From NCBI GenBank assembly GCA_027309085.1, contig DAIDDL010000003.1, positions 1 through 51,633 of the forward strand: DNA of 51,633 bases. The letters run 5' to 3'. A program made the translations under genes and the position numbers. This document shows, in pieces, positions 1 through 51,633 of this stretch. The notes below the pieces were generated by a model. The model had not been told where the DNA came from, searched no databases, and saw only the letters and a list, made by a program, of their open reading frames with translations. This DNA comes from Sulfobacillus sp. Its GTDB lineage: Bacteria > Bacillota > Sulfobacillia > Sulfobacillales > Sulfobacillaceae. The first letter of the stretch is position 1; the number at the start of each line of letters is the position of its first letter.

Positions 1-724
1 CGATCGACACAATCAGCGCCCGGGGCACATCGCGCTGCGGGTTCTTCGCTTCGCCTGCCAAGTCGACCGCCTGCCGGAAGCCCAGGTACGAGAACACAAT
101 CCCGGCGGAGGCCACCGCGCCCAGCATCCCCGAGGACTTCATCGGCATAAAGCCGCCAATTTTGCTGAAGTTCGCTCCGTGCAGGCCCACAATCAGCAGC
201 ACAATCACGGTGAAGGTCGGCATAAAGAACTTCCACATGGTCAAGGGGGTGTTAATCCGCGCAAACATGCGGATCCCGAAATAGTTGACGGTGAAGAAAG
301 CCACAATCAGCAGCCCGGCAAAAATCAGGCCGGAGGTCGTCAAGGTCGAGTTTACAAACAGTCCCGGGAAAAAGTGACTCATGTACTGCACGGTCGCTTC
401 GGCTTCCACCGCCGGCACCGAAGCGTACGCGATAATGGCGGCCCAGCCCACAATGAAACTGGTCAGGTGGCCGTGGGAATACTGGGTATAGCGGGCGATG
501 CCCCCGGACTCTGGAATCATGGACCCGAGCTCTGCGTACACCAGGCCGATGAACAGGACAATCACCCCGCCAATCACCCAGCTGAAGATAGCCGACGGTC
601 CGGCAATATACGCGGCGGTAAACGCCGCGAACAGCCAGCCGGAACCGATAATGGCCCCCAGCGAGGACATTGTCAGGTCCAGAAACGACAGTTCGCGTTT
701 CAATCCCCGTTCTAAATTAATCAA
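1..724 (-). CDS. APC-family amino-acid permease, partial (C-terminus beyond the window)
   Basis: Translating the minus strand from a TTG at 724 gives an uninterrupted 241-codon frame running off the left edge. It starts LERGLKRELSFLDLTMSSLG, then GAIIGSGWLFA, the glycine-rich first-helix signature of APC-superfamily amino-acid/polyamine transporters. Several hydrophobic helices follow and the loop FSYLGFRQAVDLAGEAKNP matches the conserved TM6/loop segment of the family. The TTG was chosen because AAGGAGG lies 9 nt upstream. The substrate cannot be told from sequence. It is the first gene leftward from a 300-bp gap, divergent from the dioxygenase-like gene. Confidence 0.9.
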   Translation of the reverse strand, partial: MINLERGLKRELSFLDLTMSSLGAIIGSGWLFAAFTAAYIAGPSAIFSWVIGGVIVLFIGLVYAELGSMIPESGGIARYTQYSHGHLTSFIVGWAAIIAYASVPAVEAEATVQYMSHFFPGLFVNSTLTTSGLIFAGLLIVAFFTVNYFGIRMFARINTPLTMWKFFMPTFTVIVLLIVGLHGANFSKIGGFMPMKSSGMLGAVASAGIVFSYLGFRQAVDLAGEAKNPQRDVPRALIVSI

Positions 725-740
725 TGGGTTGTGCCTCCTT

Positions 741-1025
741 ATAGAATAGCCATGTTCAAGCAGCAACTCTCCCTGCGCGTTGCATCCGAATTTAAGAGAT
801 AATTTCTTCACCAATGAACATGTCCTCTAGCAGCAACAAATGGAGGACAGCATGTCATTGAGACCTCTAAAGCAATTCGACACAACACTCTGATTTCCTG
901 CCTTGTCAGATATTAAATTTTCATTCAGCAGACCGTATCTTTTTTATTGCGTGACTGCTATACACGGAAAACCGCAGTTGTGTATGATCAGAAATGGATT
1001 ATCACACTGAAAGGAAGCGATCCTC
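741..1025. other. Divergent intergenic region between permease and LigB-like gene
   Basis: About 285 bp without a convincing ORF. It must hold the promoters of the two divergent units. An inverted pair catgttca (around 751) / tgaacatg (around 816) lies on the permease side, and a TATGAT hexamer near 978 could be a -10 for the rightward unit. Neither has a clear -35, so no promoter is called. Confidence 0.4.
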
Positions 1026-1916
1026 TTGCCGCTTGTCGCCGCCGCCCTGATGTCCCACGGGTCTGAGGCCCTCCCGGAATTCGGTCTTGCGGATTTTGCG
1101 CCAGCATTTTCGCATCAGAGCGCCGTGGCCAAACAGATCGCACACTGCAACCCGGAAACACTGGTTGTGGTTACCCCTCACGGTGTGCGCTCCGAAGGCA
1201 TGATGACAGTCTCCTATTCCGAGACCGTTGAAGGAATTCTTGATACTCCGTCGGGACAGCGTCTTCGCGACATCTACAGTGTGAACCGCTCGCTGGCCGA
1301 GCGGTTCTGGCAGCAACTGGGCCCTGCCCAGGCCACCGCTTTGGGCTATGGGGCTACAACCGGGGAACACAACCGGATTCCTCTGGACTGGGGAGCCCAT
1401 GTTCCGCTGCGCTTTGTTCAGACGTTCCTTCCCACACCATTTCGCGTCGTCGTGATGACTCCCTCCCGCGTTCTCAGTCTGGAGCGGCTGTATCAGTACG
1501 GCCGCCAGCTCGGGAGTGTGATGCGTGAATGGCCCGGCAATGTGGCCCTGATAGCTTCGGGGGACCTCTCTCACACACACCGCGAGTCGGGGCCTTATGG
1601 ATTCGACCCAGCCGCGGCCGAACTGGATCAGTGGTTTTTGGATATGCTTCAGACAGGGAACTGGAGCGGGCTGCGCACGGTGTCGGCACAGATGGTGGAA
1701 CAGGCGAAGCCTGACGCCTTGTGGCAGCTGGCCGTAGCCGCCGGCGCTTTAGGTGAGGAACTCTTCGCGCCATTTATGCTGGCAGGATACTCCTGCCCCA
1801 CGTATTTCGGTATGGCGAGCGCATTTGCACCGGCCCTGAAACCAGATTCGGGAGGGCACACAAACAAAGAGGAGGGACAGCCGTGGGCATCAGCACCATC
1901 GCCAACGCAGCCTTAA
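1026..1916 (+). CDS. LigB/MEMO-type extradiol dioxygenase-like protein
   Basis: The 296-aa protein belongs to the class III extradiol dioxygenase (LigB-like) fold. Supporting motifs are an N-terminal LMSHG, a VVTPHG segment near residue 60 (metal-ligand region), and IASGDLSHTHRESGPYG near residue 180, the usual ASGDLSH signature. In many bacteria this fold accompanies AMMECR1 and radical-SAM proteins, neither of which is visible here, so the substrate is unknown. The start is TTG with a GAAAGGAAG ribosome binding site just upstream. The last 34 bp overlap the start of the nicotinamidase gene, suggesting translational coupling. Confidence 0.8.
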   Translation: MPLVAAALMSHGSEALPEFGLADFAPAFSHQSAVAKQIAHCNPETLVVVTPHGVRSEGMMTVSYSETVEGILDTPSGQRLRDIYSVNRSLAERFWQQLGPAQATALGYGATTGEHNRIPLDWGAHVPLRFVQTFLPTPFRVVVMTPSRVLSLERLYQYGRQLGSVMREWPGNVALIASGDLSHTHRESGPYGFDPAAAELDQWFLDMLQTGNWSGLRTVSAQMVEQAKPDALWQLAVAAGALGEELFAPFMLAGYSCPTYFGMASAFAPALKPDSGGHTNKEEGQPWASAPSPTQP

Positions 1917-2497
1917 TCGTTGTAGATTTTCAGAACGACTTTTGTCCCGGAGGGACTCTGGCCGTACCGCATGGGGATGAAATTCTCCCTGCCATCCAGG
2001 ACCTTATTGACCAATTTACCCAATCCGGGCGTCCAGTGGCGATGACACAGGATTTCCATCCGCCCCATCACGTGTCATTTCAGGAGCAGGGGGGCCCCTG
2101 GCCGCCTCATTGTGTGCAGGGAACTGTCGGTTGCGACTTGCACCCCGACCTCAAAGTCCCCATGACTGCGGCCCATTTTTATAAGGGTTTCAGCGACCGC
2201 ATAGATGCCTATAGTGGGTTCGAAGGCCGTTTGGCCGACCAGCAGCAGGGCATCACCGACACAGACCTCGAATCATGGCTGCGGGGACAGGCTGCTGACA
2301 CGGTCTACATCGTCGGTCTGGCCACGGACTACTGTGTCAGGGCGACCGCTCTCGATGCCCTCGCCCGCTCTTTTGACACCCGCGTCATCTCCAATGCGGT
2401 GAGGGGGGTGAATGTGTCATGGGGTGACAGCGACCGCGCCCTGGCCGAACTGAAAAAGGCGGGGGCGCGGGTTGAACCGTGGATTCCCACAGCATGA
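1883..2497 (+). CDS. pncA: Nicotinamidase / pyrazinamidase-type cysteine hydrolase
   Basis: A 204-aa isochorismatase-fold amidase. It should deamidate nicotinamide to nicotinate for NAD salvage in the cytoplasm. The catalytic triad is visible as D15 (VVDFQNDF), K101 (FYKGF) and C151 (TDYCV). TQDFHPPHH supplies the Asp/His metal ligands that separate nicotinamidases from other isochorismatase-like hydrolases, and WPPHCVQGT is also typical. It starts with GTG behind GAGGAGGGACA, inside the 3' end of the upstream gene. Confidence 0.93.
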   Translation: MGISTIANAALIVVDFQNDFCPGGTLAVPHGDEILPAIQDLIDQFTQSGRPVAMTQDFHPPHHVSFQEQGGPWPPHCVQGTVGCDLHPDLKVPMTAAHFYKGFSDRIDAYSGFEGRLADQQQGITDTDLESWLRGQAADTVYIVGLATDYCVRATALDALARSFDTRVISNAVRGVNVSWGDSDRALAELKKAGARVEPWIPTA

Positions 2498-2620
2498 GCG
2501 GGAGTCCCCGTCAGGGGACAGACGGCTTGCTGGCCGGGCATGACCTGCAAGGCAGCAGATGCTGCGCCAAGACAGGCCGCGATCAATGCCATTAATGGGT
2601 GATGAGGCGGTACCAGGAAG

Positions 2621-3958
2621 GTGATTACGATAAATCGGCTAAGTTTTGGCGTCATGGCGTTTCCATTCGTTGCGCTGCTTATTATCATTGTCACAGCGCC
2701 TTTAGCTCTGTGGCAGGCTGTGATAGCCACGGTGGCCGTGGTCATTCCCCTGGGATGGCTGCTTTACCATCAGCTCCGCCGCCCCTCCACGCTGCTGCAC
2801 AATTCCACCGCCTCCACCCTCGACGCCGCGGAGACCACGTTTCAGATCGGCCACGCAGCCTTGCCCCACCTCCGTCAGGGCCTCAACCGCGAGACCGCCC
2901 AGCACATCGCCAACATTATTCAGCAAACGGTGGGCGTGGAGGCTGTAGCCATTACCGACACAAACAGCGTGTTAGGATGGGCGGGCAAACCTTGCCCCCA
3001 GCACAATCCGGGCTCGACTCTCTCGCGCACAACCCGCGAGGTCATGGAGAACAAGGTGCAGAAAATCCTGAAGACAGAGGAACTGAAAGGATCTTATGAC
3101 GAATGCCAGCTGGGCGTCGTTATCATTACCCCCCTAGTATCCCACGGGCAGTCCGTAGGCTGCATTAAGCTCTACGTCGCGGACCAGAGCACCTTGCCCA
3201 AGAGAGCGGGCCGCCTGTCTGAAGGCATTGCCCAGCTTCTGTCCATCTTGCTGGAAGTGGCTGAATTGGACAGGCAGCGCAGCCTGGCTTCGACGGCCCG
3301 CTTGGAAGCCTTGCAAGCGCAAATTCGTCCTCACTTCCTGTTTAATGTCCTCAATACCATTATCTCTTTTTCTCGCACCGACCCTGACAAAGCCCGCGAT
3401 CTCTTGATCCAGCTCGCCTCATTTTTCCGCAGATCCCTGGCCCATAAAGGGTCAACGGTGCTGGTCAAAGACGAGATTGACTACGTCCAGACCTATCTCA
3501 ACCTGGAAAAAGCCCGCTACGGCGATAAATTGCGGTACCGGCTGCGCATCCAGCCGGAATCCCTGACACGCTCGGTCCCCGTTCTCATCATCCAGCCTCT
3601 CGTGGAAAATGCTGTAATTCACGGCATTGCGGAAAAGGAGGGCCCGGGCATGGTCAGCGTCACTATCCGTAATCAAGGCACCGACACCATTATTTACGTC
3701 TCGGACAACGGGCGGGGCATTGCCAAGTCCAGACAGCGCGACATTTTTGAAATGGGACATGGCCAGGGAACAGGGCTTGGACTGTCCAATGTGTCTGAGC
3801 GGCTGATTGGCCTATACGGGGAAAAGTACCGCCTGCGTCTGCACTCGTCGGAAAATAAGGGAACGACGGTAAGAGTAGTCATCCCCTGCATGACTGCCCC
3901 GGACCCGCAGGCATCCCCACCGGAACCAAAGCCCCAGGCCGCTGCACCCATCCCTTAA
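2621..3958 (+). CDS. LytS-type sensor histidine kinase
   Basis: A 445-aa membrane histidine kinase. Two N-terminal hydrophobic segments (about residues 10-50) are followed by a GAF-like sensor region (about 80-215). The HisKA_7TM/LytS phosphoacceptor block is QIRPHFLFNVLNTI with H238, followed by an HATPase domain with N-box PLVENAVIHG (near 326-335), the DNGRG G1 box and GTGLGLSN. The tail is proline-rich (last ~25 residues). The start is GTG at 2621 behind AGGAAG. It lies 30 bp before the LytTR regulator, forming a classical LytS/LytR pair. It has only two membrane helices rather than the 5-6 of canonical LytS, so it is not a typical autolysis sensor. Confidence 0.92.
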   Translation: MITINRLSFGVMAFPFVALLIIIVTAPLALWQAVIATVAVVIPLGWLLYHQLRRPSTLLHNSTASTLDAAETTFQIGHAALPHLRQGLNRETAQHIANIIQQTVGVEAVAITDTNSVLGWAGKPCPQHNPGSTLSRTTREVMENKVQKILKTEELKGSYDECQLGVVIITPLVSHGQSVGCIKLYVADQSTLPKRAGRLSEGIAQLLSILLEVAELDRQRSLASTARLEALQAQIRPHFLFNVLNTIISFSRTDPDKARDLLIQLASFFRRSLAHKGSTVLVKDEIDYVQTYLNLEKARYGDKLRYRLRIQPESLTRSVPVLIIQPLVENAVIHGIAEKEGPGMVSVTIRNQGTDTIIYVSDNGRGIAKSRQRDIFEMGHGQGTGLGLSNVSERLIGLYGEKYRLRLHSSENKGTTVRVVIPCMTAPDPQASPPEPKPQAAAPIP

Positions 3959-3988
3959 GGCAAACCACTGACGGAGGAGGAACCCCCC

Positions 3989-4720
3989 TTGTTGAAGGCG
4001 TTGATTGTGGAAGATGAGTACCCAGCGCGGCAGGAACTGCGATTCTTGCTGGAACCTTATCACGACGTGCTGGAGGTGATAGGCGAGGCACAGACGGCCA
4101 AAGAGGCCTTATCCCTCATTGAAGCCCTGGACTATGATGTGGTGTTTCTCGACATCCAAATGCCGGGCATGTCAGGGATGGACCTGGCCCGCGTGCTCAA
4201 GGACAAACGCCCCCAGCTTAATGTGGTGTTTATTTCCGCCCACGAGCAGTATGCGGTCGATGCCTTTGCCGTTCAGGTTGTAGACTATCTGCTGAAGCCT
4301 GTCAGCAGCGAGCGGATCGCCGAAACCATCCGCCGCCTGAGCGACCTGAGTGCTGGCGCACCGGCCAGACCAGCCCCGGAAGTGATGACATGGGTGCCGT
4401 GCGAGGCCAGCGGGCATACCGTCCCGGTCAATGTCAACGACATTGTCTTTATCATGGCCGAGCACGAAATTATTTACATCTACACCCACCATGAGCGCTA
4501 CCCCACGCGCTTTACACTTCAGGAGCTCCAGGACCGCCTAGCTCCCGAAACTTTCTTGAGAACGCACCGCAGCTTTATTGCCAATATGCACCAGGTCAAG
4601 GAGATTATGCCGTACTTCAACGGCACCTATCTTCTCAAAATGAAAGACAAGCAAGGCAGTGAAGTCGTTGTCAGCCGGTCCAATGTCAAGAAAGTCAAAG
4701 AACTCTTCAATATTACGTAG
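3989..4720 (+). CDS. LytTR-family response regulator
   Basis: A 243-aa two-domain regulator. The receiver domain (about 1-120) has the acidic pair VEDE, phospho-acceptor D55 in FLDIQMPG, and the LLKPV lysine. The LytTR DNA-binding domain (about 140-243) shows EHEIIYIYTHHERYPTR and FLRTHRSFIANMHQV, the family hallmark. It starts at TTG behind GGAGGAGG. It is the partner of the upstream kinase. Homologous pairs often control a neighbouring transporter; the only one here is the distant permease at 1-724, so the target is unknown. The 3' end overlaps moaE (convergent) by 8 bp. Confidence 0.93.
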   Translation: MLKALIVEDEYPARQELRFLLEPYHDVLEVIGEAQTAKEALSLIEALDYDVVFLDIQMPGMSGMDLARVLKDKRPQLNVVFISAHEQYAVDAFAVQVVDYLLKPVSSERIAETIRRLSDLSAGAPARPAPEVMTWVPCEASGHTVPVNVNDIVFIMAEHEIIYIYTHHERYPTRFTLQELQDRLAPETFLRTHRSFIANMHQVKEIMPYFNGTYLLKMKDKQGSEVVVSRSNVKKVKELFNIT

Positions 4721-5141
4721 AGCTCCCGGCATCATCATGCCAAGCGCTGGTCCCGTCATCCCAATGTTCTTTCTTCCAAATCGGCACCGTCTGTTTGACC
4801 CGGTCAATGCCGGCACGGGCTGCGGCGAATGTCTCGTCGCGGTGCCCTCCCGTGACGCAAACCGCCACGCTGACCGCCCCCACTGGAAGGTCCCCGATGC
4901 GGTGGACAAGGGCGACCTGGAGAACTCCGAATTCCCTCTTCAGCTCCTCGCCAATTTTCCGCAACTGGGCTTCGGCCATCTGCGGGTACACATCGTAATA
5001 CAGCCCTCGGGACGCGCGTCCCTCAAATTCATTCCGCACCGTGCCCAAAAACAGCACCTGGGCTCCAGCCCCCGGCTCACCCTGGCCTTGCAAAATCTCC
5101 ACCGTGTCAATCGGCTGGTCCGTTATCTGATAAAGATCCAC
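4713..5141 (-). CDS. moaE: Molybdopterin synthase catalytic subunit
   Basis: A 142-aa MoaE. It transfers sulfur from MoaD thiocarboxylate to precursor Z (cPMP), giving molybdopterin dithiolene. Diagnostic segments are FLGTVRNEFEG, VALVHRIGDLPVGAVSVAVCVTGG and the C-terminal lysine motif VPIWKKEHW. The start is GTG behind AGGGGGG. It lies 11 bp downstream of moaD in the same direction. No moaA, moaC or molybdoenzyme gene is in the window. Confidence 0.95.
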   Translation of the reverse strand: MDLYQITDQPIDTVEILQGQGEPGAGAQVLFLGTVRNEFEGRASRGLYYDVYPQMAEAQLRKIGEELKREFGVLQVALVHRIGDLPVGAVSVAVCVTGGHRDETFAAARAGIDRVKQTVPIWKKEHWDDGTSAWHDDAGSST

Positions 5142-5152
5142 TGAACGCCCCC

Positions 5153-5401
5153 CTATCCTCCGCTTACAGGCGGGACCACCGCCATTTCGTCACCTTCCTG
5201 GAGAAGGTAGTCCGGGGATACCCACTCCTGGTTCACGCTGAACAGCCAGGCCGCCAAGGGCTCCCCTAAGGGCCCCGCCAGGGACTGGTCAAAAAATCCT
5301 CCAACTGTCAGCGGGGCCTCCAACTCATATGCGCGTTCGCGGGCATTCATACGATCGGCCGCAAAGGAAAAGAATAAGACCGTAATACGCATGGTGGCCA
5401 A
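5153..5401 (-). CDS. moaD: Molybdopterin synthase sulfur-carrier subunit
   Basis: An 82-aa ubiquitin-like protein ending in VVPPVSGG. The C-terminal GG is the site of adenylation and thiocarboxylation, and the penultimate acidic/hydrophobic strand (EGDEMAVVPP) is typical of MoaD. A TTG start at 5401 is preferred over the ATG at 5392, since AGGAGG lies 8 nt before the TTG but 17 nt before the ATG. It is cotranscribed with moaE and divergent from the L,D-transpeptidase gene, with almost no space between them. Confidence 0.93.
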   Translation of the reverse strand: MATMRITVLFFSFAADRMNARERAYELEAPLTVGGFFDQSLAGPLGEPLAAWLFSVNQEWVSPDYLLQEGDEMAVVPPVSGG

Positions 5402-5429
5402 GACAGGTTCCTCCTCTCCCTATTTCCTC

Positions 5430-6251
5430 ATGACACTAAGGAGGTGCATCCCGATCAATCACCGACATTTCAAACCCGCATTGCTAGCCGCTGTCGCCTT
5501 CGTGTGGGCTATCTCGCTCTCCATCAACCGTCCGGCGCGGGCTCTCCCCGCCCAGCCTGCGGGGGGCAGTGTGCAGGTCCTCCCCGCCCCCCACTCGCCC
5601 GTCGGCATAGACTACGGTGTCATTTTGGCTGTGCGCCACCCCTGCCCCGTGTCGACATTGAAACAAGCGGTTCACGTCACTCCTCCCGCACCGTTTCACC
5701 TCTGTGCGGAAGCGCACAGCCATTACGCCGTGCTCCCTGACCATTACTGGCCCAGCACCTCCATGATAACGGTAAGCATTCACCAGGGTCAATTTCGGTC
5801 CGCCACAACATTTACGACCGGCGATCCCCGCATATTGCGGGTCAACCTGGCGGACCAGACCATGGAAGCCTACGAAGGACCCACCAGAGTTCGGGTCATG
5901 CCCGTATCTACGGGGGTGTACCCGCAGTGGAAAACACCCACGGGCACCTTCTGGATTTACAAGCGGGTCAGGGACGACCACATGACCGGAGGGATCGCCG
6001 GCACCAAAGATTCCTGGGACGTGGAGCACGTTCCCTACGCCCAGTACATCTACCAGGGCATCGCCATCCACGGCGCCTGGTGGAACCACCAGTTCGGAAT
6101 TCCGAGAAGCCACGGCTGCATCCAGCTTTCCACTGCGGGAGTCGACAACGCCCGCTGGGTCTGGCAGTTCGCGGACATCGGCACCCCCGTTATTGTCTAT
6201 GGCCAGACGCCTAGGGGGCCGGCTAGTCCGTCGCCGTACCCGGCGGAATAA
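5430..6251 (+). CDS. L,D-transpeptidase (YkuD domain), exported
   Basis: An exported cell-wall cross-linking enzyme. A hydrophobic signal segment (HFKPALLAAVAFVWAISLSI) is followed by a linker and a YkuD domain (about the last 130 residues) with IHGAWW and the catalytic SHGCIQLS (His and nucleophilic Cys). The start is uncertain. ATG 5430 (used here) and ATG 5391 lack a ribosome binding site. A strong AAGGAGGTG at 5438-5446 points instead to ATC at 5454, which would put the signal peptide right at the N-terminus. The 3' end overlaps lgt (convergent) by 29 bp. Confidence 0.88.
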   Translation: MTLRRCIPINHRHFKPALLAAVAFVWAISLSINRPARALPAQPAGGSVQVLPAPHSPVGIDYGVILAVRHPCPVSTLKQAVHVTPPAPFHLCAEAHSHYAVLPDHYWPSTSMITVSIHQGQFRSATTFTTGDPRILRVNLADQTMEAYEGPTRVRVMPVSTGVYPQWKTPTGTFWIYKRVRDDHMTGGIAGTKDSWDVEHVPYAQYIYQGIAIHGAWWNHQFGIPRSHGCIQLSTAGVDNARWVWQFADIGTPVIVYGQTPRGPASPSPYPAE

Positions 6252-7017
6252 GCCGGGTTGCTGATTTTCTCCAGGTGCGGCGCATCATAATCCCTGTGAA
6301 AATCATAATCGGCGGGGTGAACAACTGCATCAGCGTGGTGAATCCAATTCCCCAGTAGGGATTGATGTAGTGCCAGATATACAGGGGATTGTCACGCGTG
6401 GTCTCCCCCACAAATCCCCGTAAAATAGCATAATAGAACATAGCTGACCAGAACTGATAACCGGGAGGCGGTGTGCGGTACCGCTCAATCCAAAAATAGC
6501 GCACAATCAAAAAGATGCCAATCGACGAACCGATCAGCTGTTCCGGCCACCGTCCAAATCCCAGTTCCGTCATGCGCCCCAACACTTCGTGGTTGAAGAT
6601 GTTGCCAATGCGCACCATAAATATTCCCAATCCGATGCCTGGCACTGTCCAGTCCACCAGGTGGTTGAACACCAGCGGCTTCCGGCGCAGCTGGTACCAC
6701 AAGGCCAGCACGCCAAATCCTACCGCCCCGTCATAGGCCAGCCCCCCGTCCCAGACCCGGAGGATCTGCACGGGAGCTTCCCAAATCCACTGCGGCTCGT
6801 TGGCAAGCACAAATACTACCCGCGCCCCAATAACACCCCACAGCACCGTCCACAAGGTCACATTGGAGAGATAATCGGGATCCTCTCCCAATTGTTTGCC
6901 ACGCTCAATAATGTAGTACGACCCGCCCAAAATGGCCATGACCATAAATATGCCGTACCAGTGCACCCCAAGAGGACCGATTCTAAAGGCAAACGGATTG
7001 AGCCTAGGAATGTACAT
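6223..7017 (-). CDS. lgt: Prolipoprotein diacylglyceryl transferase
   Basis: A 264-aa polytopic membrane enzyme. It moves diacylglycerol from phosphatidylglycerol to the lipobox cysteine of prelipoproteins. Family segments are the N-terminal RIGPLGVHWYGIFM, RVVFVLANEP, VWDGGLAYDGAVGF, and the Lgt signature region VRIGNIFNHEVLGR, with multiple membrane helices and HYINPYWGIG near the end. The longer open frame extends upstream into hemL, but ATG 7017 aligns with the family start. It sits 22 bp after hemL in the same direction. Confidence 0.93.
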   Translation of the reverse strand: MYIPRLNPFAFRIGPLGVHWYGIFMVMAILGGSYYIIERGKQLGEDPDYLSNVTLWTVLWGVIGARVVFVLANEPQWIWEAPVQILRVWDGGLAYDGAVGFGVLALWYQLRRKPLVFNHLVDWTVPGIGLGIFMVRIGNIFNHEVLGRMTELGFGRWPEQLIGSSIGIFLIVRYFWIERYRTPPPGYQFWSAMFYYAILRGFVGETTRDNPLYIWHYINPYWGIGFTTLMQLFTPPIMIFTGIMMRRTWRKSATRLIPPGTATD

Positions 7018-7039
7018 GGATTCCCTCTCTCCAAATGAT

Positions 7040-8308
7040 CTAGAGGCGCGAAAACACCCGTTCCGCTGCCTCCAGTGTGGCCTTCGCCGTCGCCTCGTTA
7101 TGCGCCCATGACGGGAAGGCCGTCTCGAAAGGCGATGGCGGGAAAAATATTCCCTCTGCCAGCATCCCGTGGAAGAATTGCGCATAACGCCCGCGGTCAC
7201 TGGCACTGACTTCGTCGAAGTTGCGCGGAGGGCTGTCCCGGAAAAACAGCGTAAACATGCCGCCAATGGTATTCGTGCTGACGGGGATGTGGTGGCGCCG
7301 GCCGATTTCCACCAGGCCATGGGCTAGCGCCGCGGTCTTTTCCGCTAAGGCCGGGTAAAACTCCGGACCGCCAATGGCGCGCAGCTGCGCTATCCCTGCA
7401 GACATGGCCACCGGGTTGCCTGACAATGTGCCCGCCTGGTAAACCGGCCCCAAAGGGGCAACATGTTCCATATACTCCCTGCGCCCGCCATACGCCCCTA
7501 CCGGCATTCCGGCCCCGATGACTTTGGCCAGACAGACGAGGTCCGGTTCCAGCCCAAAAAACCTGGACGCCCCTCCCCAGTCTACCCGAAATCCCGTCAT
7601 CACCTCGTCGACGATCCACAGGGCCCCATAACGCTGTGTCACAGCTCGCACCGTGTCGAGAAACTCTGCTGCCGGCAGCACCGTTCCCATGTTGCCCGCG
7701 ACCGGTTCCGAAATGACTGCCGCAATGTCCGACCCCATTCGCTCAAAGATGTCTTTCAAACCTTCCGTGTCGTTATACGGCAAGGTTAACGTCAATTCGG
7801 CAAGGGCCGCCGGCACGCCTTTGGAATCCGGGACGCCCATCGTCGCTGCTCCAGACCCGGCCTTGACCAGAAGCGAGTCGCCGTGTCCGTGATAGGACCC
7901 GGCAAATTTGAGAATCCGGCTGCGTCCTGTCACACCGCGCGCGACGCGAATAGCCGACATGGTGGCTTCGGTGCCGGAATTGACCATCCTCACCATGTCC
8001 AGTCCGGGGACCGCCTGCGTCAGGATTTCCCCCATCTCCACTTCCAGGACCGTGGGCACCCCATAGCTGAGTCCTTTCTCCGCTTGGCCCGTAACCGCTT
8101 TCACGACGGATGGATGCGCATGCCCCAAAATCAAAGGCCCGTAGCTCATCACGTAGTCGATATAACGCCGGCCCTCTTCATCTTCCAAATACGGTCCTTC
8201 GCCGCGCCGGGCAAAAAATGGTGTGCCGCCCACCCCCTTGAACGAGCGAACCGGCGAGTTCACTCCGCCGGGCAGCACCTTTTGTGCTCTTTCCCAATAC
8301 TTGTCCAT
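7040..8308 (-). CDS. hemL: Glutamate-1-semialdehyde 2,1-aminomutase
   Basis: A 422-aa PLP enzyme of the C5 heme pathway that converts glutamate-1-semialdehyde to 5-aminolevulinate. Family hallmarks are PGGVNSPVRSF at the N-terminus, the substrate-gating region VMSYGPLILGHAHP, GTEATMSAIRVARG, SYHGHGDSLLVKAGSG, IVDEVMTGFR, and the PLP-lysine segment LAKVIGAGMPVGAYGG. The length is standard. It starts at ATG and lies 16 bp downstream of ychF. Other heme genes are not in the window. Confidence 0.96.
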   Translation of the reverse strand: MDKYWERAQKVLPGGVNSPVRSFKGVGGTPFFARRGEGPYLEDEEGRRYIDYVMSYGPLILGHAHPSVVKAVTGQAEKGLSYGVPTVLEVEMGEILTQAVPGLDMVRMVNSGTEATMSAIRVARGVTGRSRILKFAGSYHGHGDSLLVKAGSGAATMGVPDSKGVPAALAELTLTLPYNDTEGLKDIFERMGSDIAAVISEPVAGNMGTVLPAAEFLDTVRAVTQRYGALWIVDEVMTGFRVDWGGASRFFGLEPDLVCLAKVIGAGMPVGAYGGRREYMEHVAPLGPVYQAGTLSGNPVAMSAGIAQLRAIGGPEFYPALAEKTAALAHGLVEIGRRHHIPVSTNTIGGMFTLFFRDSPPRNFDEVSASDRGRYAQFFHGMLAEGIFFPPSPFETAFPSWAHNEATAKATLEAAERVFSRL

Positions 8309-8324
8309 AGTCCACCCCCCTGGA

Positions 8325-9392
8325 TTACACGTTGAAGCGAAAATTGACCACGTCGCCGTCCTTCATCACATATTCTTTTCCTTCAAGCCGCACGTGTCCC
8401 TGTTCCTTCGCCTTGGCCATGCTGCCCCAATGGTCCAGATCACTAAAAGCGACCACTTCCGCACGGATGAACCCTCGCTCAATATCGGAATGAATCTTCC
8501 CTGCGGCAGCTTTCGCGGACGTATTTTGCGCGATCGTCCACGCTCTCACCTCGTCCTCACCGGCTGTCAGGAACGACAGCAGACCCAGTTTGCGGTAAAT
8601 CGCCTGGGCGACCCGGGCCAAGCCAGACTGCTCAATCCCCAAGTCCTGCATAAAGGCCGCCCGGTCTTCCGGCGCCAGTTCTTCCATTTCTTCTTCGAGA
8701 GCGGCTGCCATCAGCACCACCGGAACATCCTTGTCACGTGCAAGCGCGTTGATGGCGTCGCGGTCCGGATAATCTCCGGCTTGAAAAGTCTGGTCATCCA
8801 GGTTGATCACCCACACGGCCGGCTTCAGGGTGAGAAATTGGTAGCCCCGGATGAGCCGCAGCTCATCCTCCTGCAAATCCATCTGGTTCAGGCGCTGATC
8901 GTTCTCCAAAGCGTGGATGAGACGGTCAATCAGGTCCATCTCCTGCTTGAGTTCAGCCGTGACCTTCTTGCTGGTGCCAATGCGTGTCCGGCGCTTTTCG
9001 AGCAGGTCCAAGTCGGACAGGCCCAGTTCCAGTTCCATTTCCTCAATATCATTGAGCGGGCTGGCCGCTCCCAGGAGGTCCGAAGAATACCCCCGCACAA
9101 CCTGGACCAATGCATCCACCAGCCGGACATCGTTTAAGAACCGGTTTGGCCCGCCACTCTCCGTCCGGTTCAGTCCCGGGACATCGACGACTGTAATCTG
9201 CGCAGGTGTTACCTTGCGGGGATGATATAATTCCGTCAAGCGGTCCAGACGCCTGTCAGGCACAGGTGCCAGTCCCCTTCGGGACTCCGTCTTCCCTGAA
9301 CCAAAATCATTCGTTTCAGCTTTCAACCCTGTCAGTAAATTAAATACGGTGGTCTTTCCAGCAAGCGGCAATCCAATTAATCCCACGTCCAA
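8325..9392 (-). CDS. ychF: YchF/OLA1-type translation-associated GTPase/ATPase
   Basis: A 355-aa Obg-superfamily protein with P-loop GLPLAGKTTVFNLLTG (near residues 6-20), VVDVPGL (G3), a long coiled-coil insertion, NLDD in place of NKxD (as in ATP-binding YchF proteins), and a C-terminal TGS-like domain ending EGKEYVMKDGDVVNFRFNV. The frame is open back to 9440, but those codons fall in a terminator hairpin. The TTG at 9392, just before DVGLIGLPL, is the likely start. It binds ribosomes and nucleotides in the cytoplasm. Confidence 0.9.
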   Translation of the reverse strand: MDVGLIGLPLAGKTTVFNLLTGLKAETNDFGSGKTESRRGLAPVPDRRLDRLTELYHPRKVTPAQITVVDVPGLNRTESGGPNRFLNDVRLVDALVQVVRGYSSDLLGAASPLNDIEEMELELGLSDLDLLEKRRTRIGTSKKVTAELKQEMDLIDRLIHALENDQRLNQMDLQEDELRLIRGYQFLTLKPAVWVINLDDQTFQAGDYPDRDAINALARDKDVPVVLMAAALEEEMEELAPEDRAAFMQDLGIEQSGLARVAQAIYRKLGLLSFLTAGEDEVRAWTIAQNTSAKAAAGKIHSDIERGFIRAEVVAFSDLDHWGSMAKAKEQGHVRLEGKEYVMKDGDVVNFRFNV

Positions 9393-9438
9393 ATCCGGTC
9401 CCCCATTTCTTTTCCGATTATACTCAATGGGAAGAAAC

Positions 9439-9477
9439 AAAGAAACCTAAAGCTTACTAACGGCTTTAGGTTTCTTT
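9439..9477 (-). terminator. Perfect 15-bp hairpin terminator between the small charged gene and ychF
   Basis: Arms aaagaaacctaaagc (9439-9453) and gctttaggtttcttt (9463-9477) form a perfect 15-bp stem with a 9-nt loop. On the minus strand the stem is followed by GTTTCTTCCC after a T-rich arm, typical of an intrinsic terminator for the gene at 9492-9662. Confidence 0.75.
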
Positions 9478-9491
9478 GCCTCTTCCCTCGC

Positions 9492-9662
9492 TCAGGAAGG
9501 GGTGTCATCCCCCTCGGGTGCTGTGTCCGACTCCTGCGGCGGGCGGCTGCCTTTGGCCCGGTAATCCGCAGCGCTTAAATCGATCCCCAACTCGCGCGCC
9601 ACTTCCTGCTCGAACCGCTCGCGGTTGAAGTCTCTGACCGACTTGTCTTTTTTGTCTTCCAT
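9492..9662 (-). CDS. Small charged protein, 56 aa, possibly SASP-like
   Basis: A short gene with an excellent ribosome binding site (AGGAGGGGCAGC before ATG 9662). The protein begins MEDKKDKSVRDFNRERFEQE and continues VARELGIDLSAADYRAKGSR, ending in an acidic tail. The helix FEQEVARELGI resembles the N-terminal helix of alpha/beta-type small acid-soluble spore proteins, whose EIA.E.G segment is the spore protease site. The glycine-rich second half of that family is absent. It is followed by a strong terminator, which supports a real transcription unit. The function is unproven. Confidence 0.6.
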   Translation of the reverse strand: MEDKKDKSVRDFNRERFEQEVARELGIDLSAADYRAKGSRPPQESDTAPEGDDTPS

Positions 9663-9759
9663 GCTGCCCCTCCTTGTGAAGACCCTTTTTCCCCGCCTTT
9701 ATAGCCTGTCCGGGGTGAACGGTCTTCATGCGCCGGGGCATAGCACAATAGTAAGATGG

Positions 9760-10200
9760 CTAATGCGTCAGGGTCTCCGCCAACACGCCATTGATAAAAA
9801 TTTTGGCCTCAATACGCGAAGCTTTTACCAGCATTTGTGAGACACTGCAGTATTTTTCCTGGCTAAGATGGACGGCCCGGGAAATTTTGTCCTGAATATC
9901 CTGGTCCGTCTCAAAACGGTAATTCATGACGATCGTCGTGTAGACCTTGGGATGGTCCGGGGCACGCTCTCCGTCAATATCCATGGAGAAGCTCTTCACC
10001 GCCGCCCGCATCTTGTGCAAAATAGACATCACATCAATGCCCGTGCAACCCCCGAGAGAAATCAACGTCAGGTCCATGGGCCGCACCCCGGAATTCTGGC
10101 CGCCTACGTCAGGAGCCGCATCCATGACCACCGAATGCCCGGTGGGCGCGGTACCGACAAACTGCATGCCCCCCGTATATTTAACCTCAACATGTGCCAT
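9760..10200 (-). CDS. OsmC/Ohr-family thiol peroxidase-like protein
   Basis: A 146-aa OsmC-fold protein. The two redox cysteines are in LGGCTGIDVMSILHKM (about residue 53) and EKYCSVSQML (about residue 118), the usual spacing for hydroperoxide-reducing OsmC/Ohr/YhfA proteins. The N-terminal GGMQFVGTAPTGHSVVMDAAPDVGG is also family-typical. It starts at ATG and is 15 bp downstream of the Cas4-like gene. It probably detoxifies organic hydroperoxides in the cytoplasm. Confidence 0.9.
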   Translation of the reverse strand: MAHVEVKYTGGMQFVGTAPTGHSVVMDAAPDVGGQNSGVRPMDLTLISLGGCTGIDVMSILHKMRAAVKSFSMDIDGERAPDHPKVYTTIVMNYRFETDQDIQDKISRAVHLSQEKYCSVSQMLVKASRIEAKIFINGVLAETLTH

Positions 10201-10215
10201 GTAGCGTAATTCCCC

Positions 10216-10929
10216 CTATTGAATGCCTTCCCGGCGCCACACCGCCGGGTCGTTTTGCCAGGTAATGTCTGGAGCCTGCGGAACGGGTTCCCACAATGGG
10301 TGGGCCGCAATAGCTGCCTCCCGGTCGCTCTCCGATTTGAAACAGCGCTGCCAGCGGTCACAATGCCGGCATTTCACACTGACTTCGCGCAGCGGCAGCG
10401 CTTTCTTCTCCTGGTACTCCTGTGCGGCCGCTATTCTTTGCACCAGCCACTCGGTCCACGAGGGATCCGGGGTCTGCGGCCACGTCAGCCGCTCCCCCGT
10501 ACCCCGGTTCTCCACAACGAGCCAGCCGCCGTAATATCCGCCGATATTCACATACAGGGCAAGCTGAGCCCAATGGTCGAAGACAGGACCTGTCATCCGC
10601 ATGGCAGAAAATTTCTCGTCGCGCATTGTCTTATACTCCACGGCAATGCAATGCTCGTGCTCCCGGACCACCGCGTCAATGCGCCCGGAAATTCGGAGTT
10701 CAGAATTTTTTAGAGGAACCTCCAGGCCCACAACATCGCAGGAGGTTGCCAGGCTCTGCTGAAACTGCTTGTGCAGCGATGCCCCTTCGTGCATGGCGGT
10801 GAGCGTGTCGTCAGACAGCTGGCGGCCAAAACCCAGCAGATCCATCACACTGTAGCGCAGGCACCGCCCAGAGAGAGACGGGGCAAACGTCTTCGGCTTC
10901 TTGGGTCTCTTGGGCTTCTTTTCCTCCAT
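10216..10929 (-). CDS. Cas4/RecB-like PD-(D/E)XK nuclease with Fe-S cluster cysteines
   Basis: A 237-aa protein with Cas4 (Dna2/AddB-like) architecture. A first cysteine lies in LSGRCLRY (about residue 23). The nuclease core follows: HEGASLHKQF, GRIDAVV and AVEYKT, i.e. the H...D...E-x-K motif. A C-terminal CRHCDRWQRC supplies the remaining three cysteines of a 4Fe-4S site. The N-terminus is a lysine/proline-rich tail. No CRISPR array or cas1/cas2 is present, so a CRISPR role is unlikely; DNA repair or end processing is more plausible. It is cotranscribed with the OsmC and UPF0173 genes (gaps of 9-15 bp). Confidence 0.85.
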   Translation of the reverse strand: MEEKKPKRPKKPKTFAPSLSGRCLRYSVMDLLGFGRQLSDDTLTAMHEGASLHKQFQQSLATSCDVVGLEVPLKNSELRISGRIDAVVREHEHCIAVEYKTMRDEKFSAMRMTGPVFDHWAQLALYVNIGGYYGGWLVVENRGTGERLTWPQTPDPSWTEWLVQRIAAAQEYQEKKALPLREVSVKCRHCDRWQRCFKSESDREAAIAAHPLWEPVPQAPDITWQNDPAVWRREGIQ

Positions 10930-10938
10930 GCGGACCTC

Positions 10939-11646
10939 CTATTGAACGGCTTGTCCCGGTTCCATGACTTTGACCTCATACTCGCTTCCGGCCAACAGGT
11001 CTGCCAGCGCCTCCGGCCGCCCCGTCAGAGCATCAAACGTGCCGTAGTGCATGGGAACCACGGTCTTGGCGCCCAAGAGCCGCACAGCGTACGCCGCCTC
11101 TTTGGGAGCCATCGTAAAATGCCCCCCAATGGGAAGCAGAGCGACATCCGGCTGATAGAGTGTTTTGATCAGCGCCATATCTCCAAACACGTTGGTATCC
11201 CCTGCATGGTAGAGCGTGAGTCCATTCTCCAGTGTCACCACGAACCCAGCCGCTTCTCCCCCGTAGATAATGCCGTGTTCGGTGCTGATCCCGGAGCTGT
11301 GGTCTGCGTAAACCATCGTGATCTTGATGTCTCCGAATTCCACCGTGCCACCCTTGTTCATGCCAACCGCGTTCGCCACACCCTTAGACCCCAGATAAGT
11401 CGCCAGTTCAAAATTACAGAGAACAGCGGCCCCCGTTTTCTTCGCCAATGACTCGGCGCTGCCCATATGGTCAAAGTGGCCATGGGTCAATAAGATGTAA
11501 TCCGCCTTATCCCACCCGTAAAATTCCGGCGGACATTTCGGGTTCCCTTCAAGCCAGGGATCGATCACAAGATATTTTCCTCCGGGTGATTTAAGCAAAA
11601 ACGAAGCGTGTCCCAGCCATGTCAGTTCAGCGCCATCCAGTCCCAT
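10939..11646 (-). CDS. UPF0173-type metal-dependent hydrolase
   Basis: A 235-aa metallo-beta-lactamase-fold protein of the UPF0173/YtkL family. The metal site is LTHGHFDHMGSA (near residue 53), with the later ligands YHAGDTNVFGDM and VVPMHYGTFD. The N-terminal LTWLGHASFLL is characteristic. The substrate is unknown. It starts at ATG and is separated from the HAD gene by only 2 bp. Confidence 0.93.
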   Translation of the reverse strand: MGLDGAELTWLGHASFLLKSPGGKYLVIDPWLEGNPKCPPEFYGWDKADYILLTHGHFDHMGSAESLAKKTGAAVLCNFELATYLGSKGVANAVGMNKGGTVEFGDIKITMVYADHSSGISTEHGIIYGGEAAGFVVTLENGLTLYHAGDTNVFGDMALIKTLYQPDVALLPIGGHFTMAPKEAAYAVRLLGAKTVVPMHYGTFDALTGRPEALADLLAGSEYEVKVMEPGQAVQ

Positions 11647-11648
11647 GC

Positions 11649-12317
11649 CTATCCCTCATTTCTCCTATTATTGTTTTCCCACCAAGCATAAAGTTCCGGC
11701 CAGCTGCGCACAAGATGGTCTGCGCCCGCCTCCTCAAGCTCGCGGGATGTAAACGTATTATAGCAAAATCCGATAGCTTGGCAGCCAGCAGATTTGGCAG
11801 CGCGCATGTCGTAGGGGCTGTCCCCAATGTACCAGCTGGACTCCGGCTGTGCCTGCAATTCCTTAAGAGCCAGAAGCAGAGGGTCTGGATCCGGCTTGTG
11901 GCGGCTGGTGCTGTCATGATGGACAACGGTCGCGAACAGCGGCCACAAATCATAGCGCCGGAGTCCCCTCTCCGTCATATCCAGCCGCTTGGAGGTCACG
12001 AGCCCCATCGGCACCCCCCTCTGCTGCCAGCGGTGCAAAGCCTCATCAGCGCCGGCGATCAGGGAGATCATCTGGTCATGGTGCGCATGGTTGTGTGCAC
12101 GGTAAAGAGCGACCAGCCGGTCCACATCTGCCGCCGCCAGCTCGGGGCGCATAATGCGGAACTGGTCGTCGAGCGAGCGCCCGAAGTACTTCATGACCTC
12201 CTCACGGCTCACCGTTTCCTGCAATCCCTCGGCAAATGTGTACAAAAAGCTGGCAATAATCAACTCGGTTGTGTCGAGGATCGTGCCGTCGAGATCAAAA
12301 AGCAGGACGGGTGTCAC
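11649..12317 (-). CDS. HAD-superfamily phosphatase (PpaX/Gph-like)
   Basis: A 222-aa HAD hydrolase with motif I FDLDGTILDTTE (nucleophile Asp), a helical cap, motif II LVTSK, a lysine in SRHKPDPDPLLLAL, and motif IV YIGDSPYDMRAAKSAG. Length and cap match pyrophosphatase PpaX or phosphoglycolate phosphatase, which sequence alone cannot separate. It starts at GTG overlapping the stop of the dehydrogenase gene by 4 bp, so the two are translationally coupled. Confidence 0.85.
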   Translation of the reverse strand: MTPVLLFDLDGTILDTTELIIASFLYTFAEGLQETVSREEVMKYFGRSLDDQFRIMRPELAAADVDRLVALYRAHNHAHHDQMISLIAGADEALHRWQQRGVPMGLVTSKRLDMTERGLRRYDLWPLFATVVHHDSTSRHKPDPDPLLLALKELQAQPESSWYIGDSPYDMRAAKSAGCQAIGFCYNTFTSRELEEAGADHLVRSWPELYAWWENNNRRNEG

Positions 12318-13195
12318 AATTTCGCGCCTTTCTGAGCATCCCAGCGCTGAACGTAGCTGGCCTCATCCTGATCATGAAACCCGGAGCGGTCATGGGCCTC
12401 ATACAAAGGCAGCGCGCAGGCGGCCAAATCCGCTGGGTAACCCTCGGTCTCAGCCATGGCGACCGCCAGCCGCAAGTCCTTGAGGCGATTCGCCACTGAA
12501 AATCCCGGGGCAAAGTTGGCATGCGTATAACGGTCCAGCACCTTGCTCAGTTCAAAAGACTGGGCCGAGCCAAAGTTCATCACCGCAGCCATGTCGTCCA
12601 CTGCCAGCCCCTGATGCAGGCCAAATTGCAACCCTTCAGCCGCCGCCATCAAATTCAATGCCGATACCATGTTAGAAATCAACTTCAGCGTTTGGCCTTG
12701 CCCCACGCCTCCCACGTGCAAAATCCGCTGGCCCATCTGCTGCAGGACAGGCCGCACGCGGTCAAAGTCCTGGCCGTCAGCCCCGACCATAATCGTCAGG
12801 GTGCCTTTCTCCGCCCCGATGTCCCCTCCTGTTACAGGAGCGTCGGCCCAGGCCGCACCCCGGTCTCGGGCTTTCGCAGCTAGATCACGGGTCACACTGG
12901 CGGATACCGTCGAATGATCCACAATCAGAGTGCCTTTGCCGACACCCTTGAGCAATCCTCTGTCTCCTTCAACAACGGCCCGCAGCGCGTCGTCATCCGA
13001 AACCATGGTAAGCACAATGGTGCTGGCCCTGGCCAGTTCTTCGGGACTGTCGCACCAGACCGCGCCCAAAGCTGTTAAGGCCTCGCCCCGGGCCTTGGTG
13101 CGGTTGTATATGTTGATGGGCTGGTGGCGCAAGAGATTGGCCGCCATCCGCTGACCCATAATTCCGAGGCCCACAAAACCTATGCGTTCTTCCAT
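12314..13195 (-). CDS. NAD(P)-dependent beta-hydroxyacid dehydrogenase (HIBADH family)
   Basis: A 293-aa dehydrogenase with Rossmann motif GFVGLGIMGQRMAANL, the substrate-binding APVTGGDIGAEKGTL, and the catalytic-lysine helix GQTLKLISNM. It may act on 3-hydroxyisobutyrate, tartronate semialdehyde or a related acid; sequence does not decide. It is first in the clear leftward run (dehydrogenase, HAD, UPF0173, nuclease, OsmC), with a possible small gene 76 bp upstream. Confidence 0.88.
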   Translation of the reverse strand: MEERIGFVGLGIMGQRMAANLLRHQPINIYNRTKARGEALTALGAVWCDSPEELARASTIVLTMVSDDDALRAVVEGDRGLLKGVGKGTLIVDHSTVSASVTRDLAAKARDRGAAWADAPVTGGDIGAEKGTLTIMVGADGQDFDRVRPVLQQMGQRILHVGGVGQGQTLKLISNMVSALNLMAAAEGLQFGLHQGLAVDDMAAVMNFGSAQSFELSKVLDRYTHANFAPGFSVANRLKDLRLAVAMAETEGYPADLAACALPLYEAHDRSGFHDQDEASYVQRWDAQKGAKL

Positions 13196-13271
13196 GCAAA
13201 TCTCTCCCCCACTGTTAAGGTACCCCCATGGCTCTTTGCAGAAGCCGAGCGTCTTTCAAGACCCTGATACT

Positions 13272-13616
13272 TCATGATATCCTAAAGGCAGGCAAAAACA
13301 AACGCGTAATACCGACCAACAGCGGCGGCAGCCCCTCCCGGGCATGTGGCTTCCAGCCTGCCGAATAGTTTTCCGTAGTAAGACCAGAAAAATCTCGGCC
13401 AGACAAGCCGTTCAGGTCAATTTCCATCCCATGGACCGTGGATTGAACTAGAGTCCATTCCTGACAAAAACTCTGGGCCGGTTCATTTGCTTGCCCCCAC
13501 AGGCCCTCCCCCGCACCTTTTCCGTGTGATTCGCCGAGCGACCGCAGCTTGCTGCAAACATCTTCCAAAGTCGCTGCATTATGGCAATAGAGCAGGCCCA
13601 GACTGATAAGCCCCAA
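13272..13616 (-). CDS. Possible small exported hypothetical protein
   Basis: A leftward frame of 114 aa from TTG 13616, with a hydrophobic N-terminus (GLISLGLLYCHNAATLEDV) and a reasonable, non-repetitive composition. Codon choice looks coding rather than like an antisense shadow, and no other gene covers this interval. No convincing ribosome binding site was found, and the start lies close to the rightward promoter-like TATAAT at 13647. No family was recognised; a weak resemblance in layout to YwmB-like secreted proteins is not enough to name it. Confidence 0.35.
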   Translation of the reverse strand: MGLISLGLLYCHNAATLEDVCSKLRSLGESHGKGAGEGLWGQANEPAQSFCQEWTLVQSTVHGMEIDLNGLSGRDFSGLTTENYSAGWKPHAREGLPPLLVGITRLFLPAFRIS

Positions 13617-13646
13617 CGCATATCGTCCGTTTCGGACTACTTGCGC

Positions 13647-13652
13647 TATAAT
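13647..13652 (+). promoter_or_regulatory. -10-like TATAAT upstream of the copper/FixH-like operon
   Basis: A perfect TATAAT lies about 45 bp before the GTG start at 13698, preceded by TTGCGC directly adjacent. No good -35 is seen at 17 bp spacing. It is the best promoter candidate for the four-gene rightward operon. Confidence 0.4.
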
Positions 13653-13697
13653 AGCGGAAGAAATAAAACGGCTGGGGGCCTGAAGGAGATGGTGCCG

Positions 13698-14141
13698 GTG
13701 AACCACATCAGAGACAACCGCACAGCGCAGAAACTGGCGTCCATTCTCGGACTGGCGATCCTAGCGTTGTCGGCGGCAGGATGCGGGCAGGCGTCTGCGG
13801 CATCCCCACGAGGCTCCGCCACCGTGAAAATCAGCTCCCCGGGGATGACCACCACGGTCACCTACCGGCCTAATCCCGTGGTGGCTCTGAAACCTTTTCA
13901 TGTCACTGTATCGCTGCTGTCGGCAAATGGGAAGCCTGTAAGCAATGCCCACATCGTCATGCACCTCCAGATGACTGCCATGGATATGCCCGAGCAGACC
14001 TTCGCGCTGCAAAGCGCAGGCGGCGGGCGCTACCGCGGTCACAATATTTTTCTCATGGCAGGCACCTGGGATATGATTGCCCAGATCGATGTCGCGGGGC
14101 ATAAGACAAAGGAGACAGTTGCCGTCAATGTCAGCGATTAA
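13698..14141 (+). CDS. YtkA/FixH-like lipoprotein
   Basis: A 147-aa exported lipoprotein. A basic N-terminus and hydrophobic segment end in lipobox LSAAGC, followed by a YtkA/FixH-like beta domain (VTVSLLSANGKPVSNAHIVMHLQMTAMDMPEQ; the MTAMDM stretch resembles the metal-handling motif of this family). GTG 13698 is chosen because AAGGAG (13683-13688) is 9 nt upstream, while ATG 13689 abuts the ribosome binding site. It is first in an operon with a SafE-like protein and a FixI-like copper ATPase, which points to copper delivery or oxidase maturation at the outer face of the membrane. Confidence 0.8.
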   Translation: MNHIRDNRTAQKLASILGLAILALSAAGCGQASAASPRGSATVKISSPGMTTTVTYRPNPVVALKPFHVTVSLLSANGKPVSNAHIVMHLQMTAMDMPEQTFALQSAGGGRYRGHNIFLMAGTWDMIAQIDVAGHKTKETVAVNVSD

Positions 14142-14709
14142 GCGGCCTCTTCAGAATGCTTCCACCACCCATGCAGCGTTGCCGGATATCCGGAACAGAG
14201 TGTGGCGGTATATTGCCATCGTGATTTCTTTTTTAGGTTATGCAGCGGCCGTGTCGTATCACATCCAGCACCTCAGTTACCTAGCCGACCGCCACGGATG
14301 CGTGGATAATCACACGCTGCAATATACAGCCATTCTCGTCGCGGGCCTCTTGGGCGGGTTGGCCCTCGGACCTTGGGTGCTCAGGTGGTCGAGCAGCGCT
14401 ATCAAAGCGCTGATGCCGGATGCGTCAGACGAAATGCGAATGCGCAGAATAAAGGCCGTGTCGGTGGCTTTAATCCTGCTGGGAATGGCGGTGGATTTTC
14501 TGTGGATCATTCCTTCCCTGAATGTTTTCATCGACACCCATGTTCCGCTTTTGGTCGAAGTCGACCTTCTGCTCTATCTGATGGGGGTCATCGCTGGCGC
14601 CTCGTGGTACATTATTTTAGACCGGCAGGCTTGGCTGGGACTCTTGGTCACGCCCGCCATGGCCTTGATGATCATCGGCAGCGTGCTGGCAGGCCACGGG
14701 TGGTGCTAA
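14128..14709 (+). CDS. Unknown polytopic membrane protein in the copper/FixI cluster
   Basis: A 193-aa protein with about five hydrophobic segments: YIAIVISFLGYAAAVSYHI, YTAILVAGLLGGLALGPWV, AVSVALILLGMAVDFLWII, LLVEVDLLLYLMGVIAGAS, and LGLLVTPAMALMIIGSVLAG. The start ATG 14128 overlaps the end of the upstream gene by 14 bp, suggesting coupling. A histidine pair (YHIQHLSYLADRHGC) lies between the first two helices and could bind metal; this is inference. No family recognised. Confidence 0.7.
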   Translation: MSAIKRPLQNASTTHAALPDIRNRVWRYIAIVISFLGYAAAVSYHIQHLSYLADRHGCVDNHTLQYTAILVAGLLGGLALGPWVLRWSSSAIKALMPDASDEMRMRRIKAVSVALILLGMAVDFLWIIPSLNVFIDTHVPLLVEVDLLLYLMGVIAGASWYIILDRQAWLGLLVTPAMALMIIGSVLAGHGWC

Positions 14710-14798
14710 CAGATGCGCAGCAATTTTTTAACGGCCGTCAAGGTTCCGCGGCCGTCGTGAGCCAATCAACTTTATTCTAAAGAGACAGGAGCCAGTTC

Positions 14799-15530
14799 AT
14801 GAGCAGCACATTACTCGTATGGGCACTGGGTGTGGGTCTTCTCCAAGGCTTCCTTCACTGCACAGGTATGTGCGGTCCGTTTGTTCTGGCGTTCAGCATG
14901 TCTTTCCGCTCCAAGGACAGCACGGCCCGCCATCCTGGGCGGCAAGTGGTGGCAAGCCACATCGCACACAACCTGGGCCGCATCTTGTCCTTCACCATCA
15001 TGGGAGCCGTCTTTGGGGCGCTGGGCCATTTCGTCAACACTGCCGCTCACGCGACAGGTCTCGAAGCCGCCGCAGGCATCATCGGCGGGGGCATGATGAT
15101 CCTGTGGGCTGTCGACGAAGCCCGCAGCGGCCATGGCGGGGGGTTTATGGAGCGGTGGTCATTGCTCCAATGGAAACCCGTCCAAAAGGTGTTCCGCAAA
15201 CTCATGAGCGTCCGTACCCCGCGCGCCGCCTTTTTCGCGGGGATCATTCTGGGATTTCACCCCTGCGGCCTGATTTTTGCCATGCTGCTGTCGGCAACCG
15301 CCACCGGTTCGGCATGGGCGGGCGCCGTCACGATGCTGGCCTTTGGCATTGGCACCAGCCCGGCGCTCCTGAGCGTCGCGGCAGCTGGGTGGTATGGCAG
15401 CAAGCGCCTGCGCGGGCGCAAATTCACCTACATTGCCGCCGCGCTGATTGCCTTCAGCGGCATTCTCTTCTTGTTGCGGGGCATGGCGGTTAACGGGTGG
15501 ATTCCGGAGGTGAACCCATGGCTGTTCTAA
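14799..15530 (+). CDS. SafE/TauE-like membrane protein (CcoH/UreH-type, cytochrome oxidase maturation)
   Basis: A 243-aa polytopic protein of the DsbD/UreH-like transmembrane group. Diagnostic motifs are GFLHCTGMCGPFVLAFS at the N-terminus and AGIILGFHPCGLIFAMLL after the central loop, the paired cysteine motifs found in proteins encoded beside fixI/ccoI and copA. About six membrane helices are visible. Its stop overlaps the ATPase start by 13 bp. A role in electron or copper handling for oxidase assembly is inferred from context. Confidence 0.85.
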   Translation: MSSTLLVWALGVGLLQGFLHCTGMCGPFVLAFSMSFRSKDSTARHPGRQVVASHIAHNLGRILSFTIMGAVFGALGHFVNTAAHATGLEAAAGIIGGGMMILWAVDEARSGHGGGFMERWSLLQWKPVQKVFRKLMSVRTPRAAFFAGIILGFHPCGLIFAMLLSATATGSAWAGAVTMLAFGIGTSPALLSVAAAGWYGSKRLRGRKFTYIAAALIAFSGILFLLRGMAVNGWIPEVNPWLF

Positions 15531-17959
15531 CATGCTACTTATGCGAGCAGCCCGTTATCACGGAAGTTCCGGGAGACGGCCACGTCTTTTGCTGTCATGG
15601 CTGCCGGGAACTGTGGCGGCTGCTTGGTGATGAGGAAATCCAGGAACTCAAAAGCCGGCCCGGAATCAACTGGGAAAATCTGCGCGACAATATCGCCGTC
15701 CCCACCCCGGCCATTGCCTTGAATGCGGATCCGCAGACGGTCACCATTGACATTGACGGGATGTGGTGCGCATCGTGCAGCATCCTTGTGGAACAGGTGC
15801 TGACCCGTATGCCAGGAGTTTTGGGCGCGCAAATTGACTTTGCCACCAGCACGGCCCAGGTCGCTATGGACGCATCCGCCACGTCATCAAAAAATTTGGA
15901 AAACGCCATTATCAAGCTTGGCTACGATGCCAAAGAACGGGACAGGGACGACAGCGACCTTGAGTCTGACCGTGACCTCACCCTTCTGCGCCGCTTTGGA
16001 GTGTCGGCCGTGCTCACGGTCTTTGTGATGATGTTCAGCGTGCCCATCTGGTCAGGCTACCTGCCCACGTTTCCCCCGACCCTTCGCGATATTTTGGAGT
16101 ACGGCCTGTGGGCGATTGCCACTCCCAGCGTATTCTGGAGCGGGTGGCCCTTCCTGCGTGGAGCCTGGTCCTCCCTGCGCCATGGCGTGCCCACCATGGA
16201 CCTGCTCATCGCCATCGGCAGTCTATCGGCCTACGGATACAGTGTCTATACCATTTTCGCCGGAGGGCGCTATTTGTATTTCGACACCGCCACGATGTTC
16301 ATCACCTTCCTTTTGCTCAGCCGCAACCTTGAAGTAGGCACCCGCAACCGGGCTGCAGGCGTGGTGCGGATGCTCTCCCGCCTCAGCGTCAAGTCAGCCT
16401 GGCTGCTGAAAGACGGGCAGGAAGTCCAGACCGACATCAGCCAGGTGGGGATTGGAGACCAAGTTGTGGTGCGTCCTGGGGAAAAGGTCCCGGTCGACGG
16501 CACCGTCATCGCTGGCCACTCAGCAATCGACGAAGCCTTTTTAACCGGTGAGGCCATCCCCGTGGACAAATCTGTGGGATCTATCGTTTACGCCGGCACT
16601 GTGAACTCCACGGGCCGGCTCATCATTCAGGCGCTTAGAGTCTCAACCGACACGATTTTGGCCCAGACCGCCCGCTTTGTGAAGGCCGCCCAAGGCACAC
16701 AGGGCCAGTGGCGCAAGCTGGCAGACAGAGTCTTGCGGGTATTTGTGCCTGCAGTGCTGGCAGCCGGTGTGCTCACGTTCCTATACTGGCTCCTTGTCGC
16801 TAAAATCGGCACCGCGCCTTCCATGCTCCACATGATTGCCGTGTTCGTCATCGCCTGCCCCTGCGCCCTCAGCGTGGCTACCCCGCTGGCCGTGCTGGCA
16901 GGAGCCCAGCGTCTGGGCGGTTACGGAATGCTGCTGCGCAGCGACGACGCCTTGGAGCGGGCAGCTGATGTGGATACCGTGGTGCTGGACAAAACCGGCA
17001 CGCTGACCACGGGTCAGATGGCCCTTACCGGACTGTGGCCGGAAACACCAGAATTGCTCCAGCTCATCGGCTCTGTGGAAATCGCTTCCGAGCATCCTGT
17101 CGCCACTGCCGTGTCAAAATACGTCGAACAATCGGGAACGCCTCTGGTTCCTGTGAGCCAATTTGCCGAAGAACCCGGATGGGGCGTGTCAGGCGAGGTG
17201 GGGGGCCGCCATTTGCGTATCGGCGCACTAGATGGAGATGAACACTTTGACGGGGACATGGCAGCACTAGCTGAAACATGGCAGGAGGAAGGGCGCACCA
17301 TCGCCAAAGTGGTGGTGGATGGCCGCATTGCTGCCATCCTGAGCGTCGGGGACCAGCTCCGCCCTCAGGCACGCGAAGCCGTCAGAATGCTGAAATCCCA
17401 AGGCATGGATGTCTGGATGGCTACTGGGGACTCCGCCGAAGCGGCGGCCATGATTGCCAGCCAGGTCGGCATCACCCATTATCTGGCCCGGCAAAAACCC
17501 CTCGACAAGGCCCAGTTTGTGGAGACCCTGCAAGCTGAAGGACACCGCGTAGCATTCGTGGGTGACGGCATCAACGATTCTCCGGCACTGGTCAAATCCC
17601 ACTTGGGGATTGCGATGGGCACGGGCTCGGATATTGCCATTGAAGCCGGCCACCTAACACTGACCCGGCCCAACCTGATCAGTCTTGCAGATACGCTGAC
17701 CACCAGCAAGCAAGTGACCCGGATCATCAAGCAAAACCTGCTTTGGGCCCTGATATACAACACTCTCGCCCTGCCCGCTGCGGCTATGGGCTACACGGGA
17801 CCCTTTATTGCCGCCGTCTCCATGCTGCTGTCCTCAGCCTTTGTCCTGGCCAACTCTCTGCGCATTCTGGGGTTCTCTCCAAAACGGTACATTGTGAGTA
17901 CCAGCGTAGTCCTGGGGGTGGGCACCAGCCTTGCCCTGATTGCCTTCCTGGGCCTGTAA
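15518..17959 (+). CDS. Heavy-metal (copper) P1B-type ATPase, CcoI/FixI-like
   Basis: An 813-aa P1B ATPase. Order: an N-terminal cysteine cluster CYLCEQPV / FCCHGC (residues 5-35) as in FixI/CcoI; an HMA domain with MWCASC (near residue 85); membrane helices; actuator LTGEAIP; the metal-channel CPC at 447-449; phosphorylation motif DKTGT at D491; ATP-binding SEHPV; hinge GDGINDSPAL. ATG 15518 has GGAGGTG upstream; a longer frame from 15497 is less likely. FixI-type pumps supply copper to cbb3/aa3 oxidases rather than detoxify; with the upstream FixH-like and SafE-like genes this favours a maturation role. No oxidase genes are nearby. Confidence 0.93.
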   Translation: MAVLTCYLCEQPVITEVPGDGHVFCCHGCRELWRLLGDEEIQELKSRPGINWENLRDNIAVPTPAIALNADPQTVTIDIDGMWCASCSILVEQVLTRMPGVLGAQIDFATSTAQVAMDASATSSKNLENAIIKLGYDAKERDRDDSDLESDRDLTLLRRFGVSAVLTVFVMMFSVPIWSGYLPTFPPTLRDILEYGLWAIATPSVFWSGWPFLRGAWSSLRHGVPTMDLLIAIGSLSAYGYSVYTIFAGGRYLYFDTATMFITFLLLSRNLEVGTRNRAAGVVRMLSRLSVKSAWLLKDGQEVQTDISQVGIGDQVVVRPGEKVPVDGTVIAGHSAIDEAFLTGEAIPVDKSVGSIVYAGTVNSTGRLIIQALRVSTDTILAQTARFVKAAQGTQGQWRKLADRVLRVFVPAVLAAGVLTFLYWLLVAKIGTAPSMLHMIAVFVIACPCALSVATPLAVLAGAQRLGGYGMLLRSDDALERAADVDTVVLDKTGTLTTGQMALTGLWPETPELLQLIGSVEIASEHPVATAVSKYVEQSGTPLVPVSQFAEEPGWGVSGEVGGRHLRIGALDGDEHFDGDMAALAETWQEEGRTIAKVVVDGRIAAILSVGDQLRPQAREAVRMLKSQGMDVWMATGDSAEAAAMIASQVGITHYLARQKPLDKAQFVETLQAEGHRVAFVGDGINDSPALVKSHLGIAMGTGSDIAIEAGHLTLTRPNLISLADTLTTSKQVTRIIKQNLLWALIYNTLALPAAAMGYTGPFIAAVSMLLSSAFVLANSLRILGFSPKRYIVSTSVVLGVGTSLALIAFLGL

Positions 17960-18016
17960 GGCGCACAAACCTCACGGGTGCCGTCGTGAGTTCGGCCACT
18001 GTCTGGAAAGAGAACC

Positions 18017-18049
18017 GCGGGATGTGGACAGTGCCTGTCCACATCCCGC
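18017..18049 (+). terminator. Perfect 14-bp hairpin downstream of the copper ATPase
   Basis: Arms gcgggatgtggaca (18017-18030) and tgtccacatcccgc (18036-18049) pair perfectly around a 5-nt loop, 57 bp after the ATPase stop. There is no T-run, so termination could be Rho-assisted or the structure could stabilise the 3' end. Confidence 0.5.
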
Positions 18050-18122
18050 CCTATTGCAACCGCCTTCCAGCGTCCTAATTTGCCGCTTCCCATCCAGGCA
18101 GCCAATTGGTGCCGGATGGCGA

Positions 18123-18159
18123 CCACTCCCGGATGGGACACAGGCCCATCCGGGAGTGG
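18123..18159. repeat. Perfect 15-bp hairpin, second of a pair
   Basis: Arms ccactcccggatggg (18123-18137) and cccatccgggagtgg (18145-18159) pair perfectly with a 7-nt loop. It sits 75 bp after the first hairpin, also without a T-run. Its sequence differs from the first, so it is not a simple duplicate. Confidence 0.55.
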
Positions 18160-18717
18160 GTACTGAGAGCAGTGGAATCGAGCCCACATTCTGAACCGCA
18201 TGCTGTTTCCCAGAGTCGTTCGGCAAACGTAGTGGAGATTCATCATTTACATCTCTTCTGAAAGAGAATGAAAACCAAAAAATTCCTGAACCATGTGGTT
18301 GACGGCCCTCAACCTGTGTGTCGGCTGGGGCATTGAGAGCCCCCTGTTGTCAGCTTAATTTTTTCCCACACCGCCTCACTATTTACCACAAAATGATAAA
18401 TAGTGGAATAACCAACCAGCATGAGAAGCTGCAGCAAAGGCGTGTTCCGACAATTCATGGAAATCTTGTACGCAAGGGAGGGAAATCTGGAGTTCTTAAC
18501 AGCGGTCGGGTTGTGGCGATAAGTTTCACTGGTGTTCCCCCACCAAGAGGTCCTTACCTAATTGATCGGGGAATTCGCCGATATTTACCTTGATTGTAAT
18601 ATTAGCGCGCAATCTACGGCGCGCACAAAAATAAAGTACTGCTGGGAGTCGTGTGGGTCAAAATATCAGCATTCCACACCGCGGCTGGCTGAATCTTGCG
18701 CAAAGGCAAAAGCCCTG

Positions 18718-19809
18718 CTATTCCTGCCCACCGGTGGGCTGCATCTCCGCATGGCCGAATACTTGCCGCACCGGCTGGTGCCGCAGCGCCCGGCGGACCG
18801 GCTCTTCATACCACTGGTAAATAAGGCCGCTGAGGACCACTGCCGTGACGAGCACCAACCCGTCCTGCCACAGGGGGCCATGATAATGATACAGACCCAC
18901 CTGTTGAAACGATCGCATGACCAAACGGTGAATCATGTAGAAAGCAAAACTCCAGTTGCCCAGCCGAACGAACACCGTGTATGAAAGCACACGGGACAGG
19001 TACCCCTGTTGATGCGCAAAGACCCATAAGAGAAACGCCCAGGCTGGCAGGTAGAGGGCGCTAAACCGAAGTGATTGCTCGATGTGGGGCCCCACCGCAA
19101 TCGTGCCAAAAGCCAGCAGCAGCGCTGCCATTTCCCACAGGGTCCACTGAAGACGCGAGACATGGGAGGTCCACTGGGTGCGGTGAAAAAGCAAGGCCGC
19201 ACCCATTCCGATAAAAAAATCTACCAAGCGCGCACCAGGAAAAATGTAGGCGGCCCAACTTTGCCACGAGGAATGGTAAGGAACCAACACTGATACAAGA
19301 CCCAACCATAGCACCCCCATCATCAGCACCACGTGACGGGTTCGGAGGTGAGCCGAAACTGCATGCCACCCTTGAATGGCCCAGGGAAACAGCACGTAAA
19401 ATGTAGCTTCGTCCGAAAGGCTCCACGCTACCCCGTCAAAGGAAAACGCGATAGCTAAATGCGGAATGTAACTTTGAATGAGGATGAGATTAGCCAAAGC
19501 CACACCAATCCAGTCCGCGGTACTACCGTATGCGTCAAGCGGGGTGAGGGGAATCGCCCACAAAAACGCCAGAGCATATACGGGATAAATCCGTGCAAAG
19601 CGCGCCCAGTAAAATTGGCGGCGTGCCCTGTAAGTCTGATGCCGAAATTTATCGCCATAGTTGTAGGTCAGAATAAATCCCGACAACGTGTAAAAAAATG
19701 ACACACCAACATATCCCGTTTGGTACGTGCGCAAAAATCCAATGTGCCATAAAAATACTAACAACACAGCCATAAATCGGAATGATGTCAAGGGCTTCAA
19801 TGGTTGCAA
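18718..19809 (-). CDS. Acyltransferase-3 family membrane protein (OafA/NodX-like)
   Basis: A 363-aa integral membrane acyltransferase. The N-terminus PLKPLTSFRFMAVLLVFLWHI carries the conserved catalytic-region His and Arg, followed by GYVGVSFFYTLSGFILTYNY and an RFARIYPVYALAFL segment, all typical of OafA-type O-acetyl/acyl transferases; about ten hydrophobic helices follow. It starts at TTG 19809 with GAGGAGG 13 nt upstream. It probably O-acylates a surface polysaccharide or lipid. It shares orientation with the sulfotransferase 1 kb away, suggesting a surface-modification locus. Confidence 0.9.
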   Translation of the reverse strand: MQPLKPLTSFRFMAVLLVFLWHIGFLRTYQTGYVGVSFFYTLSGFILTYNYGDKFRHQTYRARRQFYWARFARIYPVYALAFLWAIPLTPLDAYGSTADWIGVALANLILIQSYIPHLAIAFSFDGVAWSLSDEATFYVLFPWAIQGWHAVSAHLRTRHVVLMMGVLWLGLVSVLVPYHSSWQSWAAYIFPGARLVDFFIGMGAALLFHRTQWTSHVSRLQWTLWEMAALLLAFGTIAVGPHIEQSLRFSALYLPAWAFLLWVFAHQQGYLSRVLSYTVFVRLGNWSFAFYMIHRLVMRSFQQVGLYHYHGPLWQDGLVLVTAVVLSGLIYQWYEEPVRRALRHQPVRQVFGHAEMQPTGGQE

Positions 19810-20833
19810 TGACAGAATTATTCCTCCTCGTCCTGTTAGGGATTACCCCGACCGCGACACGTTTGGGAATAATAAAATAAGGCCCCTATAGGGAATACAC
19901 CGCATCTGCTGCGGGGCGGTGAAGTGGCAGCGGGCGGATACGTGGCTGTTTCTGTAGATTTTCAATGGGCTTGATGATAACAGCGGGTACTTATCTGACA
20001 AACGTATTCCTCTAAGGAGCCTCTTGCTTGTAATAGTCTGTAGTCTGCAGCGGCTGTTCGCCTGCGGCAAAGGTCTGCCATCTTTGAGTTTGTGCTGTCA
20101 AGTGCACTTTCGACCGGTATCGAGAACGTCGAATTCTTGTGGGTTCAACTGGCAAAACGACTGCCCAATGCTGACTAGTTTAACGGGCGCCGAATTTCGG
20201 CAGGTCAGCTGCTAAGCAAGATGGCCCTTGATGTGCACGAGCGTCACGCCCTTGCTCGTGATTATCTTGTCCCATACGGATATTCCACCCTTGCGGCTCA
20301 GCCGCGCTTGTGCCGGAATTTTTGGGGTCAGACAATGACCGACTCTCCAATCTCCCCGTTTTTCCGGCGTTAGATACTTGACCTTGCTGGTTTTTCCCCT
20401 TGCGTAATGAAAAGTGTCCTTAAACCTCCCGATCATCCTAACCATTGTGCTGGAGCTGGCTTATGGTAACGGGCCACGCCACTGTGGCTAAGAGTCCTTC
20501 TCCGGATAATTTTTCATAACGTCGTGCGGGCCCCCATCATATCGTCTCCCTTGTGGACGAGGTCATTATGATACCCCCCTCATCTTTCGGAACTGCTCCA
20601 ATTAACACCTATACCAATTATCCTCGCAGTAATGATCCCGCCCTGGGTTGTCAAAAGATTTTCTCCCAGTCCAGAGCACATGCAAAGGAAATACCAGCGC
20701 TCACCCTATCCCCCTCGGTTCCAACGAAATGAGGCCACCCGACTAATTGATACCAGGCGTGCACCCGCCAATGCGCGCCGGAACATCCATTGCGATGGAT
20801 CTCTTTGTCGTTAAAACTTTTCAAAGTCGGTTG
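19810..20833. other. Non-coding gap between acyltransferase and sulfotransferase
   Basis: About 1 kb with no convincing gene. The only frame of note is a leftward 77-aa one (20212-20445) rich in Lys/Arg, without a ribosome binding site or recognised family. The stretch may contain degraded sequence; nothing specific is recognised. Confidence 0.5.
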
Positions 20834-21862
20834 CTAGGTATTCCTTAGGCTCTGCACCTCGCACATTTGAGACCGAGTTCCGGTGGATTGGGGAAGTTTT
20901 CGGCCGAGCCACGGCTCGCGGTCGCGGTGAAGGCGCCAGCGGGTTCTGAACCACCAGCCTACGGCCCGTTTGTCCAGTCCGTCGAAAATACCGGGCTGAA
21001 GGGGAAAGCCACTCCGCCCCGCAGGCACTGCATAGTCGAGCTGCTTCAGATACTTTGCGTCCAGCCATGAAAACAAATTGACGTCGCGGTGGGGCATTTG
21101 GGTGCGCCACTTCTCCATATTGCGCGAATCAATGGGTGTGGCAGCCCGGTGTTTCCATGGTTCCCGAATAGGGTCAAAGAGCGGTTCGGCTCGGTACCGT
21201 TCCAACATGGCCGGTTCAAAAGGCCAATGCAGCCATTGACACACGCTGTTCATGGTGGCTGCAGGGTTTTGGACTAAGTCCTCAAATCGGATCTGATGAA
21301 AATCGTCTCTGTACAGTTTATGGTAGTAACTGGCTGCCCACTGATACTGCCGCCACTGGAGGGCATGATTAAAAGCATTGCCGGCATTCCAGGGAACATG
21401 GAGCAGTGATAAATGGACGTCACGGGGATCCCGCACAATGGCGAGAATCTTGGCGGATGGAAACAGTGATTTGATAACAGGCACGTACATAAAGTGATCG
21501 GGGGTTTTTTCTCCCCACACCGGTTTATTATGACCCTCGGCGTATGTACTCAAGATTAATGACAGGATGGTTTGATGGCTCAGCGATCCCTCGCTAAAGG
21601 CTTTCTTCAACGAAATCCGAAACTGCTCGTAAGGAAGATGCGTGAACTGGATGAAGTGCAAACCAAAAAAACGCGATAAGACTTGATCCACTTCAGGCCA
21701 TAATTTCAGCCCTGAGCTACGCTCAAGAGGTTTCCAGACCATAGTGAAATAGTCAGTTTCAGGACCGATGGCAATGTGGCTGTGCGCATTGAGCAGCGAT
21801 GCTAAAAGCGTGGTGCCAGACCGCGGCATGCCGACCACAAAGACAGGGTGCAACTTAGACAA
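20834..21862 (-). CDS. PAPS-dependent sulfotransferase
   Basis: A 342-aa cytosolic-type sulfotransferase. The 5'-phosphosulfate loop VVGMPRSGTTLLASLLNAH is at residues 9-27, and the 3'-phosphate motif is AIVRDPRDVHLSLLHVPW. WGEKTPDHF and FEDLVQNP are also characteristic of bacterial Sulfotransfer_1/3 proteins. The start TTG 21862 follows GGAGGCG by about 7 nt; the frame extends 16 codons further but without support. The acceptor is unknown. It diverges from a fused ATP sulfurylase/APS kinase gene that would make its donor PAPS. Confidence 0.9.
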   Translation of the reverse strand: MSKLHPVFVVGMPRSGTTLLASLLNAHSHIAIGPETDYFTMVWKPLERSSGLKLWPEVDQVLSRFFGLHFIQFTHLPYEQFRISLKKAFSEGSLSHQTILSLILSTYAEGHNKPVWGEKTPDHFMYVPVIKSLFPSAKILAIVRDPRDVHLSLLHVPWNAGNAFNHALQWRQYQWAASYYHKLYRDDFHQIRFEDLVQNPAATMNSVCQWLHWPFEPAMLERYRAEPLFDPIREPWKHRAATPIDSRNMEKWRTQMPHRDVNLFSWLDAKYLKQLDYAVPAGRSGFPLQPGIFDGLDKRAVGWWFRTRWRLHRDREPWLGRKLPQSTGTRSQMCEVQSLRNT

Positions 21863-21910
21863 TAGAACGCCTCCTCGCGTGACTCCCGCTCGGCACCAGC
21901 ACAGCCTCAC

Positions 21911-22280
21911 CTGAAACTTGTGCCGGCAAGAAGCGGATGGTATCCCATGAGCCTCTTACACGGTGGGCCAAATCGTTTCTCAGGACTCCTCTATTTGGAG
22001 GATTTCGCTTGATCGCCACAGCCATCCCAATTGATTCTATAGCCCTTAGGCGGTGTAAGTGTTACGAAACCATTACGAGATTGTCCTTTCAGCCAAAATT
22101 CAGCTTGGCGCGAAAGAACTTTGTGCAAGAAAATTGCTGTCCCTAAAAATCCTCTCTTGAGTGAGCGGAACTGCTCTTGGCCAAGCTGAAGAGGTGCTGA
22201 AGGCGCCCATTTATTCCATGTTATACGGTAGAATACTCCTTAACTTATTACCGACCACGACATTAAAGGATGCGACATGA
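21911..22280. other. Divergent regulatory region between sulfotransferase and sat-cysC
   Basis: 370 bp with no supported gene. It contains an 11-bp inverted pair TTCAGCTTGGC (22099-22109) / GCCAAGCTGAA (22180-22190) separated by 70 bp, and a TAGAAT hexamer about 50 bp before the sat-cysC start. No riboswitch class could be recognised. Confidence 0.45.
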
Positions 22281-23981
22281 GTGAAATGTGATTACCCTTG
22301 GATTCTGACAGATCGTCAGCGGTGCGATGTGGAGTTGTTGCTAACGGGTGCATTTGCCCCATTAAAGGGATTCATGACCGAGAAAGAGTACCGGTCGGTG
22401 TTGGAAGATATGATATTGCCATCCGGAGCATTATGGCCGATTCCTATTACACTGGATATTTCGCGAGAATTGGCAGAGAAATTGCAGGCGGGCGACATAC
22501 TGCACTTGCTGCGGGAAGATAATTCACCGGTGGCCCAGATCAAGGTCAACGATGTGTACCCAAGCGACTTGCCGCGGGAAATGCAACAAATTTATGGAAC
22601 GGACCACCAAGACCACGCCGGTGTGGCAATTCTGACTAAACGCCACCCATTTTACGTAGGAGGCACGGTATCCGAGACAAATCCCACCGTTTCGGAAATG
22701 GCCCGCCACGTGGACTTTCTTCCACCCTATCGCAAACCCAGCGAGTTGATGGAACGGTGGAAACAGATTGGGAAACCGGTCATTGCCTTTCAGACCCGCA
22801 ATCCCATGCACGGAGCTCATCAGGCCCTGACCATGGCCGCATTGCGGGAAGTAGGAGACTCACACCTGCTCCTGCACCCGGCTATCGGGCCAACCAATCC
22901 GGGAGACGTCCGTGCCGCGCAGCGTATCCGAGCAATATTGGCGCTGGCAAAAACCTATCCCCAGGATTCCGGCGGATTTCCTGTGGTGACCGTAGCCTCG
23001 CTACCGCTGGCTATGCGGATGGCAGGCCCCAGAGAAGCACTCTGGCACGCCATCATCCGGCAGAATTTTGGGGCCCAGTATTTCATAGTGGGCCGGGCGC
23101 CCGCTGATCCGGGGCGAAATCCGGCGTGCAGCGACGGATATTGGTGGCCTCCCTTTGAAGCCCAACGGTTGTTTCGCGAGGTGTCGCGCCAACTGACGAT
23201 CCAGCCCCTGTTCTATCCCGAATACGCCTGGCACCATTCGCGCCGGGAATTTCTCCCGTACCATGATGGCGACCAGTCGGGGTGCTTTATCCGTTTGTCG
23301 GGGTCCCGGATTCGCCAGCAATTGCAACGCGGAGAGGCATTGCCCGAGTGGTATGCGCCCCAACCCGTGCGCGACATCTTGCAAGCAGGAGCGGTGCCGC
23401 AGGAGCGCCGTGGGTTGGTGATATTATTTACTGGGCTGTCAGCGGCTGGAAAGAGCACATTAGCCAAGGCCTTATCAAATGTGTTGTCGATTCGGGATGC
23501 CCGTCCGGTCACACTGCTCGATGGCGATGTGGTCCGCCGCTACCTTTCCAAGGGATTGGGATTTTCTCCGGAAGACCGGCACCAGCACTTGGAACGCGTG
23601 GCGTTTGTCGCGCAGTTGATCTCGCGCCACGGGGGTATTGCTTTAGTGTCGCTGATTGCCCCCTACGAAGCCGACCGCCGGCTTTTTCGCAATATGATTA
23701 AGAAGGACGGCACGTTTGTGGAAGTTTACATGTCGGCTCCGCTGAATGTCTGCGAACAGCGTGATCCCAAGGGGCTGTATGCTCAGGCCCGGGCGGGTCA
23801 GGTGCAGCAGATGACGGGCTTGGACCTGCCCTATGAGGCACCGGAGAATCCCGACGTCGTCATTGACACCTCCGGTGAGTCCGTAGACATGGCCATGAGG
23901 CATCTTGTCGACTACCTCGAACAGCACCAGCTGGTGACGGTAGAGAATCTTGAACCTCTGTTTGCTCCGATTATTCCCTAG
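22281..23981 (+). CDS. Bifunctional sulfate adenylyltransferase / adenylylsulfate kinase
   Basis: A 566-aa PAPS synthetase. The N-terminal ATP sulfurylase (about 1-375) carries FQTRNPMHGAHQAL (QxRN and HxxH motifs) and VGRAPADPG. The C-terminal APS kinase (about 380-566) has Walker A GLSAAGKST, LLDGDVVRRYL and the IAPYEADR loop. It makes PAPS from sulfate and two ATP. The start is GTG 22281, with AAGGA 10 nt upstream. The Sat-CysC fusion next to a sulfotransferase suggests PAPS for sulfation as well as, or instead of, assimilation; no PAPS reductase is nearby. Confidence 0.95.
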   Translation: MKCDYPWILTDRQRCDVELLLTGAFAPLKGFMTEKEYRSVLEDMILPSGALWPIPITLDISRELAEKLQAGDILHLLREDNSPVAQIKVNDVYPSDLPREMQQIYGTDHQDHAGVAILTKRHPFYVGGTVSETNPTVSEMARHVDFLPPYRKPSELMERWKQIGKPVIAFQTRNPMHGAHQALTMAALREVGDSHLLLHPAIGPTNPGDVRAAQRIRAILALAKTYPQDSGGFPVVTVASLPLAMRMAGPREALWHAIIRQNFGAQYFIVGRAPADPGRNPACSDGYWWPPFEAQRLFREVSRQLTIQPLFYPEYAWHHSRREFLPYHDGDQSGCFIRLSGSRIRQQLQRGEALPEWYAPQPVRDILQAGAVPQERRGLVILFTGLSAAGKSTLAKALSNVLSIRDARPVTLLDGDVVRRYLSKGLGFSPEDRHQHLERVAFVAQLISRHGGIALVSLIAPYEADRRLFRNMIKKDGTFVEVYMSAPLNVCEQRDPKGLYAQARAGQVQQMTGLDLPYEAPENPDVVIDTSGESVDMAMRHLVDYLEQHQLVTVENLEPLFAPIIP

Positions 23982-24068
23982 CAATCAGCGTATTCAAGGA
24001 TTCAGCAGCCACCAAGAATTCTGGATAGCCTATATCTTCCCTTCCACTTCACCTATGCCGCGTAGACA

Positions 24069-24093
24069 TTCTGGAGTCCTGTGGACTCCAGAA
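24069..24093. repeat. 11-bp inverted repeat downstream of sat-cysC
   Basis: Arms ttctggagtcc and ggactccagaa around a 3-nt loop (tgt). It lies 88 bp after the sat-cysC stop and just before the IS3 OrfA gene. It could be a terminator without a T-run or part of an IS end. Confidence 0.4.
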
Positions 24094-24129
24094 CTAAGAC
24101 TACTGAAAACGGCTCGGTTAAGATACACT

Positions 24130-24426
24130 ATGGTTATGCCAAAACACTTTGATTCGGCCCTAAAAGCTGAGATCGTCTTGACCTGGTTGAAAGGACAAAA
24201 GTCTGTCACTGAAATCTGCCAGGAGTATGGTGCCCAGGCGGACCAAGTGAACCAGTGGTGCCGCACTTTCTTGGAGCAGGCTCCCACTGTCTTCCAAAAA
24301 AACACCCAGGGCGCGGATCTCCAGAAAAAGCACGGGAAAGAAGTGACCCGCTTGCAGGGGAAAATCGGCCGCCTGACGAAGCAGTTGTCGTGGCTTGAAC
24401 AAAAATCCGGCATCAAGCCAGACTAG
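24130..24426 (+). CDS. IS3-family OrfA transposase subunit, orphan
   Basis: A 98-aa helix-turn-helix protein (MPKHFDSALKAEIVLTWLKG, VTEICQEYGAQADQVNQW) followed by a leucine-rich coiled coil (LQGKIGRLTKQLSWLEQK), the IS3/IS150 OrfA layout. ATG 24130 is preferred; the frame is open to 23950. No OrfB (DDE domain) follows, so the element is incomplete and cannot transpose by itself. Confidence 0.8.
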   Translation: MVMPKHFDSALKAEIVLTWLKGQKSVTEICQEYGAQADQVNQWCRTFLEQAPTVFQKNTQGADLQKKHGKEVTRLQGKIGRLTKQLSWLEQKSGIKPD

Positions 24427-24756
24427 AGCGTCGTCCCATTTCTTGCCGAAGCTGCCGAATCTGTTCTCCAGTGCAACACCGGCGATCTGCCACGATTCGC
24501 CCCGCGCTTTTCGGCGGCTTTCCCGGTCCCACCGCTGGGCCGTCTTGACTTTCACGCTCAACAACCCGGCTTCGGTATCCATGTCACTACCGTGCATGAT
24601 TGCGCGTCTCCTACCAATATCCATAGTGAATCCCTGGCGACCACAGCAACATTCCATTATTTCCGCAACCATTTCGGAATAATCAGTACTCTTGACACCA
24701 ATAGGGTCAGACCAGTAAGCTCTCAGCACATAGCAGAGAGCAGGAGGGGAACAGCA
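24427..24756. other. Gap with possible coding remnant and FTR1 upstream region
   Basis: 330 bp. On the minus strand a frame from about 24597 to 24427 reads MHGSDMDTEAGLLSVKVKTA and onward in protein-like fashion, perhaps a fragment of a nuclease-like protein, but it runs into the antisense of the OrfA gene. A TTGACA at 24692-24697 with TAAGCT 18 bp downstream is a weak promoter candidate for the iron permease. Confidence 0.4.
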
Positions 24757-25575
24757 TTGCTGGCCACCATGGTGATTTTTGCACGGGAATCGCTTGAAGC
24801 AAGCATGATTGTGGCGATCATTCTGAGTTACCTCCGCCAGATTCACCGCAGCGACCAGGCCTTTTGGGTATGGGCCGGGATTGCTGCGGCGCTGGCAGTG
24901 GACGCCGGGGCTGGAGTCATAGTCTGGACGACTATCCACCGGTACGGCGGCACCCCTTTGCAGACCGGTCTGGAAGGCACGACCTACTTTATGGCGGCGC
25001 TCATCCTCACCGGTATGAGTTTCTGGATGAAACGCCAGGGGCGGGCCCTCAAGCACCAGCTGCAGGACGGGATCGACAGAACTCTGGCGTCCTCGTCCAA
25101 GTGGCCTCTCGCTCTGCTAGCCGCCGTCACCGTCGGCCGGGAGGGTCTCGAAACCGCCGTGTTTGTATTGGCCCTGACCTTCCGGACTGCCCCTGGCCTT
25201 CTCTTGCTGGGCGCGGCCGGGGGGTTGTTGCTGGGGTTCGGCATGAGCTACTGGCTCTACCGGCTGGGCCGCCGCATCCCCCTGCGCTCATTCTTCACCG
25301 TGTTCGGCGTCCTGCTCTTGGTTTTTGCAGATGCCCTGATTTCTGATGGCGTAGAGGATTATCAGGCCCTGCGCTGGATACCGTGGGGACGCAGTGTACT
25401 CTGGCATACAGGACGCTACCTCCGGGAATCCGGAGCCATCGGCGATGTGCTGCACACTTTCCTGGGATATGCCCAGGCTCCCAGCATCCTCCAGTTCTCT
25501 GTATACCTCGGGTTTTTAGGGACTGCCGTATTTTTATTTCTCAGATCCCCGGGCCAGCGTCTGACCAAGTCCTAA
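24757..25575 (+). CDS. FTR1-family iron permease
   Basis: A 272-aa membrane protein. The two REGLE-type iron motifs are visible as FARESLEASMIV (residues 7-18) and VGREGLETAVFV (near 128), with about seven hydrophobic helices. FTR1/EfeU proteins import ferric iron produced by ferroxidation or take up ferrous iron. The TTG at 24757 sits 7 nt after AGGAGGGG; ATG 24769 is an alternative. It stands alone, with its stop only 5 bp from the convergent argH stop. EfeO/EfeB partners are absent. Confidence 0.9.
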   Translation: MLATMVIFARESLEASMIVAIILSYLRQIHRSDQAFWVWAGIAAALAVDAGAGVIVWTTIHRYGGTPLQTGLEGTTYFMAALILTGMSFWMKRQGRALKHQLQDGIDRTLASSSKWPLALLAAVTVGREGLETAVFVLALTFRTAPGLLLLGAAGGLLLGFGMSYWLYRLGRRIPLRSFFTVFGVLLLVFADALISDGVEDYQALRWIPWGRSVLWHTGRYLRESGAIGDVLHTFLGYAQAPSILQFSVYLGFLGTAVFLFLRSPGQRLTKS

Positions 25576-25580
25576 AGTTG

Positions 25581-26978
25581 CTAGCGGGGCGGGCCGCCGT
25601 CATGCTCGGCCAGCCAGGTCCGGGCCGCAGCGATTTGCTCAGCCACCCGCACAGGTGCCGTGGCCATGGGCTGCAAACGCTTAGCCACCAAATTCTCTGG
25701 GGTCAGCAAGGCCATCCACTCCGGGCGGATGGCAGGCGCCACCTGCTTCAGCCACTCAACGTCCGCCTCGGCAAACCCCTTTCCCTGATTTTCCAGTTCC
25801 GTCACAACCATCCCGACGAGGTGATGCGCTTCCCGGAACGTCATACCGTCTTGCACGAGCAAATCAGCTAGGTCAGTCGCCGCTGTGTAATCCTGCCCGA
25901 TGCGGCGCGCAATACGGCCCCGGTTGACCTCCAGCGTCCGCAGCATGCCAGGGACAACGGTCAGCACAGCGTCCATAGTGTCGACGACGTCAAATACCCC
26001 CTCCTTGTCTTCCTGCATGTCTGAATCATAGGCCAGAGGCAGTCCCTTCATTGTGGTCAGCAGCCCCTGCAGGCGGCCAATGACGCGCCCAGCCTTGCCC
26101 CTGGTCAATTCGGCCACATCAGGATTGCGTTTCTGGGGCATAATGGACGAACCTGTCGAGTAGGCGTCGGAAATCCGCACATAACCAAATTCCACACTCG
26201 ACCAGAGCACTAATTCCTCAGCCAGCCGGCTGAGATGAACCATCGCAATAGCGGCCCATGCCAGGAATTCCATGAGAAAGTCCCGGTCAGACACGGCGTC
26301 CACGGAATTCTCGTAGACGCCGGCCAAGCCCAACAGCGCCGCAGTCCGGGCTGGATCTGTGGGATACGGCGTGCCGCTGAGCGCTCCCGCTCCCAGTGGA
26401 GAACAGTTCGCCCGTGTCTGCCACTGCTCCAGCCGCTCGAAATCCCGCACCGCCATTCCCCTGTACGCCAGCCAGTGGTGGGAGAGAAGAATGGGCTGTG
26501 CCGCCTGCATATGGGTGTAGCCGGGAATGATGACATCCATGTCCACTTCCGCGCGCTCGACTAGAGCGCGCATATAGTCGAGCAGGCGGGACTTCAGCAA
26601 TTCGGCCACATCCATCATATACAGGTGCATGTCCACCGCTACCTGGTCGTTGCGGCTCCGGGCCGTGTGGAGGACGCCGCTTGCGGGACCAATCAGCTCT
26701 CCCAGACGCCCCTCGACATTCATATGCACATCCTCCCACTCCAGCCTCGGCGTGAGAGTGCCGGATTCCCATTCCTGGCGGACCTGTTCCAGCCCGGCGA
26801 TAATCTGGTCCCGGTTCTCCGCACTCACGATATGCTGCTCCGCCAGCATGGTGATGTGCGCTATGGAACCGGCCACGTCGTAGGGCAACAGGCGCCAGTC
26901 AAAAAATACGGAGGCCGTATAATGGGCGGCGCTGCTGTCCATCCCCTTGGCCAGCCGGGGACTGCGGGCCATATCCAT
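25581..26978 (-). CDS. argH: Argininosuccinate lyase
   Basis: A 465-aa enzyme of the fumarase/aspartase superfamily that splits argininosuccinate into arginine and fumarate. Diagnostic segments are EDVHMNVEGRL, LHTARSRNDQVAVDMHLY, GYTHMQAAQPIL, and the flexible-loop signature GSSIMPQKRNPD. ATG 26978 overlaps the argG stop by one base (TGATG); TTG one codon upstream is possible. Last gene of the arg operon. Confidence 0.96.
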   Translation of the reverse strand: MDMARSPRLAKGMDSSAAHYTASVFFDWRLLPYDVAGSIAHITMLAEQHIVSAENRDQIIAGLEQVRQEWESGTLTPRLEWEDVHMNVEGRLGELIGPASGVLHTARSRNDQVAVDMHLYMMDVAELLKSRLLDYMRALVERAEVDMDVIIPGYTHMQAAQPILLSHHWLAYRGMAVRDFERLEQWQTRANCSPLGAGALSGTPYPTDPARTAALLGLAGVYENSVDAVSDRDFLMEFLAWAAIAMVHLSRLAEELVLWSSVEFGYVRISDAYSTGSSIMPQKRNPDVAELTRGKAGRVIGRLQGLLTTMKGLPLAYDSDMQEDKEGVFDVVDTMDAVLTVVPGMLRTLEVNRGRIARRIGQDYTAATDLADLLVQDGMTFREAHHLVGMVVTELENQGKGFAEADVEWLKQVAPAIRPEWMALLTPENLVAKRLQPMATAPVRVAEQIAAARTWLAEHDGGPPR

Positions 26979-28201
26979 CAAGCCGGCCCTCCTTGGCGCA
27001 TCACATGCTGGCGGACCGCCAGCGGCAATCCAAAAAGGTGGATAAAGCCTTCCGCGTCATGATGGTTATACTGCCCGCCGTCAAATGTGGCCAGATCTTC
27101 CGAGTACAAGGAATAAGGCGATGCCGCCGCATGCACTGTCACGGACCCTTTGTAAAGCATCAGGGTCACGTTCCCGCTGACAACCCGGTTGGCTTCGTTG
27201 ACAAATCCCATCAGCGCTTCGCGCAGGGCTGAAAACCACTGGCCGTCATAAATCAGGCGGGCCATCCGCAGAGCCACCGTCTGGGAAAATGATGCGGTCT
27301 CCCGGTCCCAAGTCAAAGTCGTCAGGCCCTGGTGAGCGGCGTACAGAATCGTACCGCCCGGGGTTTCATACACACCCCGCGATTTCATTCCCACGAGCCG
27401 ATTTTCCACCATGGTCACCCGCCCAATGCCGTGGCGGACTCCCGCCCCGTTAATCGCGGTCATCAAGTCTAACGCACTGAGCGCCTCACCGTCGAGGCTG
27501 ACCGGAATCCCCTCCTCAAACCCCACCGTCATCCACTGCGGCGTCTCAGGAGCATTCAGGGGCGACTGGGTCCATGTGTAGACATCTTGCGGCGTCATCT
27601 CAGCCGGACTCTCAAGAATGCCCCCTTCATGGCTGATATGCCACAGGTTTTGGTCACGGGAGTACGGGCTCTCTTTTGTCGCCGTCACCGGAATATTGTG
27701 CGTGCGGGCGTATTCCATCGCCTCAACACGGCCGGTAATATCCCATTCGCGCCAAGGAGCAATCACTTTCAGCGACGGGTCCCAGGCCATGACCCCCAGT
27801 TCGAAACGCACCTGGTCATTCCCCTTGCCCGTCGCTCCGTGAGCTACGGCCGACGCCTGGTATTCATGCGCCACCTCCACCAGAGACTTGGCTATCAGGG
27901 GGCGCGCGATCGCGGTGCCTAGAAGATACACATGCTCGTAAACCGCTTGGGATTTCAGCATGGGAAACAGGTAGTCGGTGATGAATTCCTGACGCAAATC
28001 CTTGATGACGACATCTTTGGCTCCGGAGGCAAAGGCCTTGCGCCGCACCTGCTCCAAATCTTCCCCTTGGCCCAGATCCGCGCAAAAGGCCACCACGTCT
28101 ACCCCGTAGTGCTCTTTCAGCCAGGGAATAATGACTGAGGTGTCCAAACCGCCCGAATAGGCCAGAACGACCGTATCTCCGGGATTCACTCCTTTAATCA
28201 C
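26978..28201 (-). CDS. argG: Argininosuccinate synthase
   Basis: A 407-aa ATP-dependent ligase joining citrulline and aspartate. The N-terminal P-loop-like VVLAYSGGLDTSV, EFITDYLFPMLK, GATGKGNDQVRFELG and TKESPYSRDQNLWHIS are all standard. GTG start, with GGAGTG 9 nt upstream. It sits between argD (24 bp) and argH (overlapping). Confidence 0.96.
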   Translation of the reverse strand: MIKGVNPGDTVVLAYSGGLDTSVIIPWLKEHYGVDVVAFCADLGQGEDLEQVRRKAFASGAKDVVIKDLRQEFITDYLFPMLKSQAVYEHVYLLGTAIARPLIAKSLVEVAHEYQASAVAHGATGKGNDQVRFELGVMAWDPSLKVIAPWREWDITGRVEAMEYARTHNIPVTATKESPYSRDQNLWHISHEGGILESPAEMTPQDVYTWTQSPLNAPETPQWMTVGFEEGIPVSLDGEALSALDLMTAINGAGVRHGIGRVTMVENRLVGMKSRGVYETPGGTILYAAHQGLTTLTWDRETASFSQTVALRMARLIYDGQWFSALREALMGFVNEANRVVSGNVTLMLYKGSVTVHAAASPYSLYSEDLATFDGGQYNHHDAEGFIHLFGLPLAVRQHVMRQGGPA

Positions 28202-28225
28202 TGCATGTCACACTCCTTCAGTGTA

Positions 28226-29398
28226 TCAGCGGGCTGTATGGCGCCACTGTTCCAATACCTCACTCAAAATATCATAAAAGCCCGCAATGCCCTCTTCACC
28301 GACAATCAGCGGCGGCAGCAGCCGAATCACGTTGGGCTTGGGCGCGTTGAGAATCAACCCCCGGTCCAGTGCCATCTGCACCAGGTCTTTGGCGGGGGCC
28401 GACACGACAATGCCCCACATCAGCCCGCGTCCCCGGTAGCCCATTACAATATCAGGGTACTCTCGCGCCAGGTGCTGCAGCCGGCCCTCCAGCACCTGGC
28501 TCATCTGGCGCACGTGCGCCAGCCCCTCTTCTTCCAGCCATGTTAAAACGGCCAGCCCTGCGCGGGCCGCCAGCGGGTTGCCTCCAAATGTGGTGCCGTG
28601 ATCGCCGGGCTGAAAATACTGGGCCACGCCGTCTCTGGCCAGCATAGCACCAATCGGCACCCCTGCGCCGAGACCCTTGGCCACTGTGATAATATCGGGG
28701 GAGATATCCTCATGCTGGAATCCAAACCACTGGCCTGTGCGCCCGATACCGGTCTGGACTTCGTCCACCAGCAAGAGGCAGTCGAACTCGCGGGCTACCT
28801 GGGCTGCCTCAGAGAGATACCCCGGGGGCAGAGGAACCACACCCCCCTCGCCCTGAATGGATTCTACCATCAGTCCACACGGGCGGTACTGCTCCATTGC
28901 AGCTCTGAGGGCCCCGATATTGCCTGCCTCGACCTCGAAAAACTCCGGCACCAGGGGTGTGAAAGGGTCTTGGTAGGCGGGCACAAAGGTAGCGGACAAT
29001 GACCCCATCGTGCGCCCGTGAAAGCCCCCGCTTAAGCTCAAGATGGCGTCTTTGCGCACGGTCTTCCCGTAGCGGCGGAGCAGTTTGATGCCCGCCTCGT
29101 TTGCCTCCGTCCCGCTGTTGACCCACAGCGAGAGAAAGCCGCCCGTGATGTCGGCCATCTTGTTGCTCAGCTGAATCCCTTCTTCGGTCCAGAAGAGATT
29201 GGAGGTGTGGATTAAGGGCGCGCTGCGGGCCAGCGCCTCCTGGATGGCGGGGTGGTTGTATCCTAAGGAGTTCACACCGATTCCTGCTAGAAAATCCCAG
29301 TAATGCCGTCCCTGCGTGTCATAGACCTCGGCGCCCGTTCCCTGCGCGAGCACCACCGGATACCGGTTGTACACCGGCATCAAATGATTGGCTTCCAT
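28226..29398 (-). CDS. argD: Acetylornithine aminotransferase
   Basis: A class-III PLP aminotransferase of about 390 aa. Segments: YWDFLAGIGVNSLGYNHP, WVNSGTEANEAGIKL, GGFHGRTMGSLSAT, LLVDEVQTGIGRTG, and the PLP lysine in TVAKGLGAGVPIGAML. It makes N-acetylornithine from the semialdehyde. The start is ambiguous: ATG 29398 is used, TTG 29404 is two codons upstream. Confidence 0.93.
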   Translation of the reverse strand: MEANHLMPVYNRYPVVLAQGTGAEVYDTQGRHYWDFLAGIGVNSLGYNHPAIQEALARSAPLIHTSNLFWTEEGIQLSNKMADITGGFLSLWVNSGTEANEAGIKLLRRYGKTVRKDAILSLSGGFHGRTMGSLSATFVPAYQDPFTPLVPEFFEVEAGNIGALRAAMEQYRPCGLMVESIQGEGGVVPLPPGYLSEAAQVAREFDCLLLVDEVQTGIGRTGQWFGFQHEDISPDIITVAKGLGAGVPIGAMLARDGVAQYFQPGDHGTTFGGNPLAARAGLAVLTWLEEEGLAHVRQMSQVLEGRLQHLAREYPDIVMGYRGRGLMWGIVVSAPAKDLVQMALDRGLILNAPKPNVIRLLPPLIVGEEGIAGFYDILSEVLEQWRHTAR

Positions 29399-29428
29399 CA
29401 GCAAAAAGACCTTCTTTCGTGTAATCGG

Positions 29429-30190
29429 CTAATCCGCCAAAAATTCCGTGGAGCCTTGGAACGCGTCATAATATGACCCGATGAGCACCGTGGGCACGCC
29501 GTGCCGCAGAGCATCGCGGGCAGATTCCAGCTTGGGCACCATGCCTGCGTTGGCCCGCCCAGAACTGATCCACTGCGCAATGTCCGATGCGGCAATCTGG
29601 CGCACCAGAGCAGCTCCCGGCTCAGGACTTTCGCGCAGCCCGCCGCGCTCCGTAAAGAAGACCATCAAATCTGCTTGCAGTCCCACGGCTAGGGCCGCCG
29701 CAACCCCGTCGCCATTGCAGTTGAGAATGCCGCGGCCCCCTTGCTCCATGGCCAGAGGAGCCACGACAGGAACCATGTTTGCCTGCCACAGCGCCTGAAT
29801 CAGCGCTGGGTTGACCTCCGCCACCTTTCCTACATGCCCGAGGTCAGGTCCATCCAGGCGCCGAGCCTGCAGCATGCCGCCGTCCACGCCGCTCAGCCCC
29901 ACGGCCGCAATGCCGGCGCGGCTCATCTGCACGATTAATGCGGCATTCACCTGGCCTCTGAGCACCTGCACGACATGCCCGAGCACCTCAGAGGTGGTAA
30001 TCCGCTGTCCTTGGTGAAACGAGACCGCCACCCCGGCTCTGCTCAAACTTTCCGTAATTGCAGGGCCCCCGCCGTGAACCACAGCAACCTGGTGCTCCTC
30101 CTGGACAAACCGCTGGATTTCATGGATCCAGGACTCTCCCGCGCCAGCCTGCTGCAGAAGGCTCCCGCCAATTTTCACCACGACCCGCAT
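29429..30190 (-). CDS. argB: Acetylglutamate kinase
   Basis: A 253-aa amino-acid-kinase-fold enzyme. VVVKIGGSLL at the N-terminus (phosphate-binding Lys/Gly), VVHGGGPAITESL, INADG-equivalent region NCNGDGVAAALAV, and the C-terminal GRANAGMVPKLESA all match. It phosphorylates N-acetylglutamate, the usual feedback-controlled step. The frame is open upstream through argJ, but ATG 30190 with GGGGGGAG upstream aligns with the family. Confidence 0.94.
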   Translation of the reverse strand: MRVVVKIGGSLLQQAGAGESWIHEIQRFVQEEHQVAVVHGGGPAITESLSRAGVAVSFHQGQRITTSEVLGHVVQVLRGQVNAALIVQMSRAGIAAVGLSGVDGGMLQARRLDGPDLGHVGKVAEVNPALIQALWQANMVPVVAPLAMEQGGRGILNCNGDGVAAALAVGLQADLMVFFTERGGLRESPEPGAALVRQIAASDIAQWISSGRANAGMVPKLESARDALRHGVPTVLIGSYYDAFQGSTEFLAD

Positions 30191-30219
30191 TGGCTGCTCC
30201 CCCCTAGACAACGGCCCTA

Positions 30220-31455
30220 TCAGGTGCGGTAATGGGCGTTGATCTCCACATACTGCTCGGTAAGGTCGCATCCCCACGCCTCTGCGGCGCCATGCCCGCT
30301 GCCTACCGTCACATCCATCACCACTTCGTCCCCTGCCATCGCCTCGTGCGCCTGGTCTTCCACGCCAGCCACGGGCAGCCCGTCTTTCAGAACCTGGACG
30401 GTCCCCATGGTTAGAGATACCCTGGAAAGGCTGAACGGCAACCCCACACTTCCCACTGCCGCTACCACCCTGCCCCAATTAGGGTCTTGGCCGTACACAG
30501 CAGACTTGACCAAATTCGACCGCACTGCCGTCCGGGCTTTCAGGGCGGCGTCGGCTTCTGAGGCCGCCCCCCGCACGCGGACAGTCAAGAGCCTGGTCGC
30601 CCCCTCGCCGTCGTGGGCAATCATCCGCGCGCCCTGTCGGGCCAGATGCACGAGGGCGGCCCCGAATTGCTCGCGCGCACTGTCCATCTCTACTTTTACC
30701 CCGCTCAGACCGTTCGCCATAATCACGGCCATATCGTTCGTCGAGGGGTCCCCGTCGACTGACACCCGGAGGAAACTGCGCAGCACGGCTTGACGCATGA
30801 GGGAGTCCAGCACGGGTTTGCTGATATCGGCGTCCGTCGTGAAAAATGCCAGCATCGTGGCCATTTGCGGGTGAATCATCCCAGATCCCTTCGCTATCAT
30901 GCCGATGCGCACGGTGCCTCCCGGCAATTCCACCTCGCAGGCCAGGGCCTTCGGTTCGCGGTCGGTCGTCAGGATAGCTTCGCTGGCTTTGATGCCGTCA
31001 CACTCCCGCTCCTCTTCCCAGTCCTGCACCAGGTGCTCCATGCCGGCTTGGACCAGCGTCATCGGCAGGGGCACGCCGATAACCCCCGTGGATGCCACGG
31101 CGACCAGAGACGGGGAGATGTGCAGTCCCCGTCCCATTTGGTCCTGCATAGTTATGGCGTCTTGCATGCCGGCCGCGCCAGTCACCGCGTTCGCATTGCC
31201 CGCGTTGACCACGATGGCCTGACACAATCCGCCCTCAGCCACTTTGCGTGTCAAGGTGACAGGAGCAGCCTCTGCGGCATTGGTGGTGAACAAACCCGAA
31301 AACACGGCTGGCTTGGCCGACCATATGAGAGCCATATCCGCTCTTCCGGCGATCAGCCCCGCCGCCGCCGCGCACGCTTTGAACCCTTTGGGAAACGTGA
31401 CGTTGGATGGGCGCCACGTCATGCCCGCAATCTCTTGTTCAATGAATTGCTGCAT
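30220..31455 (-). CDS. argJ: Bifunctional glutamate N-acetyltransferase / ornithine acetyltransferase
   Basis: A 411-aa ArgJ, which recycles acetyl from N-acetylornithine to glutamate. It is autoproteolysed at the conserved KGSGMIHPQMATMLAF, where the Thr of ATML becomes the nucleophile of the beta subunit. VSVDGDPSTNDM and the C-terminal NAHYRT tail are also standard. Its presence together with argC-B-D and no argE indicates the cyclic acetyl pathway. It is 7 bp from argC. Confidence 0.96.
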   Translation of the reverse strand: MQQFIEQEIAGMTWRPSNVTFPKGFKACAAAAGLIAGRADMALIWSAKPAVFSGLFTTNAAEAAPVTLTRKVAEGGLCQAIVVNAGNANAVTGAAGMQDAITMQDQMGRGLHISPSLVAVASTGVIGVPLPMTLVQAGMEHLVQDWEEERECDGIKASEAILTTDREPKALACEVELPGGTVRIGMIAKGSGMIHPQMATMLAFFTTDADISKPVLDSLMRQAVLRSFLRVSVDGDPSTNDMAVIMANGLSGVKVEMDSAREQFGAALVHLARQGARMIAHDGEGATRLLTVRVRGAASEADAALKARTAVRSNLVKSAVYGQDPNWGRVVAAVGSVGLPFSLSRVSLTMGTVQVLKDGLPVAGVEDQAHEAMAGDEVVMDVTVGSGHGAAEAWGCDLTEQYVEINAHYRT

Positions 31456-31462
31456 TGTTTTT

Positions 31463-32455
31463 TCACTCCAGCCCTAAGTGGGAGGGCCATCCCAGCCACT
31501 GATTGATGTGCTGAATCGCCTGGCCGGCAGCCCCTTTCCCTAAATTATCCAAAGACGCATACAACACCGCAGTCTGTGTTCTAGCATCCCATGATGCCCC
31601 CAGCTCAGCCCGGTTTGTTCCGCGCACCCGGCGTGTTTCAGGTTTTTGGCCGCTGGGCAGCACATCCACAAACGCGCTCGAGCGGTAAGCACTGTGCCAG
31701 CAGCCGGTGATCTCCTCGAGAGATGCCGGGCTGTCCACGATGTAAATAGTCAGTTCCATACCCCGGGCCATCGGCATCAAGTGCGGCTGAAAAGTGACGA
31801 AGCCGCCGGTAGCCGCTTCCATTTCAAAGGTGTGACGGTGTTGTCCAGGATTATTGTAAGGGGCCACATTTTCCGCCATCTCCGCCATCATCAGGCCAAC
31901 CTGAGGCTTCCGCCCGGCGCCGCTGACCCCGGATTTGCCGTCGACAATCAGGTGGGGCAGCGCTATCCCCGCCTGGATCAGGGGGCCAATGGCCAGGTGG
32001 AATCCCGTGGGGTAACAGCCCGGATTGCCAAAAATAGGGCGGGTAGCTGAGTAGCTTATCAGGGGGTCATCTGCGTACCCAGTCTGCGCTAGGCCCATCA
32101 GCTCCGGTGCCGGATGGGCTCCGTAGGCCGATTCATAGACCCCCTTGTCCGCAAACCGGAAATCCGCGGACAAGTCCATCACCTTCACCCCGCTGGCGGC
32201 CCATTTGGGAAAATAGGACACCGCCTGTTTAGCCGCCTGGCAGCTGACAATCAGGTCAACATTCTCTTGCTCCAATTGCTGCGGACTCACATACGTTGCT
32301 GGGCCATTACGCAAAAAAGGAAACAAGCGGTCCGTGGACAAGCCTGCTTCCCGTTCGGAAGTCATCGCCACCAGCGAGATCTCGGGATGGCGCATCAAAA
32401 TGCGCACCGTCTCCTGCCCTGCATATCCCGTAGCTCCCAAAACTGCCGCCCGCAT
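31463..32455 (-). CDS. argC: N-acetyl-gamma-glutamyl-phosphate reductase
   Basis: A 330-aa NADPH-dependent reductase. The N-terminal Rossmann motif AAVLGATGYAGQE, active-site Cys in FGNPGCYPTGF and the HRHTFEME segment are diagnostic. ATG 32455 follows GAGGTG and begins at the family's N-terminus; the frame is open for 17 codons more, but these lie in the promoter. It is first gene of the argCJBDGH operon. Confidence 0.95.
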   Translation of the reverse strand: MRAAVLGATGYAGQETVRILMRHPEISLVAMTSEREAGLSTDRLFPFLRNGPATYVSPQQLEQENVDLIVSCQAAKQAVSYFPKWAASGVKVMDLSADFRFADKGVYESAYGAHPAPELMGLAQTGYADDPLISYSATRPIFGNPGCYPTGFHLAIGPLIQAGIALPHLIVDGKSGVSGAGRKPQVGLMMAEMAENVAPYNNPGQHRHTFEMEAATGGFVTFQPHLMPMARGMELTIYIVDSPASLEEITGCWHSAYRSSAFVDVLPSGQKPETRRVRGTNRAELGASWDARTQTAVLYASLDNLGKGAAGQAIQHINQWLGWPSHLGLE

Positions 32456-32474
32456 CTCGGTCACCTCGGGAATT

Positions 32475-32503
32475 ATTATACATATCCAGGTATCTTTATA
32501 CAA
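32475..32503 (-). promoter_or_regulatory. Sigma-A promoter of the arg operon
   Basis: On the minus strand, -35 TTGTAT (32503-32498) and a perfect -10 TATAAT (32480-32475) are separated by exactly 17 bp. The expected start near 32468 gives a leader of only about 13 nt, carrying little more than the GAGGTG ribosome binding site, which leaves no room for a leader riboswitch. Confidence 0.8.
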
Positions 32504-32504
32504 C
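32487..32504 (-). promoter_or_regulatory. ARG-box-like operator overlapping the -35
   Basis: GTTGTATAAAGATACCTG (minus strand) matches the ArgR/AhrC consensus TNTGNATWWWWATNCANA at most fixed positions (TGnATAAA...ATnC), failing mainly at the outer bases. Its position over the -35 would allow repression by ArgR-arginine. Confidence 0.6.
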
Positions 32505-32505
32505 A

Positions 32506-32535
32506 ACCTCTCCCCAACTCTTTAGGGGGAGAGGT
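32506..32535 (-). terminator. Hairpin between the YetF-like gene and the arg promoter
   Basis: Arms acctctcccc (32506-32515) and ggggagaggt (32526-32535), 10 bp with a 10-nt loop. On the minus strand it is followed by TGTTGTATAAAG, a weak T-tract. It probably insulates the arg operon from the upstream membrane-protein gene. Confidence 0.6.
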
Positions 32536-32610
32536 GTAGGCGAAAAAACGAAAAAAAGCGATACCTTTCCATGGCTCCACAAAACAGCCCTGTATGAATA
32601 GGGGCTCCCC

Positions 32611-33087
32611 CTATTCTCCAGATCCCTTATTTTTGCTTGGCGACTTCTTTTTCACGGAGATATCCCCCGTAGGCTCCAACCGCGCTTCTTGGATTTTTTT
32701 CAAGGGCACATCATTTTTTCTGAGCTCCATGTTCAGGTCCGCCATGGACACCCGCTCTTTTTTAAGGATGTCCCGGTCAATCTTGCCGTCCTGCACGACC
32801 ATTGACGGGTTTCCCTGCGTGATTTTCTCGAGCCAGCGGAATCGCACGTTAAGCCACGTTAAGGCATACTGTAGCACACCCAGCAGTACTGTAATGCCAA
32901 TGGCATTGATGAGCGGCGTCTTGCTATCCTCCATCCCGATGGCCACAGCTTCCCCAATCATGATGATGACCGCAAAGTCGAATGACCCCATTTTGGCGAG
33001 GGTGCGCTTGCCCATCATGCGAAACACCCATAAGGCCACAAGCCACAAGAGCGTCGTTCTGTACAGCAGCGTCAGCAATTCTTCCAC
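32611..33087 (-). CDS. YetF/DUF421-family membrane protein
   Basis: A 158-aa protein: membrane helices near residues 5-25 and 30-80 (LLWLVALWVFRMMGKRTLAKMGSFDFAV is the family signature), then a cytoplasmic alpha/beta domain with GNPSMVVQDGKIDRDIL and LNMELRKNDV. The tail is lysine-rich. GTG 33087 follows AGGGAG by 7 nt; a longer frame from 33189 lacks support. DUF421 proteins are common in sporulating Firmicutes, with poorly known function (some assist spore germination). It is divergent from glnA. Confidence 0.85.
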   Translation of the reverse strand: MEELLTLLYRTTLLWLVALWVFRMMGKRTLAKMGSFDFAVIIMIGEAVAIGMEDSKTPLINAIGITVLLGVLQYALTWLNVRFRWLEKITQGNPSMVVQDGKIDRDILKKERVSMADLNMELRKNDVPLKKIQEARLEPTGDISVKKKSPSKNKGSGE

Positions 33088-33347
33088 TCGCTCACTCCCT
33101 ATCAAGTCCTGGGCGTAGAGTTTACTCAAGTGCTGCCTGCTATACGGTGGAGAATAAGAAGCCAGTGCTTTCCCTCTCTCTTGTGCCACCCGTGAAATAC
33201 GGCAAATCTTCCAACTTGAGGCCGCGCACTCCGCTATAATGAAGACAATGCCTCGTCTACGCAGTCCCGGCTATGGGCCGCGGCGGCTCAACTAGGCCAT
33301 GCTGGAAGATAGGCGTCATCACCGTAAGGGAGGAACAGGGAGGATTT

Positions 33348-34676
33348 ATGGGACTGACCAAAGCCGAAGTCTTAAAGCAAGCGCAAGCGATGAACGTCAA
33401 ATTCATACGCCTGCAATTCACTGACATCCTGGGAATCGTGAAAAATGTGGCGATCCCTCTGCATTCGCTGTCATCGGCACTCGACGGCAAAATCATGTTT
33501 GACGGCTCCTCTATTGAAGGATTTGTGCGTATTGAGGAATCCGACATGTACCTGGACCCGGATCCAGACACCTTCGCGGTGTTTCCCTGGGCTCCCAAAG
33601 AAGCCCTGACAGCCCGCCTGATGTGCGACATTAAAAATCCTGACGGCTCAGCGTTTGCCGGAGATCCGCGCACGACGTTGAAGCGGGTGATCCGTGAAGC
33701 TGAAGAAATGGGCTATAAAATTACTGTGGGCCCCGAACCTGAATTCTTCCTGTTCCAGCGCGATGACGACGGCAAAGCGACAACCCATACGGTCGACCAG
33801 GCGGGTTATTTTGACCTGTCCCCCGTCGATCTGGGAGAGGATATCCGGCGGGAAATTGTGTTGGCGCTGGAACAAATGGGTATTGTCATTGAAGCCACCC
33901 ACCACGAAGTCTCGCCGGGACAGCACGAAATTGACCTGCACTATGATGATGCTCTGACCACTGCCGATAACATTGTGACTTTCCGGTTTGTGGCCCGGAC
34001 GGTCGCCTTGCAGCATAACTTCCATGCAACCTTCATGCCCAAGCCGCTGCAGGGAGTCAATGGCTCCGGCCTTCACTTTCACCAGGCCCTTTTCCATGAC
34101 GGGGTCAATGCCTTTCAGGACCCCAAACATCCAGAGGGGATCAGCAAAGTCGGTCTGCGCTATATCGCTGGGTTAATTGACCACGCCAAGGCGTTTACAG
34201 CAGTGACCAACCCCTTGGTCAACTCCTACAAAAGGCTGGTGCCCGGATTCGAAGCCCCCGTGTATATCGCCTGGTCCATGGGCAACCGCAGTCCCATGAT
34301 CCGCGTCCCGCAGGCCCGGGGCGCTGCGACCCGCATTGAGCTGCGTTCTCCCGACCCTTCCGGGAATCCCTATCTGGCGCTAGCGGCGACCATTAAGGCC
34401 GGGCTTGACGGCATCCGGAGAAAACTGGATGCTCCGGCACCCGTGACACGGAACATTTACCGCATGAATGATTTTGAGCGCAAGGAATACGGCATTCAGA
34501 ATCTACCGGAGGATCTGGGCGAAGCTCTGGACTACTTTGAAAAGGACGGGGTGATGCGCGAGGCTCTCGGAGAGCACATCTTCTCGCGGTTTCTTGAAGC
34601 CAAGCGCATTGAGTGGGAAGTGTACCGGCAGCAGGTCCACGACTGGGAAGTGGATCAGTATCTCACGGTGTATTAA
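33348..34676 (+). CDS. glnA: Glutamine synthetase, type I
   Basis: A 442-aa GSI-alpha-type enzyme condensing ammonia and glutamate. Signatures: FDGSSIEGFVRIEESDMYL, GPEPEFFLF, ATHHEVSPGQHEIDL, PKPLQGVNGSGLHFHQ, NPLVNSYKRLVPGFEAP and RIELRSPDPSGNPYLALA. It lacks the adenylylation loop insertion of GSI-beta. GGAGGATTT precedes ATG 33348. A TATAAT at 33235-33240 lies about 110 bp upstream without a convincing -35. No glnR is adjacent, unlike Bacillus. Confidence 0.96.
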   Translation: MGLTKAEVLKQAQAMNVKFIRLQFTDILGIVKNVAIPLHSLSSALDGKIMFDGSSIEGFVRIEESDMYLDPDPDTFAVFPWAPKEALTARLMCDIKNPDGSAFAGDPRTTLKRVIREAEEMGYKITVGPEPEFFLFQRDDDGKATTHTVDQAGYFDLSPVDLGEDIRREIVLALEQMGIVIEATHHEVSPGQHEIDLHYDDALTTADNIVTFRFVARTVALQHNFHATFMPKPLQGVNGSGLHFHQALFHDGVNAFQDPKHPEGISKVGLRYIAGLIDHAKAFTAVTNPLVNSYKRLVPGFEAPVYIAWSMGNRSPMIRVPQARGAATRIELRSPDPSGNPYLALAATIKAGLDGIRRKLDAPAPVTRNIYRMNDFERKEYGIQNLPEDLGEALDYFEKDGVMREALGEHIFSRFLEAKRIEWEVYRQQVHDWEVDQYLTVY

Positions 34677-34700
34677 AGTCGGGGCGGTCCCATCACCGCT

Positions 34701-34747
34701 TGAAAAAGGTCCGATCTGATCTGCAGTGTCAGGCCGGCCCTTTTTCA
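34701..34747 (+). terminator. Terminator downstream of glnA
   Basis: Arms tgaaaaagg (34701-34709) and cctttttca (34739-34747) pair perfectly around a long internal loop that can fold further (ggtcc / ggcc). Its A-rich left arm and T-rich right arm make it suitable for both glnA and the convergent gene. Confidence 0.65.
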
Positions 34748-34769
34748 GTTTTCACCAGCGGCCGGTCCT

Positions 34770-35879
34770 TTAGCTCTTGTCGGCAGCGTTTTCCCGGGAT
34801 GAAGGCTGGCGGTGGGCGCGCTGGCGGATCAAGTCAATTTCCGTGGAGTCAATCGCCCGTTCAAAACGCCGGAATCCCGCGAGCTGAAATCCGTGGTCCT
34901 GTCCCAACCGGTGAATTTCCGACACTTTGGGCACCTCGATATCAGCGCCTAGAGTGAAATTCTCAAAACGCGAGGAAAGCGCCAGGATCATCGTTTCCGC
35001 CATGCACGCTTCCACCATTTTCGGAGGAAATCCAAAGTTGAATCCCATGTCCGCCTGACTGCCTGGCACTTCTATCACTCCGCCATCGAGCACCAGAACG
35101 TCAGGACGGGACTGGGTCACCACCGAGGAAATATTGCGGGGGCGGGCCACATCGGTAATCACGGCGCCTGCTTTCAGGTCCTGCGGCTCAATAATGGCTC
35201 CTGGGGCCGAGGAGACTGCGACAACAATGTCTGCGTCGCGCACAGCCGTGCGGGCATCGGTGGAGATATCCACAGACAGGTGCGGAAAGCGCTGGGTCAG
35301 TTCTGCGGCGAGCAGCGTCAGTGCATCGGCGTGCCGCGCCACGATGCGCAGATAACGAATGGACGGGGCCATCACAAAGCACGTAGCCCGCCCTATTGAC
35401 CCGGTCGCCCCAAGCACAGTGACCTCGGCAGAATTCAGCGTGATCCCCATGCGCCCAGCTGCCGCCAGCGTTCCTTCCACCGCGGTCGCGGTTGTATAGG
35501 AATTGCCCGTAGTCACGGGAATATGAAGGCGCTGGGCCAGGGTCACCCCACGGTCCCCGGCAATTTTGGTAAACGCCCCGAGCCCCAGAATTTCTGCACC
35601 TAAATCCTCAGCCATCTTTCCGGCCCGTTCCAACTTCTTCAGCACCCAGTCATAGGGGGAATTCATAATCACCTGAGGCGTGAGGGGCAGGCCAATCAGC
35701 CATCCTTCCAGATCCTCCCCGGTCAGAGACCTCACCCCCGTCACATGCCCCGCCACCACTGGGTGGACGTGTTTGAAGGCCGACTCCACCACCGACTGGG
35801 GGAGATATCTGGTAAATGCGTACTTCCTGGCAAAGTCGTCAAACCTCAGCGGGTGAAGAACAAATGCAAAGCGCCGCAA
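34770..35879 (-). CDS. Acyl-ACP-reductase-like dehydrogenase (COG5322)
   Basis: A 369-aa protein with the layout of long-chain acyl-ACP reductase / COG5322: an N-terminal domain (FAFVLHPLRFDDFARKY), the conserved LGLGAFTKIAGDRGVTLAQRL and TTGNSYTTATAVEG (active-site-loop region), then a Rossmann domain VTVLGATGSIGRATC. The cyanobacterial enzyme reduces acyl-ACP to aldehyde; here the substrate is unknown, and the catalytic Cys should be checked by alignment. TTG 35879 has CAGGAGGTGG upstream and fits; an ATG further up lies in the operator. Confidence 0.78.
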   Translation of the reverse strand: MRRFAFVLHPLRFDDFARKYAFTRYLPQSVVESAFKHVHPVVAGHVTGVRSLTGEDLEGWLIGLPLTPQVIMNSPYDWVLKKLERAGKMAEDLGAEILGLGAFTKIAGDRGVTLAQRLHIPVTTGNSYTTATAVEGTLAAAGRMGITLNSAEVTVLGATGSIGRATCFVMAPSIRYLRIVARHADALTLLAAELTQRFPHLSVDISTDARTAVRDADIVVAVSSAPGAIIEPQDLKAGAVITDVARPRNISSVVTQSRPDVLVLDGGVIEVPGSQADMGFNFGFPPKMVEACMAETMILALSSRFENFTLGADIEVPKVSEIHRLGQDHGFQLAGFRRFERAIDSTEIDLIRQRAHRQPSSRENAADKS

Positions 35880-35891
35880 CGGGCCACCTCC

Positions 35892-35911
35892 TGTGCACAA
35901 ATATGTGCACA
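35892..35911 (-). promoter_or_regulatory. TGTGCACA inverted-repeat operator
   Basis: Two copies of the self-palindromic TGTGCACA flank AATA (20 bp in all). On the minus strand it lies right after a TAGAAT -10 candidate and immediately before the AGGAGG of the gene at 35879, where a repressor would block transcription. Confidence 0.65.
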
Positions 35912-36011
35912 TTCTACCATACTGGGCCACAAACCAAAACCACTAGGGCCCTGGTCAGGACAGTGGCGTTGCCACAGCCTAAAACGCTCCGGCCTGATTT
36001 CACTCCGGCGT

Positions 36012-36050
36012 GTAAAAATGAGGCGCGGGCCTGCTGCCCCGCGCCTCATT
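36012..36050 (-). terminator. Intrinsic terminator of the pirin gene
   Basis: Perfect 13-bp stem aatgaggcgcggg (36017-36029) / cccgcgcctcatt (36038-36050), 8-nt loop, followed on the minus strand by TTTTTACA. It lies 42 bp after the pirin stop. Confidence 0.85.
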
Positions 36051-36091
36051 CTCTGCCCCCGCTTCGCTGCAAATCCGCCACACAGGGGATT

Positions 36092-37078
36092 TCAGTTGCT
36101 CCGGTCCGGCTCCCGGCGATATTCTGCTGCGGGAATCGAACCCATCTTGCCTGCCTGGTAATCATCAAAAGCCTGCACGATATCGGCATGGGTATTCATC
36201 ACAAAGGGACCATAAGACGCTATCGGCTCGCGAATGGGCTGGCCTCCCAGCAGCAATATCTCCAGCCGCTTGGTTGGTTCCGGCTGGGTGGGCGCAGCCA
36301 GGACAGTCAGCGCATTGCCAGGACCAAATTTTACTCCCTGGCCTTCGCGAACCAGCACGCCGGCCGGCCCTACACTCCCGGACCCGCTCAGCACATAGGC
36401 CAATGCGTTGAACTCCTCCGGCCACGGCAGCTGCAGCCTTGCCCCAGGCTCCAAGCTGGCGTGGATAAACGTAATAGGCGTCCACGTAGCCCCCGCCCCT
36501 TTATGTTCCCCTAATGAGCCAGCAATGAGACGAATGAGAGTGTCGCCACGTTCAGACACCACAATGGGAATGTGTTCCGATTCGAGACTCTGGTAGCGGG
36601 GCGGGGTCCACTTCAGCCGCTGGGGTAAATTGACCCAAAGTTGTATGCCGTGAAACAAGCCGCCTTTTTCCACAAACTTTTCCGGAGGCATTTCGTCGTG
36701 GAGAATGCCAGCCCCCGCCGTCATCCACTGCGTGGACCCATCTGTGATGAGCCCGCCCCCGCCCTGGGAATCATGATGGGCCATTGCCCCGTCGATGATG
36801 TACGTCACAGTTTCGAATCCCCGGTGCGGGTGCCATGGAGCCCCCTTGGCTTCACCGGGCGCATAGTCAACCGCTCCCAAATGATCCAGCAACAGAAATG
36901 GGTCGGCCTGCCGGAATCCTAGCGTTTGGGAGGGCCAGGGGCGGCGGACAGGAAATCCCGCCCCTTCAAGTAGAGAGGGAGCCGTCGACACCAGCTCGAC
37001 GGAGCGGTCTCTAACATTTTCCCGAGGTTCCCTGATGCGGGGTAAATCAATCCATATTTCTGGGGTGACAGCTGGCAT
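36092..37078 (-). CDS. Pirin-family cupin protein
   Basis: A 328-aa bicupin. The metal ligands are seen in APWHPHRGFETVTYIIDGAMAHHDSQG and MTAGAGILHDEM, and the C-terminal domain has RLEILLLGGQPIREPIASYGPFVMNT, a standard pirin ending. Pirins are Fe-dependent; some act as quercetinases or redox sensors. ATG 37078 with AGGAGG upstream is preferred over the longer frame from 37141. It is divergent from an HxlR regulator that probably controls it. Confidence 0.93.
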   Translation of the reverse strand: MPAVTPEIWIDLPRIREPRENVRDRSVELVSTAPSLLEGAGFPVRRPWPSQTLGFRQADPFLLLDHLGAVDYAPGEAKGAPWHPHRGFETVTYIIDGAMAHHDSQGGGGLITDGSTQWMTAGAGILHDEMPPEKFVEKGGLFHGIQLWVNLPQRLKWTPPRYQSLESEHIPIVVSERGDTLIRLIAGSLGEHKGAGATWTPITFIHASLEPGARLQLPWPEEFNALAYVLSGSGSVGPAGVLVREGQGVKFGPGNALTVLAAPTQPEPTKRLEILLLGGQPIREPIASYGPFVMNTHADIVQAFDDYQAGKMGSIPAAEYRREPDRSN

Positions 37079-37297
37079 ATGTGAATTCCTCCTTCTTCCT
37101 GTGTCGCGTCGTGCCGCAGTCCTCACGGTAGCCGGCCGCACCCGCTATCGCATCTTTGATGAAAATGGCTGAGAAAATTTTCCACTTGCCAATGTGCCAA
37201 AGCCTTAAAGACTAGGCTTGCCCCGAAGACCATTTGCTAACCAGAACTCCCACTTCTATTTATATATGCTCTCTTGCTTCCTTTTTGTCAACTGCTT

Positions 37298-37310
37298 ACT
37301 TATAATAAGT
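37298..37310. promoter_or_regulatory. Palindromic operator in the pirin-hxlR intergenic region
   Basis: ACTTATAATAAGT is a perfect 6-bp inverted repeat around a single A, extended by imperfect flanks (gcttactt / aagttta). It contains a TATAAT and lies about 25 bp before the HxlR start, so it suits autoregulation. Confidence 0.55.
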
Positions 37311-37331
37311 TTATAGCTAGAGGAGGCCTTC

Positions 37332-37712
37332 ATGGAAAACAGTGAGTTGTGTCCAAAATTCGAAGCAGCCGTCTCCTTGCTGAGCAAGCGCTGGGTCGGC
37401 CTTATCTGGGAAGTGCTGCTGGCGGGTCCTTACCGGTTCTCTCAAATTCAGACCCGGGTCCCGGCGATGAGCGACCGCATGCTGGCATTGCGGTTGAAGG
37501 AGATGGAACGCGCCGGCATTGTGTCGCGCAGCGTCATGGCTACCGCGCCCGTGCAGGTGGTGTATCAGCTCACGCCCAAGGGCCAGGATTTTGAGACGGT
37601 CCTCACAGCCATCCACCGCTGGGCCGACCATTGGCCCCTTCTCACGGCACCTGAAGGGACCGAGCCCTGTCCACTGAGTCCCGACTCCAAGACCACGAAT
37701 GACGGCATCTAA
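37332..37712 (+). CDS. HxlR-family transcriptional regulator
   Basis: A 126-aa winged-helix protein with the N-terminal conserved Cys (C7, LCPKFEAAVSLLSKRWVGLIWEVLLAG), recognition helix ISDRMLALRLKEMERAGIV-like segment (MSDRMLALRLKEMERAG), and wing YQLTPKGQDF. HxlR proteins often sense electrophiles, quinones or oxidants through the Cys. Gene begins behind GAGGAGG and is divergent from pirin, its likely target. Confidence 0.93.
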   Translation: MENSELCPKFEAAVSLLSKRWVGLIWEVLLAGPYRFSQIQTRVPAMSDRMLALRLKEMERAGIVSRSVMATAPVQVVYQLTPKGQDFETVLTAIHRWADHWPLLTAPEGTEPCPLSPDSKTTNDGI

Positions 37713-37765
37713 GGCAATAGGGCCCTATCCTATTGCTGACTGGTTGTGTATGGCCAAATGGAAAT

Positions 37766-37940
37766 GGCTCTTCCGCCTTTTGGTGTAAGTCTGATCCGAC
37801 GTCAAAATCCCGCGGTATAATTTGGACATTTCCTCTACAATAGAAGGTCCGCTATGTCGCTCTCGATTTTATCCACCGTGCTGACCTAAGACCTCACCAT
37901 AACGGACGATGGGCATTAGCTTTTTCTGACGTTGTGGATC
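37766..37940 (+). pseudogene. ISL3-type left end and transposase N-terminal remnant
   Basis: GGCTCTTCCGCC followed by TTTTGGTGTAA (37766-37788) is an ISL3-family terminal repeat, also found at 41727 (reversed) and 51557. A TATAAT-type promoter follows (around 37817), then ATG TCG CTC at 37854 beginning a frame that reads MSLSILSTVLT, stop, DLTITDDGH, stop, LFLTLWIGS, the same N-terminus as the ISL3 remnant at 41235-41727. Two in-frame stops and an abrupt switch near 37941 to unrelated Tn3-like sequence show that it is dead. Confidence 0.75.
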
Positions 37941-38285
37941 GGGTCATTTTACTCGCGACAAGTGCAAGGTTTGTTACAACGGATTTTTGGCCTCTTAGGC
38001 TTGCTCGGCTATCAATACCAATTTAGCCCGCGGCTCGCTGATATCGGGGAAGCCCGCTTTTGGCGCATGAACGCCGACACCGATTATGGCCTGGTCAACC
38101 GGCTTGCCCGTCAGGGGGATTCACCCCGACCTTGATCATGCGTCACTGGGAGGACATGTGGTCGCCGGATCTTTTAAGTGGAGCACCGTCAATGCCACGG
38201 CGCTCCTCCAGACTTTGCAACACGGCGGACGCCCGGTCACACAACCAGATAGGATATGTCCAGCGTCCTCCATGCAAGGCAATTA
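37941..38285 (+). pseudogene. Tn3-family transposase C-terminal fragment, frameshifted
   Basis: Across three frames the sequence reads FGLLGYQYQFSPRLADIGEA, then DTDYGLVNRLAR, LIMRHWEDM and VVAGSFKWSTVNATALLQTL, the order of Tn3 TnpA (FRFAPRLRDLGD ... IREHWDD..RLA.S.+.GTV.AS.+L+.L). At least two frameshifts are needed. It lies tail to tail with a resolvase gene, consistent with decay of one Tn3-type unit. Confidence 0.7.
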
Positions 38286-38289
38286 GACA

Positions 38290-38850
38290 TCATTCCCGTA
38301 CGACCTTTTTCAATGCCCGATAGAGTGTCGTCCGCGACACATGAAAGGCGTGGGCCACCTCTTCCATGGTCAGGTCGGAGTTCTCCAATTGCCGTTGCGC
38401 CATCCGAATCTGGTCGGTGGATAGTCGCGGGGGCCGGCCCCCTATCCGTCCGCGGGCCCGTGCTGCCGCTAATCCCGCGGTGGTGCGCTCCCGAATCAGC
38501 GAACGCTCAAACTCGGCCAGCGCCCCGACAATGTGAAAAATGAGCTGCCCGCCGGATGTCGTGGTGTCCATGTTTTCTTGGAGACTCCGGAAGCCGATGC
38601 CCTCCGTGTGCAGTTGTTGGACCACTTGGATGAGATGCGCCAACGACCGCCCCAGCCGATCGAGTTTCCAGACCACCAGGACGTCCCCGGATCGGGCATA
38701 GGCCAGGGCCTCGGAGAGCCCCGGTCGCTCGGTGGTGCTGCCGGACATTACATCCCGAAAGATTTTTTCACAGCCCAACTGCTGCAGCGCGTCTTCTTGC
38801 AGGGCCAGCGTTTGCTCGGCCGTCGACACGCGGGCATATCCGATAAACAT
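38290..38850 (-). CDS. Serine recombinase (resolvase/invertase, TnpR-like)
   Basis: A 186-aa small serine recombinase. Catalytic S9 in MFIGYARVS, then DVMSGSTTERPGL, VWKLDRLGRSLAHL, EFERSLIRERTTAGLAAARARGR, and a C-terminal helix-turn-helix (MEEVAHAFHVSRTTLYRAL). It resolves cointegrates of Tn3-type elements. ATG 38850 follows GGGAGGGA; the longer frame from 38943 enters the likely res region. It appears intact. Confidence 0.92.
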   Translation of the reverse strand: MFIGYARVSTAEQTLALQEDALQQLGCEKIFRDVMSGSTTERPGLSEALAYARSGDVLVVWKLDRLGRSLAHLIQVVQQLHTEGIGFRSLQENMDTTTSGGQLIFHIVGALAEFERSLIRERTTAGLAAARARGRIGGRPPRLSTDQIRMAQRQLENSDLTMEEVAHAFHVSRTTLYRALKKVVRE

Positions 38851-39100
38851 GAGAATCCCTCCCCTTCTAGTGTTGCAGAACTCAGGCGCACTGTCTATTC
38901 TGAAACACGAGGTTTTGCAACAGCGTTTTGCAACATCCCGCATGCGGGTTGCGGGGATCGGGAGATCTCTCGAACGAGCGTTTCATAAACGGTCGTTTTT
39001 GCGACAGAGGCAAACATCGAGAAAACTACTAGGTGTGCGGGATCCTTGACCGCCTCCAACTTCCTCCGTTTATAATTCTTTATGACCGAATACATAATTC
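38851..39100. other. Candidate res site region upstream of the resolvase
   Basis: Contains repeated TTTTGCAACA (two near-adjacent copies around 38913-38935) and tgtctattctgaaac and cgtttcataaacggtcg-type dyads, the spacing and position expected for TnpR binding sites. The subsites could not be assigned firmly. Confidence 0.4.
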
Positions 39101-39464
39101 ACCTGCGAATATTGCGTCTACTTAAGTCGCCGCTTACCCGATATTGACACGCGAAGTCTGGGTCACAGGAAACATTAGGAGTACGGGGTACCAGTATGTA
39201 CCTATCCAAGCATACAAAGCTCACAAGAATTTTATCAATTTTGGTCCTTCCTTGAGATGTTGCTGTGCTAAACTAAAAGTGGAAATTTACTCTCCTTACA
39301 ATTTCACACAAACTAAGTAAACGTCACTAACATTGACATCTAAGCTCTCTGAAAAATATCTGAACTCTTCCAGATTTTGTTGCTCGCAATGTCTGTAAAA
39401 TCCTATCATTGCGGGTCGCGTCCAAGCTCTTTAACCGCAGAATCTTTTTCAGATTATCGAGAAC
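39101..39464. other. Gap upstream of the M20 pseudogene
   Basis: AT-rich with no supported gene. TTGACA (39333-39338) and ATATCT 17 bp downstream form a weak promoter candidate for the M20 gene remnant. Confidence 0.4.
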
Positions 39465-40464
39465 ATGGAGAAGGATCTGCGGAATTTAGCCCACACGATC
39501 CATGCGTACCATGAAATCAAATTTGAAGAATACCGTTCGGCCGAAGCTCTGTACCACTGGTTAGAAGCTCAGGACTTTAAGGTTGAGAAAACTGTGGGCG
39601 GCCTCGAGACGGCCTTTGTTGCTTCCAAGACCTTAGGTACAGGAGGCCCAAAACTTGATTTCTTGTCAGAATATGACGCGCTTCCTGAAATTGGACATGC
39701 GTGCGGCCACAATCTAATTGCTACGATGTCTGCTGGAGCAGGTGCCTCTTTAAGCCTATGGCTACAACAGCATAAAATCCCTGGTCACATCGCCATCATT
39801 GGATGTCCCACCGAGGAAGGTGGCGGTGGTAAAAGTTACCTTCCAGAGGCTGGCGTCTTCGAGGGCGTCGATGCAGCCTTGATGCTGCATCCGGCAGCTT
39901 TTGATGAGGTCCGGCCAGAATATCTGGCTCGCGAAGGTATCGATATTGAGTTTGTGGGCCGAGCCGCCCATGCAGCGGCAGCCCCGCAATACGGTTTCAA
40001 TGCCCTCGATGCGGTCGTGACATTCTATCAAATGGTGAACTCCTTGCGTCAACGCCTCTTTGCTCAGGAGCGACTCCACGGCATCATCACCCATGGCGAG
40101 GATTCTCCCAATGTCATTCCTGAGTACACGTCTGCCCGATTTCTAGTGAGATCGGACCGAAATGACCGGGTCGAGAAACTCTTAGCTGATGTACTAACGG
40201 CCGCTCAGTCCGCTGCTGAGGGAACTGGGTGCCAGATGTCATGGCGGCGTTTTGTTCCCCGGTATGAAACAATGCGGCACAAACCCCGTGCTCAGTCGGG
40301 TCGCTGATGGTATTTATCCTCTATGGGGGAGAAAGCCAAACGCTGTAGCCCAGCCTCATGGATCGACTGATATGGGCAATGTGAGCCAGTTTATGCCGAG
40401 CCTCCACGCCAATATTGGACTAGGGCAAGACCTCGTCGCACACACGAGGGATTTCTGCAGCTGA
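39465..40464 (+). pseudogene. M20-family amidohydrolase (AbgB/HipO-like), frameshifted
   Basis: The first frame (to about 40265) encodes an M20 amidohydrolase: VGGLETAFVA, LSEYDALPEIGHACGHNLIA (metal ligands), TEEGGGGKSYL, and a dimerisation domain with GRAAHAAAAPQYGFNALDA. The rest lies in another frame (about 40252-40464), including HGSTDMGNVSQFMPSLHANI, the second metal-ligand block. It ends shortly after HTRDF with a stop well short of the usual C-terminus. A frameshift near 40265 and early end make it inactive as read. Confidence 0.85.
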
Positions 40465-40500
40465 TTCCCATGTCGGATTTGAAGCCATGCGCGACGGTGC

Positions 40501-40692
40501 AAGGACGCTATTGAATATGCCGGTAGGGATCAGGATTATCAGCGCGCAAGTTTCTTAGCGGAACGTCTGGGCGAGGCCTATGATATTCGGTATGACAGCG
40601 GCAAGGCCTGGTATAAAGACGCTATTGAATATGCGAAACGAGATCGAGATACTGACAGAGTGGAGGAGTTATCGAGAATGTTAAATCGTTAA
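40501..40692 (+). pseudogene. Coding remnant with repeated DAIEYA unit
   Basis: A 63-codon frame with no start codon reads KDAIEYAGRDQDYQRASFLA and later WYKDAIEYAKRDRDTDRVEE, ending LSRMLNR. The KDAIEYA-x-RD motif occurs twice 38 codons apart, so it is a duplicated helical unit. The upstream part is missing, and the family is not recognised. Confidence 0.45.
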
Positions 40693-40713
40693 CATCCCGC
40701 TAAAAGAGTTTTC

Positions 40714-40756
40714 ATAACGTCGGAAATCCTTGCGGGTCAAGGATTTCCGACGTTAT
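40714..40756. repeat. Perfect 18-bp hairpin
   Basis: Arms ataacgtcggaaatcctt (40714-40731) and aaggatttccgacgttat (40739-40756) around a 7-nt loop; 22 bp after the coding remnant's stop. Confidence 0.7.
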
Positions 40757-40784
40757 CTATCTGGTGTTTCCTATCACCAGATAG
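40757..40784. repeat. Second hairpin abutting the first
   Basis: Arms ctatctggtg (40757-40766) and caccagatag (40775-40784), 10 bp, 8-nt loop. It begins at the very next base after the 18-bp hairpin. Confidence 0.65.
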
Positions 40785-41234
40785 TGGTAAATAGGTGACG
40801 CGCCATTTTTTCTTCCTCTGAGGGTGATGGCTACTGTCGGGGGTGCGCTCGACACTTCCTGCTCGCATGCCAACCGATTCTGGGGGTACCCTTGTTGTTC
40901 ACCAGTCACTATGCCTTTGCGGGTTGGCCTTTGGTGCCGCTCACCGGATTTAAAACGACCCCGCACTTTGCGTTTGGGCGTCCGTTACGTCCGGGGTGGC
41001 GTGAGCGATTGGCAGTGTCCTCTGCCCGGGCTTAAGTAATGTTTCCGATCTCTCGCCCCTCCCCACTATTCGGGAGAGGGGCGAGAGTGTTTCGGCTATC
41101 ACATAATGCCTCCCAGTGGACGGCAGGGGGGAGAAACAACAGGACCGCATGGCGGCGGGTCGTGCGTCCGTGTCCCCAACACGGAGTAAACCAGGGCTTT
41201 GGGCCCATTCGTGCGTCCACGCGATGGTGAGGAT
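40785..41234. other. Degraded stretch
   Basis: No supported gene. A rightward frame near 40855-41037 reads ILGVPLLFTSHYAFAGWPLV and GFKTTPHFAFGRPLRP, protein-like but without start or recognised family. A 12-bp hairpin ctctcgcccctc / gaggggcgagag lies at 41050-41061 / 41076-41087. Confidence 0.4.
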
Positions 41235-41727
41235 CAACATCCTGAAAAAATGGCCCGGGCGGCCACTTCTTCGGCACTCGTCGTCCAGGCCCAGTCGGCC
41301 ATCCCCTCCGCCAAACGCGTCGACCGCCGACCATAGGCCGGCACCCAGGGCGTCAACCGCATACAGAAAATGCGTTGCGGACAGTCCGGATTGTCACACT
41401 ACCATTTCGGGACCACCAGGTCCACGGAAACCGTCGCATCACTCCACGGCAGATCATGCACTTGGCGCGAATACCTGCTGTGACAACGGGACGAGACCTG
41501 GCCACAGTGAGGGCACGGAGCACATGCCGCCGCGATCCAGAGAGTCAGAAAAAACTGGTGCCCATCATCCGTGATCGTGAGGTCATCGTGAGGTCTTGGG
41601 TCGGCACGGCGAGCAAAATGGAGAGCGACATAGCGGACCTCGCATGGTAATATTTGGAATATATGTCCTTATTATACTGCGAGATTTCGACATCAGATAA
41701 TTTTTACACCAAAAGTGCGGAAGAGCC
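41235..41727 (-). pseudogene. ISL3-family transposase N-terminal remnant with left end
   Basis: Read leftward: an ISL3 terminal repeat (41727-41704), a TATAAT-type promoter, ATG 41631 (MSLSILLAVPTQDLT), then the zinc-binding N-terminus APCPHCGQVSSRCHSRYSRQ, HDLPWSDATVSVDLVV, stop, CDNPDCPQRIFCMRL, and YGRRSTRLAEGMADWAW. Defects are a short internal duplication (GACCTCACGAT-type) shifting the frame near 41580, an in-frame TAG, and loss of everything after about residue 130, including the DDE domain. Clearly inactive. Confidence 0.85.
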
Positions 41728-42118
41728 AAAAATTACCGCTGAAAGTGTCCGCTCTTCTATTAGACGACACACACGCAGACTTCGCGCCCGGCGGTGGTAT
41801 AGGGCGCGGTGCCGATGCGACGTACGGTAATGGAATCGATTTTGTTATATGCGGAGCTGAGCCCATTCCGAAGTCTGCGTATCATTGGAACCAAAAACCA
41901 GCACCATGAAAATCAACAACGTTAATTGGAATTACGCTATCTGGCCACGGTTGCAAGATAAAACGTAATGACGAATCGTGTGTACGCATCATTTTACGTT
42001 TCCTTAGAAGGAAATTGTGGTGAATTCGTCGAATATCTTAATGTATTTTCGAAGGAGGCCTTGCAGTTAATTGTTCTTGATTACGCAAGTACCTAAATAG
42101 AAAGGGCGTGAAGTTAGA
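41728..42118. other. Gap before the AT-rich gene group
   Basis: No supported gene. An 11-bp inverted pair cgcagacttcg (about 41774) / cgaagtctgcg (about 41869) is seen. Base composition shifts towards AT from about 41900. Confidence 0.4.
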
Positions 42119-42667
42119 ATGGGTGGATTATTATTCCTTTTGGTCATTGGCGGGATTATTTGGATTGCAATAAATAGGGGGAAAAAGGCGGTAGCCGATC
42201 ACAAACAAAAAATGGTTGATGCGGGTGCTGATGATTTGATTACTGTAAAACATGTAGAGGGGCTAGGCATTCAACGCTATGCGACCTGTGATGTATTTCG
42301 GCTATCCGAGAAGCTAGTGGTTGTTACCGAAACGCAAAAATTCGACCTGGATCTTAAGCAAATTCGGGCGGCCGTCGTAAAGAGCGAACAAGAATTAGTT
42401 GAAAAAAGCAAAAACGTAGTGGGTCGAGCAATTATAGGTACATTATTAGTTCCGGGATTAGGCACTATCGTTGGTGGCCTCTCTGGACTTGGGACTAAGA
42501 CCAAGAAAGGCCAAACACGGTATTTCATGATTTTCAACTATACCGCCAGTAATGGAGAATTAAGTGCAGTTACATTTACGGATGATAATGCAATTACAAT
42601 GCAAGCTTTTTGTAACCGAACAAACAAGGCACTCGCACCATATCAAACCGAATCAATTAAACTATAA
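42119..42667 (+). CDS. Hypothetical membrane-anchored protein
   Basis: A 182-aa protein with one N-terminal membrane helix (GLLFLLVIGGIIWIAINRG) followed by a charged linker and a soluble beta-rich domain (ITVKHVEGLGIQRYATCDVF, KLVVVTETQKFDLDL) reminiscent of bacterial PH-like modules. A glycine-rich hydrophobic hairpin IIGTLLVPGLGTIVGGLSGLG lies in the second half and may insert in the membrane. No family is assigned. It is AT-richer than the core genes. Confidence 0.7.
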   Translation: MGGLLFLLVIGGIIWIAINRGKKAVADHKQKMVDAGADDLITVKHVEGLGIQRYATCDVFRLSEKLVVVTETQKFDLDLKQIRAAVVKSEQELVEKSKNVVGRAIIGTLLVPGLGTIVGGLSGLGTKTKKGQTRYFMIFNYTASNGELSAVTFTDDNAITMQAFCNRTNKALAPYQTESIKL

Positions 42668-42763
42668 CGTCAGGATGACAACAAAGAGATTATTAAGACT
42701 CCTCAGAAATTTTGAGGACCACCTTAACCGGAAAGAAAATAAAATTGCTAAAGGAGCAATTGA

Positions 42764-43747
42764 ATGAATACAAAGCTTGTATCATCAACTCTTAGCCTAG
42801 CACTCATCGGCACGTTAGCCGCGTGTGGCAATACTCAATCCAATGAGGTTCACCAATCTATTGGGGCAAGTCACGGTCATTCGGGATCGGTGGTTGTTAC
42901 CCCCTCAGCCAGCGGAACCCCCGTGACGACATCTTCGACGTCGCGGGGCAGCACCAATGAGTCACCCGCTAAGCCATCTGGTCCGGCATTGCCACCTGTC
43001 ACCACTCTAACACCGTCACCAGCCCAATCTACCACAGTGGCGTCGCCTCCCATCTTTGTTCCGCGTATACGTGAAGCAATCACTCAAATGCAAACCACGA
43101 AAGCCCTGGTTAATCTCCCAACCCCATTACCATTGTTCGCCCCTATAGGTAATTCGTTTGGGGATACCCAGCCTGGAATAACCTTTAGCAATGTTGGCAT
43201 TACGACAGGTTACTTAACTCTGCAACCTGAAGGTGAGACTTCCGTCATTACAGAATATCAAATGTCGTTCTACGATCCAAAGGGGACGCTGGTGCCACCT
43301 GTAAATGCCCCGTCCACTATCTCACAAGATGGTCTCTACTCCATCGCAGAGTATGAAGTATTAACCCCGGTTTCGCTCACGCGTACGCCGCCATCCGGGT
43401 CTACGGCTACCCCCGAGGTGTTTGATGGAATTAACGGAACACTGTATTCCTCATCTCAGGAGCAAGAACTGATGTGGAACGATTTGGGGTGGGCCTTTTC
43501 CGTGACTTATTATGTTTTAGAATCCCCTAAAGTGAATGTGTCGATGCTCGAAACGGCCGCGACAAACATCATGGCTGGTTTAAGTGGGCACCCGTTACCC
43601 GCGCCACAAGGTACTATCCATTACAGCAATATGCTTAATCAATACGCTATTTCATGGGAGGACAGTTCTGTGGAAGTTTCAGCTCAAGGGAACACCTTTC
43701 CCGAAGCTGTTGGATTAGCGAACTCACTTAAACCTTACACGCCATGA
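42764..43747 (+). CDS. Secreted lipoprotein with Ser/Thr/Pro-rich linker, unknown function
   Basis: A 327-aa protein. Signal peptide SLALIGTLAACG gives a lipobox ending at the Cys near residue 21. Residues about 22-95 are a low-complexity Ser/Thr/Pro linker (probably spanning the wall), then a globular domain of about 225 aa (FAPIGNSFGDTQPGITFSNV, TSVITEYQMSFYDPKGTLVP) of unknown fold. It starts at ATG behind AAAGGAGCAATTGA. 96 bp after the preceding gene. Confidence 0.78.
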   Translation: MNTKLVSSTLSLALIGTLAACGNTQSNEVHQSIGASHGHSGSVVVTPSASGTPVTTSSTSRGSTNESPAKPSGPALPPVTTLTPSPAQSTTVASPPIFVPRIREAITQMQTTKALVNLPTPLPLFAPIGNSFGDTQPGITFSNVGITTGYLTLQPEGETSVITEYQMSFYDPKGTLVPPVNAPSTISQDGLYSIAEYEVLTPVSLTRTPPSGSTATPEVFDGINGTLYSSSQEQELMWNDLGWAFSVTYYVLESPKVNVSMLETAATNIMAGLSGHPLPAPQGTIHYSNMLNQYAISWEDSSVEVSAQGNTFPEAVGLANSLKPYTP

Positions 43748-44236
43748 ATACAAATGCACTGTTCATGGCGGGCCTCGAAATTTTTTCGGGGGAAGGGCAG
43801 GCAATTTCAGTTGTCCACCCATGTATTTTTCATGCTGACCAGATAGAGGTGCAGGATCTTCCGCAACAATGTCGAAGAAGTATATGTGCCAGTAGAGAAC
43901 TGAAACGTCGGTATCCGCAAATTTGGGGAATTGACGTCTGGATAAGATCTCTCTGTGCACACAGAGAGATCTTATCTTCAAATCTGTATGGTTGGGTATA
44001 TCAAGAAAATTGTGCATGAAGGACCCGTGTCGTTTTACATAAGGTAGTTCTAAAGGCATGCGGGAACCTGCAACCAGTCGTTGATAGGTCGCTGCTGAAG
44101 GTGGAGAAAAGCAATGGAAAGTAGCGGATTTCTAAATGCCAAACGTGGGTGTTTTTGGTAGGCACGAGGTCTGTGGGGCGGTCCATAAGTGAAGGATTAT
44201 TAATGTTGGAAGTTATAGATATAGAGGAGGAATTCG
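43748..44236. other. Gap between lipoprotein and NPCBM genes
   Basis: 490 bp, with only short frames. The strong hairpin at 43941-43976 is listed separately. GAGGAGGAATTC just before 44237 is the ribosome binding site of the next gene. Confidence 0.5.
43941..43976 (+). terminator. Perfect 17-bp palindromic hairpin
   Basis: Arms gataagatctctctgtg (43941-43957) and cacagagagatcttatc (43960-43976) separated by 2 nt. It lies 193 bp after the lipoprotein stop; no real T-run follows, so terminator activity is uncertain. Confidence 0.5.
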
Positions 44237-45766
44237 GTGTTAAAGAAAATATTCTATGGACTTACCTCATTTTTACTGGTTTTAACGTTCGTTTTAGCGG
44301 GTGGATATTCATTCGCAGCGACAGCTGGCGCTGTTTCTGATCTCTCAGTGACGGGACCTGTGGGTGCCCAAGCAGAAGGAACTACGATAACATTCACCGC
44401 TCAGGCAGACGGCAATGGGTCGACACCAGAATATCAATTCTGGCAAGAACAGCAAAACGGGACATGGCATATTGTTCAAAACTATTCTACGATTAACACT
44501 TTCACCCTCTCTTCCCCTACAGCAGGCAGTTATCCAGTTACGGTATATGCTCTGGACGCCGATCAAATTAGCGCAAACGATTGGCAAGCAGCGCTCACCC
44601 ATACATTTGTTGTCAACGTCGATGCGACCGCCTCTCTCGTGGTGCCCACTTCGAGTTCAGAAATTGGGCAACCAATTTCTTTGACGGCCACCAGCAAAAA
44701 TTTGATACAACCCGTATATCAGTTCTGGATTAAAGGCCCAGACGGGAATTGGATTGCTAGTGGGAACTACTCATCAACTCCTGCCTTTACCTTTACGCCC
44801 ACTACAGTAGGATCGTACGAGTTGGTTGTTTATGCGAAAGATCCGATTGCTCCAAATACAGCGCTTTTTTCACTATATGACAGTAAAATATTGACTATTG
44901 GACCCGGTCATGCGTATTTAGAAGACTTACCAGGTCAACCATATTATACGAACGGGCTCGACACTGGTTACGGCTTGCAGGTGAACCAATCCATGACAAT
45001 GGCGGGCACGAGGTATTCGCGGGGAATATACGCATTTACTGGCGGCACCGCGCAAGCAAACTTTTTGTTGAATCGCAACTACGCCAACCTGGCCGCTATT
45101 ATCGGGTTGGACGATAGCGATAATGCGAACGGGGCGACAATTACCTTTAGCGATCAGCGCGGTCAGACCTTGGCGACCTATTCGGCGAGTCCGGGCCAAG
45201 TACCGCAAGATATCAACGTGCCAGTCGCTGGGGTGAAGGTGCTAATCATATCGATAAACGAGAGCCAAGGGGGGCAGCTTGACCTAGCTAATCCCGTTCT
45301 AACCACTGCAAATCAGATTACGTTACCACCGTCGAATTCGATGCAGTTAGACAGTAATGAACGCTATTTAGAAGACTTACCAGGTCAACCATATTATACG
45401 AACGGGCTCGACACTGGTTACGGCTTGCAGGTGAACCAATCCATGACAATGGCGGGCACGAGGTATTCGCGGGGAATATACGCATTTACTGGCGGCACCG
45501 CGCAAGCAAACTTTTTGTTGAATCGCAACTACGCCAACCTGGCCGCTATTATCGGGTTGGACGATAGCGATAATGCGAACGGGGCGACAATTACCTTTAG
45601 CGATCAGCGCGGTCAGACCTTGGCGACTTATTCGGCGAGTCCGGGCCAAGTACCGCAAGATATCAACGTGCCAGTCGCTGGGGTGAAGGTGCTAATCATA
45701 TCGATAAACGAGAGCCAAGGGGGGCAGCTTGACCTAGCTAATCCGATTTTGACGAAGTCAAACTGA
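44237..45766 (+). CDS. Secreted protein with two Ig-like and two nearly identical NPCBM-like domains
   Basis: A 509-aa exported protein. Signal peptide (KIFYGLTSFLLVLTFVLAGG) is followed by two related beta domains (about 35-130 and 135-215), each with YQFW..GP/QNG.W and the SSTPAFTFTPTTVGSYELVV-type ending. Two NPCBM-like carbohydrate-binding domains follow (about 227-353 and 377-503) with YLEDLPGQPYYTNGLDTGYG, GTRYSRGIYAFTGG and AAIIGLDDSDNANGATITFS. The two NPCBM units are 380 bp direct repeats with one silent difference. No catalytic domain is present, so a wall- or glycan-binding role is likely. Confidence 0.85.
   Translation: MLKKIFYGLTSFLLVLTFVLAGGYSFAATAGAVSDLSVTGPVGAQAEGTTITFTAQADGNGSTPEYQFWQEQQNGTWHIVQNYSTINTFTLSSPTAGSYPVTVYALDADQISANDWQAALTHTFVVNVDATASLVVPTSSSEIGQPISLTATSKNLIQPVYQFWIKGPDGNWIASGNYSSTPAFTFTPTTVGSYELVVYAKDPIAPNTALFSLYDSKILTIGPGHAYLEDLPGQPYYTNGLDTGYGLQVNQSMTMAGTRYSRGIYAFTGGTAQANFLLNRNYANLAAIIGLDDSDNANGATITFSDQRGQTLATYSASPGQVPQDINVPVAGVKVLIISINESQGGQLDLANPVLTTANQITLPPSNSMQLDSNERYLEDLPGQPYYTNGLDTGYGLQVNQSMTMAGTRYSRGIYAFTGGTAQANFLLNRNYANLAAIIGLDDSDNANGATITFSDQRGQTLATYSASPGQVPQDINVPVAGVKVLIISINESQGGQLDLANPILTKSN
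44915..45294 (+). repeat. 380-bp direct repeat, copy 1
   Basis: Identical to copy 2 at 45365-45744 except at 45178 (c here, t at 45628), a silent change in a Thr codon. Copy period is exactly 450 bp, i.e. 150 codons, including a 70-bp linker. Confidence 0.95.
45365..45744 (+). repeat. 380-bp direct repeat, copy 2
   Basis: Second copy of the NPCBM-encoding repeat, ending 22 bp before the stop codon of the gene. One base differs from copy 1. Confidence 0.95.
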
Positions 45767-45987
45767 CCTGCTGTGCTTCGCAGTATGGCGAAAAGCGTTG
45801 TAGTTATCGACTATCCATAAGTATGGAAATGATGTCTAGACATGGTGTTTCATTAGGATTGGTGTCCCTTGTGGGTAGCATACGTGTTTTTATCCCAGTT
45901 GGGATTCAATTTGTAAAGTTATGCTTTTCGTCGTCGTTGTGATGAGATTGACCACGAGCTTAAGAGTCGTGCGGGGGCATCCACGCC

Positions 45988-46034
45988 AATTGAGATTGAG
46001 CGCGAAAAACGTTCCGCGCTCAATCTCAATTTTT
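45988..46034 (+). terminator. Strong intrinsic terminator
   Basis: Perfect 17-bp stem aattgagattgagcgcg (45988-46004) / cgcgctcaatctcaatt (46015-46031), 10-nt loop, followed by a T-run. It lies 222 bp downstream of the NPCBM gene. Confidence 0.85.
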
Positions 46035-46199
46035 ATGCAAAGCTGCGAGTCATGAAAAAAATTTGGCGTACCCGGGCGAACATTCGCGTACGCTGTATTT
46101 GTCGTGGACACAAGAAACAAGACTGCCACAAGGCGTTCTGCTAAGATGTACGCCGATAATGAGAAAACACGTTGATGCAATCTGAAAACCGAATTCGTC

Positions 46200-46388
46200 T
46201 TAACCTTGTTGAAAGAAGACATTGAACTCTGCCAGGAATAGCGGACTCAGGGGTCCCCCTGCCTCGTCAGTGACGTGGTACTGGATCGTACCCACGGGGA
46301 CGTGTCCGGATCCGTTTATCGGGAGAAGCGCGCGGAAAGAGATGTGCCCACGGGAACAGCCCCTGTGGGCTGGGACTCCGGGTCCCAT
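46200..46388 (-). CDS. Short possible hypothetical protein or remnant
   Basis: A 62-aa leftward frame: GPGVPAHRGCSRGHISFRAL, GHVPVGTIQYHVTDEAGGPL. The composition is protein-like (beta-strand pattern), but no clear ribosome binding site or family is seen. It may be a remnant of a secreted protein. Confidence 0.3.
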   Translation of the reverse strand: MGPGVPAHRGCSRGHISFRALLPINGSGHVPVGTIQYHVTDEAGGPLSPLFLAEFNVFFQQG

Positions 46389-46445
46389 GAATAGTCCGTG
46401 TCTTAAACATTGAAAGCGGATTCGCCATCTCGCGTATCTCTGCTA

Positions 46446-46788
46446 TTAGTTTAAGGCCGACAACGAAACCGTGGTTGGTCCTGGCGAAAGTGTATTCCCA
46501 AAATAAAATGTGTCTCGTTGATCCACCAACCACTTTCCCAGCATGTATTTAAGCGTGTATTCTTGGTTTGAAGAGGTGTTTGTCCAATTCTCGGTGTCGG
46601 CCACTTGAACAGTTTCTGCGTTGACCAACTGTATCGAAGCGGGATTTAAAACCATTCCCACGTAGGGCGTCGCGTAAAGTGCGCTAAAGGCATTATGTGC
46701 CAGGAAACTTGGTGTCACGTGAGAAACATATAGGGATTTGTTCAATGTAGAAGAACCGGTGATCGCAGCATTAATCGTCTGTGCCAAC
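46446..46788 (-). pseudogene. C-terminal fragment of an unknown protein, cut by IS21
   Basis: A leftward frame ending at 46446 encodes LAQTINAAITGSSTLNKSLY, PYVGMVLNPASIQLVNAETV and NQEYTLKYMLGKWLVDQRDT. The last block has the pattern of NTF2/IMS-like domains (VADTENW ... YTLKYMLGKW). The upstream part is replaced by the IS21 left end at about 46789, so the N-terminus is missing here. It may be present elsewhere beyond the IS. Confidence 0.6.
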
Positions 46789-46954
46789 TGTAAATGGCCG
46801 ACTAAAAGGGGACCAGAAAAGGCCGAGTGGCCGAGCAAAAGGGAGCCAGAGCCGTACGACTCTGGCTGAGACAACGGGGACCATTTTTCGCCCATTTCCG
46901 CTACCATGGAGGCTGGCTCGCTGAGCCAATCTATCAGGGGCGGAGGTTAGAGGA
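46789..46954 (+). mobile_element. IS21-family left end
   Basis: Begins near TGTAAATGG (46789) with two copies of a 20-bp terminal motif, TGGCCGACTAAAAGGGGACC (46795-46814) and TGGCCGAGCAAAAGGGAGCC (46828-46847), the multiple-terminal-repeat layout of IS21 elements. Followed by GGAGG and istA. Confidence 0.8.
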
Positions 46955-47691
46955 GTGGTCACAGTGCCCGATATCTACTCGATTCGTCAACTCCATGAAC
47001 GGCAGGGGTGGCCCGTGCGGCGGATGGCCCGGGAGTTGCATTATTCCCGCAAAACCGTGAGGAAATATTTGAATCGGACGGAGGCGGCCCCGGAGGCTCC
47101 CACCTATGTGCGGACCCAGCCCGCGCCGGCGCCCCAGCTCGGTCCCTACCACCCGGTGATTCGGCAGTGGTTAGAAGCGGATCGGACGGCGCCGCGGAAG
47201 CAGCGGCATACCAGCCGCCGGATCTGGCAGCGGCTCCGGGATGAATACGGCGCCACCGTGAGCGAATCGACGGTGCGTCATTATGTGGCGCGTTTGCGCC
47301 GGGAACTGCAGCCCGAGACCGTGCCGGTCTTTTTCGATTTGGTGTTTGATCCGGGCGAAGCGGCGCAAGTCGACTGGGGCGAGGCCCAAATCGTGCTGGC
47401 GGGCCATGAATATACGGCCCAGATCTTCTGCATGCGGCTGGCCTATAGTGGGGCGGCGTTCGTGCAGGTTTTTCCCCATCAGCGGCTGGAGGCGTTTCTG
47501 GCGGCGCATGTCGCCGCCTTTGACTTCTTCGGCGGCATTCCCCACCACATCATTTACGATAATCTGACGACCGCCGTTCACCGGATTTTGCATGGACGGG
47601 GCCGGGAATTGACGGCCCGCTTCGCCGAATTTGCCGCCCACTATGTGTATGAGCCGATCTTTGCGACACCGGCATCGGGGTGGGAAAAAGG
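46955..47691 (+). pseudogene. istA: IstA (IS21 transposase), N-terminal part
   Basis: N-terminal helix-turn-helix (IYSIRQLHERQGWPVRRMAR, ELHYSRKTVRKYL), then the integrase core: DPGEAAQVDWGEA (first catalytic Asp), YSGAAFVQVFPHQRLEAF and GGIPHHIIYDNLTTAV (second Asp). At GWEKG, codon 246, it is broken by a 2.7-kb insertion. The C-terminal part resumes at 50433 in frame once the insertion and one 7-bp repeat are removed. Start GTG 46955 with GGAGG 8 nt upstream. Confidence 0.9.
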
Positions 47692-47985
47692 TTATGCAAA
47701 GTGCGTGATAATGTAAAGCGTGCCTTCAGAATGGCGTTTTATCAAGGAAAATACTCCGTAGTACTAAACATAATCAAACAGGAAGGTCACCACCCACTTC
47801 GCGGTCCCAGCTGTAATCCCAGTGTAAATGGTCTGATTCAGGGCAAAAATTTGGGCCAAGGCGGGCAGAAGTCGCCAAATGATCTGACTAGCGACCTATG
47901 ATAATGCTAAGCGATTTTGTAGCAAAACGGCGTGGTAGCGCCATTTCCTCCCTTGACTTTACATTATCACGCACTTTGCATAACC
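47690..47985. repeat. 296-bp subregion bounded by perfect 29-bp inverted repeats
   Basis: Left arm 47690-47718 and right arm 47957-47985 are exact reverse complements. Each arm holds two 10-bp motifs TWATGYAAAG in direct orientation, 7 bp apart (47692-47701, 47709-47718; reversed at 47957-47966, 47974-47983). The interior has only a 73-aa frame without recognised family. It resembles a MITE or a recombinase-site array. Confidence 0.85.
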
Positions 47986-48125
47986 CTTTTTGGACTAAAC
48001 CGCTTCGCGGTGGTTAAGAACAAAAACATAAGACGGTGTTGCCTGTCCCCGCCGCAGAGCGGTGGGGACCGAAATGGCGTATACTGAAAATATCGTTTTG
48101 ACTGCAACCTCGAGAATGGAGCGCC

Positions 48126-49019
48126 GTGGTGGACAATCCTGTCAGTTACGAGGCAGTGCTGGCCCGTATGCAGGAGGATCTGGTCTTGCGGGGCTTGTCG
48201 GTGAATACCCTGGATAGCTATCTCCGCAGCGTGCGCATCTTTTTAGCGTTTACGGGGCAGCCCATCGACCTCCTGGATACCCCTCACATCCGTCAGTTCC
48301 TGACGCACTTGATCCGCGAGAAGCACGTGGCTCCCGCCACCGTCAATACTTACAGCGCTGCGATTCGATTTCTCTTTGCGGTCACGTTGGATCGCTCCTT
48401 GAATTACCTCCAGATTCCGCGTCAGAAAGCCCCCAAAGTCCTGCCGGCGGTGTTAAGCCGCGCCGAAATCGCGGCGGTGCTCGCGCATTGCGCGAATATC
48501 AAACATCAAGCGCTCCTCACTCTGATCTATGGTTCCGGGCTCCGCGTTAGCGAAGCGGCCACGATGAAAGTGGCCGCGATTGATTCTGCTGCGGGGCGCG
48601 TCTTTGTCGCGGCGGGCAAGGGACACAAAGATCGCTATACCGTCTTGTCCCAGACGAGCCTGACGGTGTTGCGCGACTATTGGCGGGCGTACCGCCCGCA
48701 TCATCCCGACCACTGGCTGTTTCCCAGTTCGGCGCGAGCGGGGCATATCACCGCAGACGGCATCCAGTGGATATTCGCCCGCGCGGTGCAACGCGCACAG
48801 ATTACCCCATCGGTGTCCATTCATACATTGCGCCACTGCTTTGCCACGCACTTGTTAGAAGACGGCGCGACACTTTTGCAAATTAAGGAACTTTTGGGCC
48901 ATGCGAGCATTCAGTCCACCACGGTCTACTTACATCTCGCCCATCTGACCGCGCACGTGCACAGCCCGCTGGACCGGTATCCTGCGGACCCTCTCGGAGA
49001 CGTGCCCGATGGCCCTTGA
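48126..49019 (+). CDS. Tyrosine recombinase (XerC/D-like) of the composite element
   Basis: A 297-aa phage-integrase-family protein. N-terminal SAM-like domain (GLSVNTLDSYLRSVRIFLAF), catalytic domain with Arg in IYGSGLRVSEAATM, Lys in AAGKGHKDRYTV, HTLRHCFATHLLEDG (HxxR), LLGHASIQSTTVYLHL (His and nucleophilic Tyr). All five catalytic residues are present, so it should be active. GTG start behind ATGGAGCGCC. It overlaps the next gene by 11 bp, indicating coupled translation. Confidence 0.93.
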   Translation: MVDNPVSYEAVLARMQEDLVLRGLSVNTLDSYLRSVRIFLAFTGQPIDLLDTPHIRQFLTHLIREKHVAPATVNTYSAAIRFLFAVTLDRSLNYLQIPRQKAPKVLPAVLSRAEIAAVLAHCANIKHQALLTLIYGSGLRVSEAATMKVAAIDSAAGRVFVAAGKGHKDRYTVLSQTSLTVLRDYWRAYRPHHPDHWLFPSSARAGHITADGIQWIFARAVQRAQITPSVSIHTLRHCFATHLLEDGATLLQIKELLGHASIQSTTVYLHLAHLTAHVHSPLDRYPADPLGDVPDGP

Positions 49020-50154
49020 TCTGCAAGACATTGCTATTCAATACGGTCCCGCTTATCTGGAGACCCACCCGTCTTCTCCCGACCAACACAAGGTGGTGTG
49101 GGCGCTCCAGTCGTGCCGAACCGCCGCCTTAGGCGGTCACATCGATGCCTGTGACGCCTGCGGCGTCTTACGGATTTCCTACAATTCGTGTCGCAATCGA
49201 CACTGTCCCCAATGTCAGACCCTCAATCAAGTGCGGTGGGTCCAGGCGCGTCTCGGGGATCTGCTCGACGTGGGATATTTTCATGTCGTTTTTACCCTGC
49301 CCGCCGCGCTCAACGCAGTCGCGCTCCAAAACCCCCGCCTCGTGTATGGGATCCTTTTCCAAGCCGCTGCGGAAACGGTGGCGGAACTCGCGGCCGACCC
49401 GCACTATCTGGGCGCGCAGATCGGGATGACAGCCGTGCTCCATACCTGGGGACAAAATTTGCAGCACCATCCGCATTTGCACTGCGTGATTCCCGGGGGT
49501 GGGCTAACCTCCGGAGGTCAGTGGCAGCCGTCCCGCAAAAAGTTCTTTCTGCCAGTCAAAGTGCTCTCTCGAAAATTCCGGGGTAAGTTTCTCGCGCTCC
49601 TCCAGGCGGCGCCGCTCGCCTTTTATGGTGCCATTACGGAGCTCGCAGATCCCACCGCCTTTCAGACTTGGCTCGCCCCCTTGTATGCCCAGGACTGGGT
49701 GGTCTACTGCAAGGCTCCCTTTGCCTCGGCGGCCCATGTGGTGGCCTACTTGGGCCGCTACACGCACCGCGTGGCGATTGCCAACTCGCGCATCGTCGGC
49801 CTCACGGACGGGCAGGTGACCTTCCGGTGGCGGGATTACCGCGATGGTAACCGTCTGAAGTTGATGACCGTCACGGCCGAGGAATTCCTCCGGCGCTTTC
49901 TCCTCCATGTCCTGCCGACGGGCTTTACCCGGATTCGCCATTATGGGTTCCTCAGTGCCCGTAACAAGTCCTCCCAACTGCGGCGCTGTCAACAATTGAC
50001 CCACACGCTCCCCCCGGCTGAGGCGGCATTGCCGGCATCCAACTTGGCCCTATTCACCCAACTCACGGGCCGCGATGCCACCCTGTGTCCCGTGTGTCAT
50101 GCCGGCCACCTGCAATGGGCACGAGCCTCGCCCCCGGACCGTTTAAGTGCATAG
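49009..50154 (+). CDS. IS91-family HUH transposase (Y2-type)
   Basis: A 381-aa rolling-circle transposase. N-terminal zinc finger CDACGVLRISYNSCRNRHCPQC, the HUH block QHHPHLHCVIPGGGL, and the tyrosine helix VAYLGRYTHRVAIANSRIV, with two Tyr four residues apart. C-terminal second Cys pair CPVCHAGHL. It nicks and transfers single-stranded DNA. Coupled to a tyrosine recombinase gene immediately upstream, a combination known in some IS91 relatives. Confidence 0.93.
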   Translation: MALDLQDIAIQYGPAYLETHPSSPDQHKVVWALQSCRTAALGGHIDACDACGVLRISYNSCRNRHCPQCQTLNQVRWVQARLGDLLDVGYFHVVFTLPAALNAVALQNPRLVYGILFQAAAETVAELAADPHYLGAQIGMTAVLHTWGQNLQHHPHLHCVIPGGGLTSGGQWQPSRKKFFLPVKVLSRKFRGKFLALLQAAPLAFYGAITELADPTAFQTWLAPLYAQDWVVYCKAPFASAAHVVAYLGRYTHRVAIANSRIVGLTDGQVTFRWRDYRDGNRLKLMTVTAEEFLRRFLLHVLPTGFTRIRHYGFLSARNKSSQLRRCQQLTHTLPPAEAALPASNLALFTQLTGRDATLCPVCHAGHLQWARASPPDRLSA

Positions 50155-50432
50155 GCGGGGTCGGCCGCCCCTTCCGTGGGGAGGGGGCCTTTTGCGGATT
50201 CCGGAGGGTGCCCCCCTCGATCTCCTCTCGTTGACCTGCGGGACTCCTCGCGCTGGCTCCCCGGAAGGCTTGGCGCGCAGATTCATTCCCCATAGAGAGG
50301 CGGGGTGACCCGCGGTTTTGTCCAAAAGAATTATGCCCCAGTCTTGGCGCTGCTGTTCTCCGAGCGCTCTAATGCGTATACCCGACTGCGGATAATTCTC
50401 TATTTATAATGTAAAGCTTTACATTAAAAAGG
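50155..50432 (+). other. Non-coding right end of the composite element
   Basis: GC-rich inner part (GGCGGGG and CCCC-rich segments able to fold) followed by an AT-rich terminus. The last bases hold a perfect 20-bp palindrome TAATGTAAAGCTTTACATTA (50407-50426), two inverted copies of the 10-bp terminal motif. Possible origin/terminus of transposition. Confidence 0.6.
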
Positions 50433-51201
50433 CCTGGTGGAAGGGCTCGTGGGCTATGCACGCCGCACCTTCTTAGTCCCCGTGCCGGAGGTTCCCGACT
50501 GGGAAACCCTCAATGCGCACCTGCGCCACCAGTGCGAGCAAGAACGCTCGCGCGTCTTGCCACGCCGCGGGGGCGCCTCGATCGGCACGTTGTGGGACCA
50601 GGAACGCGCGGCGTTTCTTCCGTTACCGCCTCAGCCGTTTACTCCGGCCACGTGGTGGCCCGTGCGCGTGTCATCTCAAGCTCTGGTGCGCCACCAGCAG
50701 GTGGCGTATTCGGTGCCCACCCGCTATGTCGGGCAGCGGGTGCGGCTGGCCGCGTTTTGGGATCATGTGGAGGTGTGGACGCTCACGACGCAGATTGCCT
50801 CCCATCCCTTGGGCCAGCCCGGCACCCCGCAACTGGATCTCCTCCATTATCTCGACGCCTTACAGCAGAAACCCGGGGCCGTCCGCAATGCCCGCGTCGT
50901 CCGCGAGCTCGGAACGGTCGTGCGCGCCTACCAGGACGCCTTTTTCGCGGTGCACCCGACGGCCTACGGAGCGTTTGTGGACATTTTGTGGCTGTTTCGC
51001 CGCTTTCCGGCGGCGCAGATCATCGCGGCCCTTCCCGCCGCCCAGGCGGCGGGCTGCTTTGATGCGGAGGCCCTGAGTCGGCGTCTCCCGCCCACGGTAC
51101 CCGCTGATCGGACGCTGACCGAGCCCACCCGCGTCCCCCCGGGCCCGCCCGTTTCCCAACCGCATCCCCGACTCTACGATCAACTCACTGAGGAGGCCTG
51201 A
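50433..51201 (+). pseudogene. istA: IstA (IS21 transposase), C-terminal part
   Basis: Continues the interrupted istA: LVEGLVGYARRTFLVPVPEV, WETLNAHLRHQCEQERSR, and the C-terminal region VRHQQVAYSVPTRYVGQRVR typical of IS21 IstA, ending PRLYDQLTEEA. Its natural join to 47691 is through GWEKG/LVEG. No start of its own. IstB follows after 5 bp. Confidence 0.9.
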
Positions 51202-51206
51202 TTCTC

Positions 51207-51541
51207 ATGACCGATTATCATCACCAAGGGGTGGAGGCCGCACTGCGCCTGCTCCGAATGCCTGGTGCCGTCCAGGCCTATGCCAGTTGTCTGCGGGAAG
51301 CGGAAGCCCAACATCAGGGCTATGCCGCATTTCTTGAGGCACTCCTTTTGCAGGAAGTCGACAGCCGACGGCAACACCAGGTCGCCCATCATCGGCGGGA
51401 TGCGCACTTTCCGCTCCACAAAACGCTGGACGCCTTTGACTTCAGCCTGCGGCCGAGCGTGAATCGCCTCGAAGTGCTGCAACTGGCGACAGGCGATTGG
51501 GTCCTCACCAAAGAAAATTGCCTGATTTTGGGCAATTGTGT
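51207..51541 (+). pseudogene. istB: IstB (IS21 ATPase helper), truncated by an ISL3 element
   Basis: N-terminal part of the AAA+ helper: MTDYHHQGVEAALRLLRMPG, EVDSRRQHQVAHHRRDAHFP and LEVLQLATGDWVLTKENCLI, stopping at LILGN, just where Walker A (GxxGTGKTH) should follow. Sequence then changes to an ISL3 left end. ATG 51207 follows GAGGAGG. Confidence 0.88.
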
Positions 51542-51633
51542 TTGGTCAATAGGAAAGGCTCTTCCGCATTTTTGGTGTAATGGTGATCCGGTGTCGAAAT
51601 GCGGCGGTATAATAAGGACAAGTTTTCCAAATA
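51541..51633 (+). mobile_element. ISL3-type left end, continues beyond the window
   Basis: GGCTCTTCCGCATT plus TTTGGTGTAA (51557-51580), followed by GGTATAATAAGGACA (promoter), the same order as at 37766 and, reversed, 41727. The 16-20 bases before GGCTC also match the 37766 copy (TTGTGT..TGG.CAA...GGAAA), so the true end may lie near 51537. It interrupts istB. Confidence 0.75.

Follow-up and report, generated by a model that had tools for sequence, protein, structure and literature searches.

A sulfotransferase facing a fused PAPS synthetase points to a probable two-gene sulfation unit in Sulfobacillus

Among described systems, the AdpST "sulfation cassette" of Streptomyces davaonensis places a sulfotransferase gene beside genes for PAPS synthesis (PMC12135136, available text). 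As far as that text goes, the cassette holds three separate PAPS genes and a polyketide synthase within a biosynthetic cluster, and it has in common with the locus presented here a sulfotransferase that adjoins PAPS genes, apart from the other sulfate activation of the cell. In the Sulfobacillus locus, by contrast, the synthetase is fused and divergent, has no biosynthetic neighbour, and is the only full APS kinase found in a genome-wide search. A solved bifunctional SAT/APS kinase, 2GKS, has the same domain order as this synthetase (421 bits over residues 10-548); the synthetase differs in falling under the NCBIfam equivalog cut-off and in sitting opposite a sulfotransferase. The solved structures closest to the sulfotransferase are CurM, whose entry 4GBM is the top sequence match, and TPST. 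Like TPST1/2 and the sulfotransferase domain of CurM, all of the PF13469 superfamily, it has the PAPS-binding motif and an aligned Glu, while differing from them as a stand-alone protein. A fold search also placed TPST first, with roughly one residue in five (20%) identical once the folds were superposed, but it lends little weight, having started from a poor model (pLDDT 46.5, two-row alignment). The Alicyclobacillus acidocaldarius sulfotransferase (3RNL) and the heparan sulfate sulfotransferases are kin of a type carried by relatives (type B) and not of the type considered here (type A).

Within Sulfobacillus, the available text on S. acidophilus TPY describes a sulfate-reducing operon, cysI-cysH-sat, and reports no APS kinase or sulfotransferase in it (PMC5114278). 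This other sulfate-activation module corresponds to a reductase and kinase-less ATP sulfurylase (Sat) on a separate contig of the present genome. For S. thermosulfidooxidans, the available text records a sulfate adenylyltransferase but not an APS reductase and places the enzyme in sulfite oxidation (PMC4062416). A literature search, covering some sources in part, returned no report of sulfated surface molecules or a sulfotransferase in Sulfobacillus, nor of a synthetase-sulfotransferase arrangement there. The chemistry is already known; the family-wide arrangement is new.

The window is a stretch of 51,633 nucleotides from a Sulfobacillus sp. assembly (contig C106). The three genes singled out in the earlier note, for an acyltransferase, a sulfotransferase and a fused ATP sulfurylase/APS kinase, are intact ORFs with Pfam matches far above chance, and the orientation it gave, with the sulfotransferase (minus strand) diverging from the synthetase (plus strand), is borne out. 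The synthetase (22281-23981, 566 amino acids) is an open, complete ORF in which both domains are complete, ATP sulfurylase at the N-terminus (ATP-sulfurylase 186 bits, PUA_2 126 bits) and APS kinase at the C-terminus (194 bits). Its family assignment is confirmed, and the making of PAPS is its predicted activity. Because it scores 562.3 bits against the 669 of the NCBIfam model for the bifunctional enzyme (NF004040), it is not named an equivalog of that model. In a tree it groups, on a long branch, with synthetases of genus g11 at 100/100.

The sulfotransferase gene is likewise open and complete (20834-21910), and its Sulfotransfer_3 match (PF13469, 117 bits) is full-length, covering profile positions 1-216 of 216. 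The true start is likely the TTG at 21862 rather than the GTG at 21910, since inspection by eye shows an AGGAGG without mismatch at 21870-21875, 7 bases before it. An alignment of 12 type-A sequences has R30-S31-G32-T33-T34, R160, S168 and E51 in every one of them. In the superfamily, RSGTT (30-34) corresponds to the 5'-phosphosulfate loop and R160/S168 to the 3'-phosphate motif; E51 falls in the same column as the "GEET" Glu of TPST1, the base in TPST. The gene is thereby confirmed as a PAPS sulfotransferase at the level of family, with sulfate transfer as its predicted role. No supported position was obtained for it in a tree of type A. As for other PAPS users, it is the only PF13469/PF00685 gene in the genome, which also holds a single PF01507 gene (PAPS/APS reductase, CysH-type), on contig C97.

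We consider a two-gene sulfation unit, with a PAPS supply separate from assimilation and the acyltransferase left out, to be the best reading, at a probability of roughly three in four (0.77). The fused enzyme would convert sulfate and ATP to APS and then PAPS, and the divergent sulfotransferase would use PAPS to sulfate a hydroxyl on a putative acceptor, possibly a surface glycan or lipid, with transfer of the sulfuryl group leaving PAP. Assimilation to cysteine would follow a separate route on C97, served by the CysH-type reductase and an ATP sulfurylase of its own.

The earlier note had instead proposed a single envelope-modification locus in which all three genes serve to sulfate and acylate the same surface glycan or lipid. 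The acyltransferase-3 (AT3) membrane protein (18718-19809, minus strand, 363 amino acids, complete ORF, Acyl_transf_3 66 bits, no SGNH domain) does lie close to the sulfotransferase on the same strand, and comparable neighbours occur in relatives. The S. harzensis genome has an AT3 gene that shares 4 bp with a type-A sulfotransferase gene, with an SGNH-like gene next in line; G024 carries a relative of this AT3 (59% identity) just after a type-B-like sulfotransferase; and in G017 an AT3 gene lies upstream of cysC. However, comparing the window AT3 with those of S. harzensis and G024 gave no significant similarity. It stands 1 kb from the sulfotransferase, is one of three AT3 genes in the genome, and a scan of 59 loci recovered AT3 in just four, the window included, with a model made from the same four. 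The gap of 1,024 bp (19810-20833) contains no recognisable gene on comparison with the loci of relatives. An ortholog with 74% identity occurs in a different gene context in G019, where sulfotransferase and APS kinase are both absent, so the window AT3 is probably a neighbour outside the sulfation unit. Synteny between the two regions is limited to the AT3 gene itself, and no empty site could be demonstrated in G019. As a core member AT3 was rejected, being conserved with neither the sulfotransferase nor the synthetase, and the three-gene locus is accordingly an unlikely explanation.

A second alternative is that the synthetase chiefly feeds assimilatory sulfate reduction, its PAPS going to CysH, and that the sulfotransferase is a chance neighbour. 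In its favour, the C97 reductase passes the general CysH and phosphoadenylyl-sulfate reductase models. It scores just under the APS_reductase cut-off (230.3 against 235.3) and under that for PAPS_reductase (196.3 against 254.2). Since these scores are not clearly those of an APS-only enzyme, it might also use PAPS made by the window synthetase. The earlier note had seen no PAPS reductase, sulfite reductase or cys transport gene nearby, and this holds: the lone PF01507 gene is on C97, where it adjoins its separate kinase-less Sat, and a Pfam scan of 30 ORFs of the window turned up neither a sulfite reductase nor a sulfate transporter.

The family supplies the wider test of this alternative. Across 34 genomes of the Sulfobacillaceae, APS kinase and sulfotransferase occur together in 27, are both missing from 7 and never occur singly, although shared ancestry among the genomes means that Fisher values for this co-occurrence are overstated. 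Restricting the table to the 23 genomes that are 90% or more complete and no more than 5% contaminated leaves 20 with both, 3 with neither and none with one alone. One sulfotransferase (G007) was found by HMM, between cysC and sat, without a Pfam match; leaving it out gives 26 with both, one with APS kinase alone, none with sulfotransferase alone and 7 with neither. The sulfating system had been called unusual for a Firmicute, which stands against 14 control genomes, where PF13469 was found only in Caulobacter and Bacteroides, but fails within a family so widely supplied with a sulfotransferase. APS kinase and CysH, in contrast, do not co-occur fully: in G016, G019 and G020 CysH is present while APS kinase and sulfotransferase are missing, and G017 and G018 show the reverse.

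Linkage gives the same picture. A sulfotransferase lies within 5 kb of 22 of the 29 APS-kinase domains (23 counting G007) against 0.19 expected, with kinase coordinates inside fused proteins estimated by hand from query ranges. Of the 37 strong CysH reductases, none has an APS kinase or sulfotransferase in the 10 kb around it, and 29 have a kinase-less Sat no more than 3 kb away; four weak rows of the 41 for PF01507 were dropped (G014:C497, G016:C8 and two of G025:C101). Seven APS kinases have no Pfam-listed sulfotransferase within 5 kb. Apart from G007, the contig ends inside the synthetase in G029, with a type-B gene at the end of another contig; the kinase is a fragment in G024; and contigs end shortly past sat in G004, G009 and G010. 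The kinase at G018 C1:2430156 is a real exception at the search sensitivity used. The synthetase was rejected as a member of an assimilation operon, and a PAPS reductase operon that includes sat-cysC was found neither here, where the two are on different contigs, nor in the family. Feeding assimilation is therefore an improbable main role for the synthetase. The dedicated PAPS supply proposed earlier gains support from the separate C97 module and from an APS kinase that tracks the sulfotransferase rather than CysH: PAPS in the Sulfobacillaceae looks dedicated to sulfation, and APS kinase would be reserved for it.

Turning to the partners of the synthetase, the divergent layout is conserved and the sulfotransferase is not. 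In all 11 relatives with enough contig, a fused synthetase faces a divergent type-B sulfotransferase, of a family different from that in the window, with 3RNL (171 bits) and heparan sulfate sulfotransferases as nearest solved relatives. Eleven other genomes clearly carry type A, and in every one it lies away from the synthetase. The expectation that the particular genes would remain linked in relatives thus fails for type A, and the wider sulfation idea survives because the synthetase there faces another sulfotransferase. The synthetase would stay opposite a sulfotransferase that varies by lineage; in the window, a synthetase grouping with those of g11 is paired with type A where g11 has type B, and a change of partner in the direction of type A may have taken place. 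An operon-like row, cysC - sulfotransferase - sat, is found in G013, G015, G017, G018 and G007. In G017 and G018, both without CysH, sat sits in this row.

That the pair is a non-functional remnant of a mobile island, its genes imported together, is very improbable: an IS3-type transposase OrfA fragment (weak matches at about 24140-24426, plus strand, ORF listed 23950-24426) lies downstream of the synthetase, the G+C of the sulfotransferase is 0.53 against 0.58-0.61 for several neighbours, and seven other genomes of the genus have neither type A nor a fused synthetase, yet both ORFs are intact, every PAPS-site residue is kept, and other members of the genus retain APS kinase and sulfotransferase sets of their own.

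A bolder version of the two-gene reading is tentative, and we would sooner bet against it than for it. In these acidophilic Firmicutes APS kinase would serve sulfation solely, the synthetase would act as a fixed "socket" beside which unrelated sulfotransferases (types A, B and C) are swapped between lineages, each lineage would sulfate a different envelope molecule, and some of the ATP sulfurylases there that have been attributed to sulfur energy metabolism would be sulfation enzymes. Joint gain or loss of APS kinase and sulfotransferase would open envelope sulfation in bioleaching bacteria to direct test. Caution is also warranted in that not every ATP sulfurylase in Sulfobacillaceae genomes need signify sulfur energy metabolism.

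Around the genes, Rfam scans of the window stretch and of contig C97 gave no matches, as did a PADLOC run, and a repeat search found no direct repeats flanking the sulfotransferase/synthetase unit. The divergent intergenic region (21863-22280, 418 bp) lacks a sigma-70-like consensus, with three sites in the promoter scan against 3.0 expected overall. It does contain an imperfect inverted repeat, with arms at 22088-22109 and 22180-22201.

Within the putative sulfation locus of the window, the layout is conserved in relatives, the sulfotransferase partner is variable and the enzymes themselves are ordinary. The earlier note had proposed a three-gene locus that sulfates and acylates a surface glycan or lipid, and all three open reading frames match the families named there: an acyltransferase-3 (AT3) protein (18718-19809, minus strand), a sulfotransferase (20834-21910, minus strand) and a fused ATP sulfurylase/APS kinase (22281-23981, plus strand). 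Among solved structures, the sulfotransferase is best matched by the sulfotransferase domain of CurM (50.6 bits); tyrosylprotein sulfotransferases (TPSTs) also match, mostly across the PAPS loop. The bifunctional 2GKS aligns to the fused synthetase nearly end to end (421 bits). By the PF13469 and PF00685 profiles, the window gene is the sole sulfotransferase of the 4.49 Mb genome (172 contigs, the window lying on C106), and the fusion is its sole full-length APS kinase, the other match spanning 41 positions at 21.4 bits. Elsewhere in the window, a small secreted-looking protein followed by a DsbD-like membrane protein and a heavy-metal P-type ATPase (13581-17959) looks like a copper-handling operon. 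Toward the right end, resolvase, phage-type integrase, IS91-type and Mu-type transposase genes (38290-38943 and 48126-51201) mark a mobile stretch.

Across the family, which is that of Sulfobacillus, with Sulfobacillus harzensis among the genomes searched, the association of sulfotransferase with APS kinase is clean. Both are present in 27 of 34 genomes, neither in 7 and one alone in none, although the G007 sulfotransferase is detected only with an HMM built here and excluding it leaves one genome with APS kinase alone. When the set is confined to 23 genomes with completeness of at least 90% and contamination of at most 5%, the counts are 20, 3 and 0. The Fisher values for co-occurrence, which ignore shared ancestry, are 1.9e-7 and 5.6e-4, respectively. 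The distribution of the reductase family CysH (PF01507) does not follow this pattern, as G016, G019 and G020 carry CysH without APS kinase and G017 and G018 the reverse. The two are also linked: a Pfam-listed sulfotransferase lies within 5 kb of 22 of 29 APS-kinase domains (23 counting G007), whereas gene counts and genome sizes would predict about 0.19.

The gene facing the fused synthetase is not always of the same kind. Fused synthetases occur in 13 genomes, with only a fragment in a fourteenth (G024); of the 12 relatives with the fusion, 11 have contig room for comparison, and in all 11 a sulfotransferase of a second kind, type B, stands opposite. The layout recurs in relatives. These type B genes are listed at 283-363 amino acids (Pfam was run on two), and the nearest solved relatives of the one member searched are 3RNL and heparan sulfate sulfotransferases. 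The window sulfotransferase is of type A: it is one of the sequences behind the type-A model, against which it scores 537 bits, and the type-B model does not find it; its BLASTP alignment with one type-B protein barely extends beyond a 28-residue PAPS-loop stretch. Twelve genomes, the window's included, clearly carry type A, with G005 a distant thirteenth, and linkage of this kind to the synthetase is not conserved: neither ATP sulfurylase nor APS kinase is found in the fetched surroundings of type A in the 11 other genomes. Synthetases of genus g11 group with that of the window (support 100/100) and have a type B partner, and type A was not found in the g11 genomes searched. The simplest reading of these sequences would be that the partner changed in the window's lineage, a direction that we infer; the sequences from the window sit on long branches, and the window gene finds no place in the tree of type A.

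Sulfate assimilation in this genome is separate from the window's synthetase. The single PF01507 gene lies on another contig (C97) and adjoins a kinase-less ATP sulfurylase, in keeping with the absence of a PAPS reductase beside the synthetase that had been claimed. Throughout the family, none of 37 strong CysH genes has an APS kinase or sulfotransferase within 10 kb, and 29 of the 37 have a kinase-less ATP sulfurylase within 3 kb. The C97 reductase contains one CC pair and one CxxC pair, which are marks of the iron-sulfur, APS-type reductases. It scores above the general CysH cut-offs of NCBIfam and stays below the two specific ones, with 230.3 of 235.3 for APS_reductase and 196.3 of 254.2 for PAPS_reductase; by these models its substrate may be APS or PAPS. 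A cysI-cysH-sat operon of S. acidophilus TPY, its cysH termed an APS reductase, has been tracked by transcriptomics (PMC5114278).

As a mechanism, the fused enzyme would activate sulfate to PAPS, from which the sulfotransferase would pass sulfate onto a hydroxyl group of an acceptor. Glu 51 is invariant, lines up with the Glu in the 'GEET' stretch of TPSTs and is a candidate base by analogy with the role of that residue in TPSTs. A surface glycan or lipid is a possible acceptor, suggested only by what such enzymes are generally used for, by an adjacent glycosyltransferase in G013 and by AT3 genes near some other sulfotransferases of the family; the predicted fold of the window sulfotransferase is poor and adds nothing further on this point. 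In five genomes (G013, G015, G017, G018 and G007, all but the last of the window's own genus), cysC, sulfotransferase and sat are consecutive on one strand. A family-4 glycosyltransferase identified by Pfam adjoins this row in G013 (locus L087:9659-10771) and has a homolog in G015 (L150:9591-10700), a hint of a glycan acceptor in those genomes.

A Streptomyces 'sulfation cassette' in which a sulfotransferase has its own PAPS genes is described in PMC12135136; its authors note that bacterial clusters mostly draw on a communal supply of PAPS. NodH is among the PF13469 members that sulfate glycolipids (PMC11625862). Our literature search found no paper combining 'Sulfobacillus' and 'sulfotransferase'. 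A sulfate adenylyltransferase of S. thermosulfidooxidans, for which no APS reductase was found alongside it, has been assigned to sulfite oxidation (PMC4062416); the cysC-sulfotransferase-sat rows of two CysH-less genomes, G017 and G018, may offer an alternative home for such a sat, and each of the two also carries a second sat away from the row. A further kind of sulfotransferase, type D, adjoins a protein of about 450-490 amino acids in genera g3, g5 and g7 (L080, L082, L158, L159, L187 and L190). The L082 neighbour, the single case scanned with Pfam, is a PQQ/BamB-like beta-propeller; the others are tied to it through BLAST clustering, or solely through their size and position.

There is no sign in the sequences that the window AT3 belongs to the sulfation unit. 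Its 74% ortholog in G019, of the same genus, is surrounded by unrelated genes in a genome where sulfotransferase and APS kinase are absent, a context unlike that of the window, and its proposed membership of the locus is not borne out. AT3 does meet sulfotransferase within the family, as the neighbourhoods of S. harzensis, G024 and G017 indicate. It lies directly 3' of the sulfotransferase in S. harzensis and G024, where the two AT3 proteins are 59% identical and show no significant similarity to that of the window. In G017 it is upstream of cysC, and a G018 gene, truncated where the fetched sequence stops, resembles the G017 AT3. The S. harzensis locus (L010:9986-12986) has a type-A sulfotransferase directly followed by AT3, with a 4-bp overlap between them, and then an SGNH/GDSL-like gene, and is a better candidate than the window for combined sulfation and acylation.
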